A DNA stretch of 64,000 nt, taken from Lyngbya aestuarii BL J (GTDB lineage Bacteria > Cyanobacteriota > Cyanobacteriia > Cyanobacteriales > Microcoleaceae). Shown here one piece after another: positions 1 through 64,000 of the stretch. Positions within the stretch are counted from its first letter, which is position 1. Every line of letters starts with the position of its first letter. Both the position numbers and the translations under genes were made by a program. The notes below the pieces were generated by a model. It did no database searches. It was given only the letters and a program-made list of their open reading frames with translations, and was not told where the DNA came from. Location of the stretch: NCBI RefSeq assembly GCF_000478195.2, contig NZ_AUZM01000002.1, positions 124,001-188,000 on the forward strand. The letters are read 5' to 3'.

Positions 1-735
1 AACGGTGGCATTTGGCCCAAAAATCCGAATTCCTTCGCCTGTGAGTTGGTCTGCTTTAGAACCCCCAACATTAAAGTCTGTTAAGCCAATTTTTGTCTCT
101 GTGGGGGCTAAACCTGCAAACAGATTTTCTAAATCAATTAGGCTGACTGAACCTTCAGGATCGATCGTATACTCATCGTTAGCCTCTCCTTCGTTGGCGA
201 CAAGAAGTTTAGTTCCGTCGGGGGTGAAGGTGAACATATCGGGTAAGGGGCCAGCCATGATCGAAGAAGTTTCTAAGCTGCCATTAAACAGGCTACCGTC
301 GCCGTTGAAGAATAACAGACTGCCGTTGGCTTGGCGATTAACATTTTCAACGCTAACGGCAAACAAACTTTTAGTTTCATAGCTAAATGAACGCACATGA
401 AGCACATTCTCAAACAGATCCGGATTGAGATCCGGAATACTAACCTGACCCGTTTTCCAGGGGTTCATGGGATTGGATAGGTTGAGAATATCAATGGATT
501 GATTGCTACGATTTGTTACAAATAAATTTTGGGTAAAGGGATCAAAGGCAGAAATAAAAGCGGCTTCATCATCAAAAATTCCCGTGGAAAAGCTTCCAAT
601 GGGTTCAAGATTCAGAGTGGCAGCCGTGGCTGAAGCCGAAAGAAAACCGAGTAAAAATGTGGACTGGATTGCTGAGAAAATAAACTGTTTTACAGCTGGG
701 TAGCAGATGCGGCTTCCCCGATCACAATTATTCAT
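1..735 (-). CDS. Choice-of-anchor I family secreted protein (5' part only)
   Basis: This is the first 245 codons of a gene that runs off the left edge of the window. The ATG at 735 is preceded by a GGAGG at 743-747, which fixes the start. A cationic stretch and a hydrophobic segment (about residues 15-38) ending in SATAAT look like a signal peptide. The following beta-rich sequence has the look of choice-of-anchor I proteins, which are related to esterase-like phytase and alkaline phosphatase propeller proteins: a DDEAAFISAFDP stretch, then FTPDGTKLLVANEGEAND, then PEGSVSLIDL. These proteins are exported, and their substrate is generally not known. Family assignment is by motif recognition; enzymatic activity cannot be judged from this fragment. 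Confidence 0.75.
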   Translation of the reverse strand, partial: MNNCDRGSRICYPAVKQFIFSAIQSTFLLGFLSASATAATLNLEPIGSFSTGIFDDEAAFISAFDPFTQNLFVTNRSNQSIDILNLSNPMNPWKTGQVSIPDLNPDLFENVLHVRSFSYETKSLFAVSVENVNRQANGSLLFFNGDGSLFNGSLETSSIMAGPLPDMFTFTPDGTKLLVANEGEANDEYTIDPEGSVSLIDLENLFAGLAPTETKIGLTDFNVGGSKADQLTGEGIRIFGPNATV

Positions 736-1418
736 TCAAAAACCTCCGAATTTAAGTCTATTTTGCAGACATATTACGTCAAAATGTATCAAAACCTTGA
801 AAGAAAAAAGATAATCTGACCGCTGGATATATTGACCAAACAGACCTATTCAATTTCTAACGCTTCTTAGGTTTTCACCACTTTGACCCCATAACCCCTT
901 CCAGATAAGATGCAACAATCTGTTGAGTGAGAACAGATCCCCTGAAAATATAACATTGTATATGTATCACCAACTGTATACCTAGCAATAACGAGGGAAT
1001 TCGATTTGATCTACATCCGCAAGTATACAGAATTCTTGCATTTCTATCGGGTAAATGACAAGCTTTTTCCGAGTATTTACTGAATTTTTACTAAATCTTT
1101 AAAAAAGAACTCCAAAAAAATTTCTGATCAAAACGGCCTTGTAAAGGAAACTCTACATCTCCATAAGCCTTTGAGCGGGTGGGGGTTTGCGGAAATCACC
1201 CTAGCGGTAAGCTATGATGATGATTTATTGTGTTGTTTAGTTAAAGATAGGTTCACTGAACTTCATCATTATTTCACGATTCCTACTCGGTACTACGCTC
1301 CTACTCCCAAAAATACTCTGCATCTACTTCTGACACTCACGAACCGAGTATCGTTTTACGCAAATGTCATACTTGAAGTAAAGACTCTTGTTGACTGACC
1401 ACTACACCAATAAACCCT
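736..1418. other. Intergenic region, no convincing gene
   Basis: About 680 bases of AT-rich sequence lie between two divergent genes and must contain both promoters. Short open frames occur (for example 1171-1398 on the plus strand), but they have no ribosome binding site and no recognisable protein pattern. I see no RNA gene or mobile element. Confidence 0.5.
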
Positions 1419-2360
1419 ATGCTACGCACCTTCTTTGGAAAAACTTTACTCGTAGGGATAGCAACTCTTTTACTGAGTTGTAATACTCAGACAACGGCGG
1501 AAAACCCAGAATCAACTGAACCTCCCGTCAACTCGGAGTTAACAGGAACCATCATCGTTGGAGATGTCACCAGTCAACCGGCCAAAAAAATTAAGCGTTT
1601 TCAACCCTTAGCTGACTATTTAGCTGCGAATCTGGGAGAATTTGGTATAGGTATTGGCGAAGTCAAAGTTGCCCCAGATGTAGAAGCAATGGCAAGCTTG
1701 CTCAAGTCAGGTCAGGTTGATATCTACTTCGACAGTCCCTATCCATCCATGCTTGTCAGCGAACTCTCAAATGCCCAACCCATTCTCCGACGGTGGAAAG
1801 GAGGCGATGCGGCTTATTATACGATCATCTTCGCGATGACAGACAGTGGATTTACCAGTTTACAGGATTTAACCGGTCGCAAGATCGCGTTTGATGACCC
1901 CACCTCCACTTCTGGCTATGTGTTACCGATGGTTCACATGATGGAAGCGGGTTTAAATATGGTCAAGAAAGAATCTTCTGATGAAAGCGTAGAAGCTGAT
2001 CAGGTGGGTTATGTCTTTAGTCAAGATGACCAAAACAATATTCAATGGGTGATCAGTAATCGAGTTGATGCGGCAGCTATCGACCATCGCAGTTTTTTAA
2101 ATATTCCCGCAGAAAGTCGTGAGGCCATGACTGTATTGGCGGAAACTGAAGAAGTCGCCCGTCACGTCGTTTTAGTCAGAGGTGGACTTGATCCGAAATT
2201 GGTTGAACAAATCAAACAAATTCTACTCAATATGGATCAGTCTCCTGAAGGACGGGAGGTGATGGAGAAATTTGAAGAAACAACTAAATTTGATAACTTC
2301 CCCACCGAGGGAGATATCGACAGAATGCGAGAATTGTATGAGAAGGTCAAAAACAAGTGA
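1419..2360 (+). CDS. PhnD-like phosphate/phosphonate-type substrate-binding lipoprotein
   Basis: A 313-residue periplasmic binding protein of the PhnD (type 2) family. The N-terminus is a lipoprotein signal with lipobox LLLSC, putting the lipidated Cys at residue 21. The mature part has the PhnD pattern: [35 protein letters not shown] and the hinge [12 protein letters not shown]. No permease or ATPase gene is nearby. Instead the stop codon overlaps the start of a membrane histidine kinase by four bases (GTGA at 2357-2360), so the two are translationally coupled. I infer that this protein is the ligand-sensing partner of that kinase rather than part of an importer. The ligand is unknown; the family binds phosphite, phosphonates and related anions. 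Confidence 0.85.
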
Positions 2361-4378
2361 GTTGGATGCGCCTTTTTGGGATCAGACGGGTGTCGCTAGC
2401 AACCAAGTTAACATTGGCGATGACAAGCTTGGTCATTGTTGCTGTGGTCAGCGTTACTTGGCTATCCCTACGTCGTGAACAACAAACCTTTCGCAAAGAA
2501 CTTGAACAACAAGCCAGAATTCTTTTAGATGCGTTGGCGGTGACAACAGCGGACTCTCTGTATACGCTCAATGCTGACTTCATGGAAGAAATTATGGAGC
2601 AACTTGGAGCCGATCAAGTTCTCTCCGCCGGACGTATTTATGAAAAACAGGGCCGGATTGTTGCTGATGCCTACAGTGATAGTGTCTTGGTGCATCGAGT
2701 TAAAGCTGATCCATTTGGTCTAATGTTGGTTCAAAGCAATCAGACGATATTTCGGTGGGAAGAAGATCAGTTACTTGCTGGAAAAGCGGTTAAAGTCGGG
2801 CGTCAACGCTTAGGAGCGGTTAGTGTTGGCTTATCGACAGATCCTTTAGAAGCAAAAATGGCAGCCGTTCGTAACCAAGGGTTGATCGTTGCTCTGACGG
2901 CAGCAACAGCCGGAACTGCTCTGGCGTTGATTATGAGTCGTTCGATCACTGAGCCTCTTAAGCAAATGACTTCTGCCACCCAACGTCTAGCTAAGGGGGA
3001 TTTGACTCAAAAAATTACGCTCCACACTCAAGATGAATTGGAGTTACTCGCTGGTTCTTTTAATCGGATGACGGATCAGTTGCGAGAACTGATTGAAAGT
3101 AAGGAAAAATTGATTCAAAGTTTGGAACATCGGGCTGAAGCTCTCCGTCAAAGTGAAGCTAAAAATCGAGCCTTGCTGAATGCAATTCCAGATTTAATGT
3201 TTCGCTTCAGTCGAGAAGGTATTTTTCTGGATTTTAAAGCCTCTCGCAATGGAGATTTGCTTCCGTCTTTGAGTAAGCATCTCAATAAAACAGTCTATGA
3301 TCTCTTGCCACAACACGTCGCTCAACAGTATACGGAATACGTTCTAGAGACTCTGAGAACGAATGAAATACAAATTTTTGAATATGAATGGTTTATCGAG
3401 GGAAAGCGACGCCATTTTGAAGCTCGAATTGTTGTGAGTGGTCGCGATGAAGTGCTGGCAATTGTCCGAGATATTACGGATAATAAGTTAGCTCAAATTG
3501 AGTTACAACAAGCTAAAGAAGCGGCTGAAGCGGCTAACCAAGCAAAAAGTGAATTTTTAGCCAGTATGAGTCATGAGTTACGGACTCCTTTAAATGCAAT
3601 TATTGGATATAGTGATCTACTCCGAGAAGATGCTGAAGATTATGGTTATACTGATTTTGTTCCTGACTTAGTACAGATTAAATCTTCCGGTTTACATTTG
3701 CTGTCTCTGATTCAAGATATTTTAGATATTTCTAAATTAGAATCGGGGGAGATGAATCTTTATTTGGAACATTTTGATATTGCAACGTTGATCAATGAAG
3801 TTCAAGCGATTATTCAACCCTTAGTTAATCAAAACCAGAATCAATTTAAGCTCGACTGTGTTCAGTCGATTGGTTCTATGTATGCTGATCGTACCAAAGT
3901 AAAGCAAGCGTTGTTAAATTTATTGAGTAATGCGGCAAAGTTTACCAAAGAAGGAACGGTGACTTTAAAAGTAACTCGCACTCTACTCACGATTCAAAAT
4001 GGTCAAACTCACTCTGACAAAAATTCTATCAATCATTCTCATCATTCTGAAAAAAGATTGTCTGAAGATTGGGTAATCTTTTCGGTGGAAGATACAGGAA
4101 TTGGGATGACTCCCGAACAAGTTGAAAAGATATTTGATCCTTTTGTTCAAGCTGATAATTCCACCACGAAGCGATATGGTGGGACAGGTTTAGGATTATC
4201 CATCAGTCAGCGTTTTTGTGAGATGATGATGGGTAAAATTACCGTTGAAAGTATAATAAAGGTTGGTTCCACCTTTAGCATTAAACTTCCGGCTGTTGTG
4301 CCTGAATTTTTCACTAAAAAAGAAAAAAAGAAACTTGCTTCTCATGGAGTTGATCAACAGAAAAAACAACATTCCTGA
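2357..4378 (+). CDS. Membrane sensor histidine kinase (HAMP-PAS-HisKA-HATPase)
   Basis: 673 residues starting with GTG at 2357, inside the stop of the PhnD-like gene. Order of parts: a transmembrane helix near residues 15-37, an extracytoplasmic sensor region to about 170, a second transmembrane helix (about 172-195), HAMP (about 195-250), a PAS domain (about 270-380), then the kinase core. The phosphoacceptor is His406 in [11 protein letters not shown]. The ATP domain has DTGIGM and [10 protein letters not shown]. There is no receiver domain and no response regulator next door, so the output partner is elsewhere. The coupling to a PhnD-like lipoprotein suggests periplasmic ligand sensing. 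Family assignment is firm; signal and target are inferred or unknown. Confidence 0.9.
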
Positions 4379-4389
4379 ACTCCTCTAGA

Positions 4390-4725
4390 TTATTCTTGAG
4401 TGTGTTGAAACTCGATTCCCCAGATGTGCATTTGTTCGATTAAAGGTTGAAGACTCTCTCCCTTTGGGGTTAGCGAATATTCAACTTTTGGGGGAATCTC
4501 TGCATACACTTTTCGATTAACCAGACCATCGGCTTCCATTTCTCGTAGATGTTGTGTTAACATCTTTTGAGTAATTCCAGTTAGCGATCGCTGAAGTTCA
4601 TTAAACCGTTTTACCTGGGAAAACAATTCTCGCCAAATCAACAATTTCCACCGCCCACTCATCATTGCCAGTGTCGTCTCAGCCGGACAATGTTCTTTCT
4701 TAGACTGTTCTTTGGGAGCTTGCAT
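4390..4725 (-). CDS. HxlR-family winged-helix transcriptional regulator
   Basis: 111 residues with the HxlR pattern: CPAE near the N-terminus (Cys13, a residue often redox-active in this family), MSGRWKLLIWRELF, and the DNA-binding region RFNELQRSLTGITQKMLTQ followed by LREMEADGLVNR in the wing. The gene is divergent from the pirin gene, with 114 bases between them that carry short palindromes. HxlR regulators usually control the adjacent divergent oxidoreductase or dioxygenase gene, so regulation of the pirin by this protein is the simplest inference. Confidence 0.9.
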   Translation of the reverse strand: MQAPKEQSKKEHCPAETTLAMMSGRWKLLIWRELFSQVKRFNELQRSLTGITQKMLTQHLREMEADGLVNRKVYAEIPPKVEYSLTPKGESLQPLIEQMHIWGIEFQHTQE

Positions 4726-4748
4726 AGTTACTTTTTGGATACGGTCTT

Positions 4749-4802
4749 ACTTCAAAGTGCCTACTTCACAGTTTACCCCAACTTGATCTACTCTCAAAGT
4801 AG
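4749..4802. promoter_or_regulatory. Probable HxlR operator region
   Basis: The intergenic region between the divergent hxlR-type and pirin genes holds two short palindromes. The first, at 4749-4758, has arms ACTT/AAGT around CA. The second, at 4788-4802, has perfect arms CTACT/AGTAG around CTCAA. Related ACTTC words also occur at 4763-4767. Spaced repeats of this kind are typical of HxlR binding sites, but no footprint is known here. Confidence 0.4.
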
Positions 4803-4839
4803 AAAGATTGATCTCCCTAAATTTTAGGAGTTTTAAACA

Positions 4840-5541
4840 ATGATTACCCTTCGTAAATCTCAAGAAAGAGGACAGGCAAACTTAGGATGGTTAAACAGTT
4901 TTCATACCTTTTCTTTTGGTCATTATTATGATCCAAAACAGATGGGCTTTCATGCTTTACGAGTGATTAACGAAGATCGAATTCGTCCCAGTAAAGGCTT
5001 TGGCACCCACGGACATCAAGACATGGAAATTATTACTTATATCTTAGAAGGTTCACTCCAACATCAAGATAGCACCGGAACGGGTACAATCATAAAGAAA
5101 GGAGAAGTTCAACGGATGAGTGCCGGAACGGGGATTTTTCACAGTGAGTTCAACGCTTCTCAAACTGAACCCGTTCATTTGCTACAAATTTGGATACTTC
5201 CCCATCAAACCGGACTCCAGCCCAGCTACGAACAAAAAGTCTTTAACCTATTAGAAACTCCAGGTCAATTTCAATTGATTGGATCTGCAAACCCTTCCAA
5301 TGGCTCGTTAACCATTCATCAAGATGTAAACTTGTATGGTACTATTTTACCGTCCGGGAGTCGTAATACCTATTCCCTCTCTCCTCAACGCCACGCCTGG
5401 GTGCAAGTGGTTCGGGGTGAACTCCTTCTCGATGGTATGGCTTTAAAATCAGGGGATGGAGTTGCAATCAGTGATCAAAGACAAATTATCCTCGAAGCAA
5501 CACAAGAAGCGGAAATATTATTATTCGATCTCGCTGAGTAA
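4840..5541 (+). CDS. Pirin family protein (bicupin)
   Basis: 233 residues, the normal pirin length, with AGGAG ten bases before the ATG. The metal ligands of the N-terminal cupin are visible: His57 and His59 (THGHQDME), His101 and Glu103 (GIFHSEFN). Pirins of this type bind iron, and some oxidise quercetin (quercetin 2,3-dioxygenase activity). In bacteria many are stress-induced. The divergent HxlR-type regulator fits induction by a redox or electrophile signal. The physiological substrate is unknown. Confidence 0.9.
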   Translation: MITLRKSQERGQANLGWLNSFHTFSFGHYYDPKQMGFHALRVINEDRIRPSKGFGTHGHQDMEIITYILEGSLQHQDSTGTGTIIKKGEVQRMSAGTGIFHSEFNASQTEPVHLLQIWILPHQTGLQPSYEQKVFNLLETPGQFQLIGSANPSNGSLTIHQDVNLYGTILPSGSRNTYSLSPQRHAWVQVVRGELLLDGMALKSGDGVAISDQRQIILEATQEAEILLFDLAE

Positions 5542-5943
5542 AGTCCAAGTCAAAAGATTACCATCGATGAGCCAATTAATGATATTCTAAGCATTAGCGA
5601 ATCTAGAACTGTGACCCGCAGACAGTCAGTTAGGGGCGGTTTTGACAAAATGTTGATTGATCCAATCGGTTATAAAGCGATCACCGTTCATCCACCAAAA
5701 CAGATAGAGATAGCCCTATCGTGTTTTCACCCTGAAAAAGACACAACTCAGAAGTCAAAAGTCAAGAATATTTTACATTTTGTCTCCTCTGGTTAAGGAA
5801 TTTGAGAGCAAAAACAGCAATATTGGGATCATCCGTCCGCATCCATTATCCCTATGTGTGTCTGTTTCGCTTTAAAATCCAAAGATATTGTAAAGTTATC
5901 AGCAAGCCCCTATCTGTTTTCTCTCTACTCAAGTTAAATTACT
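5542..5943. other. Intergenic region, no convincing gene
   Basis: About 400 bases between the pirin gene and the GH57 gene. Two short plus-strand frames (5611-5796 and 5802-6041, the latter running into the GH57 gene) lack a ribosome binding site and any protein pattern. It presumably contains the promoter of the branching-enzyme gene. Confidence 0.4.
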
Positions 5944-7536
5944 ATGGCTATTGGCTATCTCGCTCTGGTTCTTCATGCTCATCTGCCTTTTGTCCGACAT
6001 CCAGAGAGCGATTATGTCTTAGAGGAAGAATGGCTGTTTGAAGCGATCTCAGAAACCTATGTCCCCCTGATCAAAATGTTTGAAGGGTTAAAACGGGATG
6101 GGGTTGAATTTAAAATGACCATGAGTTTGACACCGCCTTTAGTGTCAATGTTACGCGACCCCCTCTTACAAGACCGTTTTGACAAGCATCTTAGACAACT
6201 TCAACACCTCGTCGAACAAGAAGCCACCCGCAACAAACATCACGGTCATCTTCGCTACTTAGCGGAACACTATATTCAAGAATTTATTGAAGTTCGAGAA
6301 GTCTGGGAACGCTACCAGGGAGACTTAGTTGCAGCCTTTAAGCAATTTCAAGACACCAATAATCTAGAGATTATCACCTGCGGGGCAACTCATGGTTATT
6401 TACCATTAATGAAAATGTACCCCCAGGCGGTTTGGGCGCAAATCAAAGTCGCCTGTGAACATTATGAGGAAAATTTTGGTTGTCCACCGAGGGGAATTTG
6501 GCTCCCGGAATGTGCCTATTTTGATGGTTTAGACCGCCAAATTGCCGATGCAGGTTTACGCTATTTTCTCACCGATTGTCATGGGGTTCTCTACGCCCGT
6601 CCTCGTCCCCGTTTTGGCACTTATACTCCTATTTTTACAGAATCGGGTACTGCTGTTTTTGCACGGGATCATGAATCTTCTCAACAGGTGTGGTCTTCGG
6701 AGGTTGGCTATCCGGGGGCGCCGGAATATCGGGAATTTTATAAAGATTTGGGCTGGGAAGCCGAATATGAATATATTAAGCCTTATATTATGCCCAATGG
6801 CCAACGGAAAAATACGGGCGTTAAATATCACAAAATTACAGGTCGTGGGGTTGGACTGTCTGAGAAAGAATTGTATGATCCCTACTGGGCGCGACAAAAA
6901 ACAACCGAACACGCTGAAAACTTTATGCACAACCGTGGGCATCAAGTTGAGCATCTCTACAGTATTATGCAGCGTCCTCCGATTATTGTTTCGCCCTATG
7001 ACGCTGAACTGTTTGGACATTGGTGGTATGAAGGCCCCTGGTTCTTGGATTCTTTATTCCGCAAGACCTGGTTTGACCAAAAAACCTATAGCATGATTCA
7101 CTTGGCCGATTATCTCAAAAAACATCCCACCAATCAAGTCTGCAAACCTGCTCAGTCGAGTTGGGGTTACAAAGGGTTCCATGAATATTGGCTCAACCAT
7201 ACTAATAGTTGGATTTATCCCCACCTTCACAAAGCGGCTGAACGGATGATTACGATGGCTTGTCGAGAACCCACTGATGAACTTGAGCGTCGCGCCCTCA
7301 ACCAAGCCGCACGGGAATTGCTCTTAGCTCAATCTTCGGACTGGGCGTTTATTATGAGTACCGGAACGATGGTTCCCTATGCAGTGCGTCGGACTCAATC
7401 TCACCTGATGCGCTTTAATAAGCTCTTTGAGGATGTTCTACAAGGTAAAATCGACTCCGGTTGGTTGCAAAAAGTCGAAGCCATTGACAATATTTTTCCC
7501 AATATTGATTATCACGTCTATAGACCTCTCCTTTGA
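5944..7536 (+). CDS. GH57 1,4-alpha-glucan branching enzyme
   Basis: 530 residues of a glycoside hydrolase family 57 protein with the C-terminal DUF1957 domain found in branching enzymes. It begins MAIGYLALVLHAHLPFVRHP, the family signature. The nucleophile is Glu189 in WLPECAY and the acid/base is Asp353 in YDAELFGHWWYEGP. The tail carries SDWAFIMSTGTMVPYAVRR, typical of DUF1957. The enzyme makes alpha-1,6 branches in glycogen, and cyanobacteria often carry it beside the GH13 enzyme GlgB. It stands alone here. Assignment is firm; branching rather than amylase activity rests on family membership. Confidence 0.9.
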   Translation: MAIGYLALVLHAHLPFVRHPESDYVLEEEWLFEAISETYVPLIKMFEGLKRDGVEFKMTMSLTPPLVSMLRDPLLQDRFDKHLRQLQHLVEQEATRNKHHGHLRYLAEHYIQEFIEVREVWERYQGDLVAAFKQFQDTNNLEIITCGATHGYLPLMKMYPQAVWAQIKVACEHYEENFGCPPRGIWLPECAYFDGLDRQIADAGLRYFLTDCHGVLYARPRPRFGTYTPIFTESGTAVFARDHESSQQVWSSEVGYPGAPEYREFYKDLGWEAEYEYIKPYIMPNGQRKNTGVKYHKITGRGVGLSEKELYDPYWARQKTTEHAENFMHNRGHQVEHLYSIMQRPPIIVSPYDAELFGHWWYEGPWFLDSLFRKTWFDQKTYSMIHLADYLKKHPTNQVCKPAQSSWGYKGFHEYWLNHTNSWIYPHLHKAAERMITMACREPTDELERRALNQAARELLLAQSSDWAFIMSTGTMVPYAVRRTQSHLMRFNKLFEDVLQGKIDSGWLQKVEAIDNIFPNIDYHVYRPLL

Positions 7537-8080
7537 CACCTCCCCCCAGTTGAAAGCAGGGCTGTTTCATTCTCAGTCAACCGTTCCCCTGCTTGAAAAG
7601 CCGGAGCCTGCGGTTGACTCGATTCCCGAGTTAAAAATTGCCGGGGGGGATAGGGTGGTGGGGTGATGGGGAGAAAGAGTTATGGGGTGGTGGGGAGAGG
7701 AGTTTTTTCCGAGGAAAAATAGCTTTTTATAGCACTACGCGAATACGTGTTTGACATTTCTAAATCCTAAAACCCCTTCCCAGTCTACTGTTCCCTGATC
7801 CGTCGTTCCCTGTTCCCGATTCAAGTAGCGCTATATTAATAAAAATCGTCCCTACCTCCCTACCTCCCTACCTCCCCACCCCCCACAAATCAAGTTTTAG
7901 GGCCTTAACGCGCACGGCCCTGATGGGGAGGTGGGGAGGAGATCTTGACTTCACGACTTCAAGCCATTTCTCTGTGTGAGCAGCCAGGAGCTTTTTTTTG
8001 AGCAATAAACAGGAGAGAGGATAGCGTTTATTTTAATTTTATGTAAACTTTTGTAAAGATTTGTACTCAAAGCTAATTTT
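7537..8080. other. Long intergenic region with simple repeats and inverted repeats
   Basis: Low-complexity sequence without a gene. It contains a 9-bp perfect inverted repeat (AGTCAACCG at 7575-7583 against 7611-7619), G-rich runs around 7645-7705, and three copies of the 8-mer CCTACCTC at 7851-7874. Such G/C-asymmetric filler is common between genes of filamentous cyanobacteria. Confidence 0.5.
7871..7939. repeat. Nested inverted repeat (possible RNA hairpin)
   Basis: The outer arms CCTCCCCACC (7871-7880) and GGTGGGGAGG (7930-7939) are perfectly complementary. Inside them AGGGCC (7899-7904) pairs with GGCCCT (7916-7921). It lies between the GH57 gene and gifA and could be a terminator-like structure or part of a dispersed repeat. 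It has no clear T-run. Confidence 0.4.
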
Positions 8081-8112
8081 GTAAAATACGCTACAGAATT
8101 TTCGTGTATGAT
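8053..8112 (+). promoter_or_regulatory. gifA promoter with two perfect NtcA boxes
   Basis: Two copies of GTA-N8-TAC, the NtcA consensus, lie 28 bases apart: 8053-8066 and 8081-8094. A -10 hexamer TATGAT follows at 8107-8112, placing transcription start near 8119. The second box is then centred about 31 bases upstream of the start, over the core promoter. That is the arrangement expected for NtcA repression, which is known for gifA in Synechocystis. A weaker -10 (TACGCT, 8087-8092) is 20 bases after the first box, the spacing of an NtcA-activated promoter, so the first box could alternatively activate. Confidence 0.7.
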
Positions 8113-8117
8113 GAAAG

Positions 8118-8142
8118 AGTGAGTAAAAGAAACAGACTCACT
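8118..8142 (+). promoter_or_regulatory. 5' leader hairpin of gifA
   Basis: AGTGAGT (8118-8124) and ACTCACT (8136-8142) form a perfect 7-bp stem with an 11-base loop, exactly at the predicted 5' end of the transcript. Such a stem may stabilise the mRNA. I do not see the conserved three-stem glutamine riboswitch known from gifB leaders. Confidence 0.4.
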
Positions 8143-8176
8143 AGACCGTATTAACCCCCTAAAGGAGAAACAAAAA

Positions 8177-8371
8177 ATGGGTACTGAAGACCAAGCACGG
8201 GCGTTGATGATGCGCCACCACCACTTGATCAAAAACCGTCAGCAATCGATGCTGAATCGCACCGCCGATGAAGTCGGTTTAGAAGCCGGAAATTACTGGA
8301 ATCACATTCAAGGAAAGCCCCACCCCACTTTCAGCCAAAACTATGATCGCAGCAATGCTTCCATGAGCTAA
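8177..8371 (+). CDS. gifA: Glutamine synthetase inactivating factor IF7 (copy 1)
   Basis: A 64-residue basic protein recognised as IF7. It has the RALMMRHH, KNRQQSMLNR and QGKP...YDRSNAS blocks typical of the family. Arg8, Arg21 and Arg28, the positions reported as needed for binding glutamine synthetase in characterised IF7 proteins, are all present. IF7 binds and blocks type I glutamine synthetase when ammonium is plentiful. GGAG sits 11 bases before the ATG. The promoter carries NtcA boxes, in agreement with NtcA control. A second copy follows 85 bases downstream. Confidence 0.9.
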   Translation: MGTEDQARALMMRHHHLIKNRQQSMLNRTADEVGLEAGNYWNHIQGKPHPTFSQNYDRSNASMS

Positions 8372-8392
8372 AAGTGAGCTAGGGTTACTCTG

Positions 8393-8410
8393 AGAATTCA
8401 TTACAATTCT
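8393..8410 (+). terminator. Weak hairpin between the two gifA copies
   Basis: AGAATT (8393-8398) and AATTCT (8405-8410) form a 6-bp AT-rich stem with a 6-base loop, followed by TTAAG. It could attenuate readthrough or act as an mRNA processing boundary. It is too weak to be called a strong terminator. Confidence 0.25.
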
Positions 8411-8456
8411 TTAAGAAAAAATCAAGATTAATTCAAATCTGAGGAGAGAAATCAAA

Positions 8457-8651
8457 ATGGGTACTCAAGATCAAGCACGTTCTTTAATGATGCGCCATCA
8501 CATGATGGTGAAAAATCGTCAACAAGCAATGCTCAATCGCGTCGCCGATGAAGTGGGTATTGAAGTCGGTGACTATCACAGCACGATTCAAGGTAAGCCG
8601 ACTGAAAGCTTCCGTAGCAGCTATGATCGTAGTCACGCTTCCATGAGCTAG
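8457..8651 (+). CDS. gifA: Glutamine synthetase inactivating factor IF7 (copy 2)
   Basis: A 64-residue paralogue of the preceding gene, about two-thirds identical, with the same length, the same start MGT-DQAR and the same end ASMS. Arg8, Arg21 and Arg28 are again present (QARSLM, KNRQQAMLNR). GAGGAG lies 8 bases before the ATG. No NtcA box is visible in the 85 bases between the copies, so it is probably cotranscribed from the first promoter. The copies differ mainly in the middle (YWNH against YHST) and may differ in affinity or stability. Confidence 0.88.
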   Translation: MGTQDQARSLMMRHHMMVKNRQQAMLNRVADEVGIEVGDYHSTIQGKPTESFRSSYDRSHASMS

Positions 8652-8681
8652 TTTAATGTGTCACTAAAGATGATTATTTAT

Positions 8682-8724
8682 GAAAGTCCTGCCCCCAACA
8701 CTTCGCTTCGGGGGTAGGATTTTC
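8682..8724 (+). terminator. Strong hairpin terminator after the gifA pair
   Basis: A 15-bp stem with G-U pairs (8682-8696 against 8710-8724) contains runs of CCCCC and GGGGG, with a 13-base loop. It is followed by a short AT-rich stretch ending in TATTTTT. It lies 30 bases after the second gifA stop and probably ends that transcript. Confidence 0.65.
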
Positions 8725-8863
8725 ACGATTATATTTTTCAACACGATATTGATCAGATTATAATATAAATTCTGAGACTGGCTCCCATCGTAGAATTGTG
8801 TTGTCAGACGTCGGTTGCTGGGTTCTCTGGTTTAAAATTAAACAATTGTATGGATTTTTTTGT

Positions 8864-9610
8864 ATGATTAATAAATGGAATCAGCAACAATTTTGGATTC
8901 TGGGTCTACTTTTGATTGGATTAAGTTGGAGTTGGGTTCCCGGAGCGATCGCAGCACCTCAGTCTAATCTATCTGCACAAAGTCTCTTTCGTCAAGCTTA
9001 TGAAAACCGTTATACTTGGGATGAAAATTTTCCCGGTTACACGGCTGAAGTTTCGGTGAATTATCGCGGAAATCTGGATCAAGGACTGATTCGAGTTGAA
9101 CCCGATCTGAGTATATCAGTAAGTAATCTTGAAGATGAAGAAGTCGCAGAAATTATTCAAAGTCAGTTGCAAATGGAAGCGATTCACCGTCGATCTGTTT
9201 CCTTTGATCAACTCCATGGAAAACATCAATTTAAACTCGATGGACAAGAAGAAACGGGCGTGATTAATATTGAAGAAATTGCAGACGAACGCCCCGAATC
9301 TTATTATCAAGTCAAAGACAACCAAATTACTCAAGTGAATCGAGTTTTTGGGCAAATTGCCGTTAAAGTTGATACGTTAGGCACAACTAATACACCCGAA
9401 GGTTATTTAGTCAGTCATTTTCAAACCTTTTTTTATAATGCCAATACCGGAGATCTTTTAGAACGAGAAGATGTTCGAGACTTCCATGAAAAAATCGGCA
9501 AATACTACCTATTAACAAATCGCACCATTCGCTATGCTGAGGATGAAAATCCTGAAGATAAACTGACAGCCGATCTTTTGATTCGCTTCAACGACATTCA
9601 ACCGTTGTAG
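8864..9610 (+). CDS. DUF3386 family exported protein
   Basis: I place the start at the ATG at 8864, giving 248 residues. An upstream in-frame TTG (8798) would add 22 residues with no sign of function. The N-terminus (hydrophobic WILGLLLIGLSWSW, then AIAAP) is a cleavable signal peptide. The mature part begins with ARQSLFRQAYENRYTWD-like sequence and has the PGYTAEVSVNYRG and YLLTNRTIRYAE blocks of DUF3386. That family is found mainly in cyanobacteria and has no known function. It stands alone, with no partner gene beside it. Confidence 0.8.
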   Translation: MINKWNQQQFWILGLLLIGLSWSWVPGAIAAPQSNLSAQSLFRQAYENRYTWDENFPGYTAEVSVNYRGNLDQGLIRVEPDLSISVSNLEDEEVAEIIQSQLQMEAIHRRSVSFDQLHGKHQFKLDGQEETGVINIEEIADERPESYYQVKDNQITQVNRVFGQIAVKVDTLGTTNTPEGYLVSHFQTFFYNANTGDLLEREDVRDFHEKIGKYYLLTNRTIRYAEDENPEDKLTADLLIRFNDIQPL

Positions 9611-9775
9611 TTAAAGCTTTTCACGATCAGATTGATTGGTTTAAGAAAAAGAATGAGGTTGCCAGATCAAACAAAAAATTGCGGTAGAAATGCCGATTTG
9701 AGACAAAATATGGAGGAAGCAAAGCCAAGCATTAACCGAGCTTTGCTGACCTCTGACTTCTAGACAAACAATCGA

Positions 9776-10669
9776 TTACTCTGCGGTGTTTTCTGATACT
9801 GATTCCAAATAAGCTCGGATCATGGCTTGTGTACCTTGAGAAGCCCCTTCTTCATCAAGATCACTGACAACTTGGAATAACTTATCGGCTAATTCTACAC
9901 CCGGTAAAGCATTTTCTGACGGTAAAACATCTTGAACCAATCGCAAATCTTTGAGAATATGTTGAATCATAAACCCCGGTGCAAAATCAGAATTAGCAAC
10001 TTTTTTGCCTAAATTTGATAACGCCCAGGAACCCGCTGCCCCGGTACTACAAATTTCAATCACCATTTGAGGATCTATTCCCTGTCGTTTTGCCAACAAC
10101 ATCGCTTCACATAACCCGACCATATGCAGAGAACATAAGACTTGATTACACAATTTAACCGCTTGACCACTACCACTCGGCCCACAATAAAAGATTGTTT
10201 TTCCCATCGTTTCTAAAATGGGTTTGCAGGTTTCAAATGCTTCGCGATCGCCTCCAACCATAATCGTTAGTGTACCCTTTTCTGCTCCAATATCTCCACC
10301 AGAAATCGGTGCATCGAGAAAAGAAAGTTGGCGAGACTGAACTTGAGAAGAAATCCGGCGTACCGCTTCCGGGCCAATGGTACTAAAATCTATAATAATC
10401 GCTCCGGGTTTAGCCGATCGAACAGCGCCATTTTTCCCCAAAACCACTTCTTCGACATCGGGAACATCCCCAACACAAATACAAATCACATCTGCTGACT
10501 CTATCGCTTCGTTAATGGATGAGACGATGTTGGCACCGCCAGATGCTGCTATTTTGGTTCCTGGGCGGTTTGGAGTACGGTTCCAGGCGTTGACGGAGTA
10601 GCCACTCTTGGCGAGGTTCGCCGCCATATGACCACCCATGACTCCTAAACCAAGAAATGCAGTTTTCAT
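9776..10669 (-). CDS. NAD(P)-dependent beta-hydroxyacid dehydrogenase family oxidoreductase
   Basis: 297 residues from the ATG at 10669. A GTG at 10726 in frame would add a poorly conserved tail. The Rossmann motif GLGVMGGHMA is at the very start, followed by WNRTP. The substrate loop DAPISGGDIGAEKGTL and the catalytic Lys block GSGQAVKLCNQ are clear. The family includes 3-hydroxyisobutyrate dehydrogenase, tartronate semialdehyde reductase and succinic semialdehyde reductases of the GLYR type. The actual substrate cannot be read from sequence. No operon partner. Confidence 0.88.
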   Translation of the reverse strand: MKTAFLGLGVMGGHMAANLAKSGYSVNAWNRTPNRPGTKIAASGGANIVSSINEAIESADVICICVGDVPDVEEVVLGKNGAVRSAKPGAIIIDFSTIGPEAVRRISSQVQSRQLSFLDAPISGGDIGAEKGTLTIMVGGDREAFETCKPILETMGKTIFYCGPSGSGQAVKLCNQVLCSLHMVGLCEAMLLAKRQGIDPQMVIEICSTGAAGSWALSNLGKKVANSDFAPGFMIQHILKDLRLVQDVLPSENALPGVELADKLFQVVSDLDEEGASQGTQAMIRAYLESVSENTAE

Positions 10670-10743
10670 TGTCGATTTTATTCCTTTTCCCACAAGTTTA
10701 CTCTCACTAGGTAGAGTAGCACTCACTCAACAGTCACCCTTCG

Positions 10744-10852
10744 GGTATCTGCTAACGGAGATGCTTAGCGAACGCTAGTTGCTTATGGGGGAAACCCGCG
10801 CTTACCGCACTAGCTCATCAGTCTCCAGTTTTACAGTCATCAGTCTCCAGTT
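10744..10852. repeat. Dispersed-type palindromic repeat and 15-bp direct repeat
   Basis: A palindrome-rich block (GCTTAGCGAACGCTAG around 10769, then GGGGGAAACCC) resembles small interspersed repeats of filamentous cyanobacteria. It is followed by two exact copies of CATCAGTCTCCAGTT at 10816-10830 and 10838-10852. No coding capacity. Confidence 0.4.
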
Positions 10853-11013
10853 GTTACAGTTTTCAGTTTTTAGTAACATGGTACTGTTAAACCATTCTTA
10901 AGGATTAAAGCTATCGGAAAACCTCCAATTTGAGCCTAAAGATTGAGTTAAATTGTGGGAAAAGTTGAAAAAAAATAAGAACTGCTAATCAGTTTATCAA
11001 TCGTTGGAGGTGA

Positions 11014-11199
11014 TAAAAAAAAGCGTTTTGTAGGGCTGAAGCCTTTGAATATACTGTTGGTGAAGATGCTGTTGGCGAAAGTCATCTAAGTGTATTTCAT
11101 GCCGAAAGTACAAAAAAATTTTTAGCGAAACAATGGGGATGGATTAGCCAAGTAATACATCGTCAGAGAAGGTTAAACTTTTTTCCCTGTATTACTTAG
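11014..11199 (+). pseudogene. Open frame of unknown origin, likely gene relic
   Basis: A stop-free stretch of about 60 codons encodes AFEYTVGEDAVGESHLSVF and then AKQWGWISQVIHRQRR, ending at TAG 11197-11199. It has no start codon with a ribosome binding site. Its composition looks protein-like, and it lies directly before a transposase relic, so I take it as a decayed gene fragment. I do not recognise the family. Confidence 0.3.
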
Positions 11200-11290
11200 A
11201 AAAAAACATGAAGCTTCAACGAAAGATTAAAGGTAAATTTTCCCTAAGAAATGATTACTATACCACGACGAGAGTAGGTTAAGACGTATA

Positions 11291-11536
11291 ATTAATATAA
11301 ATGAAGCACGGAAAGGGATCATACGACTTGTCGAAACAGCGATCAGGGTGGTCAAAAGCCGACAAAAGAAAACTCCAGTCGCCCGTTTGTTTAACATTAG
11401 CCGAAACACTTTAGACTTATGGCCCAAAATAGAAGAGTCAACGGGAAGCCGTCACCCCATTAATTATCATCAAAAAATATCAATACCCAAAATTAAACAT
11501 GAATTGGTATTGCAACACAATTTAGAATTTTCCTAA
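11291..11536 (+). pseudogene. IS630-like transposase N-terminal relic
   Basis: The frame reads RLVETAIRVVKSRQKKTPVA followed by RLFNISRNTLDLW and an EESTGS linker. This is the helix-turn-helix start of IS630-type transposases (pattern KKTEAARxFxISRxTVxxW). It stops after about 80 codons, well before any DDE catalytic domain, and has no usable start. I see no terminal inverted repeats, so only a remnant is left. Confidence 0.55.
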
Positions 11537-11596
11537 CCGTAAAATAGTAAAATAACTAGAAGAAATTTTTTAATACAGGAGAAATAAGTTACAAAC

Positions 11597-14500
11597 ATGA
11601 TCAGCAACTTACCTAATTATCAAATTACAAAGCAACTTTACGCAGGTATCCGCACTCTAGTCTATCGAGGTATCCGTAACAGCGACAACCAACCCGTCGT
11701 TATTAAGCTACTGCGATACAAATACCCCAGTTTTAACGAAATCATCCAATTTCGCAACCAATATACCATTGCCAAAAATCTCGAATTTTCAAATATTATC
11801 AAACTATTGAGCTTAGAAGTCTATGATAATAGCTATGCCTTAATAATGGAAGATTTTGGGGGAATTTCCCTATCTGATTATCTTGAAATATCGACAGATG
11901 AAAAATCTCAAGATAAATACCTACCTTTAACAGAATTTCTAGAAATCGCAATTTCACTCACAGAAACTCTGCACTATCTCTATCAAAAACGAGTTATTCA
12001 TAAAGATATAAAACCCGCCAATATTCTGATTAATCCCGAAACTAAAGAAATCAAATTAATTGACTTTAGTATTGCTTCTCTCCTCCCCAGAGAAACCCAA
12101 GAAATTCAGAATCCAAATATCTTAGAAGGCACGTTAGCCTATATTTCTCCCGAACAAACAGGCAGAATGAATCGAGGCATAGACTATCGCAGCGATTTTT
12201 ATTCCTTGGGTGTTACTTTTTATGAATTATTGACAGGAAAATTACCTTTTATATCAGAAGATGCAATGGAGTTATTGCATTTTAATTTAGCAAAAAAACC
12301 AATACAAATCCATGAAATTAATTCACAAATTCCTCCAGTTTTATCAAAATTAGTCAGCAAATTAATGGCAAAGAATGCCGAACAACGTTATCAAACAGCA
12401 TTGGGAATTAAGCATGACTTAGAGCAATGTTTAACTCAACTGCAACAAAACGGAACAATCGAAGATTTTGAACTCGGAAAGCGAGATATCAGCGACAGAT
12501 TTATGATTCCCGAAAAACTCTATGGTCGGGAAACAGAAGTGCAAACTTTATTAAAAGCCTTTGATCGAGTTGCCAATGGTACAACCGAAATTATGCTAGT
12601 TGCAGGTTTTTCAGGGATTGGAAAAACGGCAGTTGTTAATGAAGTTCATAAACCTATTGTTCGTCAACAGGGCTATTTTGTTCAAGGCAAATATGACCAA
12701 TTTAATCGCAATATTCCTTTTTATGCCTTTGTACAAGCCTTTCGGAATTTAATGAGGCAGTTATTATCAGAACCAGAAGCCAAAATAGAAATCTGGAAAA
12801 ATAATATTCTTGGGGCATTAGGTGAAAATGGACAAGTTTTAATTGATGTAATTCCTGAGTTAGAAAACATTATCGGGAAACAGCCCCCTGCCTTGGAATT
12901 ATCGGGAATTGCTGCCCAAAATCGCTTTAATTTACTGTTCCAAAAATTTGTTAACGTTTTTACCTGTAAAGAACATCCCTTGGTGATGTTTTTAGATGAC
13001 TGGCAATGGGCTGATTCTGCCTCCCTAAATTTGCTAAAATTATTGGTGCAAGATACAAAATATTTATTATTATTAGGTGCTTATCGAGATAATGAAGTCT
13101 CCCCAGTGCATCCTTTTATTTTAACTGTAAATGAACTTGTTAAAACTCAGGCAACGGTAAATACAATAACTTTGCCTCCGTTAACCGAATCCGATCTAAA
13201 TCTGTTAGTAGCAGATACACTTAATTGTGAATCACCCCTTGCCCAACCTTTAACCCAATTAGTCTATAAAAAAACCAAAGGAAATCCTTTCTTTGCTACT
13301 CAGTTTCTTAAAGTATTATATGAGGAAAAGTTAATTACCTTTAGTTGGTATATCCAACATTGGCAATGCAATATTACTCAAGTTAAAGCATTAGCAATTA
13401 CTAATGATGTAGTAGAATTTATGGCATTACAATTACAGAAATTGCCAACAAAAACTCAGGATGCTTTAAAGTTGGCTGCTTGTATTGGTGCTGAGTTTGA
13501 TTTACAAACTTTGGCAATTGTTGCCCAACAATCAGAAATAAACATAGCAACTTTATTATGGAAAGCATTGCAAGAAGGTTTAATTTTACCTGTTAGTGAT
13601 GTGTATAAGTTTTATCAGCTTGAGGACAACAATAACTTCAGCCCAGACTATCAAAATTATAATAAACAAAACGCAAAATACAAATTTTTGCATGACCGCG
13701 TTCAACAGGCTGCTTATTCCCTAATTCCTGACGAGCAAAAACAGTCAACTCATCTGCAAATTGGTCAACTACTCCAACAGAACTTATCAGAGACAGAAAA
13801 AGAAGAAAAACTCTTTGAGATTGTTAGCCATTTTAATATAGCAATTGAGTTAATTACTCAATCCAAAGAACGGGAAATTTTAGCTCAACTTAACTTAGCA
13901 GCCGCACAAAAAGCCAGAAATTCTACAGCTTATGTTGCCGCTATAAATTTTGTGAAAACCGGGATTCATTTGCTTCCCACCGACTGTTGGCAAAGTCAGT
14001 ATGAATTAACCCTCAATCTGTATATAACTGCCACAGAAACCGCTTATTTGAATGGTGAGTTTGAGAAGATGGAAGTAATAGCAGCACTGGTGTTACAATC
14101 AGCTAAAACCATACTAGACAAAGTAAAAATTTATCAGATTCAAATCACCGCACTCACAGCTAAAGCCCAACAATTAGAAGCAATTGCTTTCGGAAGAAAT
14201 GTCTTAGCAGAATTGGGGGTTGAGTTCCCATCCGAAGCAGACGAAGCCTTAATAGAGGGAACACTAGAAACCCTAGCCAAGCAACTCGAAGGTAAACAAC
14301 TAGAGGAATTAATTAACCAGCCTGTGATGAGTGAACCTCGGATTATTGCCGCCATGCAACTGTTAGGAATGTTGTTTCCGCCTATCCTCCATGCAAGCCC
14401 TGCCTTTCTGCCTCTATTGGGTGCGACAATGGTGAGTTTATCCCTAAAATTTGGCAATACACCCGCATCAAGTATAGGATATGTAACCTATGGCTTAGTG

Positions 14501-17044
14501 CTGTCTACTTTTTTAGAAGAAGTAGAAAAGGGTTATTATTTTGGGCAAGTTGCACTGAACTTACTTAATCAATTAAATGTCCGAGAATTCAGGTGTATAA
14601 CTTTACTGTTATTTGGTGCTTTTCTTCAGCAGCGTCAAGAAACATTGAGGGCAACCATTCCAACGGGAAAAGAGGCTTATTTAGCCAGTATGGAAATTGG
14701 TAATTTTCTCTATGCCGGCTACAGCATATTTAATTATTTTCTTTATAATTTATTTGCAGGAGTGACTCTCGATGATTGGGAACCCGAAATCGAAAATTAC
14801 TGCGTTATCTTAGCAAATTTGAAGCAAGATTCGGCTTTGGCTTACCTGAAGATGCAACAACAAACCGTGCTGAACTTGAGAGAAATTAGAAATCAACCAG
14901 ATTTATTAATTGGCAGAGCTTATGATGAAGCTTTGATGATTCCTAAGTGCCATGAAGATAATGAGTTGAATTTGCTGGGTTTTATCTATGCCTTCAAATT
15001 GATACTTGCCTATCTTTTTGGTAACTACACAAATGCCCGAGATTATATCGCCCAAGCTGAACAGTTTTCAGTTACAAAAGCAGGACAAGTTCACACTCCT
15101 GTTTTTCATTTTTATGCCGGGTTAACTTACTTATATCTCTACTCTACCCAGTCAGAAATTGAGCAAGCTAACTCTCTTGAGGAAGTGAAAATTCATCAAA
15201 CGACTCTGGCGGAATGGGCGAATCATGTGCCAATGAATCATCAACATAAAGTAGATTTATTAGAAGCAGAAAAATGTCGGGTTTTAGGCAAGAATTATGA
15301 AGCGGGAGATTGGTACGATCAGGCAATTTACGGAGCAAAAGAAAATGAATATCTTAACGAAGAAGCCTTAGCAAATGAGTTAGCAGCTAAATTTTATCTG
15401 AATTGGGGAAAAGAAAAAGTTGCTGCCGGATATATGCAAGAAGCTTACTACTGTTATACCCGATGGGGAGCCAAAGGAAAAGTCGCCCACCTAGAACAAA
15501 CATATCCTCAACTATTAGAAATAATTTTACAATCCACTCAACTAACGAGCGGATATGGAGGAACGATTTCTTCCCTAACGAAAAGCGTCAATCGGACTAC
15601 TCATAGTCAACATTCAAATTTTTGGTTAGATGTTCCGGCTGTGATCAAAGCAGCACAAGCTATTTCTGAAGAAATAGAATTAGAGAAACTCTTAGCTACT
15701 TTGATGCAAATTGTGATCGCCAATGCAGGAGGAGAAACCGGATTTTTAGTGATTCATCAACAAGCCGAATGGTTAGTTGTTTCTAAAGCCAGTCAAAACC
15801 AGACAGAAAACTTACAAATTCCTCTCGTTGAATGTCAAGAATTACCTCAAAGTTTGATTTATTCTGTCGCCAGAAGTCAAAAAACCGCAGTGTTTGATAA
15901 TTTAAGTGCGACTTCTCAATTTGTAAGCGATCACTACATTATTAGCCACCAACCCAAATCGGTTTTATGTATGCCCATTAGCAAGCAAGGAAAATTAATC
16001 GCGATTTTGTATTTAGAGAATAATTTAACAGTGGGAGCATTTACAAATGATCGCCTGAAAATACTGCAAATGCTAACTTCTCAAGCTGCAATATCGATAG
16101 AAAATGCCCGTTTGTATCAACAAGTCGAAAACTATTCTCAAACTTTAGAAGCCGAAGTCGAGCGCAAAACTCAAGATTTAAGGCAAAAAGCTGTTGATTT
16201 AGAGCAAGCTTTGAAAAATTTACAACAAACCCAAGCCCAATTAATTCACAGCGAAAAAATGTCAGCCCTCGGTCAATTGGTAGCGGGAATTGCTCACGAA
16301 ATCAACAATCCCATCACTTTTATTCATGCTAATCTTTATCCAACCGAAAATTACTTTAAAGATCTGCTGAGTTTGTTAGAAACTTATCGCCAAGAATATC
16401 CTAAACAAAATCCAGTTATTCAAGCTAAAATTGACGAAATAGACTGGGAATTTATCGAGGAAGATTTAACTAAAATTTTGGATTCGATGAAGTCAGGAAG
16501 CGAACGAATTCGGCAAATTATTCTGAGTTTGCGTAATTTTTCTCGCTTAGATGAAGCTGAGATGAAATCTGTTGATTTACACGCCGGAATCGAAAGCACT
16601 TTACTGATTGTGCAGAACCGCTTTCTTGACAGCAATAATCAACCCAAGGTTGAGATGATTAAAGAGTATGGCAACCTACCTAAAGTTACCTGTTACGCTA
16701 GTCAACTCAATCAGGTATTTTTGAGCATTATTAGTAATGCTCTTGATGCGGTTCAAAGTCTGAATAAAACCATAAAAAAACCTCAAATTCGGATTCGGAC
16801 AGAGGTGATAGAACAAGAGTGGGTAAGAATTTCAATATCTGATAATGGGAATGGAATTCCCGACGCTATTCAAAAACGCATATTCGATCCATTTTTTACC
16901 ACGAAACCTGTTGGGAATGGTACAGGTTTGGGTTTATCTGTCAGCTATGCAATTATTAAAAAACATGGGGGTCAGTTAACTTTTAAATCTACAGTTGGAG
17001 AGGGAACAGAAATAGTAGTTGAAATTCCTAAAAGTTCTTCGTAA
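11597..17044 (+). CDS. Trifunctional Ser/Thr kinase - AAA ATPase - GAF - histidine kinase
   Basis: 1815 residues, with AGGAG in front of the ATG. Order: Ser/Thr kinase domain (about 1-275; catalytic loop His135-Lys-Asp137 in HKDIKPANIL; Asp156 in a DFS motif instead of DFG; APE-like SPEQTGRMNR); AAA/NACHT-like ATPase (about 305-620; Walker A GFSGIGKT with Lys343); a long helical repeat region (about 700-1330); GAF (about 1360-1510); coiled coil (about 1510-1555); histidine kinase with His1567 in AHEINNPITF; HATPase with GTGLGLSVS. The architecture is well known in filamentous cyanobacteria, where such proteins act as large signalling hubs. The input signal is unknown, and no response regulator is adjacent. 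Confidence 0.92.
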   Translation: MISNLPNYQITKQLYAGIRTLVYRGIRNSDNQPVVIKLLRYKYPSFNEIIQFRNQYTIAKNLEFSNIIKLLSLEVYDNSYALIMEDFGGISLSDYLEISTDEKSQDKYLPLTEFLEIAISLTETLHYLYQKRVIHKDIKPANILINPETKEIKLIDFSIASLLPRETQEIQNPNILEGTLAYISPEQTGRMNRGIDYRSDFYSLGVTFYELLTGKLPFISEDAMELLHFNLAKKPIQIHEINSQIPPVLSKLVSKLMAKNAEQRYQTALGIKHDLEQCLTQLQQNGTIEDFELGKRDISDRFMIPEKLYGRETEVQTLLKAFDRVANGTTEIMLVAGFSGIGKTAVVNEVHKPIVRQQGYFVQGKYDQFNRNIPFYAFVQAFRNLMRQLLSEPEAKIEIWKNNILGALGENGQVLIDVIPELENIIGKQPPALELSGIAAQNRFNLLFQKFVNVFTCKEHPLVMFLDDWQWADSASLNLLKLLVQDTKYLLLLGAYRDNEVSPVHPFILTVNELVKTQATVNTITLPPLTESDLNLLVADTLNCESPLAQPLTQLVYKKTKGNPFFATQFLKVLYEEKLITFSWYIQHWQCNITQVKALAITNDVVEFMALQLQKLPTKTQDALKLAACIGAEFDLQTLAIVAQQSEINIATLLWKALQEGLILPVSDVYKFYQLEDNNNFSPDYQNYNKQNAKYKFLHDRVQQAAYSLIPDEQKQSTHLQIGQLLQQNLSETEKEEKLFEIVSHFNIAIELITQSKEREILAQLNLAAAQKARNSTAYVAAINFVKTGIHLLPTDCWQSQYELTLNLYITATETAYLNGEFEKMEVIAALVLQSAKTILDKVKIYQIQITALTAKAQQLEAIAFGRNVLAELGVEFPSEADEALIEGTLETLAKQLEGKQLEELINQPVMSEPRIIAAMQLLGMLFPPILHASPAFLPLLGATMVSLSLKFGNTPASSIGYVTYGLVLSTFLEEVEKGYYFGQVALNLLNQLNVREFRCITLLLFGAFLQQRQETLRATIPTGKEAYLASMEIGNFLYAGYSIFNYFLYNLFAGVTLDDWEPEIENYCVILANLKQDSALAYLKMQQQTVLNLREIRNQPDLLIGRAYDEALMIPKCHEDNELNLLGFIYAFKLILAYLFGNYTNARDYIAQAEQFSVTKAGQVHTPVFHFYAGLTYLYLYSTQSEIEQANSLEEVKIHQTTLAEWANHVPMNHQHKVDLLEAEKCRVLGKNYEAGDWYDQAIYGAKENEYLNEEALANELAAKFYLNWGKEKVAAGYMQEAYYCYTRWGAKGKVAHLEQTYPQLLEIILQSTQLTSGYGGTISSLTKSVNRTTHSQHSNFWLDVPAVIKAAQAISEEIELEKLLATLMQIVIANAGGETGFLVIHQQAEWLVVSKASQNQTENLQIPLVECQELPQSLIYSVARSQKTAVFDNLSATSQFVSDHYIISHQPKSVLCMPISKQGKLIAILYLENNLTVGAFTNDRLKILQMLTSQAAISIENARLYQQVENYSQTLEAEVERKTQDLRQKAVDLEQALKNLQQTQAQLIHSEKMSALGQLVAGIAHEINNPITFIHANLYPTENYFKDLLSLLETYRQEYPKQNPVIQAKIDEIDWEFIEEDLTKILDSMKSGSERIRQIILSLRNFSRLDEAEMKSVDLHAGIESTLLIVQNRFLDSNNQPKVEMIKEYGNLPKVTCYASQLNQVFLSIISNALDAVQSLNKTIKKPQIRIRTEVIEQEWVRISISDNGNGIPDAIQKRIFDPFFTTKPVGNGTGLGLSVSYAIIKKHGGQLTFKSTVGEGTEIVVEIPKSSS

Positions 17045-17439
17045 AGTATATAAAAAATTAGTGGAACTTAAACGATTATAAGAGTACAATCAAGGTATAA
17101 TTCTTTACAGGCAAATGTTTCACGTCGAGAAGCTCGTCATAAAAGAGACAAGCCCCGTTGCTATGCCACCCTGTTCAGGGGGCGACAAGAGGATAAAAAG
17201 GTTACTGTACAAGCTTTATAGCCTTCATTCCTCTCTTGCGGATATTCTAACGACAAGATAGAAGTATTATATATCGGATATGATTGCAAAGTCTAGCTCA
17301 AATTCGTGTCGTTAGCCTCTGTTCACCGGACAAATTTTGATTGAGTGCTGTTGCAGTGATTAAACGATGAAAGAATTAAACAATTCAGTTGCTTTCAGGG
17401 TGGAATCGATTAAACTGATCTAAAAGTGAGTCGAACAAC
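17045..17439. other. Intergenic region, nothing recognised
   Basis: About 395 bases between the large kinase and the TPR-CHAT gene. There is no open frame of note, no clear terminator and no transposon end. The segment 17110-17260 has several short complementary words and could form RNA structure, but I cannot name it. Confidence 0.35.
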
Positions 17440-20427
17440 ATGGATGAACTGCTTAACCAAGTCTATCACGAAATTATCTACAACCTGCTAATTCATCCCC
17501 CCAATCAAGCCCTTGATGTGCTGAAAACTCATGCTCAGGTGGTTGATGATGACTTTTTGCAAGTTCTACGCCAAACTGTAACTACTCTGGCAGAACGAAA
17601 CTGTCAAGAGGATGCAGATTTTCTAAATAAGGTTGTTCTAAAAATTGAAGAATCTGGCGGTTGTTCGACTCTATTGGCACAAGTTGCACCCCCACAAGCA
17701 ACCGAAACCCCGGCGAAAAAAGTAGCTTCTCCAGAGAAAAAACCAGAGACTCCAGCAATTCCTTCACCCGAAAAAGAGTCAGCAGCAGAACAACTTTATA
17801 ATCAAGGAACTCAACAATTTCAGGCCAATCAATACACCGCAGCTTTTCAATCCTGGCAACAGGCTTTACAACTTTATCGAGAACTCAAAAATCGACGGGG
17901 AGAAGTCAATTGTTTAGGAAAATTAGGGAATGTTTATCAGTCTTTAGGACAGTATCAACAAGCTATTACTTGCCATCAACAAGCTCTAGGAGTTGCTCGT
18001 CAGATTAAATATCGTCAAGCTGAAGCTAATGCTCTGAGTAGTTTAGGTCATGTCTGTTATTCTATTGGACAATACGAGCAAGCGATAGAAGGATATCAGC
18101 AAGCCTTGTCAATCTCTAAAACGATTAAATATCGAGTCGGAGAAGCAAATACTCTTGGTAATTTAGGCAATGTTTATTATGTTTTAGGTCAACTCGAAGA
18201 AGCCGTTAAAAACTATCAACAAGCATTAACCATTGCTCAAGATTTGAATTATCGATTTGGAGCGGTTAATTTTCTCAATAACTTAGGAAATGTTTATGCG
18301 TCTCTAGAACAATATGAACAAGCTATTGCCTATGTTGATCAGGCATTAACGTTAGCTAGAACCTTAAATTATCGATTTGGTGAGGCTTATTTTTTAAGTA
18401 ATATTGGTAAAATTTATTTAGCGAAAGGAGAACCCGATCAAGCAATTGTTTACTTTGAACAATATTTAGAGTTAATTCGTAGTATTGACTCTCAACAAAT
18501 GGAAGCCAATGCTTTACATCACTTAGCCAATACCTATAAAATTATGGGTGACTCTAAATCGGCGATCGCGAACTATCAAGACTCTTTAGAACTGCATCGC
18601 CAAACCCAAAACCCTCAAGGAGAAGCAATTACTCTGAGTTGTTTAGGTCAAATTTATCAAGAGTTACAACAAACAGATACCGCCATTCAAGCCTTGCTAG
18701 ATTGTCTAAAAATTGCCACCCCAAAAGCCTTACCCACTGAATGTTTAACAGCCGGACATCATCTAGGAGATCTGGGTTTAAGCACATACAATTGGCAACT
18801 TTCTTCTCAAGGATATGAACAAGCCATTCAAGCAATTGAACATATTTGCAGTGGTATTAGTCCTCTTGAAGTTCGTTCACAAATCACAAAAGAATCAGAA
18901 ATAATCTATCCTAAACTGATCCAAGCTTGCATTCATCTTCAGGAAACTGAAAAAGCTTTTAGTTGGGTGGAAAGATGGCGTTGTCAGCAACGACTAGAGT
19001 TAACAGATTCTTCTCTGTTTCCATTGGGAGAAGTTCAACCTCATCTCAAAAAATATGAACGTTTACAACAGCAAATTCATGCTTTACATATACGACGTCA
19101 ATCTGATGAAATGAAACAGTTGACAACAGCAGGTGTGCGACTCAACAGTTCTGCAACATTTAAAACTGAGTCAGAAATTTTGGATACTTTGGAAACAGAA
19201 AAGCAAAAAGTTTGGGAAGATATTCACCGTTTAGATCCTGTCAGACGTGTGCTCTTCCGATCTAATAGCTTGAGTGTTGCAGAAATTCAAGCCTTACTTC
19301 CCGATACAAAAACAGCAATTTTAAGTTTTTACAGTACCGAAGAAAATACTTATATTTTTGTTGTCTTGAAAGATAAAATTGTCTTGCATACTTGTGAGGG
19401 AGAGAGTCGAGAAAAACTCCAGAATTGGATTGAAAAATCTTGGATAAAAAATCATCAAAATAACCTGCGCGAATGGCGGAATCAAATGATTGAATTTTTA
19501 TCTAATTTATCTCACCGACTTCAGTTCAATAAATTAATTTTTGAGCATTTACTCGATTGTCATCAACTGATTATTATTCCTCATCTCCAACTGCATCATA
19601 TTCCCTTCGCAGCCATTCCCATTCAGCTTGAAGATCAAACAACCTATGTATGTGATCGCTTTAATATTCAGACAATTTCAAGTTGTCAAATGCTCAACTA
19701 TAATCATCAACGAAATCAAGCCATTTCCTCAAACTCAATGGCAATTTTAGAAGATACAACAGGAGATTTTGTTTTAACCCATTATGAAGGTCAAAAACTA
19801 GCCGAACTCTATCAAGTCTCTGAAGAATTTTATTTAGTCGGTGAAACAGCTATGGTGAGTCAGTTTGAAAGCTTAATCAAACAAGTTAAACTGCTGTATA
19901 TGGCTTCTCCGTTGAGTTGTACCTCTGAACCCAAAGTTGATGCTCAACTGCAATTTGTTGAGGGTAAAATCTCTATGGCTCAAATGTTAGAAAGTCGTTT
20001 ACCCGATTTATTAGAACTCTGTATTCCCTATGTAAAAATGGAGAGTAAAACGCTGACTTTCTCCGAGTTAAATCTGAGAATTTTCAACCGATTTTTAGAA
20101 AGAGGAATACAGCGAGTTATTTATCCACTCTGGTCTTTAGAAGACATTGCAACCTCACTATTAGTCTGGTTTTATTATCAAAATTTGCAAGAAAACAACT
20201 GTAGTGAAGCTTTGCGTCAAGCTCAAATTCAACTCAGAAGTTTAACAGGTCAAGAACTCGACCAAAAGTATAAACCCGAAATTCAAGCCTATCTCAAGCA
20301 ACAAAAGGAGAGTAAAAATCAACAAAAAATAAATGATCAGCGAACTTTATTAGCTTGGAAATGTCAGCAAGACTATCCGTTTGAAAGTCCCTATTATTGG
20401 GCAAATTTTATCGTTTATGGAGGTTAA
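17440..20427 (+). CDS. TPR-CHAT protein, CHAT protease dyad apparently lost
   Basis: 995 residues. After an N-terminal helical domain and a Pro/Glu-rich linker (about 85-110) come roughly nine tetratricopeptide repeats (about 115-480; recurring LGNVYxxLGQYxQAI). A CHAT (caspase-like) domain follows at about 610-995, recognisable by LQLHHIPFAAIP and by VIYPLWSLEDIATSLLVWFY near the end. In active CHAT proteases the dyad sits in an ATHG motif and an LSACET motif. Here the first reads YMASPLS, with Pro824 where His is expected, and the second (about residue 865) reads LLELCIPYVK, with its Cys out of register. I infer a pseudo-protease that keeps the fold. The next gene starts 16 bases downstream on the same strand. 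Confidence 0.85.
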   Translation: MDELLNQVYHEIIYNLLIHPPNQALDVLKTHAQVVDDDFLQVLRQTVTTLAERNCQEDADFLNKVVLKIEESGGCSTLLAQVAPPQATETPAKKVASPEKKPETPAIPSPEKESAAEQLYNQGTQQFQANQYTAAFQSWQQALQLYRELKNRRGEVNCLGKLGNVYQSLGQYQQAITCHQQALGVARQIKYRQAEANALSSLGHVCYSIGQYEQAIEGYQQALSISKTIKYRVGEANTLGNLGNVYYVLGQLEEAVKNYQQALTIAQDLNYRFGAVNFLNNLGNVYASLEQYEQAIAYVDQALTLARTLNYRFGEAYFLSNIGKIYLAKGEPDQAIVYFEQYLELIRSIDSQQMEANALHHLANTYKIMGDSKSAIANYQDSLELHRQTQNPQGEAITLSCLGQIYQELQQTDTAIQALLDCLKIATPKALPTECLTAGHHLGDLGLSTYNWQLSSQGYEQAIQAIEHICSGISPLEVRSQITKESEIIYPKLIQACIHLQETEKAFSWVERWRCQQRLELTDSSLFPLGEVQPHLKKYERLQQQIHALHIRRQSDEMKQLTTAGVRLNSSATFKTESEILDTLETEKQKVWEDIHRLDPVRRVLFRSNSLSVAEIQALLPDTKTAILSFYSTEENTYIFVVLKDKIVLHTCEGESREKLQNWIEKSWIKNHQNNLREWRNQMIEFLSNLSHRLQFNKLIFEHLLDCHQLIIIPHLQLHHIPFAAIPIQLEDQTTYVCDRFNIQTISSCQMLNYNHQRNQAISSNSMAILEDTTGDFVLTHYEGQKLAELYQVSEEFYLVGETAMVSQFESLIKQVKLLYMASPLSCTSEPKVDAQLQFVEGKISMAQMLESRLPDLLELCIPYVKMESKTLTFSELNLRIFNRFLERGIQRVIYPLWSLEDIATSLLVWFYYQNLQENNCSEALRQAQIQLRSLTGQELDQKYKPEIQAYLKQQKESKNQQKINDQRTLLAWKCQQDYPFESPYYWANFIVYGG

Positions 20428-20442
20428 TTTTAACCGAGTCCT

Positions 20443-21003
20443 ATGAAGTCCTCAGAATCGTTATTTTTTATCGCTCTACTTCCGACTGTAGACATTCAAA
20501 ATGAAGTCACTGAAATCAAACAATACTTTGTCGAAAAGTATGACAGTCGTCATGCGTTAAAATCTCCACCCCACGTCACCTTACAACCGCCGTTTAAATG
20601 GTCAACTGACAAGCTGGATCACTTAGAAGAATGTCTGGTAAACTTTTCTCAGGCTTATTCTCCCCTCCCTATAACTTTATCAGGTTTTGGTGCATTTCCC
20701 CCTCGGGTGATTTATGTGAACGTGATCAAAACTCCAGAATTACTCACCCTTCAAAAAGAGTTAATGTCTTATTTAGAAACGACTTTAAACATTGTGGATC
20801 AGGTTTCTAAACGTCGTCCTTTTTCGCCGCATATGACCGTTGCATTCAGAGACTTAACCCGTCAAAACTTTCGAGCTGCATGGCTTGAATTTGAACATCA
20901 ATCTTTAGAATATCAGTTTACGGTCTCACAGTTAACCCTACTGGTTCATAATGGTAAAAGATGGAATATCAAAGCAGAATTTCCCTTTGAATTGACTTTT
21001 TGA
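20443..21003 (+). CDS. 2H phosphoesterase / 2'-5' RNA ligase family protein
   Basis: 186 residues, the normal length for the LigT/ThpR superfamily. The two catalytic motifs are present: His44 in PPHVT and His130 in SPHMT. These enzymes open or join 2'-5' or 2',3'-cyclic phosphates in RNA or nucleotides; the true substrate of most bacterial members is unresolved. It follows the TPR-CHAT gene by 16 bases, so the two may form one transcript. It faces the alpha/beta hydrolase gene tail to tail with 6 bases between them. Confidence 0.88.
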   Translation: MKSSESLFFIALLPTVDIQNEVTEIKQYFVEKYDSRHALKSPPHVTLQPPFKWSTDKLDHLEECLVNFSQAYSPLPITLSGFGAFPPRVIYVNVIKTPELLTLQKELMSYLETTLNIVDQVSKRRPFSPHMTVAFRDLTRQNFRAAWLEFEHQSLEYQFTVSQLTLLVHNGKRWNIKAEFPFELTF

Positions 21004-21009
21004 ATTGAC

Positions 21010-21942
21010 TTAAAGCTGAGAAAAACTAGCAATCCAATCCAAAATTTCTCGATGAACTAATTCTGGACATTCATCTTGAGGACAATGACCGCCGCGCTCC
21101 AATTCCACAAACTTAATCTTAGAATTGTATTGAAGATATTTCTTCGGATTGGCAAAACTCACAGGAATTAATCGATCTTGTTTACCCCAAAGGAGTAAAA
21201 TAGGAACATTAATCTGAGGAAGAAGCGTCTTGACTCCCGGCCCCAAACGAGAACTTCCCATCACTTTAAACACAATCGAAAATGCGCGAGCAGCCCCTCG
21301 ATCTGTTGCAGGTGTTGCTAAAATATCAACCAGTTCATCGTTAACTGCATCTGGATTTTCGTAAGCAAATTTAGCCCAACCCCGAACCAGTGACGGACGC
21401 CGAATAATGTAGAAAAGCGTTCTTAAAACCGGAGGAGAAGCAACCGTATTTTGAATCGCTTCAACAATTGGGAGCATCCATCCAGGAATAGCTTCCGTTT
21501 GAGCCACCGGGTCTGGTAAACTAATCGCAACGACACCTTTAGTCATTTCTGGGTATTGAGCCGCTGCTACCAAAGCCACGAGAGAGCCGACAGAATTGCC
21601 GACCAAAATAGCGGGTTCTCGAATAAAGGTCAACCAAAAGTCGTGAACTAAATCAGCCCAAAGAGAGGTATCGTAAGAGGCGATCGCTTTTTGGGAAGAT
21701 CCAAACCCCAACAGATCAAGGGCGTAAACCGTATGAGACTGACTCAATTGCTGTAAACTATATCGCCAATGTCCAATGGATGCCCCAAACCCGTGTAAGA
21801 AAATCATGGGCGCAGAATCATTCGGAGTTATTGTGCCGTTGGACTTGGCTCTGATATAGGTGTAACGAACTTGCCAACCTCGCCAAACCCAATCCCGCTG
21901 AAAACCGAGTCGCGGACACCCATTTTTTGCAGTCAATTCCAC
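21010..21942 (-). CDS. Alpha/beta-fold hydrolase
   Basis: 310 residues with a complete hydrolase pattern: oxyanion motif FLHGFGAS, nucleophile elbow VGNSVGS, acid in WGKQDRLIP and base in RGGHCPQDE. The closest look is to the cyanobacterial and plant hydrolases grouped with pheophytinase-like or 2-hydroxymuconate hydrolase-like proteins, but substrate cannot be assigned. Single gene; no signal peptide. Confidence 0.85.
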
Positions 21943-22093
21943 ACAAACTCACAACATAACTTTACATTTATACCCTTTTATCTTAGCGTTCCTAGAATTT
22001 AAGTTAAATCTCCACCAAAATTTAATCAGACTGAGTAAAATATCACTGTATAGACCGTTAATTTATTCACTAATCGCTTCTAAAACTTTGCCA

Positions 22094-22630
22094 ATGCCTT
22101 TGATCGACAAAAAAAGAAATCGCAATCTCCCCCAAATCAACGAAAATATCCGATTTCCAGAAATCCGGGTGATTGATATTGATGGGGGTCAACTGGGTAT
22201 TCTGGCTCCTCGGGATGCCCAACGACTCGCCGAAGAAAAAGAACTCGATCTCGTTCTGGTGAGTGACAAGGCTGACCCTCCCGTGTGTCGAATTATGGAC
22301 TATGGGAAATACAAGTTTGAGCAAGAGAAAAGAGCCAGAGAAGCCAAGAAGAAGCAGCATAACGCTGATGTCAAGGAAGTGAAAATGCGTTATAAAATTG
22401 ATGACCACGACTACCAAGTGCGGGTCAGACAAGCAGAACGCTTCCTCAAGTCTGGTGATAAGGTCAAAGCAACAATTATGTTTCGGGGCCGGGAAATTCA
22501 ACACAGCAACCTCGCCAAAGAACTCTTAAATCGTATGGCAACTGATTTAGGAGAATTAGCCGAAGTGCAACAATATCCCAAACAAGAAGGGCGAACGATG
22601 ATGATGTTGTTGTCTCCGAAGAAGTCGTAA
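22094..22630 (+). CDS. infC: Translation initiation factor IF-3
   Basis: 178 residues from the ATG at 22094 (an in-frame TTG at 22088 is less likely). The N-domain shows [17 protein letters not shown] and the linker is rich in [10 protein letters not shown]. The C-domain shows [14 protein letters not shown] and [10 protein letters not shown], all diagnostic for IF-3, which binds the 30S subunit and checks the initiator tRNA. No rpmI or rplT follows, so it is outside the classical infC operon, as in other cyanobacteria. Confidence 0.95.
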
Positions 22631-22921
22631 CTTAGAAATGTAAGATACTAAGCGGGAATATCCATCCCCAGCAGACAATCTCCAGTCTTCTTTGAACAGT
22701 AAACCCTAAACAAAATGGGTACGGGTGATTGATGAATTATCCCGATGGTGACTGCTGAAAGCTTTGGTAAAAACTGACAAAGGGGATAGGCTCAACCGAA
22801 AAAATTATATCGGATCTGATCAGTCTCAGCCGCCGATTCCCCTCTCTAAACTTGGTGTCACAACAATTAGAATTTAGATAAAGGGTATAAAAACATCTAC
22901 GTCAAGGGGTCTCAACACTGA

Positions 22922-25900
22922 ATGGAAAAGCAAATCAGTGGCTCTACGGTTTTGGGTCAAGGGCTGCTGCGGGGTCTAAACCTACGTCCAGAAGAAGTGG
23001 ATCGAACATTGTTGATGTTCTTGGTCTATACCATGACATCAATCGGTTTAATTTGGCTAGAACTCAGTACAGTCGGTCTGTTCCTCGATCAATACGGAGC
23101 CGAAAACTTACCTTGGATTTATATTGCCAGCGCCGCGATTGGTTCGAGTTTGGGCGTCGTGTATTCCTGGCTGCAAAAAATTCTGCCTCTACGTCAGGTG
23201 ATCGTCGTCATTTTACTGCTGATGGCCGTTCCCCTGTTTTTATTTCGAGTCGGACTGGGTTTAAAAGGATTTGCCATTGCTGGCCTGAGTATTGAGTTTA
23301 TTACCCTATTTTTAATGTGGCTGTGGGTAGAAGCCTGTTACTTACTCAACGATCTCAATACCTCCATTACCGCCAACCAACTCTTTAATATTCGTGAAAT
23401 CAAGCGCACTTATCCCCTCGTCAGTAGTGGATTTTTAGTCGCTGGAGTTGTCAGTGGTTTTTCTCTACCCCTCGTCTTGAAAATAGTCGGCTTGAAAAAC
23501 GTGACCATTGTTTCTGGGGTCATGGTTCTCGTCGGTGCAAGTATCCTCTTTTACCTGGCTCAACGCCATCAACAATCCTTTCCCGACTCCTCACGCTGGA
23601 CACCAGAAGACGAACAGCCTGAATTTAGCAGCCGCAACCTCAAAGGCCCACTTCAAGGCTACGTCATCCCCCTGATCGCCTTTTTTGTCATGGCAGAGGT
23701 GTTGTACGTTCTTGTAGACTTCCAATTTTTCAGCCAGCTAGAATACCAAAATCAGGCCGCAGGAGCCAATAGTATTGTCAGCTTCCTGGGGATCTTTGAA
23801 GGCATCCTTAGCACCTTTCAGGTTGCCACCCAATGGTTCGCTTCCAGTCGCCTCGTTGAACGAACCGGAGTATTTGCCACCGCTAGCATCCTCCCGGCTG
23901 GCATTGTGGCATTGGGAACCTTCTCCCTGATTGGCGGCATCACAGGCCTATTTACCGTCTTTCTAGGCTTTGTGATCCTGCGATTTTTAGACGAACTGTT
24001 CCACTACACCTTAATCGAAACCACTGGCGCCGTCCTCTTTCAACCTCTACCCGACAATACTCGCAGTGACATTCAAACTCTGGTCAATGGCGTCTTTGAA
24101 CCCATGTCTACCGGAGTCTCCGGCTTCCTGATTTTATTCATCTTGGCCCTGAGTCACTGGTTACTCCCCGACGAACCTGCCAGCCAATTTGAGAGTCAAC
24201 AAAGTCTAGTCTTTGTCACCTTTATTATTGGTCTATCCTTAGTTTGGTTATTAGTCGTTTTAGCGATTCGCACCCAATACGTTAGTCTGCTCGTCCGGAG
24301 TGCCGAACGGGGACGTTTAGGGGTAACAGACGTCAATATGCGAGCCTTAAAGCGATCGGTTGCCGAAACCCTCTCTCAACCTAAACCCGATGCCGATAAG
24401 CGCTCCTGTATCGAACTCCTCAGTCAACTCGATCCCAAAAATGTCGGTGAAACCCTCGTTCCCCTGCTAGAAGACCTCTCGCCCACCCTCCAGCGTCAAA
24501 GTCTGGAAATCATGCTCAACCACCCAAATCCGAGCTATTTAGGTGAAATCCGGGCTTTATCTCGTCGCGCCCTCCCCCCAGAAGTCCTCGCTTTAGCCTT
24601 GCGTTATATCTGGCTCACCGAAACCGAACCCGACATTGAACAACTCCGACCCTACCTACAACCCCAAGTTGATCCGGTGGTGCGGGGAACCGCTGCTGCT
24701 CTGATTATGCGACGAGGCGATCGCGAACAAAAAGCGGTAGCCACCAATACGATTCGTCGGATGATTACCGATCGCCAAGAACGAGAACGAGTCATGGGAG
24801 CGCGAGCCTTGGGAGAAGCGGACTACTTACAAGGGTTACGTCTCTATCTAGATGATTTGTTGCAGGATGAATCTTTGCGGGTGCGTTGCGCTCTCCTCGA
24901 TGTGATCGCTTCAACTCACATGGAAGAATATTACCCCTCTCTAGTCAAAGCACTTGCCTACCGTTCGACCCGAGAAGCCGCCCGACAAGCCCTGGTTCGA
25001 CTCGATAACGAAGCAATTCCGTTATTAATTGCTGTTGCTGAAGATATTCATAAAAGTGATTTAGTTCGCTTGCAAGCCTGGAATGCGATCGGAGATATTG
25101 GCACGATAGAGGCCATTGATACCCTCGTTAATCATCTCATGGGCGCTTGGGGAACTACTCGTCGCAATATTATGCGAATCCTGCTGAAAATTCCTGATGA
25201 TGCCGGGATTGAAGGGGTTTTAGATCGAATTGGCCGCAGTGGGGTCGAGACATTAATTGAACAAGAATTAATGTTTATGGGTCAGATTTATGCCGCCCTG
25301 ATTGATTTATCTTTGCTTCCGACTGCAACGATTAATGGGGAAAGTATTAGCGGTGATTTGAGTGAATCTCAATCTCAATCTCCTCAACAGCTACTCGGAC
25401 GCGCTCTACGAGGATTAGAGTTTGATGCGATCGAGCGAGTATTCTTGCTGATGAAGTTTCTCTATCCATTGGGATCAATTCAGGCAGCAGCGTTTAATAT
25501 TCGCTCCGATCAAGTGGGAAATGTTGCACGGGGTTTGGAAATTTTAGATAATACCGTCGATATTGCCAGTAAGCGATCGCTGATTAATATTTTGGATCGG
25601 CATTCAGAACTCGAAAAGTTGGAATATCTGGCTCCCTTAATTCCCTATCGACCCCTGAAGCCTAGCGCTCGTCTGCGTCGTTTGTTAGAATTACGTCACT
25701 TCCTCTCAGATTGGACGCTTGCTTGCTGCTTTCATTTAGCGCGTTCGGCTCACTGGAGTCTGACCGCCGAACAAACCCTAATGTGTCTGCGTCATCCTAC
25801 TGGTTTTGTCCGAGAAGCCGTTTTAGCTTATTTGAGAATTGCCTCTCGACGGGCTTTGGTAGAATTATTGCCAATGCTACAAAATGATCATGATCCTTTA

Positions 25901-25969
25901 GTTGCGGCTCAGGTCGCGCAAATGATGAATGAACTCGGAGTTAATGGCGCTAGCATTCGTTCTTCTTAG
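22922..25969 (+). CDS. Npt1/Npt2-type nucleotide transporter-like protein with HEAT repeats
   Basis: 1015 residues. The first 460 form about twelve transmembrane helices of the ATP/ADP-translocase (Npt) or MFS type. The rest (about 480-1005) is a soluble array of HEAT-like repeats with recurring REAARQAL and VRGTAAAL words. In many bacteria this fusion ends in a cyclic-nucleotide-binding domain; here that domain is a separate gene starting 57 bases downstream. The family is widespread in cyanobacteria, and true nucleotide exchange has not been shown for free-living members. Function is inferred from the fold only. Confidence 0.8.
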   Translation: MEKQISGSTVLGQGLLRGLNLRPEEVDRTLLMFLVYTMTSIGLIWLELSTVGLFLDQYGAENLPWIYIASAAIGSSLGVVYSWLQKILPLRQVIVVILLLMAVPLFLFRVGLGLKGFAIAGLSIEFITLFLMWLWVEACYLLNDLNTSITANQLFNIREIKRTYPLVSSGFLVAGVVSGFSLPLVLKIVGLKNVTIVSGVMVLVGASILFYLAQRHQQSFPDSSRWTPEDEQPEFSSRNLKGPLQGYVIPLIAFFVMAEVLYVLVDFQFFSQLEYQNQAAGANSIVSFLGIFEGILSTFQVATQWFASSRLVERTGVFATASILPAGIVALGTFSLIGGITGLFTVFLGFVILRFLDELFHYTLIETTGAVLFQPLPDNTRSDIQTLVNGVFEPMSTGVSGFLILFILALSHWLLPDEPASQFESQQSLVFVTFIIGLSLVWLLVVLAIRTQYVSLLVRSAERGRLGVTDVNMRALKRSVAETLSQPKPDADKRSCIELLSQLDPKNVGETLVPLLEDLSPTLQRQSLEIMLNHPNPSYLGEIRALSRRALPPEVLALALRYIWLTETEPDIEQLRPYLQPQVDPVVRGTAAALIMRRGDREQKAVATNTIRRMITDRQERERVMGARALGEADYLQGLRLYLDDLLQDESLRVRCALLDVIASTHMEEYYPSLVKALAYRSTREAARQALVRLDNEAIPLLIAVAEDIHKSDLVRLQAWNAIGDIGTIEAIDTLVNHLMGAWGTTRRNIMRILLKIPDDAGIEGVLDRIGRSGVETLIEQELMFMGQIYAALIDLSLLPTATINGESISGDLSESQSQSPQQLLGRALRGLEFDAIERVFLLMKFLYPLGSIQAAAFNIRSDQVGNVARGLEILDNTVDIASKRSLINILDRHSELEKLEYLAPLIPYRPLKPSARLRRLLELRHFLSDWTLACCFHLARSAHWSLTAEQTLMCLRHPTGFVREAVLAYLRIASRRALVELLPMLQNDHDPLVAAQVAQMMNELGVNGASIRSS

Positions 25970-26026
25970 AACCCTAAAGCTATTGATAGTGAATGGCTTT
26001 TGATTTGCAATTGATACTCTAAAATT

Positions 26027-26488
26027 ATGTTAACCAGCGTTGAACGCTTATTGTTTGTTAGGGGAGTCCCAATTTTTCAGGAGCTACGGGACGATTTTTT
26101 AGTGCGTTTGGCTTCTGTGATGGATGAACTTTCCTTTCCCCCCAATCACAATATATTTACTGAAGGACAAGAAGGACGATCACTTTATATTGTGGTTTCT
26201 GGGCGAGTGAGAGTTCACATTGGGGATCACGAACTCACTAAAATGGGAAAAGGAGCTTGTTTTGGGGAGATGTCACTGTTTGATGCAGAACCTCGTTCGG
26301 CTTCTGTCAGTACCCTAGAATCCTGCGACTGTTTGATGTTGACTCAAATGCAGCTTTATGATGCCATTGATGAAACTCCCGGTATTGCGATTAATATTAT
26401 CCGAATGCTCTCGCGACGGGTCAGAGAATTGAACCTGAAGTCAAATGCTCAAGTTTCTTCAGTCCCGGAGACGGCAACATTAGCCTAA
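26027..26488 (+). CDS. Cyclic nucleotide-binding domain protein
   Basis: 153 residues consisting of a single cNMP-binding domain. The phosphate-binding cassette is visible as CFGEMSLFDAEPRSASV, with its Glu and Arg in the usual places. There is no DNA-binding helix-turn-helix at the end, so it is not a CRP-type regulator. It lies 57 bases after the Npt-HEAT gene. Because related transporters carry this domain fused to their C-terminus, I infer a regulatory subunit of that transporter. Confidence 0.88.
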   Translation: MLTSVERLLFVRGVPIFQELRDDFLVRLASVMDELSFPPNHNIFTEGQEGRSLYIVVSGRVRVHIGDHELTKMGKGACFGEMSLFDAEPRSASVSTLESCDCLMLTQMQLYDAIDETPGIAINIIRMLSRRVRELNLKSNAQVSSVPETATLA

Positions 26489-26600
26489 TTTCGTTCGACT
26501 CCAAGTTCAAAAGGCGATCTTCTCCTGACATCGACGTACAGAGATTATGAGTGTCAAGTTTCGGTTTTCTCCGTCATCAATTTCGCTTTAAATTCCCCTT

Positions 26601-27557
26601 ATGATTGATGACAATAAAAACTGGTTTCAACTTGCTTTTCGAGTCAGTGGTTCTTTTATTCCCGCCATTTTGCCTCGGGTGATTTTTTGTACTCTCTTTG
26701 GAGTCGCCTTATCGATTCTCTATAACTTGGGATTTTCCTTACCGACCAGAATTTTAGATAACTTGTTGGTTCCTGATTTAGTATTGGGGCTGTTGCTTGT
26801 CTTTCGGACGAATACAGCCTATGATCGCTTTTGGGAAGGTCGAAAATTGTGGGGAACTTTAGTCAATACCGTCCGCAACTTTTCCCGTCAAATTTGGGTC
26901 ACAATTGAGGAAAATAACCCCAACGATACTACCGAAAAAATTGCCACTTTAAAATTATTAATTGCCTTTGCAATTGCCATGAAACTTCATCTACGAGGTG
27001 AAAAAATTAATCAAGAAATAGAAGATCTACTCTCATCTGAACAGTATTCTATGTTGAAACAGATGAATCATCCGCCTCTAGAAATTGCCCTATGGATCGG
27101 AGATTATCTTCAACGTCAATATAATCGGAACTGTCTCAACACCTATCAGTTAACCGCCATGTTTAAACTACTCGATACCATGGTTGATGTATTAGGTGCT
27201 TGTGAACGGATTATCAAAACACCGATCCCACTGGCTTACAATATCCATTTGAAGCAAATTCTCTTAATCTATTGTTTGGTTTTGCCTCTACAATTAACCG
27301 ACGATCTACTCTGGTATACAGGCATTGTGGTGGGAATTATTAGCTTTACATTATTTGGTATCGAAGAAATAGGTCGAGAGATTGAAAATCCCTTTGGCTA
27401 TGATCCTAATGATCTACAATTGGATGCCATTTGTCAAACTATGCAACGAAATATCACTGATATTATTTCTATAGAACCGAGTGTTCATTGTCCGGAGAAT
27501 TCATTAGATGGTTCCCTAATTAATCCGAGAAACTCATCAAATTTACCCGTGGATTAA
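26601..27557 (+). CDS. Bestrophin-family channel protein
   Basis: 318 residues of the bestrophin/UPF0187 family. Visible hallmarks are the early transmembrane segment with LPRVIFCTLFGVALSIL, the RTNTAYDRFWEGRKLWG block that follows the second helix, and GIEEIGREIENPFGYDPNDL, the calcium-clasp-like region near the C-terminus. Bacterial members form pentameric anion or cation channels. Some cyanobacterial and algal bestrophins conduct bicarbonate or chloride; which ion this one passes is unknown. Single gene. Confidence 0.92.
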   Translation: MIDDNKNWFQLAFRVSGSFIPAILPRVIFCTLFGVALSILYNLGFSLPTRILDNLLVPDLVLGLLLVFRTNTAYDRFWEGRKLWGTLVNTVRNFSRQIWVTIEENNPNDTTEKIATLKLLIAFAIAMKLHLRGEKINQEIEDLLSSEQYSMLKQMNHPPLEIALWIGDYLQRQYNRNCLNTYQLTAMFKLLDTMVDVLGACERIIKTPIPLAYNIHLKQILLIYCLVLPLQLTDDLLWYTGIVVGIISFTLFGIEEIGREIENPFGYDPNDLQLDAICQTMQRNITDIISIEPSVHCPENSLDGSLINPRNSSNLPVD

Positions 27558-27627
27558 TCTTTGATCTAGACAGGTTTAATCTTCTCCTCAAAACAAGCAA
27601 ATCGCTTCAGTAACATTCGCGAAGCGC

Positions 27628-27633
27628 TATAAT
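27628..27633 (+). promoter_or_regulatory. Possible -10 element of the phytochrome gene
   Basis: A perfect TATAAT lies 49 bases before the start codon of the phytochrome gene, but no good -35 hexamer is found at the normal distance. Only suggestive. Confidence 0.25.
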
Positions 27634-27681
27634 TAAAAATTATCATAAAATATACAAATCTTAAGCTTTAACTTTAATATA

Positions 27682-30600
27682 ATGCAGGATATCAACTTTG
27701 TTTATTCAGAACCCATTGATTTAACAAACTGCGATCGCGAACCTATCCATATTCCGGGTCAGATTCAACCTCATGGAGTTCTCCTCACGTTCCAAGAAAT
27801 TGACCTAACGATTTTACAAGCCAGTCAAAATACTATCGACTTTTTAGGGATTGAGGCTCAATCACTACTCGGAAAAAAGTTAAATGATATTTTTGTGGAT
27901 GCGGATATTCAGTTTATCAAACAAGCGGTTTCCAAAAATCTTGACTTTGATTATTTTAATCCTTTTGAAGTCAGACTCAAACATCCTTCTTGTTATCCTC
28001 AATTTGAAGGCGTTATTCATAGAACCGATAATGTTTTATGTTTGGAGTTAGAAGTTAAATCTGATTCTAAAATTAGTTATCCTCTCAGCTTTTATCATTT
28101 ACTCAAAGCTTCTCTAAAAAGTATTGTTCATGTTAACGATTTCCAAGAGTCTACCAAGCAGCTAGTTTGGGAAGTTAAAAAAATTACCGGTTATGATCGG
28201 GTGATGATTTACCAGTTTGAAGAAGACGGCAGTGGGGTCGTGATTGCGGAAGCCAAAAAAGAAGAATTAGAATCCTATTTAGGTTTACATTATCCGACTT
28301 CTGATATTCCTGTACAGGCGAGAAAGTTATATTGTCAAAATTGGTTACGTCTGATTATGGATATCAACTATAAACCTGTAGATATTGTTCCAGTTCTCAA
28401 TCCCTTAAATAATCAACCTTTAGATTTAAGTAATTCGATACTGAGGAGTGTTTCTCCTATCCATGTAGAATATCTGCAAAATATGGGTGTTTCGGCTTCA
28501 TTATGTATTTCTTTAATTCAAGATGATCAATTATGGGGAATGATTGTTTGTCATCATTATGAAGCTAAATATGTAAATTATGAAACTCGAAAAGCTTGTG
28601 AGTTTTTGGGACAATTCATGTCAATTGAACTTTTTAAAAAGCATTATAAAGAGTTAGAAAAATATCAACAAAAAGTGAATGAATTGCAAAAAGAATTTAA
28701 AAAGAATTTGTCAACAATACCTCCAAATATTAACAAATTTCTTCAAAATGATGGAAATCGTTTACTCTCTTTAGTGAATGCAAGTGGAATTTTGATTGCT
28801 CTTGAGGATGAATTGATTGTTTTTGGGAATACGCCTCCCACGAATGCAGTCAAAAAATTATTAGAGTGGTTAAAAAAAAATCATCAAGTCGAACTCTTTC
28901 AAACCAATAATATCAGTGAATATTACCCTGACTTTTATCCTTACAAAAAAAATGCGAGTGGGATTTTAGTGATCTCTATTTTTTCGATGAATACTTCTTA
29001 TCAAATTGTTTGGTTAAGACCTGAAAGAACTCAAACTGTAACTTGGGCAGGAAATCCCAATAAACCTGTAACTTTAGCTGAAGATGGGACAATGCACCTG
29101 TCTCCACGTCGCTCCTTTGAAGTATGGAAAGAGACAACGCAAGGCTGTTCACTTCCCTGGAAAAAAATAGAGCTTGATGCAGCTTTAGAACTCAGAAATA
29201 TACTCATGCTTACTGCTTTACAGTCTTCTCAGCTAGCTCTTGAAAAAGTCGCTCAACGGGCAGAAATTGCCAATCAAGCTAAAAGTGAGTTTTTAGCAAA
29301 TATGAGCCATGAAATTCGCACTCCTATGAACGCTATTTTAGGCTTTTGTGACTTGCTTCAAGGATTAGTAACTGAGCCGCGTCAGCGTTCTTATCTAGAG
29401 TTAATTGCAGCGAGTGGAAAGTCATTACTGGATTTAATTAATGATATTCTTGACCTTTCTAAAATCGAAGCCGGAAAATTACAACTCCAATATGAACCTT
29501 TAAATTTGCGACAGTTAATTGCTGAAGTTCAACAAATTTTTACCCATCGAGCTAAAGAAAAGGGATTATCTCTGATTAGTCAAATTGATGATGCTGTTCC
29601 ACAAGGTATTTATTTTGATGGAATACGTTTGCGGCAAATTCTCTTTAATGTTTTAGGAAATGCAATTAAGTTTACTGAGCAAGGATTGATTCAAATTTCG
29701 ATTCGCGCTCAAGTTTATACTCAAGAAGAAATCAAAAAAGTCTGGCTAGAAATTACAATAACAGATACAGGAATTGGTATTGCTCAAGACCAACAAGATG
29801 ATATTTTTGAAGCCTTTGTTCAAAGTGAAGGTCAAAGTACACGCAAATACGGAGGAACGGGATTAGGATTAACAATTACTCGTCGCCTGACGACTTTATT
29901 AGGGGGAACGCTGGTACTGCAAAGCGAACTTGGTTATGGGAGTAGCTTTATTTTTATCTTTCCAGAAATCGAGGTTAGTGATACATCCCTAGAACCTGAA
30001 ACTGTTTCATTAGTTGATGAAGACTTAAGCCAATTTTACAATTCCACAATATTAGCTGTAGATGATGTATACTCAAATTTACAACTGATTCAAGGTTATT
30101 TTGAGGGAACTCAACATCGTTTGCTGTTGGCACAGGATGGTGAAAGTGCAATTCAACTTGCTCAAGCTGAACAACCGGATGTAATTTTGCTAGACTGGCG
30201 AATGCCAAATATTGATGGGCGAGGTGTATTTAATGCCCTCAAAGAAAATGAGAAAACTCAAAATATTCCTATATTTATTGTTACGGCTTCTGTTCTCAGA
30301 AAAGACTATCTTGATGTACAATTATTGTGTCAAGGTGTGCTTCACAAACCGACTAATCGCGCTCAACTGGTTAGTGCTTTAAAAACTGTTCTGCCCTCTA
30401 CTAAGTGCGAATCAACTATTACTTCTGAGCCTCCCATCTCTCAAGTTAATAAAACTGAACACATACAACAACTTCCTCAATTGCTTGAGACGTTGAATCA
30501 AGAAGAAATCGTTTGGGAACAGTTGCGAATCACCCTAAAAAAGCGTGAAGTCAAAGAATTTGCTAAACGTTTACAAACCTATGGAATGGATCATCAATGT

Positions 30601-30732
30601 CAGATATTACTAGATTATGCACAAGATTTATCTGCTCAACTAGAGGCTTTTGAGTGGAATAAAGTTCCTGAAACTATAGAACATTTTTCTATAATTTTAA
30701 AACAACTTGATAGTAAGAAGAATGAGTTTTAA
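27682..30732 (+). CDS. Bacteriophytochrome hybrid histidine kinase
   Basis: 1016 residues: PAS-2 (about 10-120), GAF (about 140-310), PHY (about 330-510), histidine kinase (His543 in [22 protein letters not shown]), then a receiver domain (Asp838 in [11 protein letters not shown]). It is of the bacteriophytochrome, biliverdin-binding type. Cys17 precedes the PAS domain in [17 protein letters not shown], the position of the chromophore Cys in DrBphP, while the Cph1-type Cys of the GAF domain is replaced by Ile (SPIHVEYL). The GAF motif reads PTSDIP, and the PHY tongue has the PRRSF motif. Red/far-red sensing is expected. It overlaps the next gene by 11 bases. Confidence 0.92.
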
Positions 30733-31669
30733 TCCCCAGAATTTTCTCATATTAGTGGTTGATGATATCACTCGAAATCTACAAGTGCTTGGTGATATGT
30801 TAGAGCAAGTGAGCTATGAAGTCACATTTGCGACCAACGGACAACAAGCTCTAGAACGAGCCAAAGTTGCTGAACCCGATTTAATTTTGCTGGACTTGAT
30901 GATGCCGAAGATGAACGGCTTAGAAGTTTGTCAAAAGTTAAAAGATGATAAAAAATTATGTGAAATTCCTGTTATATTTCTGACAGCAAGTGAAGAAAAA
31001 GAACATCTAATAGAAGCCTTTAAACAAGGTGCTGTAGATTATCTTACCAAACCTTTTTATGCTCCAGAACTCTTAGCTCGTGTGCGAGTCCACCTGGAAC
31101 TAAAATATACTAAAGATGAACTCAAAAAAAAATCAGCCGCTTTTGAAAAGCTAGCTATTACTGATCCCTTAACTGAAATTTTTAACCGTCGTTATCTAAT
31201 GTCGATTTCAGAGATAGAGTATCAGAAGGCTGTTAATTATAACAGTTTTTTTTCTATTATTATGCTTGACATTGATCACTTTAAAAAAATCAATGATACT
31301 TACGGACATATAGTCGGCGATCAAGTTCTGAAAATAATCACTCAAAAGGTACAAAGCTTACTTCGAGAGAGGGATCGTTGTGGGCGATTTGGGGGAGAAG
31401 AATTTGCAATTATTTTACCTATGGCTGATTTAAAAATAGCTCTGAAAATAGCAGAACGTCTCCGTCAAGCAATCGCTGATTTTTATATTCCTATTAATGA
31501 CCCTAATTCTTCCTCTAATCTTAAAATTAAAATTACAATTAGTTTGGGAGTCACAACTTATAATATTAATGACGATAAACTTGATAAAATGTGGATACGA
31601 GCCGATAATGCTTTGTATCAAGCGAAAGCGAAAGGACGTAATCAAGTGTGTAGTATTTCTGAGCCTTGA
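30722..31669 (+). CDS. Response regulator diguanylate cyclase (REC-GGDEF)
   Basis: 315 residues from the ATG at 30722, which lies inside the end of the phytochrome gene (11-base overlap), so the two are translationally coupled. The receiver domain has Asp58 in [10 protein letters not shown]. The GGDEF domain has an active-site GGEEF at residues 224-228 and, five residues before it, an intact RxxD inhibitory site (RERD). The enzyme should make c-di-GMP and be feedback inhibited. I infer that red/far-red light, through the phytochrome kinase, controls its phosphorylation. The gene ends 20 bases from the convergent atpG. Confidence 0.92.
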
Positions 31670-31688
31670 AAGTTATCAATCGAGTATT

Positions 31689-32603
31689 TTATTCTCCCGA
31701 AGTTAAGGCTTCAAATCCCGATGCAATATCGAGTAATTCTCCGGTAATTGAACTTTGACGTTCACGACGATATTGAGCGGTTAAATCCGATAAGCGTTCG
31801 CGAATATTTTTTTCTGCTGCTTGCATGGAAGACAAACGACTGGCATTTTCACTGGCGAGAGATTCTGCTAAGGCTCGAAATAAAGATACAAATAAATATT
31901 GGCGAATTAAAGCCGAAAATAACGCTTCCCAGTTCATCGTAAATATCGGCATCATCGAGGTTTGCCACTCTCTATTTTCCAACTCTTTTAACCATTCCGC
32001 ATCCAAAGGCAAAAGATTATATTGACGGGATTCATAAGAAGCGCCGGAAGTGGATTGATTATAAAATAATATCACCCGATGCACCTGTTTTTCAAATCGC
32101 CACTGCTCCAAAGTCAGCAAAATATCCTGTACAACTGCGGTAATTCCGGTTGCCGAACTCGGGACATAAAATAGGGTTTCAATTGATTTTTTATTCGCTT
32201 CTAAAACCGGAACCACTCGCGCCCCAATTGCGGCAATATGTTGATTTTCTGCGGGAATTTCTAAGTCTTCCAACTGTTCCATTGCATGGGTAGCAATCTG
32301 TTCGTTGAACTGTCCGCACAACCCCTGATCGGAACCAAAAATTAAAACTCCCACCCGATTTGTTGGGGCGGATTGGGTTAACGTTTGGGAGAGGGGAGCA
32401 AAAGAATCGCCGTTAAAATATTGCTGTTTGAGAACAATTTGCAACCCCATTTCTACGGTGCGATTATATTGATAAAGCGATTTAACTGCCTGTTCATATT
32501 GTCGAATACTCACCGCAGCCAACGCTTTCATTGTTTTAACAACCGACTGTAAATCTTCGGTACTGCCAATTTTAGCTTTCAGAGCTTCCGGTGTCGCCGC
32601 CAC
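31689..32603 (-). CDS. atpG: N-ATPase F1 subunit gamma
   Basis: 304 residues, last gene of the alternative F-ATPase operon. I choose the GTG at 32603 because GGAGG lies just before it and the protein then begins [19 protein letters not shown], matching the gamma N-terminus. An upstream in-frame start would only translate the repeat region of atpA out of frame. The start lies inside the 3' end of atpA (32-base overlap). The body has [11 protein letters not shown] and the C-terminal helix with [13 protein letters not shown], both conserved in gamma. The gene is intact although atpA and atpD of the same complex are interrupted. Confidence 0.9.
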
Positions 32604-34191
32604 GTTTTTCCTCCCGATTTTCCCCTTGATTTTCCTGTTGATTTTCCCCTTGATTTTCCTCCTCGGGTTTGAAAGAATCCACCGCTTTTTCACAGACTTG
32701 ACGCAACTTATCCCAGTCTTGATCTTCTAGGGATTCTCCGGCTTCAATGCGATCGCAAATATCCGAACATTGTTCCATTACCGTTTGACATACTTCTTGT
32801 TGGGCTGCATCCATTTGTTCTAAGGAAATATCATCAAAAATACCCTCATTAACCGCAAATAATACAGCAATTTGTTGAGAAACTGGCATCGGTTGCGCCT
32901 CGGGTTGTTTGAGAACTTGACGCACGCGCCGACCCCGTTCTAAGGTTTGTTGGGTGTCTTCATCCAACTGAGTCCCAAAACGGGCAAAAACTTCGACTTC
33001 TTCAAATTGAGAATAGGATAAACGCAAATCTCCGCCAATATCACTATAAGCGGGGAGTTGGGTTTTTCCGCCCACCCGTGACACGGATTTTCCCACATCA
33101 ACTGCGGGTAAAACTGTCTTTTGAAATAATTCCGGCGATAAATAAATTTGTCCGTCTGTAATTGAAATTAAATTCGTCGGAATATAAGCGGAAATATTTT
33201 GCGCCTGAGTTTCAACAATTGGCAATGCTGTTAACGAACCGCCCCCCAATTCTTCGCGTAAATGAGTTGAACGTTCTAACATTCGGGAATGAATATAAAA
33301 AATATCCCCCGGATAAGCTTCCCGGCCGGGCGGGCGGCGCAATAATAATGATAATTATCGATAAGCCCAAGCGTGGCGCGTCAGGTCATCATAAACGATC
33401 AAAACATCTTTCCCCTGTCTCATAAAATATTCTGCCATTGTGGTGGCGGCGTAGGGGGTAATATATTTTAAACCGGGGGGATTTTCTCCGGCTGAAACAA
33501 CAACAAATGTATATTCCATCGCGCCTTTTGAACGCAAACTTTCTATCGATTTTGCAACAGCAGAAGCCCGTTGACCGATGGCACAATAAACACAAATTAC
33601 ATCTTGATCTTTTTGATTTAAAATCGTATCAATTGCGATCGCCGTTTTTCCGGTTTGGCGATCGCCGACAATTAATTCCCGTTGACCGCGACCAATGGGA
33701 ATCAAAGCATCTATTACTTTTAAACCCGTTTGTAGGGGAACTTTTACGGGGGCGCGATCCATAATTGCCGGGGCTTCCTGTTCGATAGAACGGCGTTCTT
33801 CGGCATCTATTTCTTCCCCGTTATCGAGGGGAATGCCCACCGGATTAACCACCCGACCGAGCAAGCCTTCCCCGACGGGTACATCCATCACCCGTCCGGT
33901 TCGATGCACCTTATTTCCTGCTTCGATATGTTCGCTATCATCGAGGAGAATTACCCCCACTTTGTCCGCGTCTAAATTAAACGCAATTCCGAGCAAATCG
34001 CCGGGGAAACTGATCAGTTCATCTACTTTTACATGGGGCAAGCCGGAGACCGTTGCAATCCCGCTATAAACCGATTGTACGATACCAACTTCCTGACTTT
34101 TAAGCTGGGGTTCATGCTCCTGCAACACCCGATCAAACGAGTAAAAAGTTTCATCTAAAATGGATTGCAACGATTCAGAATTTGGGGTCAT
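32572..34191 (-). pseudogene. atpA: N-ATPase F1 subunit alpha, interrupted by one in-frame TAA
   Basis: The alpha-subunit frame is continuous from 34191 to 32572 (540 codons) except for one TAA at 33355-33357. Before it are 278 residues with [13 protein letters not shown], the P-loop [13 protein letters not shown] and [16 protein letters not shown]. Directly after it, in the same frame, the protein continues [20 protein letters not shown]. Family members read AYR(E/Q)(L/M)[16 protein letters not shown], so the TAA stands for one Glu/Gln codon. The remaining 260 residues are normal up to a tail of four repeats (GEN/QEN). No frameshift is seen. It may be a recent nonsense mutation, a readthrough site or a sequence error. 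Confidence 0.88.
32611..32658 (-). repeat. Four 12-bp tandem repeats at the end of atpA
   Basis: Four 12-base units (consensus GAAAATCAAGGG on the coding strand) encode [16 protein letters not shown] in the alpha-subunit tail. The last unit also supplies part of the GGGAGG that serves as ribosome binding site for atpG. Confidence 0.7.
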
Positions 34192-34209
34192 CAGTGTTAA
34201 TAAAATTCA

Positions 34210-34755
34210 CTACAGAACGCGAGTAAAGTCGGCTACGACAACCGTTTTATCTTTATATTCTGCTTCCAGTTCTCGTTGAATATCTAAGTCCCAAGTTAGA
34301 TCGTAATCGCGTTCCAATTCTGTGATTTCAAACCGACGAACCTCTCCGGTAACTTGCACGTTTTCGCCATCAACAATCGGTTCTAATTGATTCTCGACTG
34401 AGATCACCAGCACCTCATCTTCGTCAAATAAGTTCTCTTCATCCTCCAATACGAAGGAATTTAGACTGACGACGTTTTCGACTTCACCGCTAATTGTAAC
34501 CGTTTCGCCGATATATTCTTCGGTGTTTTCTTTGACTTCCTCAACGGAGGTTACGGTTTCTACGGCTTCAGTGTCGTTTGTGATCAGATTGTCATCTGGG
34601 GTATTTACAGCGTTATTTTCGTACCCATCGCAAGCAACTAAAACGCCGGATATTAAGACCATTGCCACTGCCGATCCGCTCTTTTTCCAGTTAGTCACAA
34701 TCCGTTTAATTAAATTCGTTTCCTTGTTTTCCGATTTTAAACTGTTAAGATTCAT
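34210..34755 (-). CDS. Acidic lipoprotein inserted between atpF and atpA
   Basis: 181 residues with AGGAGG 11 bases before the ATG. A basic N-terminus leads into the hydrophobic VAMVLISGVLVAC, a lipobox-like end. The rest is strongly acidic, with repeated short beta segments (ETVTISGEVENVV, ENVQVTGEVRRFE) resembling an OB-like fold. No standard N-ATPase subunit fits it. It lies 18 bases before atpA and on the same strand, so it is within the operon. Function unknown; association with the ATPase is only by position. Confidence 0.7.
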   Translation of the reverse strand: MNLNSLKSENKETNLIKRIVTNWKKSGSAVAMVLISGVLVACDGYENNAVNTPDDNLITNDTEAVETVTSVEEVKENTEEYIGETVTISGEVENVVSLNSFVLEDEENLFDEDEVLVISVENQLEPIVDGENVQVTGEVRRFEITELERDYDLTWDLDIQRELEAEYKDKTVVVADFTRVL

Positions 34756-34880
34756 AATAATGAATTCCTCCTGTCTACATTGTTAAAACTAAATTCTAGG
34801 GTTAAACGTGATAACCCAATTAGCTTTATCTTAGGAAAATAATGATTTAGATCCATCTATCTAAATTGGTAAATTGTACT

Positions 34881-36218
34881 CTAACCCCGGAAAGAGGGAG
34901 CGCGATCCTCTTCCTTGAGAAGCATGGAGAAGCGTTCATCCAGGTTTTGAACGTAGCGATCGAGACTCCAAACAATCTCATTCCCGGCGAGTTGTAATTC
35001 TATTCCGCAGATGAGATCGGGCGATCGCTTAAATTTGATTTCCTGTTCATTTCCGTTGAACAACATTACTTGCTCTAGAGTTTGGATAATTTCTTGTTTT
35101 TGAGCGTCAGGAATTTCAAAACTACTGCGAATCATCAAATCTGAATCGGACTGCTGTAAAGTTTGAGCGAGTTGTTGTTGCTGGGGAAAGTTCACAGATT
35201 GTAAACGTTTGAGGAAAGTGGCGATCGCCTGTTCTTCTAAGGAAGCATCAACAATATCTTTTAAAGCGTGACGGGCAACTTCACAAGAATATTCGATCAA
35301 CTGTTGCTGAAGTTTTTCTTCCGAAGAACGGGCTGTTTTTTGTTGATTGGCTTGCCGTATTTCCGCCTGTATAACTTCAGAAATATCCCGCTGTATTTGC
35401 TGGAGATAATCATGAAAACTCCAAGCCAGTTCGTAGCCTCCCGCTAACAGTTCAATTCCACAGATGAGATCGGAAGATGGCTCAAACTGAACCAAAATTT
35501 TTTCTTCCTCCTCTTCTTCCGCTTCTGTCGGTTCGGCTTGACCATTTTGATCTTCGCTATTTTGATCTTCAATATCTTCCGGTTCTAGCGTGAGAGATTG
35601 ATCGGGAAAAATCTGCTGTTGTAACAGATCAAAAATCTGGTTTTGGGTTTCTTCAGATAGTTCAAACCGACTGCGAATTAAAATCGGTTCGGGGGACTGT
35701 TCTAAAGCTTGAGCGATGGTTTCTCGTTCGGAATTCTCTAAGTTTTGCAAGTTGCCGATAAACCGGGATACAACTTGCTGTTCTAGAGAAATTTCAGCCA
35801 AATCGAATAATATTTTTCGGGTGATTTCGACGGTTTTTTCACTGACTTTTTCTTGCAAGCGATCAAAAAATAATCGCTGTTTTCGTCGAACAGAAGCCTG
35901 CCATTTGGCTTGAATTTGATCGACTTCATCTCGAGCATTTTTTACCAAAGTTTGGCGATGCTGTTCGGCTTTTTCCTTCGCTTCCGACATCAATGCGTTC
36001 CGTCGTTCGTTTAATTGTTGTTGCTGACGGCGATAGGAACTCGCTTCTTTTTTAGCTTTTTCTCGCTCCTGTTCGGCTTCTTGCCATTGGGATTCTATAT
36101 GTTTTTGACGCTTGTGCATCGTGTTCAGAATCGGCTGATAAAGAAACCGTTTCAGCAAGAAAACTAAAATGATGAAGTTAATCAGTTGGGCAATAACTGT
36201 AAACCAATTGATTAACAC
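34881..36218 (-). CDS. atpF: N-ATPase Fo subunit b with duplicated delta-like domain
   Basis: 445 residues starting with GTG at 36218, three bases after the atpE stop. The N-terminal helix LINWFTVIAQLINFIILVFL and KRFLYQPILNTMHKR are typical of b subunits, followed by a coiled coil to about residue 115. N-ATPase b subunits normally end in one delta-like domain and are near 250 residues. Here two copies follow each other: about 120-270 (FELSEETQNQ, SSDLICGIELLAGGYELAWS) and about 280-440 (FEIPDAQKQE, SPDLICGIELQLAGNEIVWS), separated by a Glu-rich stretch. No separate delta gene is present. The duplication accounts for the extra length. Confidence 0.88.
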   Translation of the reverse strand: MLINWFTVIAQLINFIILVFLLKRFLYQPILNTMHKRQKHIESQWQEAEQEREKAKKEASSYRRQQQQLNERRNALMSEAKEKAEQHRQTLVKNARDEVDQIQAKWQASVRRKQRLFFDRLQEKVSEKTVEITRKILFDLAEISLEQQVVSRFIGNLQNLENSERETIAQALEQSPEPILIRSRFELSEETQNQIFDLLQQQIFPDQSLTLEPEDIEDQNSEDQNGQAEPTEAEEEEEEKILVQFEPSSDLICGIELLAGGYELAWSFHDYLQQIQRDISEVIQAEIRQANQQKTARSSEEKLQQQLIEYSCEVARHALKDIVDASLEEQAIATFLKRLQSVNFPQQQQLAQTLQQSDSDLMIRSSFEIPDAQKQEIIQTLEQVMLFNGNEQEIKFKRSPDLICGIELQLAGNEIVWSLDRYVQNLDERFSMLLKEEDRAPSFRG

Positions 36219-36221
36219 GAG

Positions 36222-36497
36222 TTATGCCCCTCCTTGTTGAAAATGGTTCCAAAAAGGATTGGCAAAAATCAAAATCATCGACACAACAAAACAGTAAATT
36301 GCTGTGGATTCAATTAATGCCATTCCCACAAATAATGTGCGGGTAATGGTATTCGTTTTATCGGGTTGTTGAGCCAAGGCTCTCATGGCATTTGCGAGGG
36401 CGAGTCCTTCCCCAATTGCCGGCCCAATTGCACCCAATCCGATGCACAAACCTGCGGTAAAAATCGAAACCATTCCTACTAATCCGAGATTATCCAT
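36222..36497 (-). CDS. atpE: N-ATPase Fo subunit c (Na+-type)
   Basis: 91 residues from the ATG at 36497, overlapping the end of atpB by 8 bases. An upstream start would only add translation of atpB sequence. Two transmembrane helices form the hairpin. Helix 1 carries Glu30 (GPAIGEG), and helix 2 carries Glu63-Ser64-Thr65 (ALIESTAIY). The Glu-Ser-Thr set in helix 2 together with a carboxylate in helix 1 is the ligand pattern associated with Na+ binding in N-ATPases. The ring rotates with ion flow. Intact. Confidence 0.92.
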   Translation of the reverse strand: MDNLGLVGMVSIFTAGLCIGLGAIGPAIGEGLALANAMRALAQQPDKTNTITRTLFVGMALIESTAIYCFVVSMILIFANPFWNHFQQGGA

Positions 36498-37185
36498 TTT
36501 CTTGATGTTGTTGAGTTTGTTTTTGAGCTTGCATTCCGGAGGCAATATAAACGAGCGTTAAAATCGCGAACACGTAGGCTTGAATCACGCCAACTAACAC
36601 CCCAAAAATTCGCATCACTGCCGGAAAAAATAGCGGTACAATTGATAACAATATTGCGACCAAAAGACTTGTACTCATCACATTCCCAAACAGGCGAACC
36701 GCCAGAGAAATTGTCCGCGAGATTTCGCTAATAATTTGGAACGGTAACATAAAGGGTGAAGGCTGAATAAAATGCTTTAAATAGCCTTTTAAACCGCTAT
36801 TTCTAATCCCAAACCAAGGAACCGCAACAAACACCCACAGAGCAAGCGCGGCAGTGGTTGATAATGAACCGGCGGGGGATTCATAAACGGGAAAAATCGT
36901 CAGAATATTGGCCAAGGCAATAAACAGAAATAGCGTTCCAACTAGGGGTAAAAATTTACTGGGGTCTTGTTGGGCAGCACCGCGAATTTGGGTGTTAATG
37001 GTATTGACGATAATTTCTAAGCCATTTTGCCAGGGCGACATCTGCGGTTCAACCGATAAATGACGAGTCACCCACCAAGACCCCAACACCAAAATTGCCA
37101 TCACCAACCAAGTATATAAAATGGTTGCATTCAGAACAATAAATCCCCATTGCCAGATAATAATATTGTCAGGACTAATCTCCAT
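36490..37185 (-). CDS. atpB: N-ATPase Fo subunit a
   Basis: 231 residues, five to six transmembrane helices. The conserved stator Arg lies in ISLAVRLFGNVMS. The N-terminal segment has the MSPWQNGLEIIVNTI block of subunit a. It follows atpR by 23 bases and overlaps atpE. Intact; works with the c-ring in ion translocation. Confidence 0.92.
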   Translation of the reverse strand: MEISPDNIIIWQWGFIVLNATILYTWLVMAILVLGSWWVTRHLSVEPQMSPWQNGLEIIVNTINTQIRGAAQQDPSKFLPLVGTLFLFIALANILTIFPVYESPAGSLSTTAALALWVFVAVPWFGIRNSGLKGYLKHFIQPSPFMLPFQIISEISRTISLAVRLFGNVMSTSLLVAILLSIVPLFFPAVMRIFGVLVGVIQAYVFAILTLVYIASGMQAQKQTQQHQENG

Positions 37186-37208
37186 AGTTTCAATTCTAGA
37201 TTTTAATT

Positions 37209-37496
37209 CTAGAGGTCAAATTTGATTTTATTGTTCGGTTGCCAACGACGAATTAACAGGGTGCGGGCGACTAAAAATCCGACTAATCCAATTAAAGCCC
37301 GTTGCCATTCTCCATCGATGATTAGATAGAAACCCAGTAAAACAATCCCCATACGACCGAGCAAACTGCCAATGGTTAAACGCAGGGGCCAAAGCGTTGT
37401 GGGGAGTTGTTGAACGGTAATCCAAAGACTGGTAAAATAGAAGGTTCCTAAGACAATCCCCCCCAGTCCAGCTAAGATAATATCCCAAGTATTCAT
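37209..37496 (-). CDS. atpR: N-ATPase membrane subunit AtpR
   Basis: 95 residues with three hydrophobic helices (IILAGLGGIVLGTFYF, GRMGIVLLGFYLI, LIGLVGFLVARTLL) and Arg residues inside or next to them (PLRLTIGSLLGR). It matches in size, position and pattern the AtpR protein that is specific to N-ATPase operons, where it is thought to help assemble the c-ring. It sits between atpQ/SDR and atpB as expected from the order atpQ-R-B. Confidence 0.85.
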   Translation of the reverse strand: MNTWDIILAGLGGIVLGTFYFTSLWITVQQLPTTLWPLRLTIGSLLGRMGIVLLGFYLIIDGEWQRALIGLVGFLVARTLLIRRWQPNNKIKFDL

Positions 37497-37535
37497 CGTT
37501 ATTTCTTAGACCTCTAACCTAAAGTTTACACTCAA

Positions 37536-38291
<756 letters not shown>

Positions 38292-38331
38292 GTTTAAATT
38301 CCTCCTCTAGAGTTAGTGTTTAGCTAATAAT

Positions 38332-38655
38332 TCAATCCTGTTGACTTTCTCGCTGTACCCAATACCAGGCATTAAAACAACCCAAAATCACACCCAAAAA
38401 TAACAACATGAGCGTCCAAGAATAGGGACTCGGCCAATTCGTATCAATCCAAACCCCTATAAAAATTCCAATTAATGTGGGAATCGCTATCGCCCAACCC
38501 ACCAACCCAAACATTGCCAAACTGTACCAAATGCCCCGTTCTTCTTCGGTTCTGGCTTTAATTCTGCGGTTATATTTTTGATCAAATTGCTGTTTAAACG
38601 CTTTGTAAGCTTCAGCCTTCTTTTTGGGTTATAATCGACGCGATCGCTTTACCAC
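38332..38655 (-). pseudogene. atpQ: N-ATPase subunit AtpQ with one early in-frame TAA
   Basis: AGGAGG lies 6 bases before a GTG at 38655 that overlaps the atpC stop, an excellent translation start. The frame then reads eight more codons (VKRSRRL-type) and meets TAA at 38629-38631. The same frame continues PKKKAEAYKAFKQQFDQKYN, then AMFGLVGWAIAIPTLIGIFI and a second transmembrane helix, which is the AtpI/AtpQ pattern (AtpZ/AtpI family). No usable start with a ribosome binding site exists after the TAA before the first transmembrane helix. The protein would be about 107 residues if the TAA were read through. AtpQ is thought to assist Na+ or Mg2+ handling or c-ring assembly. Confidence 0.75.
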
Positions 38656-39038
38656 TGGCTTCCTCCTGACTTAATAAATCCGCGAATAAATCCGGCTTCT
38701 AATTGGGCTTCCGCAGAACGAGCTTGTTTTTCTTTATCATCTAAACGGCGATATTCTTCGTTAACAGTTTGTTGTAAGCTGTCTAAATTTTCTCCCAGTA
38801 TGGCTTGGCGAAGCGAAACAAAACCCTCACCCCCACATTTAACCAAAATCCCCCGATCTACCGCCACAAACCTTTCCCCTTTCTGAGATTCAAAAGATAA
38901 AATTCCCGGCACAATTGCGGTGACAAAATCAATATGATTCGGTAGCAAAACAAATGACCCATTTTCGGCTTCTGCGGTTACCTTATCAACGGTTTCTTCT
39001 AACAAAATTTTTATCGGTAATAAAATCGTCAATCTCAT
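38649..39038 (-). CDS. atpC: N-ATPase F1 subunit epsilon
   Basis: 129 residues. The N-terminal beta sandwich has the LLPNHIDFVTAIVPGIL block, where the family normally shows a similar GxxPxHxxxxxxLxPG pattern, and RGILVKCGGEGFVSL. The C-terminal helices follow. A diverged copy of its first 22 codons lies further upstream (39424-39492), on the other side of the FxxGx-repeat gene. Its stop overlaps the atpQ start. Intact. Confidence 0.88.
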   Translation of the reverse strand: MRLTILLPIKILLEETVDKVTAEAENGSFVLLPNHIDFVTAIVPGILSFESQKGERFVAVDRGILVKCGGEGFVSLRQAILGENLDSLQQTVNEEYRRLDDKEKQARSAEAQLEAGFIRGFIKSGGSQW

Positions 39039-39064
39039 TATTTTTTCATAGGATCTAAAGTAAG

Positions 39065-39394
39065 TTACTGTTGATTTTCGCTCTCGGATAGTTTTCGAGA
39101 GGCATAAACCGAATAGGAAATTAAACCCAATGCAAACAAGCCTGTTGAAAACAGACCGAACGAAAACAGACCGAACGAAAAAATACCCGCCGAAAAAATA
39201 CCCACCGCAAAGATTCCGACAGAAAATTGACCAGCAGCAAAGACTCCGGCAGCAAAATTACCCGCCGCAAAATAATTCCGAACAAATTGGCCCGCCGAAA
39301 ACGGTTCAGGTAAGAGCAAAATACCGACAGCCATTAACGCTAAGACAATAACAGCAATCACCCAATTATATTTTTGAAGTAAACTTATATTCAT
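39065..39394 (-). CDS. FxxGx-repeat membrane protein inserted between atpD and atpC
   Basis: 109 residues from the ATG at 39394. An ATG at 39424 in the same frame overlaps the TAA of the atpC fragment and is also possible by re-initiation. After a hydrophobic N-terminal helix come about ten tandem five-residue repeats of form F-x-x-G-x (FAAGN, FAAGV, FAAGQ, FSVGI ... FALGL), then a short polar tail. The phase is that of a pentapeptide-like repeat, but with Gly at position four. It is not an ATPase subunit. Function unknown; its insertion is linked to a partial duplication of atpC. Confidence 0.65.
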   Translation of the reverse strand: MNISLLQKYNWVIAVIVLALMAVGILLLPEPFSAGQFVRNYFAAGNFAAGVFAAGQFSVGIFAVGIFSAGIFSFGLFSFGLFSTGLFALGLISYSVYASRKLSESENQQ

Positions 39395-39423
39395 GGCTCT
39401 AAATAGGATACATCTATCTATCA

Positions 39424-39492
39424 TTATGCGGTTACTTTATCAACAGTTTCTTCTAACAGAATCTTGGTCGGCAACAAAATTGTCAATTCCAT
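39424..39492 (-). pseudogene. Truncated duplicate of the atpC 5' end
   Basis: 22 codons reading ELTILLPTKILLEETVDKVT, then GCA and TAA. The true atpC starts RLTILLPIKILLEETVDKVT, GCA, GAA. The two are alike over 66 bases with mostly third-position changes. The fragment sits where atpC should follow atpD, so the FxxGx gene appears to have entered here together with a duplication. Confidence 0.75.
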
Positions 39493-39540
39493 TAATTATT
39501 AACATAATCTAGAGTGGGCAAAAGTTAATCAACCCTAGGA

Positions 39541-40962
<1,422 letters not shown>

Positions 40963-41220
40963 TTAATCAGGATTATCTGGGTTGGAAACGGGAGATTTTT
41001 CTATCGCTTCTTCCATGCGTTCTGACATGGACTCTTGACGTTTTTCTTCTTGGAGATGGGCTTCGTTCACCAGTTCTCGCGCTTTTTCTTGAGTGATGTC
41101 CGCTTGTTCGTCCGCGTTATTAGCTTGGGGTTCTGCCCGTTTCGCCATTGATTCTTTACGCTGCTGAGAATTATGACGTTCTTGAGTCATTATTTCTCTT
41201 GATTGTTCGCTGGTACTCAT
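40963..41220 (-). CDS. Small hydrophilic protein upstream of atpD
   Basis: 85 residues, almost entirely polar and rich in Glu, Gln, Lys, Ala and Ser, with no hydrophobic core (blocks such as QRKESMAKRAEPQ and KRQESMSERMEEAIEK, which resemble each other). Probably disordered or helical on binding. AGGAGG precedes the ATG by 7-8 bases. It ends 6 bases before the atpD ATG, so it may be the first gene of that transcript. No function recognised. Confidence 0.6.
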   Translation of the reverse strand: MSTSEQSREIMTQERHNSQQRKESMAKRAEPQANNADEQADITQEKARELVNEAHLQEEKRQESMSERMEEAIEKSPVSNPDNPD

Positions 41221-41256
41221 AAATTTAGTCCTCCTTTTTTGAATTTTATATTGACT

Positions 41257-41598
41257 TTAAACTTGGTCGCGTCCGTACATTTCTGCCGGGGGACTCGTGG
41301 CTTCTACTGCGGTAAACGGTTCGATGATTTTATAGGTATGGCGGGCGCCTTTGGGAACGACCCAAGAATCGCCTTTTTCCAGAATGACTTTCTGTCCTTC
41401 CAGGTACAATTCCGCTTTACCTTTGATTACAAAACCGACCGTTTCATAGTCCCGTTCAACGATGGGTTTTCCTTCGTGGGGCTGTTCATTTTCCCACAAC
41501 CGCATCGACATTGTGCGACCAGAAACTAAATATTTCTGATCCATTTCACCTTGGGGTGAATATTGAGAATTTACTTTTTTGACGGTTTTATCTACCAT
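41257..41598 (-). CDS. Small cupin-domain protein
   Basis: 113 residues with one cupin barrel. The metal-site region shows EQPHEGKPIVERDYETVGFV and the second motif GDSWVVPKGARHTYKI. Typical of stand-alone cupins whose substrate is unknown. It lies 36 bases before the small hydrophilic protein and 21 bases after the DUF2267 gene, all on the minus strand. Confidence 0.8.
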   Translation of the reverse strand: MVDKTVKKVNSQYSPQGEMDQKYLVSGRTMSMRLWENEQPHEGKPIVERDYETVGFVIKGKAELYLEGQKVILEKGDSWVVPKGARHTYKIIEPFTAVEATSPPAEMYGRDQV

Positions 41599-41619
41599 GA
41601 GTTTAGTGTTTGTTAATGA

Positions 41620-42177
41620 CTATCGGTTAGCGGCTTCAGCTTGCATGGGTTGCGGCCAAAGCTGTTTGATTTCTGTCGGCATCATGTTAATGACTTGTTT
41701 AACTTCGCCTGCTGAAACCCGACTTGAGATTACGTTGAAAACCGCCCGAACTAAGTTTTCAATGCTAATATTTGTTGATTCCCATGCGGGTAATTGTTGT
41801 TCTATGGAATCTAAAAATTTTCCTTGAGAACGGGTTTGATCGGGGTTGGTTGCGGGTTTCCAATCTTCGTAGTAAAATCCGGTCAGCAATACCGGGAATT
41901 GGGCGCCCAAATGAGTCGCTTCTTCTACGGTTAAGCGATCGCGCAATTTATGTAGTGTAACTCGCAGTCCTTGAAATATCTGTTCTTTATTTTCACACTC
42001 CAATATTTTGGCAATATCGTTAACCCATGTGTGAGTTTGTTCTAATGTTCTATCAAATGTTGCTATGCCAGTCATAATAGGAGAGATGTAAATTCCTTCA
42101 ATTTCTTTGCTGCTGGCTACTCTGCTTGATTTCACCTTCTTATTAAATAATATTAAACTTTTCCCCTCTGTTTTCAT
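41620..42177 (-). CDS. DUF2267 family protein
   Basis: Up to 185 residues. The conserved part begins at residue 35 (MTGIATFDRTLEQTHTWV, ATG at 42075) and continues with LRDRLTVEEATHLGAQFPVL, a helical DUF2267 domain. The first ATG (42177) has AGGAGGG only one base away, too close for normal use, so the start at 42075 is possible and gives 151 residues. DUF2267 proteins are often stress-associated and of unknown function. Confidence 0.8.
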   Translation of the reverse strand: MKTEGKSLILFNKKVKSSRVASSKEIEGIYISPIMTGIATFDRTLEQTHTWVNDIAKILECENKEQIFQGLRVTLHKLRDRLTVEEATHLGAQFPVLLTGFYYEDWKPATNPDQTRSQGKFLDSIEQQLPAWESTNISIENLVRAVFNVISSRVSAGEVKQVINMMPTEIKQLWPQPMQAEAANR

Positions 42178-42370
42178 CCCTCCTAAGGAAGATATCGACT
42201 CATAATAAGAGGTACGACTTGAGTTAGAGGCTTAATGAATGAACCGGGTATATTTAATTAATTAAATTTTTTTAGCTCGAATTAACGCCCAAACTTAATG
42301 ACAATTTAATCCCAACTCGATCAAAATTTTGATCAACTTAATCACCGATGTTGAATGGGTAAAGCCGACC

Positions 42371-42595
42371 GTGAAACCGCTCAAGCAAATTATTTATAAG
42401 TACAGGTGGATTCATACCGCCATTGGTATTTTAGGTAATACTTGTTTTGTGATTGGCAGTATTTTATTCTTGTTTTAATCTCACAAAGATGCTGGGGTTT
42501 GGCTGTTTATTGTTGGCAGCGCCGGAATGTTGATTGGCAGTGTCGGTAATGCCTTCGTGATGGCCGAAAAAAGCGGCAACAACAGAAGAAGATAA
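42371..42595 (+). pseudogene. YrhK-like membrane protein with one in-frame TAA
   Basis: From the GTG at 42371 the frame reads 35 codons including YRWIHTAIGILGNTCFVIGS and ILFLF, meets TAA at 42476-42478, then continues SHKDAGVWLFIVGSAGMLIG and ends at TAA 42593-42595. The two halves together make the two-helix YrhK-like domain (GxxGNxxFxxGSxLFL...GxWLFxxGSxxxLIG). The stop falls in the short loop between helices, where many relatives have a charged residue such as Glu. Neither half would be a complete domain. The true start may lie upstream in the same frame. Confidence 0.65.
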
Positions 42596-42597
42596 AA

Positions 42598-43221
42598 TTA
42601 ACTCTCCCGACCCCAGAGGGCCAGTCCACCTCCGCGTCCTCTGGCGGCGATCGCTTTTTCTTGGATATAAAAATAGGCGAAAAATGCTTGTTTGTTTATG
42701 CGATCGCTATAAAACTTTTCTTCGCTTTCTGCGCCGCCACGAATATAGCCATCATACAACTTCACTCCGAATAATATCACTTTCATGCGGGTGAAGTCAA
42801 ACGCCAAAATATTCTTTTTTTCTTGAAATTTGACAGGCCCGCTGAGTGTTAATTTCAATCCCCCCAACTTCACCGAATTTTCAACATTTCCCGCTTCAAA
42901 AGCTTGTTCTAAATTGACTTGAGGAGAAGCCGAAGAATCAGAATAAGAGAGATAAATTTTCACCCAGTTGGGAAGATAACGTCCGGGGCCTAAAGCGGTA
43001 CCGATTTTGCGGCGAGTTTTTTGGGTTCCGGTAATAAAACATAACCGCCAAGTTCCCAAAAATTGACTAAAGTTTGACGGTTCTTTCAGTTTGCTAGCGG
43101 TTTTTTCTTGTTCAATAAGTGCCTCTACAACAGCTTCAGTCTTAGGCTTGTCCGGCGATTTTTTTAAGACATATTTTATTGCTTTTTCCAGAATGATGGA
43201 GTTTTGAGTTAATGAAGTCAT
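42598..43221 (-). CDS. PAP/fibrillin family protein
   Basis: 207 residues. The pattern FLGTWRLCFITGTQKTRRKIG and GPGRYLPNWVKIYLS is typical of cyanobacterial plastid-lipid-associated (fibrillin) proteins, which are thylakoid or lipid-droplet-associated and help protect photosystems under light stress. No transmembrane segment. It is divergent from the SbcC-like gene with 206 bases between them. Confidence 0.85.
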   Translation of the reverse strand: MTSLTQNSIILEKAIKYVLKKSPDKPKTEAVVEALIEQEKTASKLKEPSNFSQFLGTWRLCFITGTQKTRRKIGTALGPGRYLPNWVKIYLSYSDSSASPQVNLEQAFEAGNVENSVKLGGLKLTLSGPVKFQEKKNILAFDFTRMKVILFGVKLYDGYIRGGAESEEKFYSDRINKQAFFAYFYIQEKAIAARGRGGGLALWGRES

Positions 43222-43427
43222 CGGTTATAATAAAACTAAGAAGTTATGTGAGTCAAGTAACACTAATTTTAGTGTTTTTATCCGGATATCAACTCTAAAT
43301 ATAGCGTATCCTGCCCTGATTGAACTGCAAAGATCAGACTCCCCAAATCTTGAACCAAACTGTAAAGAATTATAAAATCTGGATTAAACTCGTGACAACA
43401 GGCGAAAAATAGTCTTAAAATCACTCT

Positions 43428-46400
43428 ATGATTCCATATAAACTGACGCTCAAAAACTTTCTCAGCTATCGAGAAGCTAGCCTGGATTTTAGCGGACTGC
43501 ACACCGCTTGCATTTGCGGCCCAAATGGGGCGGGAAAATCTTCGCTACTCGAAGCGATCGCCTGGGCAATTTGGGGCAGTAGTCGCGCCGCCACAGAAGA
43601 TGATATCATTCATCTCGGAGAAATGGAAGCTCAAGTTGACTTTGCTTTTATTGGTGAAGGAAACCTCTATCGAGTGATTCGTAACCGTCGCCGAGGTCAG
43701 TCTGGAAGCTTAGATTTTCAGGTTGCAACTAAACCCTATAATGAAATTCAAAACGGTGCAAAAATTGAGTTTCGCCCTATCGGTGAACGGGGAATGCGAG
43801 CGACGCAGCAGAAGATATTAGATCAGATTAAACTCGATTATGATACTTTTATTAATTCGGCTTATTTGCGTCAAGGACGAGCGGATGAATTCATGCTCAA
43901 ACGTCCGACGGAACGCAAAGAAATTTTAGCCACTTTACTGAAACTTAATGAATATGATAATTTAGCCGATCGTGCTAAAGATTTCTCTCGACAATATAAA
44001 GGAAAAATTGAACTGTTGCAACAAACAATAGACAATACAAAGCAACAGCTTCAACAGCAAAATGAAATTACTCAAAAGATTACTCAACTCGAAACCACTC
44101 TCAACCAACTCAACACCCAACAAAACACCGAACGAGAGCAATTACAACAGCTACAAGCCAGTCAACACCATCGTCAAACCTGGGAAAAATTGCGTCAAGG
44201 TGAACAACAACAATATCAAACAATCTCTCAAGATTATCAACGACTTCAGCAAGAATTTAATACGACTCAACAGCAACAGCAAGAACTCGAAGCTATCTTA
44301 AAACAAGCCTCAGAAATTCAAGCTGGATACACTCAATTTCAAACTCTACAAGCAACAGAAGAATGCTTGTCTACAAAGTTTAAAGCCTATCAAGAAGCCC
44401 AACAAAACCGTCAGCAACTTCAGGAACAACAGCGGCAAATTTTGCAGCAATTGCAGCAAAAAATACAAAATATAAATATACAGTCGGAGGGGTTAGTCCA
44501 GCAAGAAAATGAACAGTTAGAAGTCTTAAAGCAACGTTCAGAAGTAGAAGCTGCTTTACTCGAATTACAAGCTGCTCGTAACCATTTAAGTCAACTCGAT
44601 GAACTTCAGGTTAAGGTGACGCCTATATTACAACAACGCCAACAATTACAAAGCCAAATTGATCGGGCTTCGGCGAGTTGTAGTGCGCGTTTGGAGGAGT
44701 TATCGAAGTCCATTCGTCAAGTGCAACACAGTTTACAAACTCATCCCGAATTACAGCAAACTTTACAACAAGTTAATACTCAAATTAAAGAGTTAGAAAA
44801 AAAGAAAGTTTATCAACAACGAGTCCGAGAAAAAGGATTAGAACGGCATAATTTAATGGAGCGGTTATGTGCGCGACAACGAGATTATGAAATGCAACTC
44901 TCTGAATTGGATCATAAAGTTAGCCTGTTAGGAATTCCGTCAAATGGGCAGAAAACTGATGATTCTTCGATGCCTTTATGTCCGTTATGTGATCGCCCTC
45001 TAGATGAACATGGCTGGAATTTAGTTGTTGGAAAACATCGTAATCAGCAGCAAGAAATTCGCGATCAAATGTGGGTTGTGAATGAACAGTTAGCCTTAGC
45101 CGAGCGAGAAATTCAAGGGTTTAGAGATGAGTATCGTCAGTTAGATCGGGAATTAGCGCAGTATGAAGAATGTCGAGAACAACGAGGTCAAATTCAGGCA
45201 AAATTAGAGGGGATAGAAGAATCTCAGTTAAGGTTTCAAAAACTGAAATTAGAGGCGAAAGAAATTGAGCAATTGCTACAAACAGGTGAGTTTGCGGCAG
45301 AATTGTATCGGGAATTGCGACAGGTTGATCAACAGTTAAAGCAGCTTAATTATCATGAACAAAGTCATGTTTTAGCTCGGAATGAAGAAAAGCGTTGGCG
45401 CTGGGCGGAAATTAAGCAAAGTCAACTCCAGAGTGCTGAAAGTAAGCTCTCAAATATTCAAGTTAAAAAACCTGAGTTAGAAGCCAATAAAGCCGCATTA
45501 GAACAACAGTTAACTCAACAAGAAAATCACTCAGAATTACACCAAAAAATTGTAGCTTTAGATCGTTCTCTTGCTGAAATTGGATATAATTTAGAAGAAC
45601 ATAATCAAGTGCGATCACAGTTACGTCAAGCCCAACAATGGTTAACTCGGGTAGAAAAGTTAAATTCAGCCCAACAACAATATCCACAAGTTCAACAACG
45701 CTTAGAACAAATTCAGCAGTTAAAAACCAGTAAAGCTCAGGATATTAAAGCGGTTGAAACTAAAATTTACATTCTCGAACAAAAGCTCAAAGAAACGCCT
45801 GATTTAAACGAACAAATTCAGCAGTTAGAACGACAAATTCAGCAACGTCGTCAACAGATGGATCAAACCTTAAGTCAGTTGGGCAGTCTGAAGCAGCAGC
45901 AAGCCTATTTAGAGAGTTTAAACACTCAACAACGTGAACAAAAACAACAGCTTGAAACTGCTCGTCGTCAATATCGCGTTTATAGTGAACTAGCACAAGC
46001 CTTCGGAAAAAATGGCATTCAAGCCTTAATGATCGAGAATATATTACCACAGTTAGAAGCAGAAACCAATCAAATTCTCTCACGATTATCTGCTAATCAA
46101 TTACATATTCAATTTATCACCCAGCGAGCTGGACGCAGTAACAAATCTTCTAAAAAGAAAACGGCGAAATTAATCGATACTTTAGATATTTTAATTGCAG
46201 ATGCCCAAGGAACTCGACCCTATGAAACCTATTCGGGTGGGGAAGCGTTTAGGATTAACTTTGCCATTCGGTTAGCCCTCGCCAAATTACTCGCTCAACG
46301 GGCGGGAACCGCTCTACAAATGCTGATTATTGATGAAGGTTTTGGCACTCAAGATGCCGAAGGATGTAGCCGTTTAATTGCGGCTATTAATGCCATTTCT

Positions 46401-46517
46401 TCCGATTTTGCTTGCATTTTAACTGTGACACATATGCCCCATTTAAAAGAAGCCTTTCAAGCCCGAATAGAAGTTGAAAAATCCCCCACAGGTTCCCAGT
46501 TGAGATTGTTAATGTAG
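43428..46517 (+). CDS. sbcC: SbcC/Rad50-like SMC-family ATPase
   Basis: 1029 residues. The N-terminal ATPase half has Walker A CGPNGAGKSS (Lys37). Two long Gln/Glu-rich coiled coils flank a zinc hook CPLC (Cys518 and Cys521). The C-terminal half has the ABC signature SGGEAFRINFAIRLALAK and Walker B MLIIDEGFGTQD. This is the ATPase of the SbcCD (Mre11-Rad50) DNA end-processing complex. The partner nuclease gene sbcD is not in the window, so it must be elsewhere. Confidence 0.92.
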   Translation: MIPYKLTLKNFLSYREASLDFSGLHTACICGPNGAGKSSLLEAIAWAIWGSSRAATEDDIIHLGEMEAQVDFAFIGEGNLYRVIRNRRRGQSGSLDFQVATKPYNEIQNGAKIEFRPIGERGMRATQQKILDQIKLDYDTFINSAYLRQGRADEFMLKRPTERKEILATLLKLNEYDNLADRAKDFSRQYKGKIELLQQTIDNTKQQLQQQNEITQKITQLETTLNQLNTQQNTEREQLQQLQASQHHRQTWEKLRQGEQQQYQTISQDYQRLQQEFNTTQQQQQELEAILKQASEIQAGYTQFQTLQATEECLSTKFKAYQEAQQNRQQLQEQQRQILQQLQQKIQNINIQSEGLVQQENEQLEVLKQRSEVEAALLELQAARNHLSQLDELQVKVTPILQQRQQLQSQIDRASASCSARLEELSKSIRQVQHSLQTHPELQQTLQQVNTQIKELEKKKVYQQRVREKGLERHNLMERLCARQRDYEMQLSELDHKVSLLGIPSNGQKTDDSSMPLCPLCDRPLDEHGWNLVVGKHRNQQQEIRDQMWVVNEQLALAEREIQGFRDEYRQLDRELAQYEECREQRGQIQAKLEGIEESQLRFQKLKLEAKEIEQLLQTGEFAAELYRELRQVDQQLKQLNYHEQSHVLARNEEKRWRWAEIKQSQLQSAESKLSNIQVKKPELEANKAALEQQLTQQENHSELHQKIVALDRSLAEIGYNLEEHNQVRSQLRQAQQWLTRVEKLNSAQQQYPQVQQRLEQIQQLKTSKAQDIKAVETKIYILEQKLKETPDLNEQIQQLERQIQQRRQQMDQTLSQLGSLKQQQAYLESLNTQQREQKQQLETARRQYRVYSELAQAFGKNGIQALMIENILPQLEAETNQILSRLSANQLHIQFITQRAGRSNKSSKKKTAKLIDTLDILIADAQGTRPYETYSGGEAFRINFAIRLALAKLLAQRAGTALQMLIIDEGFGTQDAEGCSRLIAAINAISSDFACILTVTHMPHLKEAFQARIEVEKSPTGSQLRLLM

Positions 46518-46544
46518 TGTACTTTTTGCATTTCTAAAAAAGCC

Positions 46545-46838
46545 ATGTCATTAATGAGATTATTACAAGAAAAACGCGATGAAATTATCAAAATTTCCGC
46601 CCGACATGGCGCGTTTAATGTGCGGGTGTTTGGTTCGGTAGCAAGGGGAGAGGAAAAAGAAACAAGCGATATTGATTTTTTGATTGATTATGATTTGGAA
46701 AAAACGACTCCTTGGTTTCCGGGTGGGTTACTGATGGACTTGCAGGATTTGTTGGGCTGTCGGGTGGATATTGTGACGGAACAAGGGTTAAGTCCTTTGA
46801 TTAAAGAACGAGTATTGAGCGAGGCAAAACCGTTATGA
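46545..46838 (+). CDS. mntA: MntA-like nucleotidyltransferase antitoxin
   Basis: 97 residues of the minimal nucleotidyltransferase family with the active-site motif GSVARGEEKETSDIDFLID. In characterised HepT/MntA modules this enzyme adds AMP groups to the HepT toxin and neutralises it. Its stop codon overlaps the start of the hepT frame (ATGA), the usual arrangement. The toxin partner is broken here, so the antitoxin may be an orphan. Confidence 0.88.
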   Translation: MSLMRLLQEKRDEIIKISARHGAFNVRVFGSVARGEEKETSDIDFLIDYDLEKTTPWFPGGLLMDLQDLLGCRVDIVTEQGLSPLIKERVLSEAKPL

Positions 46839-47200
46839 ACCCGGAACGCGATCGCGTTTATTTGGTGCATATTTTGGAGTGTATCGATCGCATTCGAGAT
46901 TATACAGGCAACGTTCGGGAAAATTTTATGAATAATTCTTTGGTGCAGGATGCAGTATTAAGAAGGTTGCAAACAATGGCGGAGTCAACACAACAGCTTT
47001 CGGATGATTGAAAAGCAGAAGCGCCGGATGTTGATTGGCGGGCATGATCTGGATTTAGAAATGTTTTAGTCCACGATTATTTGAACGGCATTGATTTAGA
47101 GCGAGTTTGGGATGCTCAAGCCAATTATTTGCCGGGGTTGGAATCGGCGGTTAAGCGACTCTCTGAATATTTGGAACGGAAGTCAAAAAGGAAAGATTAA
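46835..47200 (+). pseudogene. hepT: HepT-like (DUF86) toxin gene with two in-frame TGA codons
   Basis: The frame begins at the ATG overlapping the mntA stop and ends at TAA 47198-47200 (121 codons). It reads RVYLVHILECIDRIRDYTG early and GFRNVLVHDYLNGIDLERVW later, which contains the RN(x)6 region of HepT-type RNases (here RNVLVHDY). Two TGA codons interrupt at 47009-47011 (codon 59) and 47045-47047 (codon 71), on either side of KAEAPDVDWRA. No frameshift is needed. As written the toxin is truncated before its active site. Confidence 0.85.
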
Positions 47201-47294
47201 AAAACAATTGAAGTGGGGTTGGAGTTCTTAGCGAGTGGAAAGAAACGTAGTTTTTGCTTCTCCAACTCATACCCAAACCACATCGATAACGATC

Positions 47295-47331
47295 TTTAAA
47301 AACGAAAATGGGCCTGACGATTAGACCCATT
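47295..47331 (-). terminator. Rho-independent terminator of the feo operon
   Basis: On the minus strand AATGGG and CCCATT (47326-47331 and 47307-47312) form a perfect 6-bp stem with a 13-base loop, followed by a T-rich TTTCGTTTTT. It lies 25 bases beyond the feoC stop. Confidence 0.6.
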
Positions 47332-47355
47332 CTTTAAAAGCCGAGGGGGTAAAAA

Positions 47356-47580
47356 TCAATTATTTTTTCCCACCCATTCGTAAAGTTCAAAGCTTTCGGT
47401 TTGACAGTGGCTACACCCGCCACATTTTTCGATACATTGTTTGTGAACTCTACCTTTACGAACGAGCCGGTTCAGCATTCCCCGCAACGCTTCGCCATCG
47501 GTGCGAAAATGAACTTCCATTTCAGATAACGACGCCTTACCCCGTTGGGCGAGATAATTTTGCAATTCGGTTAAAATCAT
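47356..47580 (-). CDS. feoC: FeoC-like Fe-S winged-helix protein
   Basis: 74 residues. A winged helix (LTELQNYLAQRGKASLSEME, LNRLVRKGRVHKQ) is followed by a Cys cluster CIEKCGGCSHC, the iron-sulfur motif of FeoC. FeoC regulates or stabilises FeoB. It follows feoB by 20 bases on the minus strand, completing a feoA-feoB-feoC operon. Confidence 0.88.
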   Translation of the reverse strand: MILTELQNYLAQRGKASLSEMEVHFRTDGEALRGMLNRLVRKGRVHKQCIEKCGGCSHCQTESFELYEWVGKNN

Positions 47581-47600
47581 CGTAACTTTCCCTTAATTGA

Positions 47601-49952
47601 TTACAAATCCATTGCAGTTGCCTCTGGGGAAGTTTGACGGCGAACCGGACGCGCCATCCGCAACACAAACAGGGTTCCAACCGTTAGTATTCCCATCGCC
47701 AACAACCAGAGGGAAGAGAAAACCGGATGTTCGCCAAAGCGGGCAATTTGATAGAAACTCGTGGCAACAATATAAGCCATTCCCGTCGTCCAAAATGCCA
47801 CAAATACCGTCCAATTCAGATTCGTTTCCCGGTACACGGCCGCCGTCGCCGAAACGCAGGGAAGATACAATAATACAAACAGCAAATAGGCAAACGCCCC
47901 GACCTTGCCATCGAACCGCTTCGCCATCGCCCCAAACGTTCCGAGGGTAACTTCTTGTTCTGCGGCGGCGGTTTCTGTATTATCAACGCTGCCAATATTT
48001 AACCCCAACGGATCGAGTACGGCGCTCGGAAGTTCGGCCAAATTCGCGGGAATACTCGCAAACGCCTCCCCGACATTGCCCCAAAAACTAAATTCATCCT
48101 CGGCCGCCAGTTCGGGATTGTCTTGAATTGCTAATTGACCGTATACTGCATCTAAAGTCCCGACCATCGCTTCTTTGGCAAACACGCCCGTAAAAATCCC
48201 CACCGTCGCCGGCCAATTTTCTTGAGTCACACCCATCGGCGCAAATATCGGCGTCACCGCCTGGCTGCTGACACTGAGAAGGGAATCTTTGCTATCCTGA
48301 TTTCCGAAAGAACCGTCAGTTCCCAAAGAATTCAACAAACCCAAAACCATCACCATCAGCACGATGATTTTTCCCGCCCTCCACAAAAAGGCTTGCAGGC
48401 GATCCCAAGTTCGCAGCAACACGCCTTTCATCCGGGGCAAATGGTAGGGGGGCAACTCCATCACAAACGGCGAAATTTGCCCTTTCAGGATGGTGTGTTT
48501 CATCACCAGCCCGGTAAAAATCGCCGCCAAAATGCCCAAAAGATACAGTCCGAAAACCACGTTTTGACCGCCAACCGGGAAGAAAGCCGCCGCAAACAGC
48601 GCGTAAACCGGCAATCTCGCCCCGCAGGACATGAACGGGTTCATCATAATTGTCATCAGGCGATCGCGAGAATTTTCCAACGTGCGGGTTGCCATGATCG
48701 CCGGAACGTTGCAGCCAAACCCCACCAGCATCGGCACAAAAGACTTACCGGGGAGTCCGATAAACCGCATCACCCGATCCATCACAAACGCAGCCCGGGC
48801 CATGTAGCCGGAATCTTCCAGCATCGACAGAAACAGGAACATAAACCCGATCACGGGAATAAAGGTGGCGACGGTTTGAATACCGCCCCCGGCGCCGTCA
48901 GCCAACAGGGCCACCAACCATCCCGGCATACCGATACTGTTGTACACCCGCCCCAAACCCTCGACAAAAATCGTACCCGCCAGGATATCGAAAAAGTCAA
49001 TAAAAGCGCTGCCGACGTTGATGGTAAACAAAAACATCAGGTACATCACGCCCAGGAAAATCGGCACCCCCAGCCAACGGTTGAGAACGATGCTGTCGAT
49101 TTTGTCTGAGAGGTGGCCGCTGGCCTGTCCGACCCGTTCGGTGGCGTCTTGGGTGAGGTTTTGGATGAACCCGTAGCGGCTGTCAGCAACTAATATATCG
49201 ATATCTTCGCCCAGAACTTGGTGAATGGTGTGGCGGTGTCGGGCGACAATATTGGTCAGTTGGGGCGTTGCCAGTTCCGGGGCGACCCGTTCATCGTATT
49301 GGAGGAGGTTTAAAGCCGTCCAACGGGGTTCGACGATGCGGAGGTGGCTGTGTTCGGTAATGTAGGGGATCAGTTCGTTGATCGCGTCTTCGATCACCGC
49401 CGGATACGCGACATAATGGGGCGATCGCGTTAATTGTTTGAACATCTGGCCGATGGTTTCGATCAGGCCTTTGACGCCCCGGCTTTCGGCCGCGACAATG
49501 GGAATCACGGGCAGTTCCAGGCGTTGGGCGAGCCGTTCGGGATCGATGGTAATGCCCCTTTTTTCGGCAATATCCATCATGTTTAAGGCCACCACCATCG
49601 GCAGGCGCATTTCCATTAACTGGGTTGTTAAATAAAGGTTGCGCTCCAGGTTGGAACCATCGACAATATTGATTACCAGTTCCGCTTCTCCCGACAGGAG
49701 ATAATCCCGGGCGACCAGTTCATCCATCCCGGTGGCGGTGTCTTCGGCGTCGAGGGAATAGACTCCCGGCAGATCGACGACGGTTATGGTTGTATTTTGA
49801 TATTTGAATTGTCCCTCTTTGCGATCGACGGTGACTCCGGGCCAGTTGCCGGTGCGCTGGTTCGATCCGGTGAGGGCGTTGAACAGTGTTGTTTTGCCGC
49901 AGTTGGGGTTGCCAATTAGGGCAATTATCGGTTTGAGGGGTGCCATCTTCAA
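47601..49952 (-). CDS. feoB: Ferrous iron transporter FeoB
   Basis: 783 residues. The N-terminal G domain has GNPNCGKTTLFNALTG, DLPGVYSL and NMMD, followed by the GDI helical domain. The membrane part has the two gate motifs (GFGCNVPAIMATRT and FAKEAMVGTLDAVYG) and about ten transmembrane helices. It imports Fe2+ in a GTP-dependent way. feoA lies 12 bases upstream and feoC 20 bases downstream. The gene is visibly richer in G+C than its surroundings. An apparent 295-codon frame on the opposite strand inside it is a shadow. Confidence 0.95.
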   Translation of the reverse strand: MKMAPLKPIIALIGNPNCGKTTLFNALTGSNQRTGNWPGVTVDRKEGQFKYQNTTITVVDLPGVYSLDAEDTATGMDELVARDYLLSGEAELVINIVDGSNLERNLYLTTQLMEMRLPMVVALNMMDIAEKRGITIDPERLAQRLELPVIPIVAAESRGVKGLIETIGQMFKQLTRSPHYVAYPAVIEDAINELIPYITEHSHLRIVEPRWTALNLLQYDERVAPELATPQLTNIVARHRHTIHQVLGEDIDILVADSRYGFIQNLTQDATERVGQASGHLSDKIDSIVLNRWLGVPIFLGVMYLMFLFTINVGSAFIDFFDILAGTIFVEGLGRVYNSIGMPGWLVALLADGAGGGIQTVATFIPVIGFMFLFLSMLEDSGYMARAAFVMDRVMRFIGLPGKSFVPMLVGFGCNVPAIMATRTLENSRDRLMTIMMNPFMSCGARLPVYALFAAAFFPVGGQNVVFGLYLLGILAAIFTGLVMKHTILKGQISPFVMELPPYHLPRMKGVLLRTWDRLQAFLWRAGKIIVLMVMVLGLLNSLGTDGSFGNQDSKDSLLSVSSQAVTPIFAPMGVTQENWPATVGIFTGVFAKEAMVGTLDAVYGQLAIQDNPELAAEDEFSFWGNVGEAFASIPANLAELPSAVLDPLGLNIGSVDNTETAAAEQEVTLGTFGAMAKRFDGKVGAFAYLLFVLLYLPCVSATAAVYRETNLNWTVFVAFWTTGMAYIVATSFYQIARFGEHPVFSSLWLLAMGILTVGTLFVLRMARPVRRQTSPEATAMDL

Positions 49953-49964
49953 CTCCTTTCGGGT

Positions 49965-50594
49965 TTAGGTTTGACTGAGGACTTCGACAATTAAGGCATC
50001 GGCTTCTTGTTTGCGGAGGCTGAGGTTGAACCCCCGCACGTTGATTTCGATCGGATCGCCAAAGGGGGCAACCCGAATCACCGTAAATTCGGTTCCGGGG
50101 GTGAGTCCCATCGAGAGCAGTTTGCTTTTGTAGGCCCGGTACGCTTTTTCGTAGCCCAGGATGCGCCCGGCGGTTCCCGAGGGGATTTCTCGCAGATAAA
50201 TAGAAGTTTCTTGAGTTTCCATTTTGGGTTCCTCCTGTTGAGTGTTGAGGGGTTCGTCTGTCACCATGATTTTTTCTGCCATTCCCGCCCCCAACCCCAG
50301 GCGGTTATCGGCAATGGCTACCACGACGGAGCCGCTGTTTTGCGTGCTTAAAACTTGCAGTTCGATACCGGGAGTGAGTCCCATTCCCAACATCCGGCTC
50401 ATTCCGCCTTTGCCGCGAAAACCCACCACCCACACCCGCGTTCCAGACCGGGCTTGAGTTAGAGGGAAAGACTTTGGCGCCGTCGGTTCCTGTGAGTCCG
50501 AGGTTGGGGAGGGGGTGCGAGTTCCTCCAAAGTATCTAAAGCTCCAGCTTTTACCTTTTTGACCCTGTTGAGGCTGATTTTCATTCTTATTCAA
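49965..50594 (-). CDS. feoA: FeoA protein with two FeoA domains
   Basis: 209 residues with a polar N-terminal tail of about 45, then two SH3-like FeoA domains in tandem: about 46-115 (MLGMGLTPGIELQVLS) and about 130-205 (LLSMGLTPGTEFTVIR). FeoA is a small cytoplasmic partner of FeoB; a tandem arrangement is known in some bacteria. It is the first gene of the feo operon. Confidence 0.9.
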   Translation of the reverse strand: MNKNENQPQQGQKGKSWSFRYFGGTRTPSPTSDSQEPTAPKSFPLTQARSGTRVWVVGFRGKGGMSRMLGMGLTPGIELQVLSTQNSGSVVVAIADNRLGLGAGMAEKIMVTDEPLNTQQEEPKMETQETSIYLREIPSGTAGRILGYEKAYRAYKSKLLSMGLTPGTEFTVIRVAPFGDPIEINVRGFNLSLRKQEADALIVEVLSQT

Positions 50595-51148
50595 TTGTTT
50601 AACTCCTGTTGAGTAGAGTTCGCGTCAGCCTTTTGAAATCTATTCCTATCTAGCTGTATTTATTAAATTAACATCTCTGTATTTCTACTCAGTTTATTTT
50701 TTATAAAAATTTAGCTTTTGATTGTCCTTTGCTTCTTCGGTCGTAAGAGCGGGATTTTGAGGGATTTTCAACAGTAAATTTAATTGAGAGAATGCCCTCC
50801 TACAAAGGGTTTTAAGGGAAAAATGGTTGTCTATGTCACGATTTGTATAGAGATCGTTTTTCTGAGCAAAATATGCTATTTTATCTACTCTGATTCTGAA
50901 AGAAAGTGCTCAAGATAGAGATAGAGTTAACCGCTGCCATTCCCGCTAACTGTGCCGATTTTAGATGATATAGAGTCACAACAACACCTAATTATCCTCA
51001 GATTACATTTTTATCAATTGATAATCAATTTCAATTATCTTATATCAAATACGGAAAATAATTCTACAGATCTTTGATCTGAAACTTAATTAAAAATTAT
51101 CTCAAAAAGCTTAAGGGGCTAATTTCTGGCATCCTTCTCACTTCATCC
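50595..51148. other. Intergenic region upstream of feoA
   Basis: About 550 AT-rich bases without a gene. It should hold the feo promoter. Apart from the Fur-like site noted separately I see no repeat, RNA gene or terminator that stands out. Confidence 0.4.
51020..51039. promoter_or_regulatory. Possible Fur box upstream of the feo operon
   Basis: GATAAT (51020-51025) and ATTATC (51034-51039) form a perfect inverted repeat with 8 bases between, close to the Fur consensus of GATAAT hexamers. It lies about 425 bases upstream of feoA, further than usual, so a long leader or a second transcript would be needed. Confidence 0.35.
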
Positions 51149-51451
51149 TCAATCTCCCCGATTGCTGTCACCCCCCCAAGGATTTTCACAAAAAAGTTTA
51201 TGCGCCTCAAAACTCAAACCCGCCTCCTGTGCTTTTCTTTCTAAGTATTGAATATCTCTGGTGCGTCTGATTCTAGCTTGAGCGCGAGTTGAACCACCAC
51301 TGCTAACATATGTCCAATCCCCGTCGCCAATTTTATATTTATATTTACAGACAAAATTACCCACAGCCGGCCCTTCAAAGCGAACAGGATGTATCAATAT
51401 TGGATTGGCGGAAAGTATACTAACAGCTAAGAACAGAGGAAGTTGGTTCAT
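51149..51451 (-). CDS. Small exported hypothetical protein
   Basis: 100 residues. The N-terminus (LPLFLAVSILSANPILI) looks like a signal peptide. The rest has two Cys, a YKYKIGDGDWTYV stretch and a basic RAQARIRRTRD segment. I do not recognise a family. There is no partner gene nearby. Confidence 0.5.
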   Translation of the reverse strand: MNQLPLFLAVSILSANPILIHPVRFEGPAVGNFVCKYKYKIGDGDWTYVSSGGSTRAQARIRRTRDIQYLERKAQEAGLSFEAHKLFCENPWGGDSNRGD

Positions 51452-52082
51452 TATTTCTGTATCATAAAGGACAACAATATTATTAAGTTGGCTACGGAAT
51501 AGAGAAAGGATTGACTCACAGAGATAAATTAATTTTTGATCTAACCTGGAACAGGTTTGGTATGATAGCTAAACTAGCCAGGGTGTAGCTGTCGCTTTAT
51601 CTATTATATAAATTAGGAGGATGAAAACCGGGTATGAGAGCATTGTATCAGGATGGGTATTGAAGGGAAATAATGAAGATTTTTTGAAAATCTTTATTCA
51701 AACTGCAACTCTCTAAAAGAATTGAAGCGTGTGAGGGACAAGTCTTCACTATTTTTATGAATGACTTTGAGATTTACACATTGTTATCCCTCAAAAATCC
51801 TTCCCTCAAAAATCTAAGTGTATTAAAAGGAACCTTGGCTTATATGTCTCCAGAACAAACGGGAAGCATGAATCACTTTCTTGATTATCGAGCTGATGAT
51901 GATCATAGAATAAATTAGAGAATTGGCCCGTTTACTTATCCAGCTTTCTGAAAGTTGATCCCAATAAATATGATCAACGATCAAGCCGACTAAATCCGAT
52001 CAAAAATCTTTAAATAAAGGCTTCTATTTTTTTCCTTCATACTGTATATTATGAGGATGGAGTGTTGTAAGAGAAACGGGTT
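51452..52082. other. Relic-bearing intergenic region
   Basis: About 630 bases. Apart from the kinase fragment listed separately (51757-51918), I see no gene, repeat or RNA. The sequence before the fragment cannot be read as kinase in any one frame. Confidence 0.45.
51757..51918 (+). pseudogene. Fragment of a Ser/Thr kinase gene
   Basis: 54 codons reading NDFEIYTLLSLKNPSLKN, then LSVLKGTLAYMSPEQTG and MNHFLDYRADD. This is the activation segment of the cyanobacterial multidomain Ser/Thr kinases (compare LEGTLAYISPEQTGRMNRGI in the protein at 11.6 kb). Upstream catalytic and downstream parts are missing, so it is a relic of a second such gene. Confidence 0.7.
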
Positions 52083-52568
52083 ATGAATCTCTATGATATC
52101 AAGAAAAAAATTGCCCAACTTTTAGCCTGTCATCCTGATGATATAACGACATCATATATTAAGTCCGTTATGCAAAAGTTAGGATATCTTCTGGACTTCC
52201 GAACTAAAGCCTCTTGGATGAGAACTTTAGAAATATTAACGGATTACTTTACAGAACAAGATCGAGTGTTTATCGGAACAGGAATGAACTGTGTAAGACG
52301 AAATCCGTTTTATAACTTTAGTCATATTCCAACGGGTAAAAACTGTTATTACCATCAAGAAAACAACTGGAATATTACCCATAAACTGCAATACTGTGAT
52401 CCGACATTTGGGGCATTTACTCGGGATGTTTGGATTATATTTATTCCTGATAGAGCGGTTTACGAAATCCGAAGAATTCGCTTACGCCGTGAATATTTAG
52501 ATGGGAGATATGAGGAGACAATTTATGACTATATTCCGTCTAAGGTGACTGCAATCAGCACTTGTTAA
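52083..52568 (+). CDS. Hypothetical protein
   Basis: 161 residues starting at the ATG after AGAGAAACGGGTT, without a strong ribosome binding site. The N-terminal third is helical (IKKKIAQLLACHPDD, TSYIKSVMQKLGYLLDFR). The rest is aromatic and basic with several Cys and ends with REYLDGRYEETIYDYIPSK. No signal peptide or transmembrane helix. I do not recognise a family. Confidence 0.55.
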   Translation: MNLYDIKKKIAQLLACHPDDITTSYIKSVMQKLGYLLDFRTKASWMRTLEILTDYFTEQDRVFIGTGMNCVRRNPFYNFSHIPTGKNCYYHQENNWNITHKLQYCDPTFGAFTRDVWIIFIPDRAVYEIRRIRLRREYLDGRYEETIYDYIPSKVTAISTC

Positions 52569-52853
52569 TGGAGTTACGATATCTCCTTATAGGGGGTTAA
52601 TTACAGAAAATAGAGGTAACAGAAGATAGAGTATAGGGATCTGAAAGCTGGAGAAGGTTTTTGAATTTCTATCAACTGTATAGTAAATTAATATCAGTCA
52701 GATGAACTTTCTCGATTGTTATCTGTTATGATTGTTTTCTCATAGGCGATCCGGGGATAGCTTGAGTCACTAATCTATCCCCTAAATTATAGTATCCGCT
52801 TTTTTATCGGCAATTACAACCCATATTTAAAGGGGTTAAATGCAAGCGATCGC
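52569..52853. other. Intergenic region, nothing recognised
   Basis: About 285 AT-rich bases between two unassigned genes. No structure or open frame worth naming. Confidence 0.4.
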
Positions 52854-53301
52854 ATGGCTCAATTGCAAGAGTTGGCGAAGATCACCGCAGAGGAAGTTAA
52901 ACGGGTTGAAAGCGTCTATGAGAACTTGGTAGAACAGTTGCATACCGAGGGTGAACGCCTGCAAAATACTTATAAAAATTTAGTTGAACAGTTGCACGTT
53001 TCTTTGCAAGCCGAACAGGAACAAGTGCAGCGAGTTGAGAGTGACTATCAAAATTTAGTCAGTCAATTTAATCAGGCTTTGGACTCAGGAAATAAACAAT
53101 TAATTCACTATTTAGAAAGTGTCAGTGCATCTCAAAATCAGTTATTTACAGAAGCCGATAGTTCAATTTAAAGTGATTGCTGAAAGTTTGGTCGAAGAAT
53201 TTTTAGAATGGAGTTTAACCGCCACATCGGGGGATGCTTTATCCATACAAATTCTGAAAACAATTTCTCAAGGTGAAATCGATTATGAGATCGCTAACTA
53301 A
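52854..53301 (+). pseudogene. Coiled-coil protein gene, probably frameshifted
   Basis: The first frame (52854-53171) encodes about 105 residues of coiled coil with a repeated phrase VESVYENLVEQLH, NTYKNLVEQLH, VESDYQNLVSQFN. It stops after FTEADSSI. The plus-one frame from about 53119 carries on with FKVIAESLVEEFLEWSLTAT and ends at 53301. The two parts read well as one protein of about 148 residues with a shift near 53150-53170. Function unknown. Confidence 0.5.
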
Positions 53302-53444
53302 TGTCAGGTGATCTAGATGAGATTTTAAAAAATAACCGTCCCCAATTAATTGAATGGCTCAGAGATGAATATTTAACTCTACTCGATCAACATATTATAG
53401 AAGCAAAACACCCCAGAAAAAAGCCCTTTAAAAATGGAATTTAA
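53301..53444 (+). CDS. Small hypothetical protein coupled to the coiled-coil gene
   Basis: 47 residues. The ATG overlaps the preceding stop (TAATG), suggesting coupled translation. Sequence: SGDLDEILKNNRPQLIEWLR followed by DEYLTLLDQHIIEAKHPRKK. Charged and helical, no known family. It overlaps the end of the opposite gene by four bases. Confidence 0.4.
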   Translation: MSGDLDEILKNNRPQLIEWLRDEYLTLLDQHIIEAKHPRKKPFKNGI

Positions 53445-53953
53445 TTAAGGACTTGAAAATTAGCTATCTTCCAAATTCCATCTCGATACTCAAGTTTATA
53501 GCGAACTTTTTGAGTATTAAAATTACTGTCTTTGACCTCACCATTTTGGTAAAAGGTGGTATCTTCTGTTACCTTAACTTCAATTGTTGCTTTATTTCCA
53601 GCCGCTGCAAATCGTTCAACGGTTTCTACTTTCTGCACGCCGTATTCATAATAGCCATCGTTTTCAATTAAAAAATCAATGGATTTTAAAGTATCTTGAT
53701 ACAGTTCGCCCGTGGTAAACTGTTCTAAAGTTCGACGGTCAAAAGGAGGGGCAAAAATCCTAGATTTTGCGTCCAACCATTCACTCACCAAATCGGCCGC
53801 TTCTCCCAACGTTATAGAGGGATTTTGAGCCAGTATTATTGAGTTTTGTGCAGTTAAAGAATCAAAGTGTTGTCCGGGCGAAGTTTCTGCAAAAACAGGT
53901 TCAGTCCACGCCAACGGGAACAAGAAGATTGCGGTTAAAATTCTGAGTTTCAT
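53441..53953 (-). CDS. Exported protein with ARC6 IMS-like (DUF4101) domain
   Basis: 170 residues. A signal peptide (ILTAIFLFPLAWTEPVFA) is followed by a linker and an SnoaL-like fold with the ARC6-like intermembrane domain pattern: AADLVSEWLDAKSRIF near the start, then VTEDTTFYQNGEV and VRYKLEYRDGIWKIANFQVL at the end. In ARC6/Ftn2 this domain mediates contacts at the division site. Stand-alone exported versions are common in cyanobacteria and uncharacterised. Confidence 0.75.
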   Translation of the reverse strand: MKLRILTAIFLFPLAWTEPVFAETSPGQHFDSLTAQNSIILAQNPSITLGEAADLVSEWLDAKSRIFAPPFDRRTLEQFTTGELYQDTLKSIDFLIENDGYYEYGVQKVETVERFAAAGNKATIEVKVTEDTTFYQNGEVKDSNFNTQKVRYKLEYRDGIWKIANFQVLN

Positions 53954-54078
53954 GGCTTTTTCTCAATTCGTCGTCATTCCCAAGCTGAAAATAAACTAAA
54001 CGTTACTACAAATTGCGATCGCCAATTTTCGGAAATTCGTGCTAAGAATAAATCAGTGCCAAATTGCAGAGGTTTAAT

Positions 54079-54678
54079 ATGACTGCAAAACAAATTTTGA
54101 TGATCGTCGGTGATTTTGTGGAAGACTACGAATGTATGGTTCCCTTCCAGGCGTTACAGATGGTTGGTCATACAGTTCATGCGGTTTGTCCCAACAAAAA
54201 AGCGGGGGAAACGGTTCGGACTGCGGTTCATGACTTTGAAGGAGATCAAACCTACAGCGAAAAACCCGGTCATAATTTTAAATTAAACGCCACCTTTGAT
54301 CAGATTAATGTTAAAAATTATGACGCTTTGGTGATTCCCGGTGGACGCGCTCCTGAATACATTCGCTTAAATCAACAAGTAATAGAAATGGTCAAACATT
54401 TTGCCCAAACTGATAAACCAATTGCCGCAATTTGTCATGGTGCCCAACTGTTAGCCGCAGCTAATGTAATTCAAGGAAAACGCTGTTCAGCTTATCCGGC
54501 TTGTCATCCTGATATAAAAATGGCAGGCGGAGAATATGTAGAGATTCCTGTTGATGAAGCGGTGGTTGATGGTAATTTAGTCACTGCACCCGCATGGCCT
54601 GCTCATCCTCGTTGGTTGGCGGAATTTCTGAAAGTATTAGGTACAACAATTGAACATCGAGAATTAACTACCGTTTAG
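54079..54678 (+). CDS. DJ-1/PfpI family protein
   Basis: 199 residues from the ATG at 54079 (an in-frame upstream start at 54064 is less likely). The nucleophile elbow is Cys119 in [10 protein letters not shown], and an acid is present at the expected site in GDFVEDYE. Ends with [15 protein letters not shown], typical of the YhbO/PfpI group. Members are proposed to be glyoxalases, deglycases or chaperones; substrate is uncertain. Confidence 0.9.
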
Positions 54679-54780
54679 TTATTTTACCGAATAAAAACTT
54701 ATTGTAGGGGGCATCAGATTGGAAAGTTAAAATAAAGTTACTTATTCCATCTTCTGATGTACCCCATCCACATCAACTAT

Positions 54781-55635
54781 TTATTGATCGTTAAGTGACC
54801 AGTCATAATCAAGATATTTAATCTGATATTTTCCATTCATCAAATACTCTTGTTCTGATTCATCGAGATATTGACTGAGAAAGTTTAAGACCGCACGTTC
54901 TTTATCACTGCCTGTAAATTTTTCTTGAACCTTGAAACTGGGAATAAAATCTTCACCAAACCATTTAAAGATCGAGGATAGATAAACTTTATTGTCTTGT
55001 TTATCAATTTTAAAATTCTGATTAAGGGCTATAAATCTACGGGTTTGTTTATTGAGTTGTTCGTCAAGTTTATCTCCGATATAGGGTTCCTGAAGTAATA
55101 TCGGACAACCAATAGAAGCACAAACTAATCCCATATGTATGCGAGGTTCGTTGAATTGAACACGCAATATTTTATGTTCAATTTCATCTAATGTCACCTC
55201 TTTTCCAATGACCTTAAATTGAATTCTTGTCCACACTCCAGGAATGTCACGAATGCTTTTACTAGGATAGTTTTCAATAATAGCCAGTAACGTTAATGAG
55301 TTATAAGCATTAATCCAAAATGCAATTTTTTCTTTCTCTGTCCAGTTGGCAAAAGTATCAGGAGAAAGAGTCGCTAAAGACGCATTAAATGTATCTAATA
55401 CTTGACGATTTTCTTTCAAGACTTTGTAGTTAACTTTTCCTTCTTGATCGACATAGGTAGAAAGAACTTGTTGATATTTTTGATAGTTAAAGGGTTTAGT
55501 TGCAGCTAAAGTTACGCTAGACTCGATTGAGTTTGAATGATTTGTGTCCAGATTTAAGGGTGTAGTTTCCGTCGCACAACTGGAGATTAAAAACAGGATT
55601 GGAATGAGTATAATTAAAGTTTTGAAGTTATTCAT
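54781..55635 (-). CDS. DUF547 lipoprotein
   Basis: 284 residues from the ATG at 55635. This start gives a clear lipoprotein signal (LIILIPILFLISSCA), whereas an earlier one would run into the upstream gene. The DUF547 domain shows EKIAFWINAYNSLTLLAI, HMGLVCASIGCP and IFKWFGEDF. DUF547 proteins are widespread, extracytoplasmic and of unknown activity, with a conserved Cys/His arrangement that suggests a papain-like or hydrolase fold. Confidence 0.88.
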   Translation of the reverse strand: MNNFKTLIILIPILFLISSCATETTPLNLDTNHSNSIESSVTLAATKPFNYQKYQQVLSTYVDQEGKVNYKVLKENRQVLDTFNASLATLSPDTFANWTEKEKIAFWINAYNSLTLLAIIENYPSKSIRDIPGVWTRIQFKVIGKEVTLDEIEHKILRVQFNEPRIHMGLVCASIGCPILLQEPYIGDKLDEQLNKQTRRFIALNQNFKIDKQDNKVYLSSIFKWFGEDFIPSFKVQEKFTGSDKERAVLNFLSQYLDESEQEYLMNGKYQIKYLDYDWSLNDQ

Positions 55636-55666
55636 CGTTATGAGTAGAGGTTCAATTGGATTGAGA

Positions 55667-57763
55667 TTATTTTGAGTCAATTGATGGATTAGGCTTGAAC
55701 AGATGAGGTTTAAAAACCATCCATACACAACCTAAAATAAAAGGTAGCCACATTAAAAGTCGTTCGTTTAACGTCAAATACCAACTCAAATCTCCCAATG
55801 CTTTACGGTGTTGTAATACGAAATAAATAAATGCTGAAATACTCACCAAACGAGTTCCTAAATTACGACTAACAACGGCAAAGGGAACGAGCCATGTAAA
55901 ATACCAAGCATGAATAATGGGAGAAACTATGAGTAAAGAAATTAGATAAAATTCAGAGAAGTAAAATAAGTGATTAGAGGAAAAATACCAGCCATTAAAT
56001 AGTTTATTTTTTTGAGATTGGAAATATAACAATCCCCCGATTAATACTAAAGTTAACGGCATCAAATAAATGGAGTTTGCTAGAGTTTTCGGTTGCCAAA
56101 ATAAATGAAGAATAAAGGGAAAAAATTCTGCACTGCGTCCGTTATTCACAAAACTGGAACCTGTAGGAATGATAGGACAGCTTACCGTTGAACAGAAGGG
56201 AATCGCACTCAATATTAAAGGTAAAGTTCCTAATAATAATACCATTATAGCAGATTTAAACCGAGGAAGCTGTAACCAAGCTAATAAACATAAAATGGGT
56301 AAAGACATCCATTTTATCGCAATACTAATTCCAATCCAAACCGCAATCCAACTTTGATTTTTATAATTTGAAATTAAACATCCTGCGACCAAGGGTAAGA
56401 TGAACCAACTATCGTAGTGAGCGCCTCCTGCAAAAGTATAAATAATTAAAGGATTCCAAGCATACAGCAGTGTTTTTGTATAGTTAAACCGACGACTGAG
56501 AAGCCAACAGATCCCTAAATCTGCACCAATAAAAGCAATTTTAAACAAAAGAATTGAAGGAGAGATTGCAGCTAAAATCTTAAAGCCTAACTGAGTTAAA
56601 GGAGGATAAATTGCCGCGTGATCAAGATGATTTATCAATGACCACCAAGCGGTATGATAGGGAATAAGTTCAGGTGCATTAGGAGGTAAAAGATAGGGAT
56701 TAAATCCGAGGTTTTGAATGTAGCCTTCCCAGAGATATCGCCAGACATCATCACCGGGATACATGGGTAATAATAACAACCGAGAAAGAATTGCGATTGC
56801 CCAAAACCAAATTCCATAAATACATTCAATTCCCCAACTCAAAATAAATCCGAGACTCATCAGGGTTATCCCGATCCAAAATTGAGGAACTGCCCCAACT
56901 TGGCGAAAGTCTCCATAGGGAATAATCCAAAAACAACCGAGTATTAATAGCAGAGAACTTAACACCTTAAGAATAGGATAATTAACTTTAATTTTTTCTA
57001 TTTTGGTGTTTTCTAATCTATTTTTGCTATACAACTTACCTAGCGTTGTGAGAATGATTGTTCCGGCTTTTAAACTTCCTGATAATGTACCTGAAATTTT
57101 AGATTTTCCTCCTTGGCGATGATGATAATTAACCGGAATTTCCCGAATACTTAAACCCAATTCTACCGCCCTCGCTTGCATTTCTACTGTCCATCCAAAG
57201 CCTCGATCTTGCATTTGAATAGATTCTAAAGCGGAACGACGAATTAATCGCAAAGGCCCTAAATCATAATAACGATAACCCCAACCTAAATGAATCAGAA
57301 ATGTTGCGAGTCCATTTCCAAAGTTTTGAACCGGAGTCATCGCCGCCCGTCCTTGAGAAGTAGCCCGACGATTTCCTAAAATAAAATCTGTAGTTTTATC
57401 GGTAAAAAATTGCGGTAACTCACTGAGATCATCACTACCATCTCCATCACAAAATAAAATCCATTCAATATGAGAAGGAAGTTGTTGCAATCCTCGCCAA
57501 CAAGCACGACCATAACCGGGTTTAGGTTCAATAAAAACCTCTGCACCAGCCTGTTTTGCTTCTGCTACACTATGATCAATACTCCCATTATCAACCACTC
57601 GGATTTGAGTCAAATCCAACTGTTGTAAGGACTTAATTACTGTAGCAATTGTGGTTTCTTCATTCAAGACTGGAATGATAACAATCACCCGATCTAAATC
57701 CAGTGAATTCTGGTGGTCTTCGGGAAAATTTTGAGGACAATTCGCACTGAGTCTAAGCTGCAC
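55667..57763 (-). CDS. GT2 glycosyltransferase fused to a multi-pass mannosyltransferase-like domain
   Basis: 698 residues. The first 230 are a GT-A glycosyltransferase family 2 domain (VIIPVLNEETTIATVIKSL, DNGSIDHS, FCDGDGSDD) of the dolichol-phosphate-mannose-synthase type. After a linker come about eleven transmembrane helices of a GT-C-like enzyme (PGDDVWRYLWEGYIQNLGFN, with an early Asp-Asp pair as in lipid-linked sugar transferases). The fusion suggests that the first part makes a polyprenyl-phosphate sugar that the second part uses on the outer face. The acceptor is unknown. Divergent from the GT4 gene. Confidence 0.82.
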   Translation of the reverse strand: MQLRLSANCPQNFPEDHQNSLDLDRVIVIIPVLNEETTIATVIKSLQQLDLTQIRVVDNGSIDHSVAEAKQAGAEVFIEPKPGYGRACWRGLQQLPSHIEWILFCDGDGSDDLSELPQFFTDKTTDFILGNRRATSQGRAAMTPVQNFGNGLATFLIHLGWGYRYYDLGPLRLIRRSALESIQMQDRGFGWTVEMQARAVELGLSIREIPVNYHHRQGGKSKISGTLSGSLKAGTIILTTLGKLYSKNRLENTKIEKIKVNYPILKVLSSLLLILGCFWIIPYGDFRQVGAVPQFWIGITLMSLGFILSWGIECIYGIWFWAIAILSRLLLLPMYPGDDVWRYLWEGYIQNLGFNPYLLPPNAPELIPYHTAWWSLINHLDHAAIYPPLTQLGFKILAAISPSILLFKIAFIGADLGICWLLSRRFNYTKTLLYAWNPLIIYTFAGGAHYDSWFILPLVAGCLISNYKNQSWIAVWIGISIAIKWMSLPILCLLAWLQLPRFKSAIMVLLLGTLPLILSAIPFCSTVSCPIIPTGSSFVNNGRSAEFFPFILHLFWQPKTLANSIYLMPLTLVLIGGLLYFQSQKNKLFNGWYFSSNHLFYFSEFYLISLLIVSPIIHAWYFTWLVPFAVVSRNLGTRLVSISAFIYFVLQHRKALGDLSWYLTLNERLLMWLPFILGCVWMVFKPHLFKPNPSIDSK

Positions 57764-57860
57764 AAATCTATGCTAAATTTAGGTACATTACAATTTCAAT
57801 TTAAGATGAGTTAGATGAGTTTTACCTGAGAAACAGTTTAACTTTAACTGAATTTGAGAG

Positions 57861-57888
57861 TTGACAAAATTATTGTTTTATGTATAAC
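57861..57888 (+). promoter_or_regulatory. Sigma-70-type promoter of the GT4 gene
   Basis: Perfect -35 TTGACA (57861-57866), 16-base spacer, -10 TATAAC (57883-57888). Predicted start near 57895, 48 bases before the ATG. Confidence 0.55.
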
Positions 57889-57942
57889 ATTATTTATTGA
57901 GCGACTTTATTACCTAAAATTAATCATAAATTGTTAAAGTTT

Positions 57943-59151
57943 ATGGGACAAGGAAATTACGAACGTCTGCGCCAATATTTTCATAATCCGAATGTAAATA
58001 AGCCTCTAGAAGAAATCTATGCAGATTTAGATGCTTATACCTATGAAATTTTTGAAAATGAACCTGATCGCTTTAACACTGTTAGTTTTTTTGTCGTTTT
58101 ACCTCCTGTTCGCTATGAAGGAAGATTAATTAAAGGTTTGTATTTGAGTGAATCAGTCGATTTGTTGAACAAAGTATTACCCCAACTGTCGCAATATTTT
58201 TTCGCTCATGCTTATTCAATGTATGCGGCTTTTCCTTGGTCCAATACGGCTGATTCCTATTCTTCTATTTATGATAATCCTCATCGAAATCATTGGTTTC
58301 GTCAAACCTATCCTGAACGGGCTAATAAAATTCTCTTTTCTTGCTATGACTCCGATTTTATTAATGAATATGTAATCGCACCTAAATCTGTTCCTCAAAA
58401 AGATATTGATGTTTTATGTGTTTCTCGACTGTCAGCAGAAAAAAATATTCCAATTATTGCAAAAGCATTAAAAATTTATCATCATAAATATGGCACAAAA
58501 ATCAAGATGACTTTGATTCCCGGTTTACATAATTTTAACGGAGTTGAGCAATTAGATTCTCATGCTCGCCGGGAATGGAGGCAAATTGAAGCCATTTTAG
58601 GTGATCCATTTGAGTATATTAATTTAGTTCCTTGGGCTGATTATTATCAACAAATGCCCGTTTATTATTCTAGTGCAAAAGTTGGGGTATTGGGTTCTCT
58701 TTTAGAAGGAAAAAATCGCTTTTTGAGTGAAGCGATGAGTTGTAATCTTCCGGTAATTTGTTTTGATGAGTTTAATCAATATCTGCGAGGTCAAGATGGT
58801 GCCTTTCCTGAAGGAGTAGGTTTATATGCAAAGTTTGATTCGGAATCTTTAGCGGATACTATTCATACGGTTTTAAAAAATCAAACAGCATTCAAACCTC
58901 GTTTAACGTACCTTCAAAATCGAGGACGTAAAAACTTTTTCAATACCTGTCTCGATCACTATTCTTATTATCAAGAAAACGTTCCTAATTATGTTCGCGG
59001 ACAAGCTTTTAATAACCTCTGGTTAGATTTAGCAGTTCAACAAAATTATAAAATGAGTCTGTCTGATTTTCTCTACGGACGTTCGGATAAATCTCATTTA
59101 CGGGGCTTAGTTAAAATTTATAAAATATTAAATCAATGGCTACAATTATAA
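57943..59151 (+). CDS. GT4-type glycosyltransferase
   Basis: 402 residues from the ATG at 57943 (a TTG at 57931 is less likely). The N-terminal half is unusual for the family. The C-terminal half has the GT-B nucleotide-sugar site: DVLCVSRLSAEKNIPIIAKA, VPWADYYQQMPVYYSSAKVG and LLEGKNRFLSEAMSCNLPVI, with the EX7E-like Glu pair. It probably adds a sugar in surface glycan synthesis. Head to head with the GT2 fusion gene. Confidence 0.8.
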   Translation: MGQGNYERLRQYFHNPNVNKPLEEIYADLDAYTYEIFENEPDRFNTVSFFVVLPPVRYEGRLIKGLYLSESVDLLNKVLPQLSQYFFAHAYSMYAAFPWSNTADSYSSIYDNPHRNHWFRQTYPERANKILFSCYDSDFINEYVIAPKSVPQKDIDVLCVSRLSAEKNIPIIAKALKIYHHKYGTKIKMTLIPGLHNFNGVEQLDSHARREWRQIEAILGDPFEYINLVPWADYYQQMPVYYSSAKVGVLGSLLEGKNRFLSEAMSCNLPVICFDEFNQYLRGQDGAFPEGVGLYAKFDSESLADTIHTVLKNQTAFKPRLTYLQNRGRKNFFNTCLDHYSYYQENVPNYVRGQAFNNLWLDLAVQQNYKMSLSDFLYGRSDKSHLRGLVKIYKILNQWLQL

Positions 59152-59278
59152 GAGATTATTTTCCCAAGAGATAAGATCCTACTTGCAAAATTTTATTGAA
59201 ATCTGTCTCTAGATATACATTATTTTCAATAAATCATGCTAGGATATCTCAAACGTCAAGATGGATGAGTAAATATCT

Positions 59279-59497
59279 ATGCCTGACCAGCAAGCTCAAG
59301 TTTGCCCTGTTTGTAAGGTGAGAATCGTTAAAGCAGCAGGAGGAGATAAAGTCTTATTTTCTTCTGGGCCTCCAGGAACAAGATCCAGGTTATCAGCACG
59401 GGTTTGTCAGTTCGTAAAAAAGAATGGGTGCATTAATAAAGATCCGAATTTGATCGGAGATATTAAATCTGAAGACTACTATAAACCAGATTTATAA
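59279..59497 (+). CDS. Small zinc-ribbon-like protein
   Basis: 72 residues with CPVC near the N-terminus and two further Cys (ARVCQFV, NGCINK), a set able to bind one metal ion. Rich in Lys and Gly between. Short and possibly regulatory. I recognise no specific family. Confidence 0.55.
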   Translation: MPDQQAQVCPVCKVRIVKAAGGDKVLFSSGPPGTRSRLSARVCQFVKKNGCINKDPNLIGDIKSEDYYKPDL

Positions 59498-60208
59498 ATG
59501 AGTCAATTCAGGTAATTTTCAGGAGGAGATTGTTTATAAACAGGTGATGCAATCTCCTCTCTCGACTTTAATTTTACAAAAATATATCGATCAACTCTTT
59601 AAAATAACCAACGAAAATCATCATCTTTATTATACCTAGATGAAAGTTATTTATATGCTAAAGCCACCAACAGCTTTGTTTCATCCTCAGTTTATTTTAA
59701 AAGTTTTGCAACAGATGACGATAGAACGTTTCTCTACAGTTAAAGACAATTTATCAGAAATTCCGACTATTGTTTCTGAATAAAAAATACTTAAATATTG
59801 CCGACTAATGATTGATAGAGAGTGGGAAGTGAACAGTCAGAGGAATTCATAAATTACCTCTGTGCCTTGTATCCTTGTCTCAGAATTCTCTCCATAGCCA
59901 TTCCCCGGTCAGTTCAGTTTTTTTTGTAAATCAAGAACAGATTACTGGTATTATAAGCCATCAGTATAGTGCCTCAAGGGTAGAATTGTTGTTCTCAATG
60001 GGACAATTCAACAACTTTTGATGCAAATTGAGTGCAAATTTGAGCTTTAGAAAGACTGAATTTGATTAAATTTGATTAAATTGTATTGAATAGAGTTGAA
60101 TTTGATTTATAGTATTTAGTCTGACGATTAACCCTTTGATTAAAAATAGTAGAATATTGAACCCTGAAAAAGTTCCGGGGTTCGTTTTTCCCAACTCTCT
60201 AGAATACC
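59498..60208. other. Intergenic region with a relic ORF and short direct repeats
   Basis: About 700 bases. A 47-codon open frame at 59641-59784 (KVIYMLKPPTALFHPQFILK) has no ribosome binding site and may be a relic. Near 60057-60110 the word AATTTGATTA recurs within a TTGAATT-rich segment. The hairpin at 59523-59559 is listed separately. Confidence 0.4.
59523..59559 (+). terminator. Hairpin after the small zinc-ribbon gene
   Basis: GAGGAGATTG (59523-59532) pairs with CAATCTCCTC (59550-59559), a perfect 10-bp stem with a 17-base loop, 25 bases after the stop codon. A short T-rich stretch follows (CTTTAATTTT). Confidence 0.55.
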
Positions 60209-60478
60209 ATGAATCAAGACTCTCAAGAACGGCATCAAGCTTATTGGCGTGCCAATACCAAATTAATTATCACACTCCTACTGATTTGGGCTTTTGTTTC
60301 TTTAGGATGCGGAATTCTTCTGGTTCCTGTGTTGAATAACATTTCTCTTGGTAACGTCCCGTTAGGCTTTTGGTTTGCCCAACAAGGATCAATTTATGTG
60401 TTTGTTATTCTGATTTTTGTCTATGCTCATCAGATGGATAAACTTGATCGCAAATATAATATTAACAGGAGAGATTAA
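60209..60478 (+). CDS. DUF4212 small subunit of a sodium:solute symporter
   Basis: 89 residues with two transmembrane helices and the motif RHQAYWRANTK-like start (ERHQAYWRANTKLI), GFWFAQQGSIYVFVILIFVYA and LDRKYNINR. This is the DUF4212 protein that regularly accompanies VC_2705-type SSS symporters. It ends 3 bases before the symporter start. Confidence 0.9.
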   Translation: MNQDSQERHQAYWRANTKLIITLLLIWAFVSLGCGILLVPVLNNISLGNVPLGFWFAQQGSIYVFVILIFVYAHQMDKLDRKYNINRRD

Positions 60479-60481
60479 ATC

Positions 60482-62172
60482 ATGTCTGTAGAAGTTTGGA
60501 CGACTATTTTTGTTCTCATCTCATTTATTCTCTATCTCTATATTGGTTGGAGTTCAAGAGTTCGAGATAGTAAAGGATTTTATGTCGCCGGACAAGGGGT
60601 TCCTTCCCTGGCAAATGGTGCCGCCACCGCTGCGGATTGGATGTCGGCCGCTTCATTTATTTCGATGGCGGGATTAATCTCTTTTTTGGGATACGATGGT
60701 TCAATTTATTTGATGGGATGGACGGGCGGTTACGTGTTGTTAGCCTTGCTTCTCGCCCCCTATTTACGCAAGTTTGGAAAGTACACGGTTCCCGATTTTG
60801 TTGGCGATCGCTATTACTCCAATATTGCCCGTTTGGTGGCTGTTGTTGCGGCAATTTTTGTCTCCCTAACCTACGTCGCCGGACAAATGCGGGGGGTGGG
60901 AATTGTCTTTAGTCGCTTCCTGCAAGTCAACATCGAAACGGGTGTTGTAATTGGCATGGTTATCGTCGGATTTTTTGCGGTTTTGGGGGGAATGAAAGGC
61001 ATTACTTGGACACAAGTTGCTCAATATGTAGTATTGATTTTTGCCTTCTTAATTCCGGCGATCGCCATTTCCCTGCTTCTAACCGGAAATCCCATTCCCC
61101 AAGTCAGTTTTCCCTTCGGCGATATCATTCCCAAACTCAACCAAATTCAAACGGATTTAGGGTTTCAAGAATACACCCAACCCTTTGTGAATAAATCCAT
61201 GTTAGACGTGCTGTTTATTACCATTGCGTTAATGGTGGGAACCGCAGGTTTACCTCATGTTATCGTCCGGTTTAGATCGTTCCTGATGTTCGTGCTGCTC
61301 GATATTCTGCGGGTTGGGCGTTATTATTTATTGCCCTTTTATACACTACTGCACCTGCACTTGCTTCTTTTGCTCGTTATAACTTAATTACCACTTTACA
61401 TGACCAACCTATCCAAGAAGTGCGTCAGTTAGATTGGGCGAATAAATGGGAACAAACCGGACTTTTAGCCTTTGATGATAAAAACCAAGACGGACGCTTT
61501 CAACTCACCCCTGATCCCGAAACCAACGAAATCACAATTGACCGGGATATCATCGTTCTTTCCACTCCAGAAGTCGCCAAATTAGCCCCTTGGGTAATTG
61601 CATTAGTTGCTGCTGGAGGATTAGCCGCCGCTTTATCAACAGCTTCCGGTTTATTACTTGTCATCTCTAGTTCGGTTGCTCACGACGTTTATTATCGCAT
61701 GATTAACCCCGGAGCCTCGGAATCTTTGCGGGTGATGGTGGGTCGAATTATGGTCGGATTTGCGATCGCAATTGCTGGATATTTTGGGGTAAATCCCCCT
61801 GGATTTGTGGCTCAAGTTGTGGCGTTTGCTTTTGGGTTAGCAGCAGCAAGTTTCTTCCCGGTTATTATTCTGGGAGTGTTTGATAAACGCACAAACCGAG
61901 AAGGAGCAATTGCCGGAATGATTGTCGGTTTAGCCTTCACAATGTTCTACATTCTTGGGGTGAAATTCTACAACATGGAACCCTGGTTTTTTGGGGTTTC
62001 GGCGGAGGGAATTGGCACATTAGGGATGATTCTCAACTTCATCGTCACCTTTGGGGTTTCTCGCGTAACACCACCACCACCGGAGTCAGTTCAAAGGTTG
62101 GTTGAGGAGTTAAGAACTCCCGGTGATGAACCGCCCGCAATTGAAGAAGTTGGAGAAGACTATTTGGATTAA
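60482..62172 (+). pseudogene. actP: Acetate-type sodium:solute symporter, frameshifted
   Basis: The 5' part (60482 to about 61272) encodes AADWMSAASFISMAGLISFL and six or more transmembrane helices up to GTAGLPHVIVRF. Then one base is missing. In the next frame the sequence continues IVPDVRAARYSAGWALLFIA, goes through the region that links to DWANKWEQTG at 61420 and to the C-terminus at 62172. Restoring one base between 61272 and 61276 gives a protein of about 563 residues. Transports monocarboxylates such as acetate in related systems. It could be a sequencing error or a real loss; its small partner is intact. Confidence 0.88.
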
Positions 62173-62258
62173 TTTTAATCCGTTTTGGGATTTAGGGCGC
62201 AAACAAGAGCGCCCCGACTGGATTGAGAATCAATTCTCAGATATAGTTTGAATCCTCG

Positions 62259-62888
62259 TTAATTCTCAGATAGAACTTTAAATAATTGCCTAACTTTGGC
62301 TAAATCTTTATCACCGGGAGACTGTTCAACACCGCTCGATAAATCAATCCCATCCGGCTTTAATAAATTCAACGCTTCTAACACGTTATCTGGGGTTAAA
62401 CCGCCTGCTAATAACCACGGGACTGCCGGACGAAATTGTTGTAAACTATTCCAATCTAAAGTGTGACCTGTTCCTCCCAATTGTTGAGGATGATAGGCAT
62501 CTAAGAGCAAACTATCAACGTGATGAATATAAGTTTCGGCTAATAATAACGCTTCTGGTGTTTTCACTCGAATGGCTTTAATGATTTCTAAATGGGGAAA
62601 TAATTGACGTAGGCGATCGCAAAATTCTACAGTTTCATTACCATGCAGTTGAATTCCTGTCAATTCCGCTTCAGTTAGAGTTTGACGAATTTCCTCTAGG
62701 CTAGCATTAGCAAAAACCCCGATTCGTTCCACTGTTATCGGTAAAAGTTCAATCACGGCTTGAATGTCTTGAGGAGTGATAAACCGAGGTGAACTCTGAA
62801 CACAAATAAATCCCAGAGTCGTCGCCCCCAACTCAGTGATCGCTTTTCCCTGATCTGGTTTCGTAATTCCACAAATTTTAACCCGCAT
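62259..62888 (-). CDS. trpF: Phosphoribosylanthranilate isomerase
   Basis: 209 residues from the ATG at 62888 (an earlier in-frame start adds an unconserved tail). The catalytic Cys6 is in [12 protein letters not shown], and the general acid Asp is in [16 protein letters not shown]-terminal phosphate site: AGGLTPDNV and [13 protein letters not shown]. Third step of tryptophan synthesis. Standing alone, as usual for cyanobacterial trp genes. Confidence 0.95.
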
Positions 62889-63035
62889 TTCAATACCTGA
62901 GTCTCTATTTTTTAATTTTAAACTCAAATCCTAATCACGACCTTGATAAATCTATCGGAAGTTAGATGAAAAAATTTATTAATCTAGTCTGAAATTGTTG
63001 CGAATTTTAACGAATATGTTAATTATTTCAACAAA

Positions 63036-63066
63036 TTGATACTGATCAAAAACAAGTTCCTATAAT
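63036..63066 (+). promoter_or_regulatory. Possible psaK promoter
   Basis: TTGATA (63036-63041), 19-base spacer, perfect TATAAT (63061-63066). The predicted start, about 63073, leaves a leader of about 57 bases before the psaK start codon. Confidence 0.4.
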
Positions 63067-63129
63067 ACTAAATAATCATTAGATTTGACAACCTTTTTAA
63101 CATCAGTTAATTCCAAAGGAGAACCCAAT

Positions 63130-63414
63130 TTGATTTACTCATCTTTACTTCTGGCTGTGCAATCTACCGTTCCTTCCACACCGCAGTGGTCGCCAAAAGT
63201 AGCACTCGTTATGATTCTCTGTAACTTATTTGCGATCGCCATTGGATTTTATGCGATTCCTCAAAAAAATCGAGGTAAAGGCCCCGATCTTCCGGTACAG
63301 TTACCCGGTTTATTTGCAGGCTTCGGTGTTCCAGAATTGTTAGCAACAGCCAGTTTCGGACATTTGTTAGGTGCCGGAATGATTCTCGGATTAGGGAATG
63401 CTGGCGTCCTCTAA
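63130..63414 (+). CDS. psaK: Photosystem I reaction center subunit PsaK
   Basis: 94 residues with the PsaK pattern: STPQWSPKVALVMILCNLFA, then FAGFGVPELLATASFGHLLGAGM. Two transmembrane helices. I take the TTG at 63130 as start because GGAG lies 7 bases before it and the resulting N-terminus (IYSSLLLA) matches PsaK; an upstream TTG at 63085 has no such site. PsaK sits at the edge of photosystem I and helps bind antenna or energy-transfer partners. Confidence 0.88.
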   Translation: MIYSSLLLAVQSTVPSTPQWSPKVALVMILCNLFAIAIGFYAIPQKNRGKGPDLPVQLPGLFAGFGVPELLATASFGHLLGAGMILGLGNAGVL

Positions 63415-63511
63415 ACCCAAGCTGACGAGCGTTGTTGGTACACTAGAAAGAGAACATTATCAATCCTGGGTATCAACAACAGGAATAGCGAGAGTTAAGG
63501 ATATAAAGCTC

Positions 63512-64000
63512 ATGCAAGCAGGTTGGCGAATTGGATCAATATTTGGGATTCCGCTCTATATCGATTCTTCTTGGTTTTTGATTTTACTACTTGTAACCCT
63601 TGCCAATAGCCAGGATTACTTGAAGTGGGGGCAAATTCTGTCGTGGAGTGCCGGGTTTGCCGTCTCACTATTACTATTTGGCTCTGTATTATTGCATGAG
63701 CTAGGGCATAGTTTAGTTGCCAAATCTCAAGGAATTCAAGTCAATTCTATCACCTTATTTTTATTCGGGGGAATTGCATCTATTGATCGCGAATCCACAA
63801 CACCAGGTCAAGCTTTTCAAGTCGCAATTGCTGGGCCTTTAGTTAGTTTAGGACTGTTTTTTGTTTTGAGTTTAATGGCTCAGGTTTTGCCTGAATCGAG
63901 TTTAACAGGTGCTTTAGCGGGTCGCCTGGCAGGAATTAACCTCGTTTTAGCTTTATTTAATATGATTCCCGGCTTACCTTTAGATGGGGGTCAGGTGTTA
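63512..64000 (+). CDS. Site-2-type M50 membrane metalloprotease (5' part)
   Basis: 163 codons, open at the right edge. Several transmembrane segments. The zinc site is HELGH at His62-Glu63-His66 (VLLHELGHSLVA). The second conserved block FNMIPGLPLDGGQVL contains the third metal ligand Asp. Typical of the cyanobacterial M50 family that usually carries a CBS pair after the membrane part. Family members cut regulatory membrane proteins. Confidence 0.9.
   Translation, partial: MQAGWRIGSIFGIPLYIDSSWFLILLLVTLANSQDYLKWGQILSWSAGFAVSLLLFGSVLLHELGHSLVAKSQGIQVNSITLFLFGGIASIDRESTTPGQAFQVAIAGPLVSLGLFFVLSLMAQVLPESSLTGALAGRLAGINLVLALFNMIPGLPLDGGQVL

Follow-up and report, generated by a model that had tools for sequence, protein, structure and literature searches.

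The stator subunit b encoded in an N-ATPase operon of Lyngbya aestuarii BL J carries two heads instead of the one expected of its family. In the window, by which we mean the whole 64,000-nucleotide stretch of DNA analyzed here, the gene lies on the minus strand at positions 34881 to 36218, and alignment and profile comparison show that its product consists of one membrane helix, a stalk as long as in ordinary b, and head 1 in the usual place, followed by a helical segment and head 2. In any rotary ATPase, the catalytic head has to be held still while the rotor turns; in F-ATPases, a single delta/OSCP per enzyme forms the grip between stalk and head. With moderate confidence, we interpret the two-headed b as a stator subunit whose gene has undergone an internal duplication of the F1-gripping unit, probably once, in the ancestor of a small lineage of cyanobacterial N-ATPases.

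The frame of 445 amino acids opens with a GTG codon at 36218 and runs without an internal stop to the stop codon at 34881 to 34883; the plus-strand frame across the same interval contains many stops. The protein matches the N-ATPase b model TIGR03321 in two stretches, the best of which covers residues 1 to 280, with 345.3 bits (E = 2.3e-103; curated cut-off, 224.7), and model NF011044 with 384.9 bits (1.7e-115), and PF00430 is matched at residues 7 to 137. An earlier, sequence-only reading of this DNA had assigned the gene to N-ATPase subunit b and given its position and its length of 445 residues; these statements are correct, the two phrases it quoted from the protein are present in the translation, and the gene is now placed on the minus strand. 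The family is characterized by one head in a chain of about 250 residues, so that the window protein, with two heads in 445 residues, is a variant of the N-ATPase subunit b family. The membrane helix and the proximal stalk helix (residues 1 to 106; 35901 to 36218, minus strand) are present in a single copy with the length typical of ordinary N-ATPase b.

The remainder of the chain is repetitive. When residues 1 to 285 were compared with residues 286 to 445 by BLASTP, with compositional adjustment and SEG filtering on, residues 107 to 284 aligned with residues 289 to 435 with 49 of 178 positions identical (28%; E = 3e-16), and the Smith-Waterman self-score of 207 compares with 46 ± 8 for 1,000 shuffled sequences, the highest of which reached 94. 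When the heads of 19 other cyanobacterial N-ATPase b proteins, not including the window protein, were used as a profile, both copies were matched: copy 2 in one piece (2.9e-39), and copy 1 as two matches (2.8e-26 and 4.4e-14) on either side of an acidic insert. The tandem delta-like domain proposed in the sequence-only reading, which had named self-alignment as the check, is thus borne out by a significant self-alignment and by profile matches to both copies, but the duplicated unit is larger than was proposed: it includes the distal b helix from residue 107 onward. Judging from the alignment, the repeated unit is the distal b helix plus the globular head. On the minus strand, self-alignment, the head profile, and the predicted models delimit copy 1, with the distal b helix and a head resembling the delta C-terminal domain (residues 107 to 284; 35367 to 35900), and copy 2, with a helical segment and head 2 (residues 289 to 435; 34914 to 35354). 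The acidic insert lies within head 1 (approximately residues 206 to 239; 35502 to 35603, minus strand, by alignment), and in the full-length model head 1 is closed by a predicted helix at residues 268 to 293 (35340 to 35417, minus strand).

To relate the heads to known domains, a profile of 68 heads, namely, window copy 2 and 67 single heads, was compared with solved structures and matched the C-terminal domains of delta/OSCP subunits, the best being 7p2y_d at residues 97 to 162 (3.8e-8), followed by, among others, 9o19_W (2.1e-6) and the mycobacterial b-delta chain 7jg5_d at residues 376 to 436 (0.0022). The six-helix N-terminal domain of delta was not found: all 10 delta/OSCP chains listed were matched from residue 83 or later, and the residues preceding the head in the window protein are the b helix, as indicated by the PF00430 match and the full-length predicted model, not the delta N-terminal domain. 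When four individual pieces were scored against PF00213 (cut-off, 22.3 bits), one from another two-headed protein, L169, exceeded the cut-off (26.1 bits), window copy 2 (17.3 bits) and a piece of L168 (15.0 bits) fell below it, and window copy 1 alone gave no match. The head is, on the strength of the profile comparisons, a homolog of the C-terminal domain of F-ATPase delta/OSCP. The description of the domain as delta-like therefore stands as far as homology to delta/OSCP is concerned; it applies, however, to the C-terminal domain only, and the fold also resembles FliH and V-ATPase stalk chains.

This resemblance comes from predicted models. Head 2 folded alone, with the 67 single heads as its alignment, gave a pLDDT of 85.9 and a pTM of 0.68, with the predicted order helix, helix, helix, strand, helix, three strands, helix. 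Foldseek returned no match to this model at E ≤ 0.001; a second look at the Foldseek list with VIA-align placed mycobacterial b-delta at the top (Z 12.6; rmsd 3.5 over 130 aligned residues), followed by FliH-FliI 5b0o_E (Z 9.0), yeast V-ATPase 7fde_I (8.9), the EGC-head stalk chain 4efa_E (8.6), and the bovine ATP synthase stator chain S (Z 7.5; rmsd 1.9 over 74 residues), where, by the tool's own caution, Z values below about 13 may reflect merely a shared arrangement among helical proteins. In all four trial alignments, in the rows shown, MAFFT set head fragments on copy 1, not on copy 2; the full-length model therefore has no alignment depth over copy 2, which is why copy 2 was folded separately. 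The full-length model (pLDDT 80.5; pTM 0.44) predicts the same order of elements in head 1 as in head 2 folded alone, plus a short extra strand in the insert, and merges the first two helices of head 2. Between the heads, it places helices at residues 268 to 293 and 300 to 341, with a break at 294 to 299, compared with 283 to 322 and 325 to 341, with a break at 323 to 324, in the separate model. Because of these differing limits, the pTM of 0.44, and the low pLDDT of residues 291 to 330 (about 56 to 64), the linker and the relative position of the two heads are uncertain.

To determine how widespread this architecture is, TIGR03321 was searched against overlapping draws of 386 genomes from the phylum, 40 from relatives, 388 from the order, and 388 from the class, as well as against five families of 14, 14, 61, 50, and 10 genomes. 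The phylum, order, and class draws together yielded 87 different N-ATPase b places in 85 cyanobacterial genomes at E ≤ 1e-30, counted among the matches listed, at most six candidates per genome having been scored. Open frames longer than 350 amino acids were found at 4 of these places, the window (446) and genomes G466 (432), G489 (421), and G509 (412), and the next longest is 319; for the remaining 83 places, frame length was the criterion, with a head test added for those whose sequences were retrieved. All four long frames carry two heads, and the three additional proteins (L167, L168, and L169) have lengths of 431, 420, and 411 residues. G509 also encodes an ordinary N-ATPase b of 255 amino acids. 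Each of the 99 other proteins, identical pairs included, has one head; among the matches listed, these comprise 19 from the cyanobacterial search and 80 contig loci, and the noncyanobacterial loci among the latter are all single headed. The contig loci were collected with one peptide pattern that fits none of the four two-headed proteins, and their lack of a two-headed match therefore says little. Among 26 plasmid records, the matched places span at most 828 bases, so that by place length none encodes a two-headed b.

In single-headed b proteins of 306 to 422 amino acids, the head is followed by a long tail; for example, seven loci outside Cyanobacteriota (L131, L130, L102, L084, L087, L092, and L115) encode b of 322 to 422 amino acids with a charged, low-complexity tail behind the single head. 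A duplication confined to the window genome is ruled out by the three further two-headed proteins. The sequence-only reading had considered that many cyanobacterial N-ATPase b subunits might share the duplication. Instead, the two-headed form is rare, at 4 of the 87 places among the matches listed, although it is not unique to the window, being found in three more genomes. In agreement with the remark in that reading that no described case was known, no description of a duplicated delta-like domain in b was found in the open-license PMC literature at the level of titles and the beginnings of abstracts. In the family to which the window genome belongs, N-ATPase b was detected at this level in 1 of 61 genomes, which fits lateral transfer.

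The genes around b follow the order beta-epsilon-Q-R-a-c-b-alpha-gamma, with extra ORFs in the beta/epsilon, Q/R, and b/alpha gaps. All are on the minus strand: beta (39541 to 40962), epsilon (38649 to 39038; TIGR03166), an AtpQ/AtpI-like frame (38335 to 38628) that has no clear start codon and an in-frame TAA just ahead of its conserved part, AtpR, the hallmark of N-ATPase operons (37209 to 37496; PF12966, 1e-22; TIGR03165 above cut-off), a (36490 to 37185; TIGR03306), c (36222 to 36545; TIGR03322, matched from ORF residue 18), alpha (32572 to 34191; TIGR03324), and gamma (31689 to 32693; TIGR03323, matched from ORF residue 38). Delta was not named among the ORFs of the cluster that were scanned with profiles (7 in one scan and 6 in another). 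Subunit c contains an ESTAIY stretch, a motif that may bear on Na+ translocation. The operon thus combines AtpR, the lack of a delta gene, and a C-terminal extension of b exceeding 100 amino acids; an extension of this length is given as an N-ATPase criterion in PMC4154653, and delta of N-ATPases is described in PMC11738941 as missing or fused to b. By its gene content, the window operon encodes an N-type rotary ATPase, which is probably Na+ pumping.

Other ORFs are interspersed in the cluster. Between b and alpha, a 181-amino-acid ORF (34210 to 34755, minus strand), lipoprotein-like by eye, matches no family above cut-off; it has a homolog (34% identity) in the same position in L168, and other homologs are found outside the operon in L060. 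Upstream of epsilon, a remnant of the epsilon start (39427 to 39492; 22 codons, 91% identical) is separated from epsilon by a 119-amino-acid ORF with GLTT-like repeats (39065 to 39424), and the two together are perhaps an insertion that duplicated the start of epsilon.

Single in-frame TAA codons interrupt alpha (33355 to 33357), beta (39793 to 39795), and an SDR gene of the cluster (37674 to 37676), all on the minus strand and with the same frame open on either side. At the alpha and beta sites, both L168 and L169 read E (HAWAYREL and IEELSQ). These three codons are either recent nonsense mutations or assembly errors. Because alpha and beta each hold one, the enzyme of the window may be inactive, and we consider it evenly balanced whether the window N-ATPase is a decaying pseudogene cluster with b as a relic, an explanation that is compatible with a duplicated grip. 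In addition to the three stops, the other alpha/beta-type frames of the genome (contigs C53 and C17) are uninterrupted, which fits decay of this cluster, whereas the frames of b, a, c, R, epsilon, and gamma are open over their family matches and sequencing error at three positions may be an alternative source of the TAA codons. Decay of the window cluster also fails to account for the two-headed b in three further genomes, where alpha and the beta matches hold no stop; the two-headed design is therefore not a product of decay. In one of these genomes, the operon is split (L167, G466:C36): unrelated ORFs come after b, and alpha is found on a different contig, C50.

The history of the duplication was examined with two trees. 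In a tree of a, c, and b residues 1 to 150 (54 rows), the four two-headed operons form one clade (support, 100/94). The b part of this tree extends 44 residues into head 1, long branches lead to L022 and L020, and six rows whose a or c pieces are short (L155, L156, L158, L161, L163, and L165) were left out. L166 (open frame, 260 amino acids) was left out of this tree and of the head tree. In the latter (69 rows), the four first copies group together (92/74), as do the four second copies (91/89), neither group being starred, and both copies are located within one starred cyanobacterial head set of 26 rows (98/95); copy 1 of L168 has an odd residue composition. Because the operons form one clade and the first heads and second heads each group, a single old duplication is the likeliest history, and the simplest reading of the trees is that it preceded the split of the four two-headed lineages. 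The distribution of the acidic insert agrees with the tree: a shorter form is found in L167 and L168, and the insert is absent from L169 and from the 19 single-headed proteins. Acquisition of the second head from a foreign b by fusion is disfavored, given that both copies fall within the same starred cyanobacterial set.

Comparison of the copies further shows that both heads have been retained through long divergence. Conservation was assessed in 67 of the 69 contig loci kept from the 80 (shorter than 300 amino acids, with one head match, and with L120 dropped), L129 and L139 being left out. Among the 23 columns with at least 75% conservation in these single heads, the eight heads of the two-headed proteins retain 16 to 20, including the fully conserved glycine and tryptophan in all eight, with slightly fewer in head 2 (16 to 19) than in head 1 (17 to 20) in each of the four proteins. 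Between L167 and L168, head 1 is 72% identical and head 2 is 51% identical, and a plain Nei-Gojobori count, in which dS approaches or exceeds saturation in most other pairs, gives dN/dS values of 0.19/1.53 for copy 1 and 0.38/1.30 for copy 2. Both copies are therefore under constraint, copy 2 less so. The quicker divergence of head 2 in this pair also fits a loosened role, and a two-headed b could work as a stator with head 2 as a peripheral decoration, serving stability, assembly, or another factor without gripping F1. The slightly lower retention of conserved residues in head 2 points the same way, as does the observation that the alpha N-termini of the window, L168, and L169 look no longer than those of the single-headed L060, L080, and L086. 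We nevertheless judge such a decoration unlikely, considering that head 2 still has 16 to 19 of the 23 diagnostic single-head residues, with the glycine and the tryptophan throughout, and that in the head profile it outscores the summed pieces of head 1 in L167 and L168, although it scores lower in the window and L169.

How a second grip would be used depends on where the extra length lies. Residues 2 to 159 of the window protein align without gaps with the 67 single-headed b proteins, and residues 1 to 161 align without gaps with the 19. A longer stalk is therefore unsupported, and with it the change in stator length envisaged in the sequence-only reading, whose other two suggestions, a change in stiffness or stoichiometry, may apply; because the stalk is of normal length up to head 1, an extra grip on F1 or an altered stalk stoichiometry is likelier. 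In the mechanism that we propose, b would stand in for the missing delta, as in other N-ATPases, and by analogy with delta, its heads would fasten the stalk to the alpha N-termini at the top of F1. The long, mostly helical stretch predicted between the beta-bearing parts would be enough to set head 2 beside head 1. One two-headed chain could then supply two heads, as an ordinary b dimer does; alternatively, four heads could come from a dimer of two-headed chains. What the enzyme most likely gains is a further contact with F1, or a brace on it, rather than a longer stalk.

A dimer with four heads, or a chain that is self-sufficient as a head pair, might instead let several stalks, and with them several a subunits, dock on each F1. 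As described in PMC12229609, Bacillus PS3 FoF1 from which the delta N-terminal domain was removed and in which the delta C-terminal domain was placed on each alpha carried as many as three stalks and reached an H+/ATP ratio of 5.8; the authors anticipate that multistalk enzymes also exist in nature. The N-ATPase heads likewise match only the C-terminal domain of delta, and a two-headed b doubles the heads per chain; however, the engineered enzyme relied on fusion to alpha, not to b, and 51% of its particles were still single stalked (PMC12229609). We therefore regard several stalks as improbable here, and retain the idea at that level because the N-ATPase heads are of the same truncated kind as the engineered delta. 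More broadly, N-ATPases, which have no delta N-terminal cap, may naturally bear several stalks or hold several alpha N-termini per stalk, with the two-headed b as an evolved step in that direction; this is a speculative proposal to which we assign a rather low probability. If it is true, one chain would bridge two alpha subunits, or several stalks and a subunits would serve each F1, changing the ion-to-ATP ratio of the Na+ pump. Finally, that the tandem repeat is an assembly artifact or a recent duplication is scarcely credible: the window genome is in 437 contigs, but the copies are only 28% identical and the same arrangement is found in three other genomes.

The reading that we prefer, a gripping unit duplicated within b, can be set against the known systems. 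In comparison with the N-ATPase b family (TIGR03321, alt_F1F0_F0_B; 246 model positions), the window protein is alike in its first 284 residues, in its operon, in its single membrane helix, and in the lack of a delta match, and differs in having a further unit of helix and head, some 160 residues long, and, in three of the four two-headed proteins, in the acidic insert in head 1. The heads resemble the F-ATPase delta/OSCP C-terminal domain in profile (3.8e-8) and in predicted fold (Z 7.5; rmsd 1.9 over 74 residues) but have no N-terminal domain, are joined to b, and occur twice per chain. The best structural match, mycobacterial b-delta (7njk, 7jg5, and others; Z 12.6), also unites a b stalk and a delta C-terminal domain in one chain, and 7jg5_d has 445 amino acids, near the length of the window b; however, it was matched over one delta C-terminal stretch, residues 376 to 436. 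The b/delta model NF009961 (PRK13428 type) gives the window b 43.5 bits, over residues 7 to 171 only, compared with a cut-off of 328, and mycobacterial b-delta is presumably part of an F-ATPase in which delta is complete. FliH (5b0o_E, Z 9.0) and subunit E of V/A-type stalks (4efa_E, Z 8.6) share the helix-plus-head fold with one head per chain, subunit E being paired with G. N-ATPase b is described in PMC5706428 as longer and similar to subunit E, which FliH in turn resembles. Among the solved chains listed as structural or profile matches, none is named as an N-ATPase. Taken over all four genomes, the alignments and trees indicate that the two-headed b is an old, conserved change of design in a few cyanobacteria. 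Further parallels are the engineered multistalk FoF1 and the fusion of delta to alpha in Acidaminococcus fermentans (PMC12229609), in which the delta C-terminal domain, likewise without the N-terminal domain, is multiplied per complex; there, delta is joined once to each alpha, whereas in the window it occurs twice on b. A natural chain with two grips offers a test case for why grips and stalks are limited in number, the question raised by the multistalk FoF1 engineering reported in PMC12229609.
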